Origin: Candidatus Nomurabacteria bacterium RIFCSPLOWO2_12_FULL_40_42 | Lineage (GTDB): Bacteria; Patescibacteriota; Minisyncoccia; Phycocordibacterales; UBA9973 | Direction of reading: 5' to 3' | Length of the DNA: 47,578 nt | Assembly (NCBI GenBank): GCA_001786195.1 | Contig: MFVS01000006.1 | Span: 1 to 47,578 of the forward strand | Shown here: piece by piece, positions 1-47,578 of the stretch | Layout: every line of letters starts with the position of its first letter | Position numbering within the stretch: position 1 is the stretch's first letter | Notes under the pieces: model-generated | Databases searched by the model: none | What the model was told of the DNA's origin: nothing | What the model saw: the letters and a program-made list of their open reading frames with translations, nothing else | Position numbers and translations under genes: made by a program

Positions 1-92
1 AATTCGCCCAAACTTTACTTCGCCGTTTTGCAGTTCGGCAAAACGACTCTATTTGCATTTCTGCCTCTCCAAAATCGCGAAGTCCTTTGTTG

Positions 93-166
93 TGCGGGAT
101 GCAGGGGTCGAACCTGCGACCTTCGCTGTGTAAAAGCGCCGCTCGTACCAACTGAGCTAATCCCGC
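93..166 (-). tRNA. tRNA-Val (anticodon UAC)
   Basis: Reverse complement GCGGGATTAGCTCAGTTGGTACGAGC..CGCTTTTACACAGCG..GGTTCGACCCCTGCATCCCGCA; 7-bp acceptor stem, T-arm, anticodon TAC. Confidence 0.93.
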
Positions 167-270
167 GATAAACTTCTTAATTGTATAGGAATAATATACT
201 AATTTCAAGGTGTCGATAGAAAATTAAGGAACTAACGATTACTAATAAAGTATGATATCTTTAAATACAA

Positions 271-954
271 ATGAAAACAAAAGTTTTATACGAGGATACT
301 AATATTCTAGCTATCGACAAGCCGTCCTGGATTTTGGTTGATGAGATTGCCACTAAATATCCGAAGTTCATTTTAGCTCACCGGCTCGATCAGGGAACTT
401 CGGGTGTAATGTTACTGGCAAAAAATGAAAAAGCATACGAATTTTTGAAAGCGCAGTTTAAGGGCAGAACCATAAAAAAAATTTATCACGCCATAGTTTC
501 CGGCCATCTAAAAAATGATCATGGAATAATAAATAAACCAATTGGTCGCAGTCCGAAAGATTTCCGGAGACACCTCTCTGGACGGGGAGCGAGAGGGGAA
601 ATGCGGGAAGCTGAAACATCATACAAAGTTTTGAAAAGATTCAGCTACCCCACCCAACCCTCCCCGAAAGGAAGGGCTAAAATCCTCCCCTTTGGGGAGG
701 AAAAAGGAGGGGTGAAATTTTCTTATCTAGAAATAAAGCCCAAAACCGGTCGGACGCACCAGATTCGGGTGCATATGAAATATTTAAATCATCCGGTGGT
801 CTGCGATTCGCTGTATAATCCGGATCAGCCTTGCCCGAAGGGTCTCAAACGCCTAGCGCTTCATGCGAAATCTATAGAATTCACAAACTTGCAAGAAAAA
901 ATTATAAAAGTAGAGTCACCTTTACCAAAGGAATTTGAAATGGTGGTAAAATAA
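271..954 (+). CDS. RluA-family pseudouridine synthase
   Basis: HRLDQGTSGVMLLAK and GRTHQIRVHMKYLNHPVVCD motifs. Confidence 0.9.
   Translation: MKTKVLYEDTNILAIDKPSWILVDEIATKYPKFILAHRLDQGTSGVMLLAKNEKAYEFLKAQFKGRTIKKIYHAIVSGHLKNDHGIINKPIGRSPKDFRRHLSGRGARGEMREAETSYKVLKRFSYPTQPSPKGRAKILPFGEEKGGVKFSYLEIKPKTGRTHQIRVHMKYLNHPVVCDSLYNPDQPCPKGLKRLALHAKSIEFTNLQEKIIKVESPLPKEFEMVVK
646..716 (+). repeat. REP-like palindromic insertion inside the RluA-family CDS
   Basis: TACCCCACCCAACCCTCCCCGAAAGGAAGGGC...CCTCCCCTTTGGGGAGG...GGAGGGGTGA; adds TQPSPKGRAKILPFGEEKGG just before a conserved core motif. Confidence 0.65.
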
Positions 955-958
955 TAAT

Positions 959-1999
959 ATGGAACCTGAAAATAAAGTTTGCCAGAATTGCCAAAAAGGC
1001 TTCATCATTGAGTCGGAGGATTTTAATTTTTATGAGAAAATTTCCGTTCCGCCGCCTACTTGGTGTCCGGAGTGCCGGATGATTCGGAGATTTTCTTTTT
1101 TAAATGTTTGGAATCTTTATAAGAGAAATTGCGATAAATGCGGAGAAACAACTCTGACCAATCATTCTCCAGATAAATCAAGGATTGTTTATTGTAGTCG
1201 TTGTTGGTGGAGTGACTCATGGGATGGGACGGAATACGCGCAAGACTATGACTCAAACCGACCTTTTTTTGAACAGATTGAAGAATTGGAGAATAAGACT
1301 CCTTGGCAAGCACTTGAAGCAGATTATTTGACTTTAAAAAATAGTGAATATACAAACGCTATCGCCCACATGAAAAATTGCTATATGACGTTTTGGGCCG
1401 ATTATTGCGACAATGTTTTCTACTCTTCCTATTTGGCTGGACTGAAGGATTCTTTGGATTGTTACCGAATGAAAGAGTGTGAATTATGCTATGAATCTAT
1501 AGGATGTCATAAATGTTACAGAACTTTCTTTTCTGAAGAATGTGATTCTTGTACAGACACATGGTTTTCTCGATCTTGTACTGGACTTGTAAATTGCTTT
1601 GGCTGTATAAACATTCGGAATAAAAGTTATTGCATTTTTAATGAGCAATTTTCACGTGAAAATTATTTTGAAAAATTGAAAGAATTTAATCTTGATACAC
1701 GAGAAAAGCTGGATGAAATGCGAAAAAATGTATTTAAATTCTGGAATAAATATCCGCGGAGATTTTATATTGGGAATGCTTTGAATAAAAATGTATCTGG
1801 AGATTACATTTACGAATCGAAAAATGCAAAGGATTGCTATCTGTCAGCCGACAAAAATTACGCTTTAGCCGCACCAACTTACCCATTTTCTATAATCCGC
1901 GCATGTATGAAATGCAACGACCTTATTAAAACTTCCTATGCCCTCAACCGACCCGAGATAGTTTACTGCGTAAAATGCTATCAGCAGGAGTTTATCTAA
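959..1999 (+). CDS. Cys-rich zinc-ribbon protein of unknown function (paralog of 39743-41452)
   Basis: CQNCQKGF..PPPTWCPECRMIRR, several CxxC pairs, C-terminal CMKC..YALNRPEIVYCVKCYQQEF. Confidence 0.75.
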   Translation: MEPENKVCQNCQKGFIIESEDFNFYEKISVPPPTWCPECRMIRRFSFLNVWNLYKRNCDKCGETTLTNHSPDKSRIVYCSRCWWSDSWDGTEYAQDYDSNRPFFEQIEELENKTPWQALEADYLTLKNSEYTNAIAHMKNCYMTFWADYCDNVFYSSYLAGLKDSLDCYRMKECELCYESIGCHKCYRTFFSEECDSCTDTWFSRSCTGLVNCFGCINIRNKSYCIFNEQFSRENYFEKLKEFNLDTREKLDEMRKNVFKFWNKYPRRFYIGNALNKNVSGDYIYESKNAKDCYLSADKNYALAAPTYPFSIIRACMKCNDLIKTSYALNRPEIVYCVKCYQQEFI

Positions 2000-2099
2000 A
2001 ATAATATGTCGTGAATTTATGTATATGCTCAATTTCACGACAAAAAATTTGCCAAAAATCTATTTGCCTTTCAAAATTTTTTATGCTAAAGTTCTTTCA

Positions 2100-2570
2100 A
2101 TGAAAACAAGCAACATTAAATTCAGTCCGGTAGATATAGAGGCCCGCAAGGGGCTTGTTTTTAAGGCCGGGGACACGATAAATGTCTGGTCCAAAATTTT
2201 GGAAGAAAAAACTGAAAAAAGGGGTGACAAAAAGAAAAAAGATGCAAAAAAGACTGAAGCCAATAAGTTTAGACTGCAGGCTTTTGAAGGTATAGTGCTG
2301 GCAAGAAAGCATGGGGGAGAAATGGGAGCTACTTTTACTGTCCGAAAAATAGCTTCCGGAATCGGGGTGGAGAGAATTTTCCCGCTGTATTCTCCGATGA
2401 TTGACAAAATTGAAATAACTAAAAAATCCCGCGCCCGCCGTTCCAAACTTTACTATATTCGCACTAAAGCGGTCAAAGATATTCGTAGTAAGATGCGTTC
2501 GATTGCCAATCAAGAAGAAGAGATAGAAGCAGAAACTCCAATTAAAGAACCTGCCAAAGTGGCGGAATAA
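2100..2570 (+). CDS. rplS: 50S ribosomal protein L19
   Basis: GDTINVWSKI..RLQAFEGIVLARKHGG..FTVRKIASGIGVERIFPLYSP; start probably at the internal Met (MKTSNIKF), not at 2019. Confidence 0.9.
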   Translation: MKTSNIKFSPVDIEARKGLVFKAGDTINVWSKILEEKTEKRGDKKKKDAKKTEANKFRLQAFEGIVLARKHGGEMGATFTVRKIASGIGVERIFPLYSPMIDKIEITKKSRARRSKLYYIRTKAVKDIRSKMRSIANQEEEIEAETPIKEPAKVAE

Positions 2571-2571
2571 A

Positions 2572-3129
2572 TTAGTTTAGTGCTCTTGACAAAATGTCGC
2601 GCGGGTGTCGTAACAGTAGCCGAGCTGCCTTGAGGTGGCAGTGTCCGTAAGGGCGTGGAGGTGCGATTCCTCTCCCGCGCACCACAAACGAACTGAAAGG
2701 TTTTTTAGAAGCCCAAAGGTGGGACGCGCGAAGCGCGTCCCACTGATTTCCCCCCTTTTTTCCAAACGAATTCGGATTCCCGCCTTCGGCGGGACGGAGG
2801 ATTTTTTCGCCGAGGAGGAGGTGCGAGCCAAAGATTTCTTTGGCACAGACCTTTTTAGCAAAAAGGTCTGAATCAGAAGCAATTTTGTCCAAGGATTGAG
2901 CGTCTTTTAGCCAATTTTGGAAAGGTGCGAGCCAATCATTCTGCTTGTGTGAAAAAGTAGAGATTTCTTCTTCGAGCGACTTCTTTTCGGATAGCAGTTT
3001 TGCTTTTTGTAAACAGTAGTCTGGTTGGTCAATCACTTGGTCTAAATATCCAGTAAGAAGTCGCTCCACAAAATCGGCGCGGTTGTTTCGCGATGAGTAT
3101 TTAACACATAGCACAAACACAAATCTCAA
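2572..3129 (-). pseudogene. C-terminal remnant of a large serine recombinase/integrase, reading out into antisense tRNA-Leu
   Basis: NRADFVERLLTGYLDQVIDQPDYCLQKAKLLSEKKSLEEEISTFS..WLAPFQNWLKDAQSLDKIASDSDLFAKKVCAKEIFGSHLLL resembles CPR serine-recombinase C-termini; catalytic N-terminus absent. Confidence 0.6.
2599..2684 (+). tRNA. tRNA-Leu (anticodon GAG), encoded CCA
   Basis: GCGCGGG/CCCGCGC acceptor stem + ACCA; anticodon stem CTGCC-TTGAGGT-GGCAG; long variable arm TGTCCGTAAGGGCGT. Confidence 0.88.
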
Positions 3130-3138
3130 TAAAACAAC

Positions 3139-3400
3139 CTAGGCAATCGCAAACGAAAGAATTGCATTCAGGTAATTTCCGATATACCCGTTCACCGAAC
3201 GGGGCAATGAGGTCACAAGCCCATGAAAGAGCTTGAGAGATCGGAAATCAAACTCGATGGCAAAACGGGAATTATAGAGGCGATATTGCCACCTCGTACA
3301 CATTCTTTTCATGGTCTTGTACGGCTTCACGAGAATCCATCTTTTGCCTTCATCAAACATGTCTCGTTCCAGTTCCTGTGAGAGGCACTCCTAGCGCATC
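3139..3400 (-). pseudogene. DDE transposase C-terminal remnant (IS4/IS5 superfamily)
   Basis: YNSRFAIEFDFRSLK fits the Y-(2)-R-(3)-E-(6)-K signature; no N-terminal domain. Confidence 0.6.
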
Positions 3401-3727
3401 CAGGGAATCACTTTTCTCTGGATGTGTTGCGTTTTGACGAAGTCTGTCTACCAAAATACTTGGCACATGGTAGACCGGATATTTTTCATACAAATATTCC
3501 GAAAGTCGTTCACCATATCCTCTGACATCTTCTAATCCAAAGAATGGCGAAAGCGCACCTCTCATTTCTTCCACTTTTTCTTTCAAGTTTTCAAAATCAT
3601 CCCTGTAATTGCCGACTGTGATTTCAAACAGCTTCTCTCCGTATGGAGAGATACCGACTGCGGTATGGGTGTCCTTGTGGACATCGATACCGACAAACAT
3701 ACAACTTTGCTTTTGTGCTGTGGTCAT
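3353..3727 (-). pseudogene. IS110-family transposase N-terminal fragment
   Basis: FVGIDVHKDTHTAVGISPYG..KSDSLDAL DEDD/RuvC-like N-domain; truncated where it meets DDE-remnant sequence. Confidence 0.75.
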
Positions 3728-4020
3728 ATATTTTTCTGTTAATTGCTAATCCTGTGTTTCGAAGACAGGCGTGCATGAATTGAATTCCTTACAGGAACTG
3801 TACACCTTTTGGCTTGAGTACAAGCTCAAAAGGTCTTGCGAATGTGCTTTGGCACATTCTCACCCAGTATGCGAGAGTCATGTTCCTTTCGGAGCGACCA
3901 TCCGCTATTTGCTCATGTTCGTGCACAGAAGAGATGTGGAGCAATCCTCCGTGAGTCGTCTTCCTTTTGGAGCGACAGGGTGCGGGTATGCTATGCCACA
4001 TCTCATCTCTGCACTCTACT
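3728..4020 (-). ncRNA. Candidate IS110 bridge-RNA-like structured 5' non-coding region
   Basis: Series of hairpins upstream of the IS110 start, including a 19-bp stem with 2 mismatches (3921-3939 / 3996-4014), GAATGTGC/GCACATTC, and a duplicated GTCGCTCC(A/G)AAAGGAA motif. Confidence 0.45.
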
Positions 4021-4081
4021 GTTTTCTTGAAAAAATTCGCTAAATTAATTAATACAAAAACCCAGTAGATTCTCTCATACT

Positions 4082-4138
4082 GGGGTGTGGGGGGAGCCGA
4101 CAAAAAATGGAAAGGAAATTTTTGGTTTTGCTTCACCG
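4082..4138. repeat. Copy 1 of ~57-bp inverted repeat
   Basis: GGGGTGTGGGGGGAGCCGACAAAAAATGGAAAGGAAATTTTTGGTTTTGCTTCACCG; reverse complement at 6726-6783 with 1 indel and 1 substitution. Confidence 0.9.
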
Positions 4139-4193
4139 TATTCATATGGAACTATAATACCACATAGAATTAAAACGCTGCAACTGCTATGAT

Positions 4194-4415
4194 GTGGATA
4201 TCTTATATATGGCTCAAATTTCCAAAAAACTGGGGCAGAATATCAAACAAATACGGCTTCGCCGTAAAATGTCGCAGGGCGACATTTGTCGTAAGTTAGA
4301 TATGGATAGAAGTTATATGAGCGCCATTGAGAATGGCAAGAAAAACATCACAATTCAACAGTTAGAACGATTAGCACAGGCACTTGGTGTTTCGGTTGAT
4401 AAAATGCTAAAATAA
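4194..4415 (+). CDS. XRE-family helix-turn-helix regulator
   Basis: LGQNIKQIRLRRKMSQGDICRKLDMDRSYMSAIENGKKNITIQQLERLAQALGVSVDKML; likely start at ATG 4209. Confidence 0.88.
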   Translation: MDILYMAQISKKLGQNIKQIRLRRKMSQGDICRKLDMDRSYMSAIENGKKNITIQQLERLAQALGVSVDKMLK

Positions 4416-4424
4416 GAGTATTAT
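4396..4424 (+). promoter_or_regulatory. Sigma70-like promoter, leaderless start for 4433 CDS
   Basis: TTGATA-17 bp-TATTAT, ATG 9 nt after the -10. Confidence 0.55.
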
Positions 4425-4432
4425 ACAAATAT

Positions 4433-5215
4433 ATGAAAAATTCACAAAAAGGTTTTGCAAATATTGCTTTAATTGTAGTCATTATTGCCATTGTAGCTGT
4501 TGGTGGATATTTTGTGTTAAAGCCTAAGACTAATATTGCTCCGCAACCGTCGCCTACGGCGGATACCAATAATCCTTCCAGTAACAAACCTCTGCCTGCT
4601 GGTGGAAGTGCAGGAAGGGGCGATGAGGGCGGTATACGGAGTGCTGACGGAAAAAAGATTATTTTGATCGAAACAAGTGAGGGTGAGGGCGCGGAAGGTC
4701 AATACATATACTACATAACCATTGATGGCAAAGATGGAAAGGCATACAAGCTTATTGGGGATGCACTTTTTAGTCCAGATAGTAAACAATACGCATATGC
4801 GGCGGGAAATGGAACTAAACAATTCATTGTTTTGAACGGCAAAGAATTGAAATATTACGACTATGTTTATACTCCTGCTTTTAGTCCAAATAGTTCTCGT
4901 TTCGTTTATGTCGCTTCAGTTGGCGTAGCCTCTCCTAATTGGAAGCAATTTGTTGTTATTGATGGCGTAGAGGGAAAACAATATCAAAAAGTTGAATTGG
5001 CTTTTGCTGATTCCGTTAGAGGGTTCAGTCTTAATAGTAAACATCTTGTCTATTCTGCTTCAGAAAATAACAAGTGGTTTGTTGTGATTGACGGAAAAGA
5101 AGGAAATAAATATGACCGCGTATCAATGCTTACAATCAGTGCAGATGGGAAAAAAGTTACATACGAAGCTCAAACCGGTTCCAGTAAAGAAACGATAACA
5201 GAAAATCTAGACTAA
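4433..5215 (+). CDS. Membrane-anchored protein with beta-propeller-like repeats
   Basis: N-terminal KGFANIALIVVIIAIVAVGGYFVL TM segment; repeated FSPNSSRFVYVAS..FVVIDGKEG..YD units. Confidence 0.5.
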   Translation: MKNSQKGFANIALIVVIIAIVAVGGYFVLKPKTNIAPQPSPTADTNNPSSNKPLPAGGSAGRGDEGGIRSADGKKIILIETSEGEGAEGQYIYYITIDGKDGKAYKLIGDALFSPDSKQYAYAAGNGTKQFIVLNGKELKYYDYVYTPAFSPNSSRFVYVASVGVASPNWKQFVVIDGVEGKQYQKVELAFADSVRGFSLNSKHLVYSASENNKWFVVIDGKEGNKYDRVSMLTISADGKKVTYEAQTGSSKETITENLD

Positions 5216-5347
5216 TTTTATAATTTGTCGGTAAAGAAAAATACAGGTTTTCTTTACTCTAGTGCCAGTGGGAGCAATCCCAGCCGTTTTATAATTTCTC
5301 CTAAAAACGGCGGGGATTTGCGCGCGCACAGGGTGGGCGGGGACCAG

Positions 5348-6322
5348 TTATGTCCCTGTCAAATCATCAACTGTTGATAACTTCGTCGCATCAAATATTC
5401 TCCTCTTTTTCAGAAGCGATACGGCAATGCGAAGGATTTTTCTACCCAAGATGCAAAGAATGGTATTGTGATGCAATCCTCTTGCCTTGTAGCGGACATA
5501 GATGGATTTCATCGGTTCTCGTTGGAATGAGCCGAATGCGGCTAAAAACAGAGCTTCGCGAAGTGTCGGCGATCCTCTCTTGGAAATATGCCCATGATGT
5601 CCGGCTTTTCCTCCAGTCTGCTTGACTGACGGATCAAGACCAGAGAAAGCCACAATCTGATCAATCGTTTTAAATCTCTCAAGCGGAAGAAGCTCTGCCA
5701 GTATGGTAGCGGCCAGAAACGGCGTAATGCCCGGAATTGAATCAAGATACTTAATATCATTGCCTTTGTCCCACTTTTTCACGATGATTTTTTTCAGAGC
5801 TTCGCATCTTTTAATCATAAACTTGGAAACAGATTCATCATTAATTCCTCGATATTCTTTCATATAGCGGTCATGACGCAAGTGGTCTGTGGCTGACTGA
5901 CGAAGTTTCCAGTAATGTCTAACCATGGCTTTTCTTTTTGCCATCGCTTCCGTCTCCACGAAACGATAGCCGTAATTTTGTGAAGCCAGAAAAGCCAGAT
6001 TCTGCGAATCAACTTTGTCTGTTTTTCTTTTTCTAATTGATAATCTGGCGATTTGCTTGGTATGCAGAGGATTGGCCACCTTGATGAAATATCCTTCGTC
6101 AGCGAGCGTCCGACACGCTCTCCAATGATACGGTCCGGTTGATTCAAAGAGTATTGGATCATCGGATGAGATATTGTTGGTTTTTAAGTAGACAAGAAAC
6201 TTTTTAAGTCCTACACTTGAATTGGGAAAGAGAGCTGGCATCGCCGAATTACCATCAGAGTCTCTGATGCTTGCGACCAGCTCTGTCTTTCCCACATCAA
6301 CGCCGATTGATTGGGTTTGCAT
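5348..6322 (-). mobile_element. IS110-family transposase, apparently full length
   Basis: GVDVGKTELVASI..FESTGPYHWRACRTL..KRKTDKVDSQNLA..SIPGITPFLAATILAELLPLERFKTIDQIVAFSGLDPSVKQTGGKAGHHGHISKRGSPTLREALF: DEDD plus Transposase_20 domains. Confidence 0.92.
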
Positions 6323-6725
6323 ATGTTTTTTGAATATTAATTTGTAAAAGAAAGAAGAGAAAAGAGAAGAAAGAATCCAACCGCAAGCCTGTTTGTGTTC
6401 GCACGCTCTAGGGCGTAACCAGTCATAGGCGTTTTGAAGAGAAACGAAGCGATATTCCCCGCCGGTAGCTAAAAGCTAAGTCAAGCAAGATCGTCTTCAT
6501 CTTCATTTTATCTCTTCCTAGTTTAATGATACAGGCAAGCACAATAAGATTTGTTTGTGCCTTAGCACAATCCACTTTTATGAGTTACCACGAGCAGTGG
6601 ACGAAGTCACAGAGTTTCAAGTTACCACTCAACGCGGAGAGGAAGCGCCTCGTCTCGCCGTGAGGGCGGAGAAAAGAGCAGTCAAAAGTGTTAAAAAATA
6701 ATAGTGCTCTTTTCGGAGACTGAAA

Positions 6726-6829
6726 CGGCGAAGCAAAAACCAAAAATTTCCTTTCCATTTTTTGTCGGCTCCCCCCACACCCCCCGCCGAGGAAAAGAAG
6801 AAAGGTAAGGAAAATTTTTGGTTTTTGCT
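6726..6829. repeat. ~100-bp imperfect palindrome containing copy 2 of the inverted repeat
   Basis: AGCAAAAACCAAAAATTTCCTTTCC...GCCG-AGG...AAGGTAAGGAAAATTTTTGGTTTTTGCT, arms around TCCCCCCACACCCCC. Confidence 0.8.
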
Positions 6830-7014
6830 CCCGCGACCGAAGGGAGCGGACGAGGCGCGCAGAATCCGAGCGTACAATTTAGTTTCGCTTCACCACGCGC
6901 TCCGCGCGTGCCACATCATTTGTTTTGAAAGTAAGTGCGAGTTTGGTACAATAGAGACACCAATAGTATGTTATAAAAATATGCGGTCGTCCTGTTTTAT
7001 AGCATCAGGATTAT

Positions 7015-7284
7015 TTATTTAATCGCACCCTCTTTGCGCAAAAGTTTTATTTTTGCTTTTAGTCCGCCGCGATTATAGTTGCCGAGTGTTCCATCGGATT
7101 TTATGACTCGATGGCACGGTACTTTCTGATCAAAATTTTTGGCCATGATGTTACCTACTGCCCGGGCGGCTAGGGCATTGCTGGATCGTTTGGCTACTTC
7201 TTTATAGGTCATAGTTTTTCCTTTTTGAATATTTTTTACCACATTTAAAACTCTTTGCCTGAATTTTTCTTTTAGACTGCTCAT
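7015..7284 (-). CDS. MGMT-family alkyltransferase domain protein (6-O-methylguanine-DNA methyltransferase-like)
   Basis: TYKEVAKRSSNALAARAVGNIMAKN..VPCHRVIKSDGTLGNYNRGGLKAKIKLLRKEGA; intact PCHRV; start moved to internal Met to clear the divergent VKOR gene. Confidence 0.88.
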   Translation of the reverse strand: MSSLKEKFRQRVLNVVKNIQKGKTMTYKEVAKRSSNALAARAVGNIMAKNFDQKVPCHRVIKSDGTLGNYNRGGLKAKIKLLRKEGAIK

Positions 7285-7308
7285 ATATTTATATGTTATA
7301 CTATTTTT

Positions 7309-7788
7309 ATGCGCTTGGATGAAGATATTTGGACTCAAATAATTATTTTTATTTTAGGGGTATGTGGTTTTTTGGTGGCCAAGCATATTCGCAATCATAA
7401 AACCAAGAACACGCCCTTGGTCTGCCCGATAAATTTCGATTGCCATACGGTGGTGCATAGCGACTATGCTAAATTTCTCGGCATGCCGGTGGAAGTTTTC
7501 GGAATGGTTTATTATGCTGTAGTGTCGCTCGCTTATCTGTTCTTTATTTTGATGCCGGATTCGCTTAGGGGCGGGCTGAATATTTTGCAAATTGATCTGG
7601 TGGTTCTGCTCATCATTATGTCTCTGGTCGCTTTTCTTTTCTCTGCTTATTTGATCGCTGTGCAAATTTTTATATTGAAAAAAGGATGCTCTTGGTGCAT
7701 TGTCTCGGCTTTCATTTGTCTTTGTATTTTCTTTTTAACGGCGCTTAATTATGATTTTAGTTCGATTGCGCAAATTTTCATAAAATAA
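7309..7788 (+). CDS. Vitamin K epoxide reductase (VKOR) family protein
   Basis: CPINFDCHTVVHSDYAKFLGMPVEVFGMVYY..LKKGCSWCIVSA. Confidence 0.88.
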   Translation: MRLDEDIWTQIIIFILGVCGFLVAKHIRNHKTKNTPLVCPINFDCHTVVHSDYAKFLGMPVEVFGMVYYAVVSLAYLFFILMPDSLRGGLNILQIDLVVLLIIMSLVAFLFSAYLIAVQIFILKKGCSWCIVSAFICLCIFFLTALNYDFSSIAQIFIK

Positions 7789-7790
7789 AA

Positions 7791-10460
7791 ATGATTACAC
7801 AACCATGGGCTCTCTCTACCACTGAGGTTATAGATAAATTGGAGACAAAACCGACTGGACTAACGGATAAAAAAGCGGCTAACCGCTTGCTGCAATATGG
7901 AAACAATACTTTCCACAACAAAGAAAAAATAAGTGTCACCGCTCTTTTCCTAAAACAGTTTTTAAGCCCGCTCATATTTTTACTTCTCGGCGCCGGGGTA
8001 CTCACTTTCATCTTGGCGGAATTAGCCGAAACTTTCGTGATTGCGCTTGCCGTTCTATTGAATGTGTTGCTCGGATTTTACCACGAATATCATGCCGAGA
8101 ATACCTTGGTTAAATTGACCACCTATATCAAAGACCGAGCTAGAGTCATCCGAAACGGCATTGAACAAGAAATAGATTCTCTGCTTTTGGTGCCGGGAGA
8201 CATAATCAAATTATCATACGGCGCCAGAGTACCCGCAGATGCCCGGATTCTCACGGTGAATGATTTCAGCGTAGATGAAGCCATTCTGACTGGGGAATCT
8301 ATGCCGGTCGGGAAGAGCGAAGAACTGGTTTCTCTCACAGCCTTGGTGGCCGAACGTAAAAATATCGCTCATGCCGGGAGCTTGGTGGTGCAGGGGTATG
8401 CCACGGCGGTGGTGTATGGGACGGGCAATGAAACTGAAATTGGCCAGATCGCCAGCGTAGTTTCGAAAACTACCAGAACCAAAACTCCCTTACAAAAAGG
8501 CATCGGTCGCTTAGCTTGGCTCATATTTTTTATGGTCTGTATTATCGTAGTAGGAATTTTATTTTTAGGAATCACTCGCGGGGAGGCGCTTATCCCTATG
8601 CTTATCCTGGCGGCGGCGGTGGCCGTCGGAGCGGTGCCGGAAGCGCTGCCGATTGTGCTCACGGTTATCCTAGCGATTGGGTCCGAACGGATTGCTAACA
8701 AAAAAGGTGTTGTCAGGAAACTCACTGCCGCCGAGACGCTCGGTTCGACGACCCTCATCATGACGGACAAGACCGGCACTCTCACTCTCGCCGATATGCA
8801 GCTGGTTAGTGTGAGCGAAGTGGGAAAAATACTAGAAAGTCACTTGTCCCAAGCCGTAGAAGATAATTTATCAGCCAAAGCATTATCCCCAAAACAGAAA
8901 ACTTTACTGGAACTATCGCTCCTTAATGTAGATGTCTCGATCGAGAATCCGGGAGAAGACCAAAGTAAGTGGATTTTTCGCGGCCGACCTTTTGAGGTAA
9001 ATATCGTTAAAGCTTGCCGGACGCACGATATTTCTCTCGACACTATTTCCTCGGCATCCTCTAATTTTACTTCTTACATTGTTTTACCTTTTAATTCCAC
9101 CAACAAATTTTCCGTTGCCGAAAAAGATGACACTTATGTATGCATGGGAGCGCCGGATGTTCTTCTGGCAAAGTCAAAAATTTCTAAAGAAGAATATTTA
9201 CAAATCGAATCCTGGATTGATGAGACCAGCCGAGAAGGGAAACGGCTTATTGGCATTGCTACCGTTCCTAAAAAACAAAAAAAACATTCAATCGAAGATA
9301 TCAAAGATTTGAATTTTTTAGGAATGTTTGTGTTCTATGATCCGATCCGGCCGGAAGTACCGATGGCTATAAAAAATATAGAATCCCATGGAGTGAAGAT
9401 GGTTTTGGTTACCGGGGATTTGGTGGGGACCGCACTGGCCGTAGCCAAGAGTTTGGATTGGGAAGTTTTAGAACGAGAGGTGCTCACCGGCAATGATATC
9501 CGAAGTTTGTCCGATGAACAATTACTGGCGGCCATACCCAAAATAAAAATTTTCGCTCGAGTTACCCCCGAAGACAAACTTCGAATTGGCCACCTTTACC
9601 AAAAATTAGGGGAGGTGGTGGCCATGACCGGGGATGGCGTCAATGACGCGCCGGCCTTAAAAGCTATGGACATAGGCATCGCGCTTGGCTCCGGAAGCGA
9701 TGTGGCCAAGTCGGCTTCCGATTTGGTCCTTTTGGATGATAATTTTGAAACTATTAGTTTGGCGATTGATGAGGGGCGCAGAATATTGGCCAATATTCGA
9801 AAAGCTTTTACCTATTTAATGTCCAATTCTTTTGACGAGGTGTTTGTCATCGGCGGGAGCTTGCTTCTGTCGCTGCCGCTGCCTATCACCGCGCTCCAGA
9901 TTATTTGGGTCAATCTTTTTACCGGCAGTCTGCCGGCCTTGGCTTTTGCCTTTGACGAAGATATGGATAGGGAGGGGAGGAAAGGTCAGGGCACGCAGGA
10001 CTCTAATCTTATATTTACTAAAAATGTGAAAATATTTATTTTCGGCGTCGGCATTTTAAGCTCCCTACTTCTTTTCCTTTTATATTTCATTTTATTAAAA
10101 ATTAACGTTGACATAATGCTGGCCCGTTCTATTTTCTTTGTTTGTTTTGCCTCATATATTTTGGTAATCTCTTTTTCTTTCAGAAGTTTACATCGCCCGC
10201 TTTTTTTCTACCCCGTTTTTTCAAACAAAAAATTGAACGTCAGTATTATTGTAGCCGCTGTTATTTTAATTGTCACTATGACCGTTCCGGCCATCAGAAA
10301 CGTTTTTGAGCTGGCGGCCCTGCCTTGGTCCTGGACTCCGTTCGTTATTTTTTGGCTTGTCTTAAATATTCTCTTAGTGGAAGGAGCAAAATATTTTCGT
10401 CGCAACAAAAATCATTTCTTTACCAAAGAATTTTATCTAAAATTATTGAGGGTGAAATAA
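7791..10460 (+). CDS. Cation-transporting P-type ATPase (P2-type, Ca2+/Mg2+-like)
   Basis: LTGESMPVGK, MTDKTGTLT, MTGDGVNDAPALKAMDIGIALG motifs. Confidence 0.95.
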   Translation: MITQPWALSTTEVIDKLETKPTGLTDKKAANRLLQYGNNTFHNKEKISVTALFLKQFLSPLIFLLLGAGVLTFILAELAETFVIALAVLLNVLLGFYHEYHAENTLVKLTTYIKDRARVIRNGIEQEIDSLLLVPGDIIKLSYGARVPADARILTVNDFSVDEAILTGESMPVGKSEELVSLTALVAERKNIAHAGSLVVQGYATAVVYGTGNETEIGQIASVVSKTTRTKTPLQKGIGRLAWLIFFMVCIIVVGILFLGITRGEALIPMLILAAAVAVGAVPEALPIVLTVILAIGSERIANKKGVVRKLTAAETLGSTTLIMTDKTGTLTLADMQLVSVSEVGKILESHLSQAVEDNLSAKALSPKQKTLLELSLLNVDVSIENPGEDQSKWIFRGRPFEVNIVKACRTHDISLDTISSASSNFTSYIVLPFNSTNKFSVAEKDDTYVCMGAPDVLLAKSKISKEEYLQIESWIDETSREGKRLIGIATVPKKQKKHSIEDIKDLNFLGMFVFYDPIRPEVPMAIKNIESHGVKMVLVTGDLVGTALAVAKSLDWEVLEREVLTGNDIRSLSDEQLLAAIPKIKIFARVTPEDKLRIGHLYQKLGEVVAMTGDGVNDAPALKAMDIGIALGSGSDVAKSASDLVLLDDNFETISLAIDEGRRILANIRKAFTYLMSNSFDEVFVIGGSLLLSLPLPITALQIIWVNLFTGSLPALAFAFDEDMDREGRKGQGTQDSNLIFTKNVKIFIFGVGILSSLLLFLLYFILLKINVDIMLARSIFFVCFASYILVISFSFRSLHRPLFFYPVFSNKKLNVSIIVAAVILIVTMTVPAIRNVFELAALPWSWTPFVIFWLVLNILLVEGAKYFRRNKNHFFTKEFYLKLLRVK

Positions 10461-10501
10461 ATTAGCGTTTGTACATATTTTTTGGTAAATTAAGAATACA
10501 T

Positions 10502-10574
10502 GGTATCCGTGGTGTATTGGTTCGCACGCACCCCTGTGGAGGGTGAAGAAAGGGTTCAAATCCCTTCGGATACC
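10502..10574 (+). tRNA. tRNA-His (anticodon GUG)
   Basis: G-1/C73 extended acceptor GGTATCCG..CGGATACC; anticodon stem CACCC-CTGTGGA-GGGTG; T-arm AAGGGTTCAAATCCCTT. Confidence 0.9.
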
Positions 10575-10605
10575 CCCATTTTCTTCTTCCCTACCAGAGT
10601 CTAAA

Positions 10606-10629
10606 GCTCTGTAGGCTGCTCTGTAGGCT
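10606..10629. repeat. Tandem 12-mer x2 downstream of tRNA-His
   Basis: GCTCTGTAGGCT GCTCTGTAGGCT. Confidence 0.9.
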
Positions 10630-10705
10630 ATACGAGATAAGGAAATTAGCCTATTCTTTTTTATCATCTTGTGTAATTATACACTAATGATAGAATTATC
10701 TCTAC

Positions 10706-11194
10706 ATGCATAAAAATCAAACGGAAAAAATATTTCAAAGCATCAAGGCGCGATCTGATTTTAGAAGAACTAGGTCAGAGCGAATTGCCGACTGGATGAC
10801 AACGCATTTTGGCAGTTTTACTTTTCTACTTTTGAATCTATTTTTTTTCCTGGCCTGGTTGGCAGTTAATACCAACCAGATAGAAGGAATTACCGCGTTT
10901 GACCCTTTTCCTTTTAATCTCTTGACCACTTTTGTTTCTCTGGAAGCTATCGTTCTGGCTATTTTTGTGCTTATTTCTCAAAATCGCAATTCCAAAATAG
11001 ATGATTTGCGAGAAGAAACCCATTTGCAATTAGACATTATTTCAGAACAGGAAATTACTAAACTCATGAGAATGATTGCGCTCCTTTTGGAAAAAGAAGG
11101 CATAGATTTGTCGGAAGATCCAGAACTGAAGAAAATGATTCTTCCCGTGAATGAAGAGGAGATCGAAGAGAAATTAAAAAAAGAAATTTTCTAG
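10706..11194 (+). CDS. DUF1003-family membrane protein
   Basis: RIADWMTTHFGSFTFLLLNLFFFLAWLAVN..FDPFPFNLLTTFVSLEAIVLAIFVLISQNR. Confidence 0.88.
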   Translation: MHKNQTEKIFQSIKARSDFRRTRSERIADWMTTHFGSFTFLLLNLFFFLAWLAVNTNQIEGITAFDPFPFNLLTTFVSLEAIVLAIFVLISQNRNSKIDDLREETHLQLDIISEQEITKLMRMIALLLEKEGIDLSEDPELKKMILPVNEEEIEEKLKKEIF

Positions 11195-11213
11195 GCCGAG
11201 TAATGTAAATATT

Positions 11214-11765
11214 ATGTGGACTGATCCTAATCTCATTAAAGTATTAAAAGAAGACGGTGTCGCGGTTATGCCGACTGATACTGTGTATGGAATTGTAGGA
11301 ATGGCGCAAAGTGAATTTGTTGTTAACCGTATCTATGAACTCCGAAAACGTGCACCAGACAAACCCTGTATCATAATCATCGGAGACGAGAGTGATCTTG
11401 AAAAATTTTCTATTATTCTTTCTGATAAACAAAAAATTGCGCTTAAAAAATATTGGCCAGGGCCTGTCAGTATTGTCTTAGATTGTCCAGATGAAGGACT
11501 GGAATACTTGCACCGCGGCACAAAAACTTTGGCCTTTAGAGTGCCCAGAGAAGAGGAGTTGCAAAAATTACTAAAAAAAACCGGCCCGCTCATCGCGCCT
11601 TCGGCGAATACTGAAAGGTTTCCGCCAGCGACAAATATCGCCGAAGCAAAGAAATATTTTGGAGACCAAGTGGATTTATATATAGACGGGGGAGAAATAA
11701 AAAGTCCAACGTCTAAGGTTATTAAACTACATAAAAATTGTTTTGTGGATGTATTAAGAAATTAA
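11214..11765 (+). CDS. Sua5/YciO/YrdC-family threonylcarbamoyl-AMP synthase
   Basis: VAVMPTDTVYGIVGMA..RKRAPDKPCIIIIG..YWPGPVSIVL..TLAFRVP..APSANTERFPPATNIAEA. Confidence 0.9.
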   Translation: MWTDPNLIKVLKEDGVAVMPTDTVYGIVGMAQSEFVVNRIYELRKRAPDKPCIIIIGDESDLEKFSIILSDKQKIALKKYWPGPVSIVLDCPDEGLEYLHRGTKTLAFRVPREEELQKLLKKTGPLIAPSANTERFPPATNIAEAKKYFGDQVDLYIDGGEIKSPTSKVIKLHKNCFVDVLRN

Positions 11766-11805
11766 CAGAAATAAACTTTTTGTGTCTTTTTAATTATGGT
11801 ATTAT

Positions 11806-11962
11806 ACCAAAGACCTAGTTCTTTAATTGGGGGTATGAGGCCATCTTATGAGTGGATAAGTACCCTTTTTAGGGAACATGTGTCAAAGCTGGGGGTCGAA
11901 AGACCCCCAGCCCAATCCGAAGTCGCCGAGACTTTCTCTCTGAGAGTTCCAGCGACTTTTTT
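11806..11962 (+). ncRNA. Candidate independently transcribed structured RNA
   Basis: -10 TATTAT at 11800-11805; GGGTA..CTTAT-GAGTGG-ATAAG..TACCC; perfect GCTGGGGGTCGAAAGACCCCCAGC hairpin; AAGTCGC..GCGACTTTTTT terminator-like 3' end. Confidence 0.45.
11920..11962 (+). terminator. Rho-independent terminator-like hairpin
   Basis: AAGTCGC ... GCGACTT followed by a T run. Confidence 0.6.
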
Positions 11963-11992
11963 ATTTACATTTTGCTATACTAGAAAAGTATT

Positions 11993-13045
11993 ATGCAAAT
12001 TCAAGAAAATTACAATTTATCAAAATTAAACACCTTCAGCATATCGGCGAATGCGGAGTTTTTTGTGGAGGCGCATACGGAAGCAGATTTGGTGGAAATT
12101 TTTACTTTGCCACAGTTTAGGAATATTAAAAAAGTATTTTTGGGCGGCGGCAGTAACGTTCTATTTACCAAAGATTTTGACGGTTTGGTTATTTTGAATA
12201 AGCTAAAGGGTATTGAGATTCTTAAAGAAGACTCAAAAAATGTCATTGTCAGGTGCATGGGCGGAGAAATTTGGCATGATCTCGTAACCTTCGCCGTAGA
12301 TCGCGGCTTGTGGGGTATTGAGAATTTATCGCTCATTCCGGGTACGGTTGGCGCGGCGCCGATGCAAAATATCGGGGCTTACGGGGCGGAACTCAAGGAT
12401 GTTTTAGAGAATGTCGAAGCTATTGATATTAACACGGGAAAAAATAAAATTTTTTCTAAAGAAGAATGTAAATTTGGCTATCGCGACAGCATTTTCAAAA
12501 ATGATTTAAAAGGAAAATATTTTATTACAGCTGTAACTTTAAAATTAAGCAAAGTCGAGACTAAAAACATAACTTACAAAATATTGCAAGAATATTTGGA
12601 AAGAAACAAGATTGAAATTAAAAATTCTAAAGATATCAGCGACGCGGTTTCTCGTATCAGAAAAAGCAAACTCCCAGACCCGATTATAATTCCGAATGCC
12701 GGCAGTTTTTTTAAAAATGTTTTCGTCAAACCGGCTGAATTAGAAAAATTAAAAAAAAAATATCCCGAGATACCTTTTTTTTGGGAAGAAAAAGGAATCT
12801 CACCCCAACCCTCTCCTTCTAAAGGAGAGGGGGTTATTAAGGTTCCCGCTGGCTGGTTTATTGAACAATGCGGATGGAAAGGCAAGAGGATAGGGAATGT
12901 CGGAGTGCATGACAAACAAGCTCTAGTTTTGGTAAATTTTGGCGGAGCGACGGGGGAAGAAGTATTAAATTTAGCCAATAAAATTATGACAGCTGTAAAA
13001 GAAAAATTCGGCTTAGGGCTTCTCCCTGAAGTGAATTTGATTTGA
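11993..13045 (+). CDS. murB: UDP-N-acetylmuramate dehydrogenase
   Basis: NLSKLNTFSI..VFLGGGSNVLFT..GLWGIENLSLIPGTVGAAPMQNIGAYGAEL..CKFGYRDSIFK..PAGWFIEQCGWKGKRIG. Confidence 0.94.
   Translation: MQIQENYNLSKLNTFSISANAEFFVEAHTEADLVEIFTLPQFRNIKKVFLGGGSNVLFTKDFDGLVILNKLKGIEILKEDSKNVIVRCMGGEIWHDLVTFAVDRGLWGIENLSLIPGTVGAAPMQNIGAYGAELKDVLENVEAIDINTGKNKIFSKEECKFGYRDSIFKNDLKGKYFITAVTLKLSKVETKNITYKILQEYLERNKIEIKNSKDISDAVSRIRKSKLPDPIIIPNAGSFFKNVFVKPAELEKLKKKYPEIPFFWEEKGISPQPSPSKGEGVIKVPAGWFIEQCGWKGKRIGNVGVHDKQALVLVNFGGATGEEVLNLANKIMTAVKEKFGLGLLPEVNLI
12798..12836 (+). repeat. REP-like palindromic insertion inside murB
   Basis: TCTCACCCCAACCCTCTCCTTCTAAAGGAGAGGGGG, encodes SPQPSPSKGEG between conserved blocks. 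Confidence 0.7.
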
Positions 13046-13075
13046 TTTTTAGAAAGTATATAATTACTTGCAAGT

Positions 13076-13213
13076 ATGAACATAATGGCGATATTGTGGG
13101 GTGGGGGTCTCGCCGGGATCCTTATTGCTTGGGCATTGCCCAAGCAATACGGCCCCTTGGTGGGGCTGGTTGTGTTCACCATCGCCGCACTTATTGCGGC
13201 GATGGTGAAATAA
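13076..13213 (+). CDS. Small hydrophobic 45-aa protein (not in the supplied ORF track)
   Basis: MNIMAILWGGGLAGILIAWALPKQYGPLVGLVVFTIAALIAAMVK*; TM-like; followed by a strong terminator. Confidence 0.4.
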   Translation: MNIMAILWGGGLAGILIAWALPKQYGPLVGLVVFTIAALIAAMVK

Positions 13214-13231
13214 ATGATAGTATGCAGACGG

Positions 13232-13257
13232 ACGCGAGCAGGATGCTCGCGTTTTTT
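13232..13257 (+). terminator. Rho-independent terminator
   Basis: ACGCGAGCA-GGA-TGCTCGCGT, perfect 9-bp stem, T6. Confidence 0.88.
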
Positions 13258-13281
13258 GTTGTACTAAAACGGGTTAGAAAA

Positions 13282-13310
13282 TTGATTTTTTATAGACTTA
13301 GGAGTATAAT
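13282..13310 (+). promoter_or_regulatory. Consensus promoter, leaderless
   Basis: TTGATT-17 bp-TATAAT with ATG (13317) 7 nt downstream of the -10. Confidence 0.65.
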
Positions 13311-13316
13311 AGACTC

Positions 13317-13781
13317 ATGGAAAATAAAAATAATATGAATATTGTGGTAGCGGTCGTGGTTTGTTTGGCTTTGGCGGGAGTTTTGATCTTTATCAGCATA
13401 AATAACAAAGTAAATATGAACTCAAACAATAATACAGCTTCTGTTAATAATGCAGCCTCTATGAACAATTCGGTGGAAGTCGAAGTAGCTAAAGCAGGCG
13501 ATATTGTTTCCATGAATTACACTGGTCGTTTAGAAAATGGTACAGTTTTCGATTCTAATGTTGACCCAAAGTTTAAACACGTGGAACCTTTTGTCTTTAC
13601 TTTAGGTGCGGGACAAGTAATTTCTGGTTGGGATAAAGGTATTGTCGGAATGAAAGTCGGTGAGAAGAAGACTCTTACTATAGCGGGGGAAGATGCTTAT
13701 GGTGCAAATGGTATTCCTGGAGTGATCCCTCCGGATTCCACACTCGTTTTCGACGTCGAGCTTGTTTCTATTAACAAATAA
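13317..13781 (+). CDS. FKBP-type peptidyl-prolyl cis-trans isomerase, membrane-anchored
   Basis: GDIVSMNYTGRLENGTVFDSN..FTLGAGQVISGWDKGIVGMKVGEKKTLTI..AYGANGIPGVIPPDSTLVFDVELVSI. Confidence 0.94.
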   Translation: MENKNNMNIVVAVVVCLALAGVLIFISINNKVNMNSNNNTASVNNAASMNNSVEVEVAKAGDIVSMNYTGRLENGTVFDSNVDPKFKHVEPFVFTLGAGQVISGWDKGIVGMKVGEKKTLTIAGEDAYGANGIPGVIPPDSTLVFDVELVSINK

Positions 13782-13792
13782 GGAATATACGC

Positions 13793-14602
13793 ATGGAAAC
13801 ATTAGAACAAAATAAAAATAAATTATTCAAGGTGTCGTTTATTTTGATCGTTATCTTATCCGCATACTTTGCCGTCAAAATATTTTCCGAAATAAAAAAA
13901 GACAGTATGCTGGGAGAAAGTGCGACGCCGGCGACGATTTCATTTTATGGACATGGTGAAGTAAAGGCTGTCCCGGATATTGCGAATATTTCTTTTACAA
14001 TTAGCAAAGTTGGCCAGACAGTCAAAGAAGCGCAAGACAAAGTAGCGGAGGTAGAGAAAAAAGCACTGGATTTTTTGAAAGGTAAAAGTATTGCGGAAAA
14101 AGATATAAAGACTATCAATGCCTCTTTTAGTCCTAAGTACGAATATAAACAAGAAATATGTCCACAAATCGCGGGAGCAGAAGGCAGGCCCTACTATTGT
14201 GTGGGTAAACAAACGCTATTGGGTTACGAAGCAAGCGAAAGTCTCGCCATCAAAGTCAGGAATGTAGATGACGTGGGTTCAATTATGCAAGGTCTCGGCA
14301 CGACGGGTGTTTCTGATTTAAATGGCCCGAATTTTGCGATTGATGATGAGGATGTGTTAAAAGCGAAAGCGAGAAAGTTGGCCATCGATGATGCCAAAGA
14401 AAAAGCGCGAGTTTTGGCTAAAGATTTGGGAGTGCGTTTGGGCAAGATTACAAGTTTTAGCGAATCAGGTTTACGATATCCGGTTATGTATGAATCAGCG
14501 ATGATTAAGGACAGTGTAGGCACCGCACCGGCTCCGGCAGAGCTTCCCAAAGGGGAAAATACGATTAGTTCGGATGTGACGATAACATACGAGATACGGT
14601 AG
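13793..14602 (+). CDS. SIMPL (DUF541) domain protein
   Basis: ISFYGHGEVKAVPDIANISFTISKVGQTVKEAQDKV..AIDDAKEKARVLAKDLGVRLGKITSFSE. Confidence 0.88.
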   Translation: METLEQNKNKLFKVSFILIVILSAYFAVKIFSEIKKDSMLGESATPATISFYGHGEVKAVPDIANISFTISKVGQTVKEAQDKVAEVEKKALDFLKGKSIAEKDIKTINASFSPKYEYKQEICPQIAGAEGRPYYCVGKQTLLGYEASESLAIKVRNVDDVGSIMQGLGTTGVSDLNGPNFAIDDEDVLKAKARKLAIDDAKEKARVLAKDLGVRLGKITSFSESGLRYPVMYESAMIKDSVGTAPAPAELPKGENTISSDVTITYEIR

Positions 14603-14663
14603 AGAAGTTATCCACATCCAAGTTTGTTTAATATATGAGGGGGGGGTATTATTAGGTATATGA

Positions 14664-14766
14664 ATCCCGTACGAAGTTTATGTCGTATTTCTCGCGGGAA
14701 AGTAAAATTTTGATTATTATTTAATTTAGGTAAAAGTGAAAAAATATCTTTTACTTCGTACGGGAT
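14664..14766 (+). promoter_or_regulatory. Leader element A: 5'/start-codon long-range stem
   Basis: ATCCCGTACGAAGT (14664-14677) pairs perfectly with ACTTCGTACGGGAT (14753-14766), right arm includes AT of the start codon. Confidence 0.7.
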
Positions 14767-17539
14767 GAAAAAATATAATTTGTTTTTGGTCGTTTTTCTT
14801 TTATCATTTACATTACTAGGTTTTAATGTTAATTCTGCGAGCGCGCAAACTAGTGGCAGCGGCGGCGGAGGAGGTTCTTCATCTTTGCCAGCCGGTTGTG
14901 CTTCAACACAAGGTTATAGTCCAATTACCGGAGTAAAATGCGATACTATAGTTCTTGAGTATCTTCCGGAAGGTTGTACCTCGACATTTGGCTATAGCCC
15001 AACCACGGGGATAAAATGCGACAATGGTATTTACACATCGCTTCCAGTTGGCTGTACTTCGACAGTGGGATATAGTCCAGTTACGGGAGAAAGGTGTGAT
15101 AGTTTAACTTTCCCACCAGGCTGTAATTCAAATCAAGGTTATAGCATAACGACAGGTAGACCTTGTAATAATGGGGCAATTTTTCCTCCCGGCTGCGCGT
15201 CAAACACAGGTTTTAGTTCAACCACCGGTCAATCTTGCGGATCAAATAGTAATCCAACTATCACCGTCTTGAGTCCGAATGGGGGAGAACAAATCAAGAA
15301 AGGAGATACATACAGAATAAAATGGGAATCTAAAGATGTAAGTCAAGTATATATAAAACTTAGAAAAGGCAATGGTACTTACCAAGGAAACGAGCGGGAA
15401 ATTTCTCGTCCAATATATAATCAAGGCTATTTTGATTGGAAAGTGCCCACAACTATTCCAGACGGCAATGATTATGGCATTGCTTTAGTGCAAGAAGGAG
15501 GTAATAGATTTGATATTAGTGACTCACATTTCACAATTACCACTTCTTCAACTCAGCCTTCTATTAATCTTCAAGTTAATGGTTCAGACTTTCCTTCAGC
15601 AGTTGAATATGGATCAGTTATTGAAGCATCTTGGGGATCGACTGGCATTGATATATCAAAAACCGAATGTAAAATGGGTGGCCATTATGTGCCAACAATA
15701 GATGGATGGCTTTGGAATGATCAAACAAATCAAAAACCAAATGGAGTAGTTAAGTTATATGCTAGACATGCAACACTTGGATACATAAGCCCTCTTAGTC
15801 TCACCATAACATGTTTTGATGGTATCAAAAATTATTATGATAATGTTTCTATTACTGTAAAACAACCTACCACCAGCACCCCTTCCATCACCGTTTTGAG
15901 CCCGAATGGGGGAGAGAATTATAAAGTAGGAGATGTTGTGCCGATCAGATGGAGTAGCTCTGGTCTTCAAAGTGGTGCGAGGTTTGGCATTCAGCTTTCT
16001 TACAGAAATAGTGGAGAAACTTCAAACATTGAAGATTCAATGGTTACCAGTATAGTCGGCAATACATACAACTGGACTATTCCTGCTACATACGGGACTG
16101 GTAAGAGAAGTGATCTGTTTATGGTGAGAGTGATGGCATTTGAAACTGGAATGTCTCCCGCTCCTCAAGATTATAGCGATTCTTTTTTCACTATCGCCAC
16201 CGCAACTACCACCACTGCCGTGTCATGCACCGATTCCGATGGCGGGCAGAACCCTAATGTTTTAGGAATAGCGGACGGAAGAGCGAATGGCATTGGTTCA
16301 TACTTTACCGACGCGTCCGTGGCTTCGAATGGCGGGGTGTGCTCCGGTGATTCCTGCACGTCCGTCGCCGAAGGATATTGCACGAGCGCCGGGCAGGTTT
16401 CAAATATTTTGATGAGTTGTTCCACCGGTTATTCCGTAAACGGCGCTTGCGCCGCGGTTCCCACCAGCGCGAGGATTACCTATGACGTGAAGACCGATAA
16501 ATCGACATATACCTCCAGCGAAAGTATTCAGATCTATATTACCGCTACGAATAATACTTCAGAAGTTAAAATTCTAAATTGGAGTAATGGTTGTCAGACT
16601 TCATACGCGGTTGCCAATTATGATTCAAGTGTTGGCCAGATGTGTACGCAAAATCAAACATCCGTCAGTATTGCGCCCGGTGCCTCGAAAACTTGGACTA
16701 TCACGCACAATCCGGCCGTATACAGAATTCCCGCGGGGCAATACAAACTTTCCGGGAAAGTTTTGGGATTCGGAGGGGCGGATATTTTGATTACGATTAG
16801 CGATACTCAACCCACCGCCTCCATCGTCCTTACCTCAGCGAATGAAAACAAAACTGGAACAGCTGGGGTCTATACTTCGGGTTCCTTCAACAACAACCCT
16901 AACGATTGGAAATGGACGTTAAATCTCAATATGAATGGAAACACTAAGACCATTTTTTCCATAAAAATCACAGGAGCCGGAGCGATGCAGGGAGACATTT
17001 GGACCACCAACACCAGCAACTGGCCTGTTGTTGTTTTCCGAAACGGCGAGCAGTTGAATACAAGAATGGGACAAACATTCTCCGTCGGTCCCAACACCGA
17101 AACTCTCTATCTCTACGGCCAACAATCGGCTAAAACCACCTGGGGAGGAGGGACGCTTACTGTTACCTTTACTGATGGAACATCAGTAAGTTCCGCTATT
17201 CCTTCTCCTGCCACCGCCTCTTTATCTTCTTCCGTTTTAGGTTTGCCCGCGGGGTCTCTGACAGCCAGCGCGATAGGCGCAACAACAGATGCTCAAGTGT
17301 CTGGGAATATCGCCAGCGCGAGCAAATTCAGATTCACGCAGTTTCTGGAGCAGGGTTCATACGGGAATGAAGTTAGAGAACTTCAGAAGTTGTTGAACAA
17401 GGCAGGATATGATGCCGGAAATGTCGACGGAGTATTAGGCGCGAAAGTCAAAGCGGCTCTGATGGAATTTCAAACAGACAATAAATTGAAAGTTGACGGA
17501 CTTGTCGGATACGAAGTTCGAACGTTTCTGAATAGATAA
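14765..17539 (+). CDS. Large secreted protein: signal peptide, 5 Cys repeats, SPNGGE-type domains, BsuPI-like domain, C-terminal peptidoglycan-binding domain
   Basis: MKKYNLFLVVFLLSFTLLGFNVNSASA; GCxSxxGYSxTTGxxC repeats; two ITVLSPNGGE units; C-term GSYGNEVRELQKLLNKAGYDAGNVDGVLGAKVKAALMEFQ. Confidence 0.8.
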   Translation: MKKYNLFLVVFLLSFTLLGFNVNSASAQTSGSGGGGGSSSLPAGCASTQGYSPITGVKCDTIVLEYLPEGCTSTFGYSPTTGIKCDNGIYTSLPVGCTSTVGYSPVTGERCDSLTFPPGCNSNQGYSITTGRPCNNGAIFPPGCASNTGFSSTTGQSCGSNSNPTITVLSPNGGEQIKKGDTYRIKWESKDVSQVYIKLRKGNGTYQGNEREISRPIYNQGYFDWKVPTTIPDGNDYGIALVQEGGNRFDISDSHFTITTSSTQPSINLQVNGSDFPSAVEYGSVIEASWGSTGIDISKTECKMGGHYVPTIDGWLWNDQTNQKPNGVVKLYARHATLGYISPLSLTITCFDGIKNYYDNVSITVKQPTTSTPSITVLSPNGGENYKVGDVVPIRWSSSGLQSGARFGIQLSYRNSGETSNIEDSMVTSIVGNTYNWTIPATYGTGKRSDLFMVRVMAFETGMSPAPQDYSDSFFTIATATTTTAVSCTDSDGGQNPNVLGIADGRANGIGSYFTDASVASNGGVCSGDSCTSVAEGYCTSAGQVSNILMSCSTGYSVNGACAAVPTSARITYDVKTDKSTYTSSESIQIYITATNNTSEVKILNWSNGCQTSYAVANYDSSVGQMCTQNQTSVSIAPGASKTWTITHNPAVYRIPAGQYKLSGKVLGFGGADILITISDTQPTASIVLTSANENKTGTAGVYTSGSFNNNPNDWKWTLNLNMNGNTKTIFSIKITGAGAMQGDIWTTNTSNWPVVVFRNGEQLNTRMGQTFSVGPNTETLYLYGQQSAKTTWGGGTLTVTFTDGTSVSSAIPSPATASLSSSVLGLPAGSLTASAIGATTDAQVSGNIASASKFRFTQFLEQGSYGNEVRELQKLLNKAGYDAGNVDGVLGAKVKAALMEFQTDNKLKVDGLVGYEVRTFLNR

Positions 17540-17618
17540 CCTTCTCAATTTGATCCGGTAGTGAGATTCTCTACTATCGGGTTGACTGTTTTATGTAAAA
17601 TAGAGTAATATTGAACTT

Positions 17619-18122
17619 ATGAAACAATTAGATCCAAAAGCAGTGTGGTTATTCTTTTTTAGTTTTGTTTTACGATCCATCATTCCAGTTTTCATCTTAA
17701 GTATTTGGGGTTCGGCGTTTTTGGGCGGAGTTTCCTTTGATTTTCTTAAGTGGCTATGGATTATCATTCCCGCATATCTCCCATTCTGTTTTATTTGGGC
17801 CAAACTCACCTATCACTTTTATCGTTACGAGCTCATTGATTCCGGTTTTCGAAAGGAATCAGGGGTGATCTACAAGAAATATGTAACTATACCTTATGAT
17901 CGGATTCAGAATGTGGATATTCATCGAGGTATCTTGGCCCGTTTGCTTGGGTTATCCGATCTTAATATCCAGACTGCTGGATTTAGCGCCACAGTTGGAC
18001 GTTATGGGGTAGGCGGCGCTAGCGCAGAAGGGAGATTGCCGGGTACTTCTCGAGAAGTTTCTGAACAGTTGCGAGACGAATTGATTCAGCGATCTCGCCA
18101 ATCCAAAAATCAAGGACTCTGA
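17619..18122 (+). CDS. Bacterial PH-domain (bPH2) membrane protein
   Basis: YHFYRYELIDSGFRKESGVIYKKYVTIPYDRIQNVDIHRGILARLLGLSDLNIQTAG. Confidence 0.85.
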   Translation: MKQLDPKAVWLFFFSFVLRSIIPVFILSIWGSAFLGGVSFDFLKWLWIIIPAYLPFCFIWAKLTYHFYRYELIDSGFRKESGVIYKKYVTIPYDRIQNVDIHRGILARLLGLSDLNIQTAGFSATVGRYGVGGASAEGRLPGTSREVSEQLRDELIQRSRQSKNQGL

Positions 18123-18177
18123 TTTTGTTTCCAAGAAAAATTTCAATTTGACTATTTTGTCTAAAAAGAGTAGTATC

Positions 18178-18203
18178 AAAAAAGCCCCTCGGAGGGCTTT
18201 TTT
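18178..18203. terminator. Strong bidirectional Rho-independent terminator
   Basis: AAAAAAGCCC-CTCGGA-GGGCTTTTTT. Confidence 0.88.
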
Positions 18204-18208
18204 GAAAA

Positions 18209-18391
18209 ATGTCAAAAATCACTGAATATTTTAAGGAAACCAAGACAGAATTAAAGCATGTAATTTGGCCATCCAGGAGCCAGACCTTTTACTACACTTT
18301 AATTGTGATAGTTTTATCGGTTGTCGTGGCTTATTATTTAAGCGTTTTCGATTTTATTTTCACTAAAGGCCTAGAGAAGATATTAAGTTAG
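18209..18391 (+). CDS. secE: Preprotein translocase subunit SecE
   Basis: ITEYFKETKTELKHVIWPSRSQTFYYTLIVIVLSVVVAYYLSVFDFIF, immediately before nusG. Confidence 0.93.
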   Translation: MSKITEYFKETKTELKHVIWPSRSQTFYYTLIVIVLSVVVAYYLSVFDFIFTKGLEKILS

Positions 18392-18424
18392 TGAATAGGT
18401 TATAGCTTGTAGGGGATAGTAATA

Positions 18425-18459
18425 CTAAAACCTAAAACCTAAAACCTAAAACCTATACA
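18425..18459 (+). repeat. Heptamer array (CTAAAAC)4 CTATACA abutting nusG ATG
   Basis: Five 7-mers in exact register with ATG at 18460. Confidence 0.95.
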
Positions 18460-19005
18460 ATGTCAAAACAAGAAGAACAAGGAGTTCGAAACTGGTACGC
18501 CATCCACACCTATGCTGGATATGAAAGTGTGGTTTTGCGCAATTTACGTCAGCGTATAGACTCTCTCGGCATGAATGATAAAATTTTCAATGTTATTGTG
18601 CCGATTGAAAAAAAAATAAAAATTAAAGGAGGCAAGAGGGTGGAAGTGGAAGAGAAAATTTATCCGGGTTATGTTTTGGTGGACATGATTGTGACGGATG
18701 ATTCCTGGTATGTGGTTCGCAATACGCCACGGGTTACCGGTTTTGTCGGCGCTGGAGTTATTCCGGTACCTCTTAAAAATGACGAAGTAGAATATCTTTT
18801 CAAGAAAATGAATGCTGGCACGGCGAAACACAATATTGACATGGTTATCGGCGAGAGTATTTTAATTACCGATGGTCCGTTTAAGGAATTGGAAGGGAAA
18901 GTCAATTCAGTTGACCAGGAACGCGGGAAGGTAAAAGTGCTGGTTTCAATGTTTGGCCGCGAAACTCCGGTCGAACTTGACTTTTTACAGGTAAAAAAGA
19001 TATAA
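18460..19005 (+). CDS. nusG: Transcription termination/antitermination factor NusG
   Basis: RNWYAIHTYAGYE..YPGYVLVDMIVTDDSWYVVRNTPRVTGFVG..F(K)ELEGKVNSVDQERGKVKVLVSMFGRETPVELDF. Confidence 0.96.
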   Translation: MSKQEEQGVRNWYAIHTYAGYESVVLRNLRQRIDSLGMNDKIFNVIVPIEKKIKIKGGKRVEVEEKIYPGYVLVDMIVTDDSWYVVRNTPRVTGFVGAGVIPVPLKNDEVEYLFKKMNAGTAKHNIDMVIGESILITDGPFKELEGKVNSVDQERGKVKVLVSMFGRETPVELDFLQVKKI

Positions 19006-19011
19006 ATTATT

Positions 19012-19434
19012 ATGGCAAAAAAGATCACCAAAAAAATAAAAGTTCAAATTCAGGCTGCAAAGGCCACCCCAGCGCCGCCACTCGGACCCGCGCTCGGCCA
19101 AGCCGGCATCAACATCGGGGACTTCATGACTAAATTTAACGCTGCTACAAAAAATATGGCCGGCGACAAAGTTGGCGTCTCGATTACTGTCTACGAAGAC
19201 CGCAGTTATGATTTCGTAGTCAAAACTCCGCCTGCTTCCGATCTTATTTTAAAAGTGGCTGGGATAGCGAAAGGCTCAGGCACGAATGTAAAGACGAAAG
19301 TCGGGAAAATCACCCGCGCTCAAGCACTCGAAATTGCCAACAAAAAAAGAACAGACTTGAATGCCAAAGATGACGAAGGAGCTATCAACATCATTGCCGG
19401 AAGCGCCCGAAGTATGGGCATCGAGATTAAATAA
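19012..19434 (+). CDS. rplK: 50S ribosomal protein L11
   Basis: [49 protein letters not shown]. Confidence 0.96.
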
Positions 19435-19480
19435 TTTAAAGTTATAAAGTAGAAAGTTTATCAAGTTAATCAAGAAAAAA

Positions 19481-20164
19481 ATGAAAAAATATTTTACAAA
19501 GAAAAATGTTTTGTTTGTAATAGTTTTCGCGATTGTCGGATTTATTGCTTTGCAGATTCCGATAGCTCAAGTAGAAGGGTCAAAAGCAAAATTTATGCTT
19601 TATGACGCTTTTGCGCCGGTAGCGGGAGCCTTTATCGGCAGCTTGCCCGGAGTGATGGCGGTGTTTTTAATGCAGTTTGTTAACTTCTTGGCGCACGGGG
19701 CAATAGTGGAAGATGTTGGGACAATTATCCGCTTTCTGCCGATGCTTTTTGCAGTACTGTATTTTGCTCGGAAAGGAAAACTTAATCTGGTCATTCCAAT
19801 AATAGCTATCATTGCTTTCATAGCGCACCCCATCGGTCGGGAAGTTTGGTATTTTTCTCTTTTCTGGATTATCCCTATAGTTGCTCATTTTTTACGCGAC
19901 AAATTTCTCTTGGCGCGAGCGCTTGGCGCCACTTTCACCGCTCATGCGGTCGGCGGAGCTTTGTGGATTTGGGTTTTTGCTCTGCCGGCGCCGGTTTGGA
20001 TTTCTCTTATACCCATCGTGGCGCTGGAGCGTTCGTTATTCGCGCTCGGCATCTGCGTTTCTTTCGTCTTGGTTAATAATCTTCTCGCTTTCTTGGAAAA
20101 GAAACATATCTTAAATCTCGGTTTTGTGATAGAACCAAAATATCTTTTTTCCATATTTCGTTAA
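19481..20164 (+). CDS. Multi-pass membrane protein, ECF transporter S-component-like
   Basis: ~6 TM segments; PVAGAFIGSLPGVMAVFLMQFVNFLAHG pattern. Confidence 0.5.
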   Translation: MKKYFTKKNVLFVIVFAIVGFIALQIPIAQVEGSKAKFMLYDAFAPVAGAFIGSLPGVMAVFLMQFVNFLAHGAIVEDVGTIIRFLPMLFAVLYFARKGKLNLVIPIIAIIAFIAHPIGREVWYFSLFWIIPIVAHFLRDKFLLARALGATFTAHAVGGALWIWVFALPAPVWISLIPIVALERSLFALGICVSFVLVNNLLAFLEKKHILNLGFVIEPKYLFSIFR

Positions 20165-20928
20165 TGCGAATTAAAGCAATCAAAACCAGAATATTCCGCG
20201 AAAACGAAGATTTGTTTTCGTTTATTTTTAAATACTTTAAAAAAATACCAGAAAAATCTATTTTAGTTGTCACTTCTAAAGTTGTGGCGTTATCGGAAGG
20301 CAGAACGAGGGAACTAAAAAGTAAAAAAGACAAGATTAAGCTAATAAAAGAAGAAAGTGATTTTGCTCTTAAAACAAAACAGGTTTGGCTCACGATTAAA
20401 GACGGCATGGTGATAGCCAATGCCGGCATCGATGAGTCAAATGCCAAAGGCAAACTTATTCTTTTGCCCAAAAATAGTTTTCAAAGCGCGGCAATGCTGC
20501 GAAAAAAATTAATGCAAAATTTCCGGCTGAAAAATTTGGGAGTTTTACTAACGGATTCCAGACTCATGCCGCTTCGAGCTGGAGTTGTGGGCGTGGCTCT
20601 AGGCTACGCCGGTTTTCAGGGAATTAAGAATTATATGGATCAAAAAGATATTTTTGGTCGGGTTTTTAAGATTTCTAAAACCGATATTGCGGATGGCTTG
20701 GCTACTGCGGCGGTGCTATGCATGGGAGAGGGTGAAGAAAGACAGCCCCTTGCTTTAATTACCCAAGCGCCGGTTGTTTTCCAGAGCAGGGTCAATCGCC
20801 GCGAACTTATTATTGATCCCAAAGAGGATATTTATGCGCCACTTTTTTCCAATTTAAAAGTCATCAAATCTAAAAAAGACTTGTCCCGTACTAAATTTTT
20901 GATTACGGGCCATAAAGATAAACATTAA
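20164..20928 (+). CDS. CofE-like (coenzyme F420-0:L-glutamate ligase superfamily) protein
   Basis: ILVVTSKVVALSEGR..GMVIANAGIDESNA..VLLTDSRLMPLRAGVVGVALGYAGFQGIKNYMDQKDIFGR..DIADGLATAAVLCMGEGEERQPLALI. Confidence 0.8.
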   Translation: MRIKAIKTRIFRENEDLFSFIFKYFKKIPEKSILVVTSKVVALSEGRTRELKSKKDKIKLIKEESDFALKTKQVWLTIKDGMVIANAGIDESNAKGKLILLPKNSFQSAAMLRKKLMQNFRLKNLGVLLTDSRLMPLRAGVVGVALGYAGFQGIKNYMDQKDIFGRVFKISKTDIADGLATAAVLCMGEGEERQPLALITQAPVVFQSRVNRRELIIDPKEDIYAPLFSNLKVIKSKKDLSRTKFLITGHKDKH

Positions 20929-20950
20929 TAGTTAAAATTTTAGTACTGGG

Positions 20951-21937
20951 ATGCCACAAAATCTGGAAAATAAAAAAAGGTTGGTTAAACTCCTATCTAA
21001 ACTAGCTCTAAAAGTCGGAGCCAAATTTATAGTTGAACCAGAATGGGGTAGGGCCGCGCAGCTGATTTTCCCTAATGGCGTGGTCCGGTCATTTCTGGGT
21101 TATCTGCTCGATTTGAATGGTGCCGCTTCATCTGGCATTTCGACCGACAAAAGCCATGCGAAGTTTTTTATGAAAACAAAAGGTTATCCGGTGGCCCCAG
21201 GCCAGACGATTTTTGAAGATAGCTGGGCCAAAGAAATGAAAAGCAATCGTAAAATTCCTTACGCCGTAAAATACGCCAAACATTTTGGATATCCGCTAAT
21301 TGTAAAACCAAATAGCAAAAGCCAGGGTTCTGGTGTTTCTCTGGTATACGACAAGTCCGAACTAGCAGTAGCGTTACGGGAAATTTTCAAGGAAGACAAG
21401 GTAGCGATCATGGAGAAATATCTGCCGGGGCGGGATTACCGGATTGTGGTTTTAGACGGAGAGATGATCTCCGTTTATGAGCGAGTGCCGCTTTCGGTTA
21501 CCGGAGACGGACGGAGATCGATACTGGCTCTGCTCCAAAGAAAAATCTATTTTTTGCGCAAAGAGGGCTATAAAATAGATTTAAAAGACAGGAGAATCAA
21601 ATTGAAATTGAAGCATGCGAGCTATACTTTTAAAAACATTTTATCTAAAAATGAAAAAATTTACTTGCTTGATAACGCGAATTTGTCGAGCGGGGGAGAC
21701 ATGATTGATGCCAGCAAAACCATCAGCGCTGGATTCAAAAAAATTGCCATCCAGCTGACGAAAGACATGGGGCTGCGTTTTTCAGGGGTTGACATTATGA
21801 TAACCCGGGGCGACATTACTAAAAATCCGAAAGCTTGTAATTATTATATTATTGAAATTAATTCTTCTCCGGGACTAGCTCCAGCGAAGACAAAGTATCT
21901 GAAGATTCTGAAAGCGCTTGCCCGCACACCTAACTAG
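20951..21937 (+). CDS. ATP-grasp ligase (cyanophycin synthetase / glutathione synthetase-like)
   Basis: GYPLIVKPNSKSQGSGVSLVY..EKYLPGRDYRIVVLDGEMISVYERVPLSVTGDGRRSI..YIIEINSSPGLA. Confidence 0.82.
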   Translation: MPQNLENKKRLVKLLSKLALKVGAKFIVEPEWGRAAQLIFPNGVVRSFLGYLLDLNGAASSGISTDKSHAKFFMKTKGYPVAPGQTIFEDSWAKEMKSNRKIPYAVKYAKHFGYPLIVKPNSKSQGSGVSLVYDKSELAVALREIFKEDKVAIMEKYLPGRDYRIVVLDGEMISVYERVPLSVTGDGRRSILALLQRKIYFLRKEGYKIDLKDRRIKLKLKHASYTFKNILSKNEKIYLLDNANLSSGGDMIDASKTISAGFKKIAIQLTKDMGLRFSGVDIMITRGDITKNPKACNYYIIEINSSPGLAPAKTKYLKILKALARTPN

Positions 21938-21988
21938 GCATTGCGCGAAGCGCGTTATTTAAAACGATGCCTAATTAGGTGTACGGGC
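21918..21988. terminator. Large imperfect palindrome between convergent genes
   Basis: GCCCGCACACCTAACTAGGCAT / ATGCCTAATTAGGTGTACGGGC (20/22 complementary) with inner GCGCGAAGCGC. Confidence 0.6.
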
Positions 21989-22001
21989 TTGGAAAGAAAG
22001 A

Positions 22002-22538
22002 TTAGAATTTATTTTTCCACATCATAGATTCCTTTGGCAATTTTTCGGTGTTTCCGTATTTAGCGGTCGCTTTTTTATTGTAAAGTCTATCTACTTTTCC
22101 TTCTACAACATAATAAATAAGTTGTGCGATTGGCATTCCTGGATAGATACGAACTGGTTTAGAAGTAGACATTTCCATTGTCCAATAACCACAGAAGCCC
22201 ACATCGCCCTTGCCAGCGGTGGCGTGTATGTCAATACCAAGCCGACCAGTTGAAGATTTTCCTTCTAGAAAGGGTACATGCTTGTGAGTTTCAGTATATT
22301 CCATGGTCGTGCACAAATATAACTCTTTAGGTTTTAATACATAACCTTGTTTTGGAATTTCAAAATGTTTCACCTTATTGTGCTTCTTTGCATCTAAAGT
22401 CTTATTTTTATATTTTGCAAAATATTTACTTAAATGAACATCATAAGAATTTCCTCCCATGTTTTTAACATCAAAAGGTTTTATCACAATTGTACCCTTC
22501 TCTATTTCCTCAAGAATTTTTTTATCTGATAGAATCAT
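22002..22538 (-). CDS. dcd: dCTP deaminase
   Basis: MILSDKKILEEIEKG..GGNSYDVHLS..FLEGKSSTGRLGIDIHATAGKGDVGFCGYWTMEMS..PGMPIAQLIYY. Confidence 0.92.
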   Translation of the reverse strand: MILSDKKILEEIEKGTIVIKPFDVKNMGGNSYDVHLSKYFAKYKNKTLDAKKHNKVKHFEIPKQGYVLKPKELYLCTTMEYTETHKHVPFLEGKSSTGRLGIDIHATAGKGDVGFCGYWTMEMSTSKPVRIYPGMPIAQLIYYVVEGKVDRLYNKKATAKYGNTEKLPKESMMWKNKF

Positions 22539-22560
22539 ATTGCAAGTCTCGCATAATTCA

Positions 22561-23100
22561 TCACTTTGTCAACCTTTCGTATACCGAAAAAGTATAATCA
22601 AAAGGATTTTCTTTGTCGGCCTTGTGTTCTTCGTGCGAGACTTCGTTCCAGACTACCGGAATAATTTCTGGGAAAAATACATTGGCGTCTTTATCAGTCG
22701 CGTCTATGTGAGTGATATAAAGCCGGTCGGCCAAGGCAATAGCTTTTTTGAATATTTCTTCTCCACCAATAACAAATACCTCATCCCCCGCCTTCCCCGA
22801 AAGGGAAGGGGCCCCCTCTCCTTCGGAGAGGGGTTGGGGTGAGGTTAGATTTAAAGCTTCTTCCAGTGAATGCACCACTTCAATGCCGTCTTTTTTATAA
22901 TTTAAATCGCGGGTGATTATTAAATTTCTTCGGTTCGGCATTGGCCGGCCCACCGATTCAAAAGTTTTGCGTCCCATAATAACTGAATGACCGGAAGTAA
23001 TTTGTCGAAAATATTTTAGATCTGTGGGCATGCTCCAAACCAGAGTATTGTTTTTCCCCAATTCATTATTTTTACCGATAGCGGCAATGAGTGAAATCAT
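22561..23100 (-). CDS. folA: Dihydrofolate reductase
   Basis: MISLIAAIGKNNELGKNNTLVWSMPTDLKYFRQITSGHSVIMGRKTFESVGRPMPNRRNLIITR..VFVIGGEEIFKKAI. Confidence 0.94.
   Translation of the reverse strand: MISLIAAIGKNNELGKNNTLVWSMPTDLKYFRQITSGHSVIMGRKTFESVGRPMPNRRNLIITRDLNYKKDGIEVVHSLEEALNLTSPQPLSEGEGAPSLSGKAGDEVFVIGGEEIFKKAIALADRLYITHIDATDKDANVFFPEIIPVVWNEVSHEEHKADKENPFDYTFSVYERLTK
22780..22846. repeat. REP-like three-way-junction palindrome inside folA
   Basis: Outer CCTCATCCCC/GGGGTGAGG enclosing CCTTCCCGAAAGGGAAGG-type and CCCCTCTCCTTCGGAGAGGGG hairpins; encodes SPQPLSEGEGAPSLSGKAG. Confidence 0.85.
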
Positions 23101-23110
23101 CTTATATTTT

Positions 23111-23983
23111 TTACACTGCAATTTCTAAAGGAATTCGAGGATAACTTCCATAATCAAATAACTCTGTATCTTCTGCTTTCCAATCAAACAAAGATATCCA
23201 TTCTTTTGTTTCAATGCGAGGTAAGGAATATTTATTTGCATCTCGAGAGAGTTGTTCTTTTGCGCCTTCCACATGATTTTCAAATAAATGTATGTCCGCA
23301 AGAAAACCGACCAGTTTGCCTTCCTTTAATCCAGATTCTTTGGCGATTAGGTGAAGCAGTAATGCATAACTTGCTATATTAAAGGGGAGACCCAACATTA
23401 CATCTACAGATCTTTGGTTCCAAAGAAGATTTAATTTTTCATTAATGACAGTGACTTGAAAAGAATAGTGGCAAGGAGGAAGTCCCATTTCTTCTAATTG
23501 TAGAGGATTCCACGCGCTCACAATCATTCGGCGGTCCCGCGGGTTTGTTTTTAATATTTCTATAAGTTTTTTTAATTGATCTATTCCTTTTCCACTGTAG
23601 TCAGTGTCATAACTTTCATATTTAGCATTAAAGTGTCTCCATTGGAATCCATAGATTGGACCTAAATCTCTTTCTTCCAACATGCGTTTTTTTGAAATTT
23701 CATCATGTCCATATATGGCTTTTTTGGGGGATGCCCATTCGTCCCATATGTGGTTGTTTCTTTCTATTAGCCATTTTTTATCGGTAATACCGTTTATGAA
23801 AAATTCTAGTTCAGTTGAGATCAATCGAAATGGCATTTTTTTAGTTGTTAGCAATGGGAAACCTTTTGACATATCGTGTTCGAACATGGATCCTGCAATG
23901 GTATATGCCGTCAGACCTTGGCGGGTGCTAACTTTATCGCCATTTTCTAAAACATTTTTCACTATATCTAAATAAGCTTTCAT
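23111..23983 (-). CDS. thyA: Thymidylate synthase
   Basis: RQGLTAYTIAGSMFEHDMSKGFPLLTTKKMPFR..DLGPIYGFQWRHF..DRRMIVSAWNPLQLEEMGLPPCHYSFQV..QRSVDVMLGLPFNIASYALLLHLIAKE. Confidence 0.97.
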   Translation of the reverse strand: MKAYLDIVKNVLENGDKVSTRQGLTAYTIAGSMFEHDMSKGFPLLTTKKMPFRLISTELEFFINGITDKKWLIERNNHIWDEWASPKKAIYGHDEISKKRMLEERDLGPIYGFQWRHFNAKYESYDTDYSGKGIDQLKKLIEILKTNPRDRRMIVSAWNPLQLEEMGLPPCHYSFQVTVINEKLNLLWNQRSVDVMLGLPFNIASYALLLHLIAKESGLKEGKLVGFLADIHLFENHVEGAKEQLSRDANKYSLPRIETKEWISLFDWKAEDTELFDYGSYPRIPLEIAV

Positions 23984-24067
23984 CTCATCCAGTATATCTT
24001 TTCAATAAAATTTTGTCGATTTTCTTTGTAAGTATTTTGGGAGGTGTGGATACTTGCTTAATTTTCT

Positions 24068-25114
24068 CTAATCTAAAAAAATCCTGTAAAAGAGAGAAAA
24101 AAGGTTAATAGCTGGGGAAAGAATATAGTCGAACCATTTTGGTCTATAGATCTCACAGTCAAACAAAATGGCATCTTTTTTCCAATTCTTCGCAATTTGT
24201 AATAATTTCAAAACCACCTTTCTATCTTTAAAAAAAATACCTATTTCGGAGTTAAAATCAAAAGACAAAAAGTCCAGATTCTGCGACCCAACCATGGCTT
24301 CACTCTCATCTAAGATGATAGCTTTGGCATGATTCATCTTTGGCTCAATATAAAATTTAATTCCTAATTTAGCGAGCTTGTAAATGTAAAAATAATTTAC
24401 CCGATCAATAATAAAATGGTCGGTAGTTTGAGGCACCAAAATTTCTACATTCACTCCGCGTAAGACAGCCTGGTGCAGCGCCGCTCGGAGCCAGCGTTTT
24501 GGTATGAAATACGGGGTGATTAAAATAATGCTATTTTTTGCCTGATTTAAATATTTTTTATAAATGCGTTTGAAATGGAACTTTTTATTGACTGGAGAAT
24601 GTTCTACGATCCAAGTATCTACTCTCGCTTTTTTGGTTTTTGTGCCGGCGCTTCGAAGTTCCCGGTCTTGACCTCCGGCCGCTAGGTAAGATTTTGCGAA
24701 AGACATGACTACTTTTTTTATTAAAGGGCCTTTTATGCTTACCATCAAATCATTCCAAAATCTGGAATTTTGGTGCAGATTAACGCCGCCAATAAAAGCC
24801 AGGCGTTCATCCACAACCAAAACTTTCCGATGCATCCGATGGAGCAAATAGGAAAGAGAAAGCACTTCGACTCCTGCCCTTTGCAGTTCCAAGATGGCGC
24901 CATCCTTTAAACCAGTGCTTCCCAGGGAATCTATTATAAGTTTTACTTGGAGACCAAGTTTTCCTTTTTCTTTCAATAAATTAAAAAAGTCGAAATCCTG
25001 CATATCGTTCTGGAAAATATACATTTCCAAATAAATTGACTTTTGGGCCAGAGATATGGCTTCATACATAGCTTTCCATGTCTTTTCGGAATTGGTGAAA
25101 AATTGGTAATTCAT
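24068..25114 (-). CDS. Phospholipase D-like / cardiolipin synthase family protein
   Basis: LHRMHRKVLVVDERLAFIGGVNL and degenerate MNHAKAIILDESEAMVGSQNLDFLSF HKD motifs. Confidence 0.9.
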   Translation of the reverse strand: MNYQFFTNSEKTWKAMYEAISLAQKSIYLEMYIFQNDMQDFDFFNLLKEKGKLGLQVKLIIDSLGSTGLKDGAILELQRAGVEVLSLSYLLHRMHRKVLVVDERLAFIGGVNLHQNSRFWNDLMVSIKGPLIKKVVMSFAKSYLAAGGQDRELRSAGTKTKKARVDTWIVEHSPVNKKFHFKRIYKKYLNQAKNSIILITPYFIPKRWLRAALHQAVLRGVNVEILVPQTTDHFIIDRVNYFYIYKLAKLGIKFYIEPKMNHAKAIILDESEAMVGSQNLDFLSFDFNSEIGIFFKDRKVVLKLLQIAKNWKKDAILFDCEIYRPKWFDYILSPAINLFSLFYRIFLD

Positions 25115-25157
25115 ACGTACATTATACACAATTTTATTGATGTGCTATGATGGAGCT

Positions 25158-25280
25158 ATGGCTAAAAGAAATACAACTTTAAGTCCGAAAAATAGATCCA
25201 AGCATTCTCATAAGACCAAGAAACGACTGGCGATCAAGAAATTAATGCTGGCTAGAAAATCCAAAAAGATTTCGGTGTAA
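25158..25280 (+). CDS. Small, very basic 40-aa protein (not in the supplied ORF track)
   Basis: MAKRNTTLSPKNRSKHSHKTKKRLAIKKLMLARKSKKISV*; TATGAT -10 at 25146-25151; terminator-like hairpin after stop. Confidence 0.6.
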   Translation: MAKRNTTLSPKNRSKHSHKTKKRLAIKKLMLARKSKKISV

Positions 25281-25284
25281 CTTT

Positions 25285-25305
25285 GCGTTGGGTTTTGTCC
25301 AACGC
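25285..25305. terminator. Hairpin between convergent genes
   Basis: GCGTTGG-GTTTTGT-CCAACGC. Confidence 0.6.
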
Positions 25306-25307
25306 AT

Positions 25308-25991
25308 CTAAATATTGAAAACTGCCCCCTGGGTTTTGCCGTGTCTGGTTTTAGCGTCATAATCTATATTCGTCTCATCCAGTTCGGCATTGATACTCCG
25401 GAGACGTTTTTCGATGTATTGTTTAGAAGGCGCGCAGGCGCGAGTGCTAGATAAATTATTCAGATAATAAAAAATCTCGTTGGCCGATTTTTTGGCAAAT
25501 TCTATATGGCTGTCTTCATGCGTCCGTAAATTGGATATAAAAGTGTTCCATTTATGGGTGAGCGCAGAATTCGTCGCCGGCTGATTTTTCCACTTTGGCA
25601 TAACAATATTTATATGCAAACCGACCGCAATATTTTTTATTTCACACACTTGACCTTTCGTATAAGTGAAATCATACTTCCAATTTATGTTTGAATTGGT
25701 CACTGCCGTTCCGAAACTGCTTTCTTTCTCGTTTTTGAAAGGCGCGCAACTGGAGAGCTGGTAAAACACTTCGCTCTCCGTCTGACCTCGTATTTCATAA
25801 TTTGTTTCGTCGATCAAAGTAGTCAGTCCGGTTTCGGATGAGAGATCGATAAAATTATCTGACGGATTGATTAAACCGATGGCGCAGGCGATGGCGCTTT
25901 CAGAATATGAATAATATTTCCCGTTTATCACAACTAACACTGCCAGTCCGATCAAGATTGACCAAATGACTCTTTTTCGATGTTTTCCCAT
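25308..25991 (-). CDS. DUF922-like secreted putative Zn-dependent protease
   Basis: N-terminal TM; YEIRGQTESEVFYQLSS..INWKYDFTY..NLRTHEDSHIEFAKKSANEI with HExxH-like motif; internal start chosen. Confidence 0.7.
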   Translation of the reverse strand: MGKHRKRVIWSILIGLAVLVVINGKYYSYSESAIACAIGLINPSDNFIDLSSETGLTTLIDETNYEIRGQTESEVFYQLSSCAPFKNEKESSFGTAVTNSNINWKYDFTYTKGQVCEIKNIAVGLHINIVMPKWKNQPATNSALTHKWNTFISNLRTHEDSHIEFAKKSANEIFYYLNNLSSTRACAPSKQYIEKRLRSINAELDETNIDYDAKTRHGKTQGAVFNI

Positions 25992-26127
25992 ATGGGCAAT
26001 ATAGTAAATCAAATCAGGCAATAAGTAAAGGTATCGAATAGCTTCACCAAAAAGGTTGCCAGCCAAGGTATCGTACCATACATTCAATTTGCATCCCGTC
26101 CTTTTTTCCCATATAATGCATAGATGA

Positions 26128-26213
26128 ATTCTGTTAGAAGCCACGGTCGTGGTTTAATAATTTTAACTAAGTCTAGTTACGGTTTTTTGACCGCGACTTG
26201 CTTCTAACGGGAT
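26128..26213 (+). promoter_or_regulatory. Leader element D: 5'/start-codon long-range stem
   Basis: ATTCTGTTAGAAGC (26128-26141) pairs with GCTTCTAACGGGAT (26200-26213), 14 RNA pairs including 2 G-U; -10 TATAAT at 26112-26117. Confidence 0.7.
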
Positions 26214-26427
26214 GAACTGGAAACCAGTCATGATTTTTTATACCAAGACGACTTCTTGGATTGTGTTGTCTTTGCTTATCGGTCTGATAGTTGGCAAGTT
26301 TACCAAAAATCAGATCCTATTATTTATTTTCTTGATGATCGGTTTTGGCATTACATGTTCAGGAATTTATAAGGAGATAAAAGAATATAAAAAACAACTA
26401 GACAAAGAAAACAATGGCGGCAAATAA
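26212..26427 (+). CDS. AtpZ/AtpI-like F0F1 assembly subunit
   Basis: 71 aa, two TM, first gene of the atp operon. Confidence 0.65.
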   Translation: MNWKPVMIFYTKTTSWIVLSLLIGLIVGKFTKNQILLFIFLMIGFGITCSGIYKEIKEYKKQLDKENNGGK

Positions 26428-27244
26428 TATAATCCACGAAACAACTATTTACGCAGAACCGGTTTTCCATATCGGCAGTTTTCAGATTACTAATTCACTT
26501 TTAAATTCTTGGCTGGCGGTTTTGGTTATCATTGTTTTTTGCGTGGTGCTTAGGCTAAGGTTAAAACAGATTCCCGGCAAGATCCAACACATTTTTGAAA
26601 TTCTTTTGGAAGGCGCGCTATCCTTGTGTGACCAAGTGACCAACGACCGTAAAATAACTCTCAAAATTTGTCCCATCGTCCTCTCTCTTTTTATTTTTAT
26701 TTTAATAAATAATTGGTTTGGACTTTTGCCTTTTGTGGGTTCGATCGGGTATCTGGAGAGTATTGCCGGACGTTCTGTTTTTGTGCCTATTTTCCGGGCC
26801 GGTACGGCTGACATCAACACCACGCTAGCTTTAAGCATTGCGATTGTTATCGCTTCAAATATTTTTGGCATCATTACCATTGGCGTTTGGAAAATTTTTA
26901 ATAAATATGTTAATATCAAGGTGCTCGCAGATTCGGTGACCAAGTTCCGAGCGGATAAAAATGTCATCATCGTGGCGCCGATCAGTTTCTTCGTCGGCAT
27001 TTTGGAGTTAATCGGGGAAATGGCCAAAGTGGCTTCGCTTTCATTCCGGCTTTTCGGCAATGTTTTTGCCGGAGAAGTGCTCTTGGCCTCGATGGGCGCT
27101 ATTTTTCTTTATCTTCTGCCGGCCCCGTTTCTGTTTTTGGAGGTTTTTATCGGATTGATTCAGGCGCTTATTTTCTCACTCCTTGCGGCCGTATATTTCA
27201 CTATTGCGGCCCAGGACCACCAAGAGCATGAAGAAAAACATTAG
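26414..27244 (+). CDS. atpB: ATP synthase F0 subunit a
   Basis: SLSFRLFGNVFAGEVLLASM..FLEVFIGLIQALIFSLLAAVYFTIA. Confidence 0.95.
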   Translation: MAANNIIHETTIYAEPVFHIGSFQITNSLLNSWLAVLVIIVFCVVLRLRLKQIPGKIQHIFEILLEGALSLCDQVTNDRKITLKICPIVLSLFIFILINNWFGLLPFVGSIGYLESIAGRSVFVPIFRAGTADINTTLALSIAIVIASNIFGIITIGVWKIFNKYVNIKVLADSVTKFRADKNVIIVAPISFFVGILELIGEMAKVASLSFRLFGNVFAGEVLLASMGAIFLYLLPAPFLFLEVFIGLIQALIFSLLAAVYFTIAAQDHQEHEEKH

Positions 27245-27272
27245 TAAAGGTTTAAACATTATTAGTAATTAA

Positions 27273-27595
<323 letters not shown>

Positions 27596-27602
27596 TAGGT
27601 CA

Positions 27603-27637
27603 CTAAGCGCTAGGTTCTAAAAACTAGCTAAAACCTT
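27603..27637 (+). repeat. Heptamer array abutting atpF ATG
   Basis: CTAAGCG CTAGGTT CTAAAAA CTAGCTA AAACCTT ATG. Confidence 0.85.
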
Positions 27638-28087
27638 ATGAATGGATTCATAGAAACATTTCACATAGATTGGAGGTTGATGATTGCCCAGCTGTTTAAC
27701 TTTGGGATTGTTTTTTTGGCGTTTTATTTGCTCGCCGCCAAGCCGCTGCGTAAACTAATGAAAGAAAGGGGGGAAGAGATAGAGACAGGGCTTCAGAATG
27801 CTAAAGCTGGTATGGAAATGATTCAAAAAGCTAAAGAAGAATATGAGGAAAATACGATAAAACTTCGAAAGCAATCAATAGATACTCAGAAAGAACTTAA
27901 AAAAGAATTGGAAAAATTAAGAGATGAAAATATTGAAAGGATAAAAAAAGATGAAGAGGAATACGTAAAAAAGAGAGTCGTGCAATTCGAAATAGAGAAG
28001 AAAGCCTTGATTGAATCAGCTAAAGTTGAAATCGTATCTTTAGCCACATTGGCGGCTGAGAAAATAATGGATAAGAAAAACCAATAA
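27638..28087 (+). CDS. atpF: ATP synthase F0 subunit b
   Basis: N-terminal TM then long coiled coil; between atpE and atpH. Confidence 0.92.
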   Translation: MNGFIETFHIDWRLMIAQLFNFGIVFLAFYLLAAKPLRKLMKERGEEIETGLQNAKAGMEMIQKAKEEYEENTIKLRKQSIDTQKELKKELEKLRDENIERIKKDEEEYVKKRVVQFEIEKKALIESAKVEIVSLATLAAEKIMDKKNQ

Positions 28088-28091
28088 GAAT

Positions 28092-28511
28092 ATGAAAAAT
28101 ATGTCAAAAATTTCCCCAAAAAATATAGCCGAAGCGATATATGAAACCACAATTGATAAGTCAGGCGTTCTGCTTGCTGAAACATTACGTCGCGGAGTGA
28201 AATTAATCCACAACAAACGAATGCTCGGCAAATCGGATGAGATTTTAAAAGCTCTCCAGAATATTTCTGATAAAAAAACGGGTACGATCAGAATGAAAGT
28301 CACCACAGCGAATAATTTGAGACCAGAAGAGAAAAAAAGAATTGAAAATGAAGTCAAAGAAAAATATAAAGGCAAATCGATCGTAAGTGAATTTTTTGAG
28401 AAAGAGGAACTGCTGGGCGGGATGCGGGTCGAGGTCGGAGATGAAGTTTTGGATACCTCCTACAGAAGTGGATTGAGGAAATTAGAAAGTTTTTTAAAGC
28501 AAGAAAAATAA
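28092..28511 (+). CDS. atpH: ATP synthase F1 subunit delta
   Basis: Position; C-terminal EFFEKEELLGGMRVEVGDEVLDTSYRSGLRKLESFL. Confidence 0.88.
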   Translation: MKNMSKISPKNIAEAIYETTIDKSGVLLAETLRRGVKLIHNKRMLGKSDEILKALQNISDKKTGTIRMKVTTANNLRPEEKKRIENEVKEKYKGKSIVSEFFEKEELLGGMRVEVGDEVLDTSYRSGLRKLESFLKQEK

Positions 28512-28520
28512 AAGAAGCCT

Positions 28521-30020
28521 ATGTCAAACCACATTGTAGAAAATTTAAAAAAAGAGATCGAGAATTTTTCACTCCAATTGAAAGTCGAAAAGGTGGGTCA
28601 AGTGCTGGAAGTTTTCGATGGGATTGCCAAAGTTTCCGGTCTCTCTGAAATTAGATCTTCCGAAATGGTAACTTTTCCAAATGGCGAAATGGGGGTGGCG
28701 CTCAACCTCGAAGAAGACGCTGTGGGGGTGATCATACTTGGCGACTTTTCAAAAATAAAGGAAGGGGATGAAGTCAAGGCGACTGGAAAAATTTTAGAGA
28801 TACCGGTTTCGGATAGTATTTTAGGTCGGGTGGTAAATGCGATTGGCGGGGCGATTGATGGCAAAGGAACTATCAAAGCTGTTAAGACTTATCCGATCGA
28901 AAAAGTTGCTCCGGGAGTGGTCACTAGGCAGGGCGTGGATCAACCCGTTTCCACTGGAATTAAGGTGATCGATAGCATCATTCCAGTCGGTCGCGGACAG
29001 CGCGAGCTTATCATCGGCGATAGGCAGACAGGGAAGACTGCGCTTGCGATCGATGCCATTTTAAATCAGAAGGGGCAAAATATGATTTGTGTGTATGTTT
29101 CGATCGGTCAGAAAGATTCTAAATTACGAAAACTGCAAGCTCGCCTTGAAGCTGGCGGAGCTATGGATTACACCGTGATCGTTTCGGCTGGAGCCTCCGA
29201 AGCCGCGGCCATGTCTTATATCGCGCCCTATGCCGGTGTGTCCATCGCTGAATATTTTATGGATCAAGGAAAAGATGTATTAATTATTTATGACGATCTC
29301 TCCAAACACGCAGTAGCTTATCGAGAAATTTCTTTACTTTTGCGTCGTCCGCCGGGCCGTGAAGCGTATCCGGGAGATGTTTTTTATTTGCACTCTCGTC
29401 TTTTAGAGCGAGCATGCAGACGCAATGCAAAATATGGCGGCGGATCTATCACCGCCTTTCCAATTATTGAAACTCAAGCTGGAGACATCTCGGCTTATAT
29501 TCCGACCAACGTTATTTCGATTACCGATGGACAGATTTTCTTGGAGACTGATCTTTTTTATAAAGGGATTCGTCCGGCGGTAAATGTAGGCTCCTCAGTT
29601 TCTAGAGTGGGTTCTAACGCTCAGATTAAAGCGATGAAAAAAGTAGCCGGAACGCTTAAGCTAGACTTGGCGCAGTTCCGCGAACTGGAAGCGTTTTCCC
29701 AGTTCGGTTCGGACTTGGATGATTCGACCAAACGCCAACTTGAGCGTGGCAAGAGATCAGTAGAAATTTTAAAACAGCTTCAATATGCGCCAGTCAAGAC
29801 CGAGCACCAAGTGGTAACATTCTATGCTCTAACTAAAGGTTTTATGGACGATGCGCCGGTAGAGAAAATAAAAGAATTTGAAGCTGGGTTGATTGATTAC
29901 ACTGAAAGTCATGCCAAAGTTTTTTACAAAGAGGTCAAAGAAACTAAAATGTGGACTGAAAAAGGCGAGGAGCAACTTAGAAAAGCGATTGGGGATTTTA
30001 AGATGAGTTTTGGGAAATAA
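28521..30020 (+). CDS. atpA: ATP synthase F1 subunit alpha
   Basis: [18 protein letters not shown]; canonical AtpA sequence. Confidence 0.97.
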
Positions 30021-30026
30021 TTTTTT

Positions 30027-30872
30027 ATGGCCGGAACAAAAGAAAAAAATAAACACATTGCATTATTTGAAGGAAATAAAGTCCGAAGAGTTTGGCATGA
30101 TGAAAAATGGTTTTTTTCTGTGGTGGATATTGTGGCAATTCTTTCAGAAAGCGCAAATCCGAGAAGATATTGGAGTGATTTAAAAATCAAGCTTGCTACT
30201 GAAGGATATTCTGAGTTGTACGAGAAAATCGTACAACTGAAATTACAATCAAGCGATGGAAAATTATATGAGACAGACTGCTCTGATTTGGAAGGTATTT
30301 TTCGCATTATTCAGTCTATTCCATCGCCAAAAGCTGAACCATTCAAACAATGGCTGGCAAAAATTGGCAAAGAAAGAGTGGATGAAATTCAAAATCCTGA
30401 ACTTGCGATGGAGCGTATGAGAAGTTTATATGAGCAAAAAGGATATACTGGTGATTGGGTTGCAAAAAGAGTTCGTGGTATCGCTGTTCGGAATACTTTG
30501 ACAGACGAATGGAACAAGAGAGGTCTCAAGAAAGGAGTTGAGTACGCTATTTTGACAAACGAGATAATGCAAGGAACTTTTGATATGAAAGTTGATGATT
30601 ATAAAAAACATAAAAATCTTTCCGTTCAGCACAATTTGCGAGACCATATGGGAGATATTGAACTTATACTCACTATGCTTGCCGAAGCTACCACGACAAA
30701 ACTTTCTGTAGATCGGGATTCTGAAGGTTTTAATAAATTACATAACGATGCGAAAGAAGGAGGGGAAATAGTTGGAAAAACACGCAGAGAAATAGAAAAT
30801 CGTTCCGGTAAAAAGATTGCAACCAAAAATAATTTTTTGAATATCAAAAGTAAAAAGAAATTAAAAGATTGA
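30027..30872 (+). CDS. Bro-N domain (phage antirepressor / DinD-like) protein
   Basis: VRRVWHDEKWFFSVVDIVAILSES..PRRYWSDLK..FRIIQSIPSPKAEPFKQWLAKIGKERVDEIQNPELAMERMRSLY..NLRDHM. Confidence 0.85.
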   Translation: MAGTKEKNKHIALFEGNKVRRVWHDEKWFFSVVDIVAILSESANPRRYWSDLKIKLATEGYSELYEKIVQLKLQSSDGKLYETDCSDLEGIFRIIQSIPSPKAEPFKQWLAKIGKERVDEIQNPELAMERMRSLYEQKGYTGDWVAKRVRGIAVRNTLTDEWNKRGLKKGVEYAILTNEIMQGTFDMKVDDYKKHKNLSVQHNLRDHMGDIELILTMLAEATTTKLSVDRDSEGFNKLHNDAKEGGEIVGKTRREIENRSGKKIATKNNFLNIKSKKKLKD

Positions 30873-30906
30873 AAAAAGACTAATTCTGTAGTAATATTAA
30901 CTTATT

Positions 30907-31134
30907 ATGAAGAAATCAATTCACAACTATACAGCAGTATTTGAACGTAATGAAAACGATGGTTATACCGTTACTGTTCCTTCACTTCCTGGTCTTGTCA
31001 CAGAGGGCAGGAATCTTGATGATGCTCGTAAAATGGCAACAGAAGCCATTGAGTGTTATCTAGGGGGTATAGACAGGAATAAAATTCCGGTCGAAGGAGA
31101 TATTGCAAGTATTCGGCTTTCTGTGTTGGTCTAA
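30907..31134 (+). CDS. hicB: HicB-family antitoxin
   Basis: YTAVFERNENDGYTVTVPSLPGLVTEGRNLDDARKMATEAIECYL. Confidence 0.85.
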   Translation: MKKSIHNYTAVFERNENDGYTVTVPSLPGLVTEGRNLDDARKMATEAIECYLGGIDRNKIPVEGDIASIRLSVLV

Positions 31135-31135
31135 T

Positions 31136-31366
31136 ATGCCTAGATTAAAGCGTCTGACTGCGAAAGACGTTTGTAAAATTTTACACCATATTGGATTCTT
31201 TGTTCATCATACTCACGGCAGTCATGTCCACTTAAGGCATAATGAAAAAATATATTTGCGTGTTGTAGTGCCTTACCACAACCGAGTTCTCGCACCGAAA
31301 ACATTAAAATCAATTATTGTACAAGCAGAATTATCAAAAGAGGAAATAAGATATTTTTTTACCTAA
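31136..31366 (+). CDS. hicA: HicA-family toxin
   Basis: MPRLKRLTAKDVCKILHHIGFFVHHTHGSHVHLRHN..VVVPYHNRVLAPKTLKSIIVQAELS; starts 1 nt after the hicB stop. Confidence 0.88.
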   Translation: MPRLKRLTAKDVCKILHHIGFFVHHTHGSHVHLRHNEKIYLRVVVPYHNRVLAPKTLKSIIVQAELSKEEIRYFFT

Positions 31367-31383
31367 AACCTGGAACCTAATTT
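31363..31383 (+). repeat. Heptamer array abutting atpG ATG
   Basis: CTAAAAC CTGGAAC CTAATTT ATG. Confidence 0.8.
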
Positions 31384-32310
31384 ATGGCAGGCACAAAAGA
31401 AATTAAAAGACGAATAAAGAGCGTCAAGAACACCAAGAAGATCACCAAGGCTATGGAGCTGGTGGCGGCTTCGAAAATGAAGCGGGCGGTGGCTTCGACT
31501 TTAGCTTCGCGGCTTTATGCAGAATATTCTTGGGAAATTTTGACTTCAATTGCGCGAAGTCTAGATGGCGTGGAAGAATTAAATCACCCGCTTTTTAATG
31601 AACGTGAAAAAAACACTGGTAAAATTTTGCTTATTTTGATCACTTCGAATAGAGGCCTGTGCGGCGCTTATAATGCGCAGGTTATCAAACAAGCCATTTT
31701 ATTGTTAAAAAAACAACCCGCCTCGGCGGCGGGTAAAAATCTAAATATCGAGGTCATAACCATTGGCCGAAAAGGCGACGTGGCCATGCACCGGTTGGGG
31801 GTAAACGTCGTCGCTTCTTTTACCGAATTAAGTGATCATATTTCTTTATCCGAAATTATTCCAATTTCAAAATTGGCTATCGATGAATACAGCGCGCTTA
31901 AATATGATAAAGTGCTAGTGGCTTATACAGACTTTATTTCTGCTCTGACGCAAAGAGCCAACATCAAGCAAATTATTCCAGTTACTAAGGCGGATTTGAA
32001 AGAATTAATAGAAGAAAAAAGTGCAGAAGTCAGACTTCAGCAGAACCAGAAAATTAATTATTTAATCGAAGGAGATATGAACACACTCATTCTTTCACTC
32101 GCCGAAAAAATAACCCGAATGCAAATATATCAGATGCTGCTTGAATCCAATGCTTCCGAACAGTCGAGCCGAATGGTGGCCATGAAAAATGCCAGTGATG
32201 CCTCGGGAGAGATGATTGATGATTTGACTTTAGTGTTCAACAAAGCCAGGCAGTCGAATATTACCAGAGAGATATCAGAAATAAGCGCGGGAATGGCGAG
32301 CGTGAGTTAA
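31384..32310 (+). CDS. atpG: ATP synthase F1 subunit gamma
   Basis: MAGTKEIKRRIKSVKNTKKITKAMELVAASKMKRA..ITSNRGLCGAYNAQV. Confidence 0.96.
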   Translation: MAGTKEIKRRIKSVKNTKKITKAMELVAASKMKRAVASTLASRLYAEYSWEILTSIARSLDGVEELNHPLFNEREKNTGKILLILITSNRGLCGAYNAQVIKQAILLLKKQPASAAGKNLNIEVITIGRKGDVAMHRLGVNVVASFTELSDHISLSEIIPISKLAIDEYSALKYDKVLVAYTDFISALTQRANIKQIIPVTKADLKELIEEKSAEVRLQQNQKINYLIEGDMNTLILSLAEKITRMQIYQMLLESNASEQSSRMVAMKNASDASGEMIDDLTLVFNKARQSNITREISEISAGMASVS

Positions 32311-32318
32311 ATAATATA

Positions 32319-33785
<1,467 letters not shown>

Positions 33786-33788
33786 ATT

Positions 33789-34232
33789 ATGTCGAAACAA
33801 TTAAAACTGAAAATAGTCACTCCGGAACGTCTCATTTTGGAAGAAATGGTGGATCAGGTTACCTTGCCGACCACGGAAGGTGAGATTACTATTTTGCCGG
33901 ATCATATTCCTTTGATCGCCGGACTCAAATCTGGAGACGTGGTTGCGATTTCGGCAGGCGAACATATACCGATAGCAGTGGTTGGTGGATTTGTGGAAGT
34001 AAAAAAGGGGGAGAAAGTTACCGAAGTCGCCGTCTTGGCTGATTTTGCCGAGCATGTGGCCGAAATTTCTGATGAAAAAATTACGCAAGCCAAAGCTCGC
34101 GCTGAAGATCTAAAGAATAAGATGCAGGATAAAGACCATGTTGATTTTGAACATTTTGAAGCCGAACTCGAACGTTCGCTGACTCGGGTAAAAATCGCAG
34201 ATAAGTGGAGGAAGAAGAAGTATAGAAAGTAA
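33789..34232 (+). CDS. atpC: ATP synthase F1 subunit epsilon
   Basis: LKIVTPERLILEEMVDQVTLPTTEGEITILPDHIPLIAGLKSGDV. Confidence 0.94.
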   Translation: MSKQLKLKIVTPERLILEEMVDQVTLPTTEGEITILPDHIPLIAGLKSGDVVAISAGEHIPIAVVGGFVEVKKGEKVTEVAVLADFAEHVAEISDEKITQAKARAEDLKNKMQDKDHVDFEHFEAELERSLTRVKIADKWRKKKYRK

Positions 34233-34304
34233 TATATCCTTGACTATTTTTTAAGCTAGATATATACTATATATTAGTATTATAAGTTAATATTATATAA
34301 TCAT

Positions 34305-34526
34305 ATGTCTACAATATCTGTGCCATTGAACTCAAAATTAGAATCCTCATTAGATTATCTGGTAAAGTCCGGAGTTGCGGATAATAGAGCCGCAGTAATG
34401 CGAAAAGCTTTAACTCGTCTTTCTGAAGAAGAGGCTGTTTCTGCTTTACTTAAATCAGAACAAGAAATAAAAGATGGCTTAATTTTGAGAGGTGATCTGC
34501 GAGAACTAGCAAAAAAGATAAAATAA
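34305..34526 (+). CDS. Ribbon-helix-helix-like antitoxin
   Basis: MSTISVPLNSKLESSLDYLVKSGVADNRAAVMRKALTRLSEEEAV; next to a RelE-like ORF. Confidence 0.65.
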   Translation: MSTISVPLNSKLESSLDYLVKSGVADNRAAVMRKALTRLSEEEAVSALLKSEQEIKDGLILRGDLRELAKKIK

Positions 34527-34531
34527 TTTTT

Positions 34532-34792
34532 ATGAAAATAGCCTATACGCCAGCTTTTGTTAGACAATTCAATGCTCTTCCAAATGAATTACAAGAAGAG
34601 GTGTTGGAAAAAATCGAACTTTTTAAAAACAGAGGAAATTATAAGATGCTAAAAGTTCATAAATTACATGGTCAGTTTGCTTCACGATACGGTTTTTCTA
34701 TTGATTATAAAAATAGAATAGTTTTTGGGTATCTGGCAAAAGACGAAGTTGTTTTTATGGCTGTTGGAGATCACGATATTTATAATAGATAA
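34532..34792 (+). CDS. RelE/YafQ-family toxin
   Basis: MKIAYTPAFVRQFNALPNELQEEVLEKIELFKNRGNYKMLKVHKLHGQFASRYGFSIDYKNRIVFGYLAKDEVVFMAVGDHDIY. Confidence 0.82.
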   Translation: MKIAYTPAFVRQFNALPNELQEEVLEKIELFKNRGNYKMLKVHKLHGQFASRYGFSIDYKNRIVFGYLAKDEVVFMAVGDHDIYNR

Positions 34793-34797
34793 TTTTT

Positions 34798-35502
34798 ATG
34801 TCAAAATTTTACATTGTGGCGACGCCGATTGGGAATATGGGGGATATAACGCTCCGAGCAATTGAGACGCTTAAAAGCGTGGATTTGATATTATGCGAGG
34901 ATACTAGAGAAACTAAGAAAATTTTAGATAAATATGGTATCAATAAGCCTACGATGAGCTACCCATCCGACGATATAGTCGGAAAAAACTCTAGACAGAG
35001 TAATAAATTTGCTAAAATTTTTGAATTATTAGAAGAGGGGAAAAATTTGGCTTTGGTTTCGGATGCTGGTACGCCGGGAATTTCTGACCCGGGAGCTATG
35101 TTGGTTTCTAAGATTAAAACCAATCTACGCCATGGCGTAGATGTTATTCCCATACCGGGACCGACGGCACTTATTACCGCTTTATCTGCATCAGGGTTAC
35201 CAATTCACGAATTCACTTTTCTGGGTTTTTTGCCGCACAAAAAGGGTAGAAAGACTTTATTTAAAGAAATTTCTGAATCAAAAAGGACTGTAGTTTTTTA
35301 CGAATCCCCGCATCGAATTTTGAAAACTTTAGAATCGCTTGTTAAATTTTGTCCCAAAGAGAATCAGAAAAAAGTTTGCGTCGCCCGAGAGCTGACAAAA
35401 ATTTATGAAGAATTCAAGATTGGCAATCCGGCGGAAATTTTAGAATATCTGAATAAAAATCCGGAAAAACAAAGAGGGGAATTTACGGTAATCGTGGCAT
35501 AG
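34798..35502 (+). CDS. rsmI: 16S rRNA (cytidine(1402)-2'-O)-methyltransferase
   Basis: FYIVATPIGNMGDITLRAIETLKSVDLILCEDTR..LVSDAGTPGISDPG..IPGPTALITALSASGLP..FLGFLPHKKGRK. Confidence 0.95.
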   Translation: MSKFYIVATPIGNMGDITLRAIETLKSVDLILCEDTRETKKILDKYGINKPTMSYPSDDIVGKNSRQSNKFAKIFELLEEGKNLALVSDAGTPGISDPGAMLVSKIKTNLRHGVDVIPIPGPTALITALSASGLPIHEFTFLGFLPHKKGRKTLFKEISESKRTVVFYESPHRILKTLESLVKFCPKENQKKVCVARELTKIYEEFKIGNPAEILEYLNKNPEKQRGEFTVIVA

Positions 35503-35508
35503 AAATTA

Positions 35509-35601
35509 AGGGGGCATGACGGATCCTTCCGTATGCCCCCTAACTCAATCCCAAGTTTCCTTGGGATTGAGTTCGAACTTGATTCCTTTGGAATCGAGTT
35601 C
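35509..35601. repeat. Three consecutive hairpins
   Basis: AGGGGGCAT(G)ACGGA..TCCGTATGCCCCCT; AACTCAATCCCAAG..CTTGGGATTGAGTT (14 bp perfect); GAACTTGATTCC..GGAATCGAGTTC. Confidence 0.85.
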
Positions 35602-35745
35602 TATCTGGTTTGGGGAGTGTCCCAAACCTTTAATTTGTCCGAAAAGTTCCCCCTTTCCGTACTTCTCCTCGGCCTCTTCCAGAGTAAAATTCTCTGTTTC
35701 CTCGAGTGTTACTGAACCAGTCGACGTTATATAGATATATTTCAT
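35545..35745 (-). CDS. Small hypothetical protein
   Basis: 66-aa ORF, acidic; its 3' end is made of the palindromes above. Confidence 0.45.
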   Translation of the reverse strand: MKYIYITSTGSVTLEETENFTLEEAEEKYGKGELFGQIKGLGHSPNQIELDSKGIKFELNPKETWD

Positions 35746-35801
35746 GTTGTTTGTTGTGCCTTTCGTTTCAAAATCTAAACCATAACCAGAAAAATTGCAA
35801 G

Positions 35802-36125
35802 CTATCTTAGTTTGTGTTTAAGGCAGGTGATAATAGACCATTCAAAATTTCCTTTTTCGGCCAAATATTTCATCCGATCAAGGGCCCAGATAGTGTTGTC
35901 TAGATTTTTCTCGCAAGCCTCGTAAAGTCTCTTTGCCTCGGAAGCCAGCTTGGCATAACTTCTTTCTTTCTTTTTATAAAAACGCTTCGGCTTGTTGTCC
36001 CAGCCTTTCATTTCGTAATACACATTGACTATTTCATGCACAGGACTCACGGCGTGCTTATGCTTCTTTACATTTTCGAAGTAGCCCTCAAAAGGATTTT
36101 TTAACTTATTCTCTTGGTCATCCAT
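35802..36125 (-). CDS. Hypothetical protein
   Basis: 107-aa ORF with plausible composition in an otherwise empty interval. Confidence 0.55.
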   Translation of the reverse strand: MDDQENKLKNPFEGYFENVKKHKHAVSPVHEIVNVYYEMKGWDNKPKRFYKKKERSYAKLASEAKRLYEACEKNLDNTIWALDRMKYLAEKGNFEWSIITCLKHKLR

Positions 36126-36166
36126 ACTTCTATTTTAGCATAAATATGCTATATTCTTTTTGTGGG

Positions 36167-36245
36167 TCCCGTACGAAATCTTGCTAACTAAGTCTCGTAT
36201 AAAGGGATGGTCAATTTATTAGTTTAATGAAATTTCGTACGAGAT
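36167..36245 (+). promoter_or_regulatory. Leader element C: 5'/start-codon long-range stem
   Basis: TCCCGTACGAAAT (36167-36179) pairs with ATTTCGTACGAGA (36232-36244), 1 mismatch; abuts mreB ATG. Confidence 0.65.
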
Positions 36246-37257
36246 GGGAATTTTTACCAAAAAATTAGGCATTGATTTGGGGACGGCCAATACTTTGGTT
36301 TTTGTGCCCGGTAAGGGAATAATTTTAAACGAGCCTTCCGTGGTCGCCGTTTCCGAGCAGGACAACAAGATTTTGGCGATTGGTTTCGAAGCCAAAGACA
36401 TGATCGGCAAAACGCCGGAATCTATCATTACTTACTTGCCGATGAAGGACGGCGTGATTGCGGACTATCGGGTGACGGAGGCAATGCTGCGGTATTTCAT
36501 AAATAAAGCCATGGGGAAGTTTAATTTTTTCAAGCCGGATGTGATGGTCTCCGTGCCGGCGGGAGTCACCAGTACCGAGCGTCGTGCTGTCATCGAGGCC
36601 ACGATCCGCGCCGGAGCCAAGAATGCCTATGTGGTCAAAGAGCCCATCTTGGCGGCGATCGGCGCTGGAATACCTATTTACGAATCCAGGGGGCACATGG
36701 TGGTGGATATCGGCGGCGGGACAACAGATGTCGCGGTGATATCGCTTGGTGGCATTGTGTCTTCAACTTCGGTCAAATGCGCGGGAAATAAAATTGATCA
36801 AGCGATTGCGGACTATATCAAAAAAACTTTCAATCTGGCGATCGGCGATCGGACAGCCGAAGAAGTAAAAATAAAAATCGGCGCGGCGGTGCTTTTAGAA
36901 GAAGAGCTCACAGTCACTATCAAGGGCCGGGATTTTATTCAAGGCTTGCCTCGTTCAGCGAGAGTGGGGACGAACGAAATTGTCAAAGCCGTAGACGGAG
37001 AATTGAAACAAATAATCAAAGCCATCAAGGACGTCTTGCAAGAAACTCCACCGGAACTCGCTTCCGACATTATTGATCAAGGTATAATTATGACCGGGGG
37101 GTCATCGCAGTTGCGCAATTTTACGGATTTGGTTTATCGCAAGACCGGGGTGAAGGCCACCTTGGCCGAAGATCCACTTTTTTGCGTGGCCAAAGGCACT
37201 GGCATAGCCCTGGAGCATTTGGATGTGTATAAAAAGACAGTTTTAAGTAAGAAGTAA
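36244..37257 (+). CDS. mreB: Rod shape-determining protein MreB
   Basis: KKLGIDLGTANTLVFVPGKGIILNEPSVVAV..MVVDIGGGTTDVAVISLGGIV..IIMTGGSSQLRNF. Confidence 0.96.
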   Translation: MGIFTKKLGIDLGTANTLVFVPGKGIILNEPSVVAVSEQDNKILAIGFEAKDMIGKTPESIITYLPMKDGVIADYRVTEAMLRYFINKAMGKFNFFKPDVMVSVPAGVTSTERRAVIEATIRAGAKNAYVVKEPILAAIGAGIPIYESRGHMVVDIGGGTTDVAVISLGGIVSSTSVKCAGNKIDQAIADYIKKTFNLAIGDRTAEEVKIKIGAAVLLEEELTVTIKGRDFIQGLPRSARVGTNEIVKAVDGELKQIIKAIKDVLQETPPELASDIIDQGIIMTGGSSQLRNFTDLVYRKTGVKATLAEDPLFCVAKGTGIALEHLDVYKKTVLSKK

Positions 37258-37259
37258 AA

Positions 37260-37308
37260 TTAGGTGCTAGGGACTAGTTGCTAGTGACTAGAACCTAGAA
37301 CCTAGAAA
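37260..37308 (+). repeat. Heptamer array upstream of holB-like gene
   Basis: TTAGGTG CTAGGGA CTAGTTG CTAGTGA CTAGAAC CTAGAAC CTAGAAA then CT-ATG. Confidence 0.95.
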
Positions 37309-37310
37309 CT

Positions 37311-38039
37311 ATGAACCTAATCAATCGACATTTAGACAAAAATAATTTGCATCATGCGTATCTGATCGAAGGGGCGCGAGAAGAAATTGTGCCAGAAGTT
37401 TTTGATTTTATAAAAAGTTTAGGCATCGAGACTGCCGGCAATGCCGATGTTTCGCATATTTCGCTCGACTCTTTTAAAATTGAAGATGCGCGCAATTTAA
37501 AATCATATGCCACCGAAAAAAGTTTCTCCAACCAGAAAAATGGCAAAAAAATATTTATAATTTCGGCCAACAGTTTTTTATTGGAGGCACAAAACACCAT
37601 GCTTAAAATGTTTGAAGAGCCGATCGAAAATACGCATTTTTTTATTATCGTCCCGGATGTTAATTCTCTTTTAAAAACTCTGGTTTCTAGGTTTTACTTG
37701 ATTTCCACTAGGCAAGACCTAGAGGAAGAAGGGAAGGATGCCGAAAAATTTATAAGTCTGCCTTTGCAGAAAAGAATCGATTTTATCAAAGAATTATTGG
37801 CCGAATCAGAAGAAGACGAAGAAGGGAATGAAATTGTTGCTTTAGATTCTGCTCGCTCAAGAGCTTTAAAATTCTTAAATGCTTTAGAATTCACTTTGCA
37901 TCAAAAGCTAGTGTCAAAGAGACACTTTGACATCGGTTTTTTCGAGCATTTGTTTAAGATCCGAGAATTTCTCCGCATGCCCGGAAGTTCCGCCAAGACT
38001 TTGATGGAATCAGTGGCATTAGTTATACCCAATTTATGA
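37311..38039 (+). CDS. DNA polymerase III delta'-like protein
   Basis: HHAYLIEGAREEIVPEVF..FIISANSFLLEAQNTMLKMFEEPIENTHFFIIVPDVNSLLKTLVSRF. Confidence 0.82.
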   Translation: MNLINRHLDKNNLHHAYLIEGAREEIVPEVFDFIKSLGIETAGNADVSHISLDSFKIEDARNLKSYATEKSFSNQKNGKKIFIISANSFLLEAQNTMLKMFEEPIENTHFFIIVPDVNSLLKTLVSRFYLISTRQDLEEEGKDAEKFISLPLQKRIDFIKELLAESEEDEEGNEIVALDSARSRALKFLNALEFTLHQKLVSKRHFDIGFFEHLFKIREFLRMPGSSAKTLMESVALVIPNL

Positions 38040-38051
38040 TATAATAGCGGG

Positions 38052-38603
38052 ATGCAGTACAATTTTTTAAATTTTAAGACAGAGCTCAAGAAAGTAGGAG
38101 AATTTTTGGGTAAGGAATACAATCAATTAAATATCGGTCGGGCGTCGCCGATGGTTTTAGATGGTGTTTCCGTATTGTCTTATGGTTCGCATGTGCCGCT
38201 TAAGAATATAGCGAATATTTCGATTGAAGATCCGAAAACTTTGCGGGTAGCGCCTTGGGACAAAAATCAAATCAAGGATATCGAAAAGGCCATTACCAGC
38301 GCGAATTTGGGGCTTTCAGTAGCGACCGACGATGCAGGTATTCGAGTTATTTTTCCGCAACTGACGACCGAAACCAGGCAGAATCTGGTAAAAGTTTTAA
38401 AAGAAAAATTGGAAGAGACTAGGATCACGGTGCGTCGAGAGCGCGAGCGCATTTGGGAAGATGTTCAAACTAAACAAAAAGAAGGAAAACTGACGGAAGA
38501 CGAAAAATTTCGGGCCAAAGAAGAACTGCAAAAAATTATTGACGAAGCTAATAGAAACTTGGAAGCGAGTTTTGAGAAGAAGCAGCGCGAGGTGCTTGGT
38601 TAG
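38052..38603 (+). CDS. frr: Ribosome recycling factor
   Basis: LNIGRASPMVLDGVSV..VPLKNIANISIEDPKTLRVAPWD..VRRERERIWEDVQ. Confidence 0.95.
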   Translation: MQYNFLNFKTELKKVGEFLGKEYNQLNIGRASPMVLDGVSVLSYGSHVPLKNIANISIEDPKTLRVAPWDKNQIKDIEKAITSANLGLSVATDDAGIRVIFPQLTTETRQNLVKVLKEKLEETRITVRRERERIWEDVQTKQKEGKLTEDEKFRAKEELQKIIDEANRNLEASFEKKQREVLG

Positions 38604-38620
38604 GTTATAAAATCAAATCT

Positions 38621-39691
38621 ATGTCAATCATTATATTTCTTATAATATTATTAGTGCTGGTTCTAGTCCACGAAGCTGGGCATTTTTTTACGGCGAAAAA
38701 GTTTGGCATTCGGGTGGATGAATTCGGCTTTGGTTTTCCGCCAAAATTGTTTGGCTTTAAAAAAGGGGAGACGGAATATAGCTTAAACCTTCTGCCAATC
38801 GGCGGTTTTGTGAAAATTTTCGGTGAAAATCCGGATGAAGAAAGTATGAATGGGCCGGATGCAAGTAGAAGTTTTGTTAATAAGCCAAAATGGCAGCAAG
38901 CGATCGTTCTCTTTGCCGGAGTGTTTATGAATTTTTTGTTAGCCTGGCTTTTGTTTTCCTTTGGGTTTATGTCTGGACTACCTGCATCTGTGAATAGTCA
39001 GTCTCAAAATTATCCTCTCACTGATGTGCATTTGGTGGTAGTTTCGGTGCGAGCAGATTCTCCAGCTTCTCTGGCCGGACTCCAATCCGGAGATAAAATA
39101 GTTTCCTTCAATGATCCGGAAGCTTTAAAATCTTTTATTGCAACACACTCCAAGGAAGAAATTAAAATAGAATATTTGCGCGGACAGGATAATAATATTC
39201 GTGTTGCCGAAATTATACCGACCATAAATGAGAGCGGCGTGCCGATGGTGGGCATTGCCATGGATCAGATCGGAACAGTCAAATTGCCTTTTTTCAGAGC
39301 TTTTTGGGAGGGATTGAAGTTGGCCCTCGGTACGGCTAAGGGCATGGTTGTGGGGCTTTACGGCCTGATTGCTAGTAGTCTGCAAGGGCAAGGTAGCTTT
39401 GATTCACTTAGCGGCCCGGTCGGGATGGTGGGGATTGTGGACGATGCTTCCAAATTCGGTTTTGTGTATCTAATGAGTTTCGCGGCGCTGATTTCGGTCA
39501 ACCTGGCAATTATCAATCTTTTACCATTCCCAGCGCTCGATGGTGGAAGGCTTTTCTTTCTCTTGATTGAAAAAATAAAAGGTTCAAGGATAAATCCGAA
39601 TGTCGCCAATATGACCAACATGATAGGGTTCGGGATTTTGATCCTGCTCATGTTGGTGGTGACTTACAATGATGTTTTGAAATTGTTTTAA
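38621..39691 (+). CDS. rseP: RIP/M50 zinc metalloprotease RseP-like
   Basis: LVLVHEAGHFFTAKKFGIRVDEFGFGFPPKLFG; PDZ-like region; NLLPFPALDGGRLFFLLIE. Confidence 0.94.
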   Translation: MSIIIFLIILLVLVLVHEAGHFFTAKKFGIRVDEFGFGFPPKLFGFKKGETEYSLNLLPIGGFVKIFGENPDEESMNGPDASRSFVNKPKWQQAIVLFAGVFMNFLLAWLLFSFGFMSGLPASVNSQSQNYPLTDVHLVVVSVRADSPASLAGLQSGDKIVSFNDPEALKSFIATHSKEEIKIEYLRGQDNNIRVAEIIPTINESGVPMVGIAMDQIGTVKLPFFRAFWEGLKLALGTAKGMVVGLYGLIASSLQGQGSFDSLSGPVGMVGIVDDASKFGFVYLMSFAALISVNLAIINLLPFPALDGGRLFFLLIEKIKGSRINPNVANMTNMIGFGILILLMLVVTYNDVLKLF

Positions 39692-39742
39692 AGGTATTAA
39701 TCTCTATGGTCTTATTCGCGCGAATAGGTAAATATAAAAAAT

Positions 39743-41452
39743 ATGAAAAGTGAAAGTAAGGTATGTCAAAATTGTAAGAAAGATTTCACAATAGAGTCGG
39801 AAGATTTCGGGTTTTATAAAAAAATAAATGTTCCGCCACCCACCTGGTGTCCAGAGTGCCGAATGATAAGAAGGATGAATTTTCGTAATGAAAGATCTTT
39901 GTATAAGCAAGATTGTGATTTTTGCAAAAAAACTGTGATTTCAATGTATGCTCCCGAAAACGGATACATAGTTTATTGCAATGATTGTTTTGCTTCCGAT
40001 AAATGGAATCCGATGGATTACGGTCAAGATTACGATTTTTCTAAAAACTTTTTCGAACAATTAGGCGAACTTTTTAAAAAAATTCCCCGCCGGGCTTTAT
40101 ATCAAGATTTTGCTGTAAATAGTGAATACACCAATCAAGCAGTTTATCTAAAAAATTGCTATTTGGTCTTTGGTGGACATCATTATGAAGATTGTAGTTA
40201 TTGTGCACAGAATTTGTTTATAAAAAATTGTCTTGATGTTGATTTTTCTCGCAAGAGCGAGCTTTGTTTGGATTCTGTTAACTTAGCCAGCTGTTTTAAA
40301 GTGAGATTCGGATACTATTCAGAAAATTGCATGGATTCATGGCTTATATATAGTTGCCGAAACTGTTCTGATTGTATAGGATGTACTAATTTAATAGGCC
40401 AAACTCATTGTATTTTTAACAAACAATATACCAAAGAGGAATACAAGAAAAAATTAAAAGAATTAAATCTCTCTGACAGGGGAAATTTAGAAAAAATAAA
40501 AAAAGAATTTTGGGAATACTCGTTAAATTTTCCAAGAAAATACGCAAATATAAAAAATATCGTAAATTCTAGCGGAGATAATTTAGAACAAGTAAGAAAT
40601 TGTCGGCGAATTTTTTGGGGCTTAGATTGCGACAATGTCAGTTATTCTTTTTACATTCCCAGTGGGGCAAAGGATTGTTTTGATTTAGATCATGTAGGAT
40701 TAGGAGCGAGCGAAAACTATGAATTACATAGCTCGTTTGCGTGCAATCGAGTTTTCTTTTGTAGCCGTGTATATGATTCTCATAATGTGTCCTATTCGGA
40801 TGACGTTTATAACAGTGAAAACATTTTTGCTTGCGCTGGACTTCGCAAGAAATCCTACTGTATTTTCAATAAACAATATAAAAAAGAAGAATATGAAATT
40901 CTAGTAGAAAAAATAAAAAAACAAATGGATGACATGCTGTACAAAGACAAAAAAAGCAGGGTATTTAAATATGGCGAATTTTTCCCAATAGAAATTATAC
41001 CTTTTAGTTATAACAATTCGGCGGTTTCTGAATATTTCCCATTAACTAAAGAAGAAATTTTAGAAAAAGGATACAAATACAAAGAGCCAGAAACAAAAAA
41101 TTATAAACCCACGATTCTTTCCAATCAGTTACCAACGATAAAGGACGCAAACGAAGAAATCTTGAAAGAAATCATACAGTGTGAACATTTGGGCCATTGC
41201 AATCATAAATGCACAACTGCTTTTCTAATTATTCAAAATGAACTAAATATTTGTAAAATGTTGGAAGTGCCATTGCCGAAACTTTGCCCCAATTGTCGTC
41301 ATATGGAAAGAATCGAAATATCAAATCCGCCAAGGATCTATCACCGGAAATGTATGAATAAGGGATGTAAAAATGAATTTGAAACCAGTTACGCTCCGGA
41401 GCGACCAGAGATTATTTACTGTGACAGTTGTTACAAGCAAGAAGTGTATTAA
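39743..41452 (+). CDS. Cys-rich zinc-ribbon protein of unknown function (larger paralog of 959-1999)
   Basis: N-term CQNCKKDFTIESEDFGFYKKINVPPPTWCPECRMIRR near-identical to 959-1999; two CIFNKQYxKEEY repeats; C-terminal zinc ribbon. Confidence 0.78.
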   Translation: MKSESKVCQNCKKDFTIESEDFGFYKKINVPPPTWCPECRMIRRMNFRNERSLYKQDCDFCKKTVISMYAPENGYIVYCNDCFASDKWNPMDYGQDYDFSKNFFEQLGELFKKIPRRALYQDFAVNSEYTNQAVYLKNCYLVFGGHHYEDCSYCAQNLFIKNCLDVDFSRKSELCLDSVNLASCFKVRFGYYSENCMDSWLIYSCRNCSDCIGCTNLIGQTHCIFNKQYTKEEYKKKLKELNLSDRGNLEKIKKEFWEYSLNFPRKYANIKNIVNSSGDNLEQVRNCRRIFWGLDCDNVSYSFYIPSGAKDCFDLDHVGLGASENYELHSSFACNRVFFCSRVYDSHNVSYSDDVYNSENIFACAGLRKKSYCIFNKQYKKEEYEILVEKIKKQMDDMLYKDKKSRVFKYGEFFPIEIIPFSYNNSAVSEYFPLTKEEILEKGYKYKEPETKNYKPTILSNQLPTIKDANEEILKEIIQCEHLGHCNHKCTTAFLIIQNELNICKMLEVPLPKLCPNCRHMERIEISNPPRIYHRKCMNKGCKNEFETSYAPERPEIIYCDSCYKQEVY

Positions 41453-41455
41453 AAT

Positions 41456-42196
41456 ATGAAAATAAAACTAATCCACGAAGTTCGAGCGGTAAAAAGTAAG
41501 CAAGAGCTCGCGAATATAATCAAGGCGCAGCGGATCAGCGAGCGAGTATTACAAGATGTTTTACAGAAACTCAAGACCGGAGTGACAGAAATTGCAGCCG
41601 CAAAGTTTGTCACTGATGGATTTGCAAAATACCTGCCTGCGCAGGCAGGCGGCACACCGATTTTAGCTTTTCCTCCGATTGTTGCTTTTGGAAAAAATAC
41701 CGCCAATATTCATCATGAGCCCGGCAGTTCCAAGCTCAAGAAAGGAAACATCATTATGTTTGATTTCGGCTGCACAGTGAACCATTATTGTTCGGATATG
41801 ACTCGCACATATTTCTGGGGTGAGCCGCCTGCTAAACAAAAGAAAATTTATTTGGCAGTTTTAGAAGCGCAAAATCGGGCATTGAAAAAAATACAGACAG
41901 GTGAACGTAGAGCAAAAGTAATAGACAACGTTGCCAGGAAATTTTTGAGTAGCAAATTTAAAAACAATTTTAAGCATGGTTTAGGTCACGGAGTCGGCAC
42001 AGTGATTCACGAATGGCCGAATTTCAAGCCAAAAAGCGAAGACATAATTCCAACGGGCTGCGTGATGACCATCGAGCCTGGTTTATATTTTAAGGGCTTT
42101 TGGGGAATTCGGATCGAGGATATGGTCTTAATTACCAAAAAAAGTTGTAAAAACTTGACTAATGTTGCAAAAGATTTAAATAGTGCTATCCTGTAA
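41456..42196 (+). CDS. pepQ: M24-family Xaa-Pro aminopeptidase
   Basis: HHEPGSSKLKKGNIIMFDFGCTVNHYCSDMTRTYFWG..FKHGLGHGVGTVIHEWPNF..GCVMTIEPGLYF..GIRIEDMVLIT. Confidence 0.88.
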   Translation: MKIKLIHEVRAVKSKQELANIIKAQRISERVLQDVLQKLKTGVTEIAAAKFVTDGFAKYLPAQAGGTPILAFPPIVAFGKNTANIHHEPGSSKLKKGNIIMFDFGCTVNHYCSDMTRTYFWGEPPAKQKKIYLAVLEAQNRALKKIQTGERRAKVIDNVARKFLSSKFKNNFKHGLGHGVGTVIHEWPNFKPKSEDIIPTGCVMTIEPGLYFKGFWGIRIEDMVLITKKSCKNLTNVAKDLNSAIL

Positions 42197-42200
42197 GGAT

Positions 42201-44606
42201 ATGTCGAAAACGATTTTTCGCAAAAATTTACAGAAAAAATTCAGAATAGCACTACTTACCGGCGGACCGTCGCTGGAGCGGGGAATATCTTTAAATTCAG
42301 CCAGAAGTGTTTTGGACCATTTGGGGAGCGAAAATATTGAAATTGTCCCAATTTATTTTGACCAAAAAAAGAGAGCCTATAAAATTTCCCGGGCCGAACT
42401 TTATTCCAACAATCCCTCGGATTTTGATTTCAAATTAGCGCAGAAATTTTCTCCTTTAAGCGAAAAATCTTTGGTCAAACTTTTAAAGTCGGTAGATATC
42501 GTCATGCCGGCTATGCACGGGTCTTTTGGCGAGGACGGGCAAATTCAGTCATTTTTAGAAAAAAAAGAAATTTCTTTCATTGGTTCGGGATCAAATGCTT
42601 GCAAAATAGCTTTTGACAAATATAAAGCGAATCAAACTTTAAATGAAAAAGGTTTTTTTACTCTTCCTTCTAGCCTTCTAAAAATTTATTCCAAAGACAA
42701 CAAAAAAATTGTTGAAGACTTTTTCAGAAATAATAAAATAACGCGTGCCATTGTAAAACCTGCGACCAGTGGATCTAGTATTGGAGTTTTTTCGGTAAAT
42801 TCTGCGCCTGAAGCCTTAGAGAAAGTGAACTTTATTTTTTCCAAGCGGATGGATACCCGAGCAATTTTGGAGCCTTTTGCCGAGGGCAAAGAATTTACCG
42901 TCATAATTTTGCAAAACAAATTGGGCTTGCCGGTTGCATTAATTCCTTCAGAAATTGAACTTGCATATCATGAAGGCAGAATTTTTGATTTCCGCAAAAA
43001 ATATTTGCCGACCAACCAAGTCAAATATCATTGTCCGGCCAGATTTCCCGAATCCATAATCGAAAAAATCCAAACCGAAGCCAAACAGCTTTTCTCACTT
43101 TTCGGCATGAAAGAGTTTGCTCGTTTTGACGGTTGGCTCTTATCTAGCGGTGAAATTTGGTTTTCTGATTTTAATCCAATTTCCGGAATGGAGCAGAATA
43201 GTTTTCTTTTTCAGCAAGCGTCCCGGATCGGCATGAGTCATGGCGACCTGCTTCATTACATTGTCCGAAATTCATGCTTGCGGCAGAGAATTAAATTCTC
43301 GGAGTTCGAAAGAAAAAATATAGAAAATAAAAAACCTGTGCCCGTTTTATTTGGCGGTAAAACTTCTGAACGGCAAGTGTCTCTCATGACTGGCACCAAC
43401 GTCTGGCTGAAATTACGCAAATCAAATTTATACAAGCCAAAGCCCTATTTGCTAGACTTTGAAAACAACATTTGGGAGTTGCCGTATGCGCTTATTCTGA
43501 ACCACACGGTGGAAGAAATAATTACTAATGCCAAAGATGCGCAAGTGGGATTACAAAATACGGAAAATATTGTGAGAAAAGTCCAAACCGAACTTCTTTT
43601 AAAAGAAGGCGAAGCGACCGAGCCATTTTTTGTGCCTAAGCAAATATCTTTTGAGGATTTCATCAATCAGGTCAATAAATCCGAATTTGTCTTCCTCGGT
43701 CTGCATGGCGGTGACGGCGAGAACGGTAATTTCCAGAAAATGCTCTCCGAGAGGGGAATTAGATTTAACGGCTCCGATGAAGCGACTTCCCGGCTTTGCA
43801 TGGACAAATTTGTGACCGGGGAATTTATCCGGCAGGCCAATATCGAAGGAGTGACCACCGCGCCGCAGAGAGTTTTGTCTCTGGATAAAATAGAAATGGA
43901 TAAGATAAAAGATCTTTGGCGGCATCTTTGCTTGGCGCTCAATACTAAAACTATCATTGTCAAACCAAAAGACGATGGCTGTTCGACGGGAGTGGTTCAT
44001 TTGTATCGAGATATGGATTTGAAAAATTATCTCTTGTATTTGATGAAAAAAGAAAATTTTATTCCGGCCGGAATTTTGCGCAACCAAGCAAGCATAATTG
44101 AAATGCCGAGCAGTGAGGTGCGAGAAATTCTTTTTGAAAAATTTATCCGGACAGATTCGATTCATTTCAAGGGTAATAAATTAAAATACACAAGAAAAGA
44201 CGGCTGGATCGAAGTCACTATCGGACTCTTAGAAGAAAATAAAAAATTGAGCGCTCTAAATCCGAGCTTGACCATAGCCGAAGGGGAAGTGCTTTCGGTG
44301 GAAGAAAAATTCCAAGGCGGCACTGGCATAAATATTACTCCGCCGCCTATTTCTATTATCAAACCAAAAATAGTTTTGAAAACTCGGGAACTGGCGCAAA
44401 AGCTCGGGGAGAAAATCGGAATCAAAGGTTACGCGCGCCTCGACGCTTTTATGAACACGAGAACTGGAGCGCTCATAATCATCGAAGTCAATACTTTGCC
44501 TGCTCTTACTCCATCGACAGTGATTTACCATCAAGCCTTGACCGAGAAGCCGCCGATTTATCCGTTACAACTTTTAGAGAAAATTATTCAAAATGCGGGA
44601 TATTAA
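42201..44606 (+). CDS. ddl: Tandem-fused D-alanine--D-alanine ligase (two Ddl modules)
   Basis: Module 1 GGPSLERGISLNSARSV..MPAMHGSFGEDG..VKPATSGSSIGVF; module 2 FGGKTSERQVSLMTGTNV..LGLHGGDGENG..VKPKDDGCSTGVV..IIEVNTLPALTPSTV. Confidence 0.88.
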   Translation: MSKTIFRKNLQKKFRIALLTGGPSLERGISLNSARSVLDHLGSENIEIVPIYFDQKKRAYKISRAELYSNNPSDFDFKLAQKFSPLSEKSLVKLLKSVDIVMPAMHGSFGEDGQIQSFLEKKEISFIGSGSNACKIAFDKYKANQTLNEKGFFTLPSSLLKIYSKDNKKIVEDFFRNNKITRAIVKPATSGSSIGVFSVNSAPEALEKVNFIFSKRMDTRAILEPFAEGKEFTVIILQNKLGLPVALIPSEIELAYHEGRIFDFRKKYLPTNQVKYHCPARFPESIIEKIQTEAKQLFSLFGMKEFARFDGWLLSSGEIWFSDFNPISGMEQNSFLFQQASRIGMSHGDLLHYIVRNSCLRQRIKFSEFERKNIENKKPVPVLFGGKTSERQVSLMTGTNVWLKLRKSNLYKPKPYLLDFENNIWELPYALILNHTVEEIITNAKDAQVGLQNTENIVRKVQTELLLKEGEATEPFFVPKQISFEDFINQVNKSEFVFLGLHGGDGENGNFQKMLSERGIRFNGSDEATSRLCMDKFVTGEFIRQANIEGVTTAPQRVLSLDKIEMDKIKDLWRHLCLALNTKTIIVKPKDDGCSTGVVHLYRDMDLKNYLLYLMKKENFIPAGILRNQASIIEMPSSEVREILFEKFIRTDSIHFKGNKLKYTRKDGWIEVTIGLLEENKKLSALNPSLTIAEGEVLSVEEKFQGGTGINITPPPISIIKPKIVLKTRELAQKLGEKIGIKGYARLDAFMNTRTGALIIIEVNTLPALTPSTVIYHQALTEKPPIYPLQLLEKIIQNAGY

Positions 44607-45747
44607 TAAATTGCCGCTGGCTTATATTGAATTATCGACCCAGAATTTGATTCATAACATCAAACAGTTTCGGAATTTGGTAAAGACGGGAACGAAAATT
44701 TGTGTCGCTATCAAGGGCAATGCTTATGGTCATGGGCAAAATGAAATTGCAAAAATTCTGGAGCCATATGTGGATTATTTTCAGGTAAATAGCTTGTGGG
44801 AATTGAATTTATTACGCCAAGTAAGTGAGAAGAAGACTTTTCTTTTGGGATATGTGTCAAAGGCAGATTTATTAAAGGCGGTTAAACCAGATTGTATTCT
44901 AACAATTTTTTCAGTACAACAATTAAAAGAATTAAACAAAGTGGCACATAAATTTAGGACCCAACAAGAAATTCATATTCCAGTAGATGCGTATTTGGGA
45001 CGTGAAGGCTTTTTGCTTCGCGACTTGCCGCAACTTTTCGCTGAAATAAATAAATGTAAAAATATAAAATTAGCTGGGATCTACGCACATTTTGCAAACA
45101 TAGAAGACACCCGCGATTTTTCGCATGCGCAAAAACAAATTGATGAATATCAAAGAGCCATAGAGCTAGCAGATGAATTTGGTTTTAAAAACTTACAAAC
45201 CCACATATCTGCGAGCTCTGGTGTTTTGGCCTATGAAAAAAATCAAGGAATTCATTCTCTGGTCCGGCTTGGATTAAGTGCTTACGGTCTGTGGCCCTCC
45301 GAATATTTAAAATCTCTGTACCTAAAAAATAAAAATTTCAAATTTAAACTAAAACTGGTTTTGTCCTGGAAGACAAAAGTCGCTCAAGTGAAAATTTTAC
45401 CAAAAGGTCACACTATTGGCTATGGACTGACTTATAAAACCACCAAGCAAACAAAAATCGCTATTATTCCTCAAGGTTATGCAGATGGTTTTGATAGAGG
45501 GTTGTCAAATAATGGAGAAGTTTTGATCAAAGGCACTCGCTGTAAAATTCTCGGACGGATATCCATGAACATGTTTGCCGTCGATGTCAGCTATTTACCG
45601 AAAGTAAAAATAGAAGACGAAGTCGTAATTATCGGGATACAAGGCCGGGAGGAAATCACTGCCGAAGAGATAGCGAAAAAATCGGATACGATAAATTATG
45701 AAATAACTACCCGTATTAGCTCGCTTTTACCTAGAGTTGTTGTATGA
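44593..45747 (+). CDS. alr: Alanine racemase
   Basis: YIELSTQNLIHNIKQFRNLV..CVAIKGNAYGHGQNEIA; PVDAYLGREGF; HTIGYGLTYKTTKQTKIAIIPQGYADGFDRGLSN..RISMNMFAVDV. Confidence 0.95.
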   Translation: MRDINKLPLAYIELSTQNLIHNIKQFRNLVKTGTKICVAIKGNAYGHGQNEIAKILEPYVDYFQVNSLWELNLLRQVSEKKTFLLGYVSKADLLKAVKPDCILTIFSVQQLKELNKVAHKFRTQQEIHIPVDAYLGREGFLLRDLPQLFAEINKCKNIKLAGIYAHFANIEDTRDFSHAQKQIDEYQRAIELADEFGFKNLQTHISASSGVLAYEKNQGIHSLVRLGLSAYGLWPSEYLKSLYLKNKNFKFKLKLVLSWKTKVAQVKILPKGHTIGYGLTYKTTKQTKIAIIPQGYADGFDRGLSNNGEVLIKGTRCKILGRISMNMFAVDVSYLPKVKIEDEVVIIGIQGREEITAEEIAKKSDTINYEITTRISSLLPRVVV

Positions 45748-45754
45748 TTAAAAA

Positions 45755-46177
45755 ATGTCCAGGAAAACTAGAATAATGGTTTTTGGAACCTTTGACGGAT
45801 TGCACGAGGGGCATCTTAATTTTTTTAAGCAGGCCAAAAACCTCATTAAGAATTCATTCTTGATTGTTTCAATAGCCAGAGATACAAACGTGGCTAGAAT
45901 AAAAAAAAAGCCGCCGTTTTTGAATGAAAATGAAAGGATGATTTTGGTAAAAAATTGCCCCTTAGTTGATAAGGTAGTTTTATCTGGCGTCAAAAATCAT
46001 ATTCCACATATCGTGAAAGAATGTCCCGACATAATTGCCCTAGGATATGACCAAAAAGAATATATTCAGAATCTCAAAAAAGGTCTAAAAAATAAGAACA
46101 TTTCGGCCAAAATAATGCGTTTAAGGCCTTACAAAGAAAAAATATACAAAAACAACTTGCTAAAAATAAGAAAATAA
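45755..46177 (+). CDS. Cytidylyltransferase-like nucleotidyltransferase (FAD synthase/TagD-like)
   Basis: VFGTFDGLHEGHLNFFKQAKN..NENERMILVKNCPLVDKVVLSG. Confidence 0.85.
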   Translation: MSRKTRIMVFGTFDGLHEGHLNFFKQAKNLIKNSFLIVSIARDTNVARIKKKPPFLNENERMILVKNCPLVDKVVLSGVKNHIPHIVKECPDIIALGYDQKEYIQNLKKGLKNKNISAKIMRLRPYKEKIYKNNLLKIRK

Positions 46178-46192
46178 ATATAATATTTTATT

Positions 46193-47473
46193 ATGCAAAA
46201 CATTTTTAAAAATAAAGATTTTGTTTCAATTTTTTTAATCAGCTTCTTATCGATTTTGCTGATTATCCTCATGGGAATTGGTTTAATCTGGTATTATCGG
46301 GCTAATATCTTCGAATATTTTGCGAGAGAATATTTACAAGAATCCCAAAATCAAGATGACACCAAAGCCGGCACTGAAAAAATTTTAGAAAAGCAGACAA
46401 TTTTTTCGCAGGAACATTTCGTGATTGATGCGGTCAAAAAAACCAATCCGGCTGTTGTCTCGATTATTATTTCCAAGGAAATTCCGAAGTATGAGACTTA
46501 TATCGATCCGAATCAGCCAGCCAATCCTTTCGGTGATCTATTCCCCGGTTTTCCCAGTTTTAATTTTAATATTCCGCAATACCGCCAAAATGGCACCGAG
46601 AAAAAAGAAATTGGCGGCGGGTCGGGATTTTTTGTCTCGAGTGATGGCTTGATTGTCACCAACAAGCATGTGGTGGACCAAAAAGACGTGGAGTATACTA
46701 TTTTTACCAATGATGGCAAGAAACACATAGCCAAAGTTACGGCTCGGGATCCGGTTTTGGATATCGCGCTCATCAAAATAGACGGATCGGGCTATCCCTC
46801 TCTTTCTCTCGGCAATTCCGATACCCTCGAAGTCGGGCAAAATGTGATCGCGATCGGGAATGCCTTAGGTGAATTTAGGAACACAGTTTCGGTCGGAGTT
46901 GTTTCGGGACTGGCGCGTTCTATAACCACTGGCGATAATTCTGGAAAATTAGAAGTTCTGGATCGTGTCATTCAGACCGATGCGGCGATTAATCCGGGAA
47001 ATTCCGGTGGGCCGCTTTTGGACCTCTCCGGCAAGGTGGTCGGGGTTAATGTGGCCGTAGCGCAGGGATCACAAAATATTGGTTTTGCCTTGCCGATAAA
47101 TAGCGTTAAGAGCGCAATCGAATCGGTAAAATCGATCGGTAAAATTGTTCGCCCCTACCTGGGTGTTCGTTATTTAGCTGTGAATCCAGAAATGAAAGAT
47201 AAAAATAATCTCACAGTGGACTATGGGGTGTTAGTTAAGGCTGGAGCCAACAGGAATGAACTTGCGGTTATCCCGGGCAGTCCGGCTGACAAAGCGGGTA
47301 TTGTGGAAAACGATATAATTCTCGAAATTGATGGAGTAAAATTAGACGAGAAGGCAAACCTCGCTTCGATTATTCGCGAAAAAAGAATTGGCCAAGTCGT
47401 TAATCTGAAAATTCTGCACCGCGGAGCGGAGAAGAATGTGCCGGTTACTCTCGAAGCGGCGAAAGACAATTAA
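46193..47473 (+). CDS. HtrA/DegP-like trypsin-fold serine protease with PDZ domain
   Basis: GGGSGFFVSSDGLIVTNKHVV..DIALIKIDG..IQTDAAINPGNSGGPLLDLSGKVVGVNVA; PDZ PGSPADKAGIVENDIILEIDG. Confidence 0.96.
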   Translation: MQNIFKNKDFVSIFLISFLSILLIILMGIGLIWYYRANIFEYFAREYLQESQNQDDTKAGTEKILEKQTIFSQEHFVIDAVKKTNPAVVSIIISKEIPKYETYIDPNQPANPFGDLFPGFPSFNFNIPQYRQNGTEKKEIGGGSGFFVSSDGLIVTNKHVVDQKDVEYTIFTNDGKKHIAKVTARDPVLDIALIKIDGSGYPSLSLGNSDTLEVGQNVIAIGNALGEFRNTVSVGVVSGLARSITTGDNSGKLEVLDRVIQTDAAINPGNSGGPLLDLSGKVVGVNVAVAQGSQNIGFALPINSVKSAIESVKSIGKIVRPYLGVRYLAVNPEMKDKNNLTVDYGVLVKAGANRNELAVIPGSPADKAGIVENDIILEIDGVKLDEKANLASIIREKRIGQVVNLKILHRGAEKNVPVTLEAAKDN

Positions 47474-47484
47474 ACTCGCTAAGG

Positions 47485-47505
47485 TGCGGAAGCCTTGCTT
47501 CCGCA
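47485..47505. repeat. REP-like hairpin upstream of RAYT-like ORF
   Basis: TGCGGAAGC-CT-TGCTTCCGCA. Confidence 0.7.
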
Positions 47506-47529
47506 AAATGAATTATTTATAATATCTAT

Positions 47530-47578
47530 ATGTCAATGCGCAAGGTGCCGCTAGTTAGTGGTGAATACTATCATATAT
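47530..47578 (+). CDS. Partial REP-associated tyrosine transposase (Y1_Tnp), runs off window
   Basis: MSMRKVPLVSGEYYHI matches the usual N-terminus of IS200-like/RAYT proteins in CPR; TATAAT at 47518-47523. Confidence 0.6.
   Translation, partial: MSMRKVPLVSGEYYHI

Follow-up and report, generated by a model that had tools for sequence, protein, structure and literature searches.

Gene start codons in this group of Patescibacteria very probably serve as insertion sites for a family of non-autonomous, MITE-like mobile elements. Each element enters an existing gene after its ATGNN, and 4 bp (sometimes 5 bp) of the target are duplicated in the process. The old ATG remains upstream, often at the 5' end of a formerly leaderless gene. 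The elements were found by following up a leader noticed in the window, which is the whole stretch of 47,578 nucleotides that was analyzed.

Element A and the start of the 924-aa protein

The left arm of this leader, ATCCCGTACGAAGT (14664-14677), is exactly complementary to the right arm ACTTCGTACGGGAT (14753-14766), and a reading frame of 924 codons is opened by the ATG at 14765, at the right arm. When stems ending in the AT of an ATG were scored for all ATGs of the window on both strands, this stem came out on top; the copies at atpD (ATG 32418), at 26212 and at mreB (ATG 36244) ranked second, third and fifth. A score of at least 30 is reached at 0.1% of sampled positions. The stem found at 27638 has its left arm within the upstream atp gene. 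The first-pass annotation had described the stem of element A, including the AT of the ATG, together with similar leaders before atpD, mreB and the first atp gene; the stem and its recurrence beside ATGs are borne out. The TATTAT box that it placed near the left arm is also there, and the predicted fold of the leader (z = -2.36) contains the inner hairpin that it had drawn.

That annotation lacked two features: an ATG that immediately precedes the left arm, and TGAA, repeated directly on either side of the element (Table 1). The layout of the locus is ATGAA-TCCCGTACGAAGT…ACTTCGTACGGGA-TGAAAAAA, hyphens marking the ends of the element. The TATTAT box is separated from the old ATG by 7 nt, so the gene probably had no leader before the insertion. 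The AUG adjoins the 5' end because the insertion divided an old start codon that was often leaderless. The empty site at this locus is unreadable among the orthologues of the 924-aa protein, which are too diverged.

Table 1. Elements and associated features in the window
Feature	Position	Strand	Remarks
Original promoter, -10-like TATTAT	14647..14652	+	7 nt 5' of the old ATG
Old start codon ATG, opening a 17-codon upstream ORF (MNPVRSLCRISRGKVKF, then stop)	14660..14662	+	ATG present here in 63/98 elements
Target-site duplication, left copy, TGAA	14661..14664	+	
Element A, 101 bp, subfamily ii, TCCCGTACGAAGT ... ACTTCGTACGGGA	14665..14765	+	
Element A, left terminal inverted repeat (left arm)	14665..14677	+	
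Element A, middle segment, CGCGGGA, right-arm-like	14690..14699	+	predicted partner of the left arm as the leader is transcribed
Element A, right terminal inverted repeat	14753..14765	+	the new ATG begins with its last base, A
Target-site duplication, right copy, TGAA	14766..14769	+	
924-aa secreted protein (domains Kre9_KNH, BsuPI, PG_binding_1)	14765..17539	+	begins at the rebuilt ATG
Type II element, TCCCGTACTAAATTTTTGATTACGGG...AATTTTAGTACTGGG-ATG, before ATP-grasp gene	20884..20950	+	no duplication; absent from the first-pass annotation
Second copy, terminal inverted repeats TTCTGTTAGAAGC/GCTTCTAACGGGA	26129..26212	+	between ATGAA (26124-26128) and TGAA (26213-26216)
Third copy, before atpD within the atp operon	32320..32418	+	no duplication visible any more
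Fourth copy, before mreB	36167..36244	+	flanks TGGG/TGGG; old start now GTG

Structure of the elements and of their targets

Nearly all copies are 43-125 bp long, carry no transposase gene and conform to the consensus TCCCG(N)GAA...TTC(N')CGGGA, i.e. TCCCG…CGGGA. Their arm pairs include TCCCGTTAGAA/TTCTAACGGGA and TCCCGTACGAA/TTCGTACGGGA. The arms measure 13 bp, and 1210 of the 1261 pairs in 97 copies are Watson-Crick; stems of differing sequence still pair (GTACGAA/TTCGTAC vs GTTAGAA/TTCTAAC).

A target duplication of at least 4 bp is present in 68 of 98 copies at starts, as against a mean of 18.5 and a maximum of 30 with shuffled right flanks. It is 4 bp long in 60 copies and 5 bp long in 7. 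The duplicated bases track the start of each individual gene (ATGGA, ATGAA, ATGCA, ATGTA, ATGGG, ATGAG, ATGCCA). No duplication is visible in about 30% of the start copies, that at atpD among them. The target architecture is ATGAA-TCCCG…CGGGA-TGAA, in which the old ATG persists upstream. The final A of the element and the TG that opens the duplication together restore a full ATG downstream, and the original first codons follow it. Copies away from starts are likewise flanked by 4-bp duplications (TAGA, TAAA, TTGA). In about half of the 98 elements a TANNNT motif peaks 12-14 nt before the upstream ATG; this -10-like position agrees with leaderless genes, and operon-internal cases also occur.

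Several variants of the elements were noticed. Minimal elements of 43-64 bp on IMG/VR viral contigs (L477, L478, L485, L496) precede genes; they show the ATGAA duplication and contain AAAGGA(G) and an inner copy resembling the right arm. In another group (L318, L319, L376, L379, L400, L401) the arms are the same and the interior is largely palindromic, giving hairpins of 45-68 bp; most of these are not at start codons, and some are flanked by duplications of 4 bp (TTTA and TAAA, for example). A reverse-oriented element, L059, lies with a TTGA duplication in the region coding for the N-terminus of a membrane protein; the gene reads like rodA, and translation could begin within the element.

Copies in the window and in the same genome

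Element A and the copies at atpD and mreB are members of one family. The second copy, which precedes an ORF of 71 aa lying 5' of the atp genes, has a different stem (GTTAGAAGC/GCTTCTAAC), which elsewhere in the order is the most frequent type. The right arm together with the ATG, TTCGTACGRGATG, has 22 exact matches in the genome of 767,545 bases (0.77 Mb) and the reversed control none. With one mismatch allowed, most right-arm matches have a partner arm within about 130 bp, and arm searches of this genome yield several dozen copies. The atp region also holds a CTAG-rich palindromic array (TTAGGTTCTAGTTTCTAG..., 27273-27350), and a similar array precedes atpD in a relative (L443).

Filled and empty sites at mreB and atpD

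The start region of mreB could be compared in 31 genomes of the same genus, 24 of which are empty and seven filled. In the 24 empty genomes a TATATT-like box is followed after 6-7 nt by ATGGG or a near variant, with no leader. All seven filled sites are interrupted at the identical nucleotide. A filled allele (L279) reads CATAGGCTCATGGG-TCCCGTTAGAAGC...CGGGA-TGGGTATTTTTAC; an empty one (L280) reads CATAGGCTCATGGG-TATTTTCAC, and the two are identical up to the insertion point. The seven elements have several kinds of interior, unrelated to one another, and their hosts are scattered over the mreB tree, on which the filled state needs six changes. Since few branches of this tree are strongly supported, the interiors are the better evidence of independent insertion. 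The insertions at mreB have occurred repeatedly. At atpD every readable relative is empty, the site lying between atpG and atpD with no obvious promoter. Filled orthologues frequently carry an interior from another subfamily.

Preference for start codons

Among 56 elements collected with a query pattern free of ATG, 53 end at an ATG. Part of this set was first obtained with a pattern containing ATG, and the ATG-free search recovered those copies again. The window, about 90% coding, contains 51 gene starts, and its intergenic DNA has 379 ATNNR or 115 ATGNN sites; from these counts the fraction expected at starts is 12% (ATNNR) or 31% (ATGNN), for which P is 1.6e-45 and 6.5e-24, respectively. 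Transcription start sites cannot be the only target, because the insertions at atpD, L010 (a stop/start overlap) and L082 (in an atp operon), the latter two judged by eye, are internal to operons.

The family is present in 50 of 397 genomes of the order, in 32 genera. When one copy per genome was sampled across the order, 20 of 30 stood at an ATG followed by a long ORF, and several of the remaining 10 were near-perfect hairpins of 45-68 bp. In other families of the order about a third of the sampled copies lie away from start codons, which counts against the start-codon account. Most named records carrying the element are Candidatus Nomurabacteria or other Paceibacteria-type MAGs, and the organism of the window would, judged by shared sequences, be placed among them. 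A scan of GTDB contigs with the 14-mer right arm gave mostly chance matches in unrelated phyla.

The interiors form several subfamilies. At starts they lie in one orientation, with 211 plus and 7 minus interior matches; the clearest exception, L269, is forward and its duplication, TGCA, is a palindrome, and the other exceptions are short matches.

Folding of the leader and the middle segment

In the predicted structures, the region around the new AUG has an unpaired probability of 0.12 in the full leader and of 0.42 when the left arm is occupied. In the interiors there are 75 occurrences of GGG and 4 of CCC, largely in the first half. Pairing of the left arm with the interior exceeds that of shuffled sequences in 36 of 96 copies, and pairing of the right arm does so in 12 of 96. 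The CGGG segment, suggested earlier as a competitor for the left arm, is present: in the first 45 nt of the leader the left arm and the middle segment form hairpins of -11.9 (element A), -10.9 (atpD) and -10.6 kcal/mol (mreB). The copies are related to one another, which calls for caution with these statistics. After related interiors had been merged, the folding effect was negative in 14 of 21 clusters and not significant (P = 0.19); the polarity of GGG held, with 11 clusters against 1 for CCC (P = 0.006).

The competing segment is real and polar. According to the folding models it can pair with the left arm, and the new AUG would thereby be released. Most simply, it is read as a transposase-binding repeat or as a decoy keeping the rebuilt start usable. 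A decoy role would be supported by the 43-bp element of a viral contig, which consists solely of the left arm, TAACGGGA, AAAGGAG and the right arm. Departures from Watson-Crick pairing in the arms are about equally often G·U (14) and A·C (10). As the two are similar, the arms resemble repeated DNA more than an RNA stem under selection, which makes a constraint on their sense RNA improbable.

Proposed course of insertion and its consequences

The observations on sites, arms and interiors suggest a possible course of events. A putative transposase would insert the element in trans, being either guided to start codons or tolerated only there. The stem of inverted repeats would then form in the mRNA and bury the new AUG. 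Once transcribed, the right-arm-like segment of the interior might capture the left arm, which would also be masked by any ribosome sitting on the old AUG. Because either kind of masking would leave the new AUG open, the host gene should stay expressed and may become regulated.

A bolder form of this proposal, to which we would give somewhat less than an even chance, is that of a transposon specialized in start codons. It would combine built-in recognition of start sites, leaderless and operon-internal alike, with an RNA decoy, and would repeatedly rewire the leaders of housekeeping genes across the order.

The known bacterial mobile elements with a preference for harmless sites integrate for the most part at tRNA genes, terminators or att sites. 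A choice of start codons, even promoterless ones within operons, would require the recognition of translation starts or else reveal unusually strong selection. Essential genes such as mreB would gain new leaders again and again. The elements can misplace gene starts and 5' leaders in the annotation of these genomes, and the puzzling "leader RNAs" of the group become a testable problem of transposition.

Alternative explanations

The strongest competitor accepts the insertions and differs from the preferred explanation only in the reason for the site: elements would insert at random and survive solely at start codons, where promoter, gene and start all stay intact, so that the bias would reflect selection rather than targeting. 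This is a possibility of some weight, although we consider it doubtful. The compact genome, with its high coding fraction in the window, and the existence of copies away from starts speak for it; the abundance of intergenic ATNNR and ATGNN sites relative to starts, in spite of which 53 of the 56 elements lie at ATGs, and the repeated hits on one nucleotide at mreB speak against it. The figures lean towards targeting rather than selection. An altogether different and improbable alternative is a cis-acting RNA switch, a conserved regulatory RNA whose left arm would have two possible partners, the middle segment (start open) and the start codon (start closed), with temperature, a ligand or ribosome occupancy deciding between them. 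It would account for the strong stem over the AUG, the position at start codons, the persistence of pairing in stems of different sequence, the polar middle segment and the left:middle hairpins of element A, atpD and mreB. Most orthologues, however, lack the element, and the same gene bears interiors of unrelated subfamilies; the target duplications and the lack of a clear sense-strand bias in the arms (G·U 14, A·C 10) also argue against a switch. Apart from two tRNAs, nothing in the window matches an Rfam covariance model, which speaks against a known RNA family. The recurring cis-acting RNA class proposed in the first-pass annotation is not supported: the sites at mreB (24/31) and in the readable relatives at atpD are empty, and the flanking duplications show insertion. 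A conserved riboswitch was rejected on the same absence from orthologues and on the duplications. What survives of the proposed start-codon switch is the alternative pairing, kept as a possible side effect or mechanism of tolerance.

Two further alternatives assign a role to the bracketing ATGs or repeats. A leader peptide read from the old ATG might couple translation to the new ATG through a stop just upstream. In the 84-bp subfamily the upstream ORF does end in TTC-TAA-CGGG-ATG, and similar peptides, MxxVRxxGRxLI...FLTA(T/A)CF followed by a stop, are encoded by the window copy, L297 and L299. In most copies the stops of the upstream ORFs are scattered, with no fixed frame relative to the gene, and a conserved leader peptide was rejected, being confined to one subfamily; coupling of this kind is unlikely. 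It is very hard to believe that the element is spliced from the mRNA like an intron or skipped by the ribosome as a bypassing element. The direct repeats and the stem uniting both ends would suit such a process, but it would allow sites inside reading frames, whereas the copies are found at starts with a complete ATG following, and the window contains no match to an intron family.

Comparison with known systems

By form, the elements are MITEs. The bacterial MITEs, such as Correia elements, RUP and MITEAba12, are also short and non-coding, with terminal inverted repeats, target duplication, many copies and interior subfamilies, and are presumably moved in trans. Unlike them, the present elements occupy, with few exceptions, the precise position of a start codon, keep to one orientation and rebuild the ATG. 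Translational riboswitches and RNA thermometers resemble them in having a stem that covers the AUG and a competing upstream pairing, but the elements are not conserved at orthologues and are bounded by target duplications. The byp elements of mitochondria, which cause translational bypassing, are likewise short hairpin insertions with direct repeats at their flanks; byps sit inside reading frames and are skipped, whereas the elements described here sit at starts and supply a new one. No description of such elements was found in the literature searched, mainly open-access papers. To our knowledge, and in those papers, there is no earlier account of insertion exactly at the start codon, of the restored ATG, of the uniform orientation or of the polar segment in the interior.

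No transposase carrying these repeats was found in the flanks of the fetched copies, and the flanks of about 1.5 kb contained no long element or unpaired arm with these arm sequences that might indicate an autonomous relative. Genes for Y1 (RAYT-like) transposases are common in the genus. The REP/BIME sequences moved by such enzymes (RAYTs) are similarly short palindromic repeats dispersed in bacterial genomes; they differ from the present elements, which have a target duplication and sit at starts. TCCCG...CGGGA repeats are absent from the flanks of 20 Y1 genes, which carry other palindromes. These differing palindromes and the duplications speak against identity with REP/RAYT systems. The Y1 genes (L559-L578) are bracketed by palindromes of their own, one just 5' of the promoter or start and one at or just past the stop, which differ from gene to gene.

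A related type II element

An element of a second type, TCCCGTACTAAATTTTTGATTACGGG…AATTTTAGTACTGGG-ATG, occurs in 52 of 80 genomes of the same genus. The type II copies (L321-L375) abut the ATGs of housekeeping genes; judged by eye, the N-termini of these resemble those of L17, ClpP, Obg, LepA, NusG, trigger factor and FtsA. ACYTG precedes the element in 27 of 31 copies, and there is no duplication. Its arms depart from Watson-Crick pairing by G·U seven times and by A·C once, a pattern more RNA-like than that of the main family.
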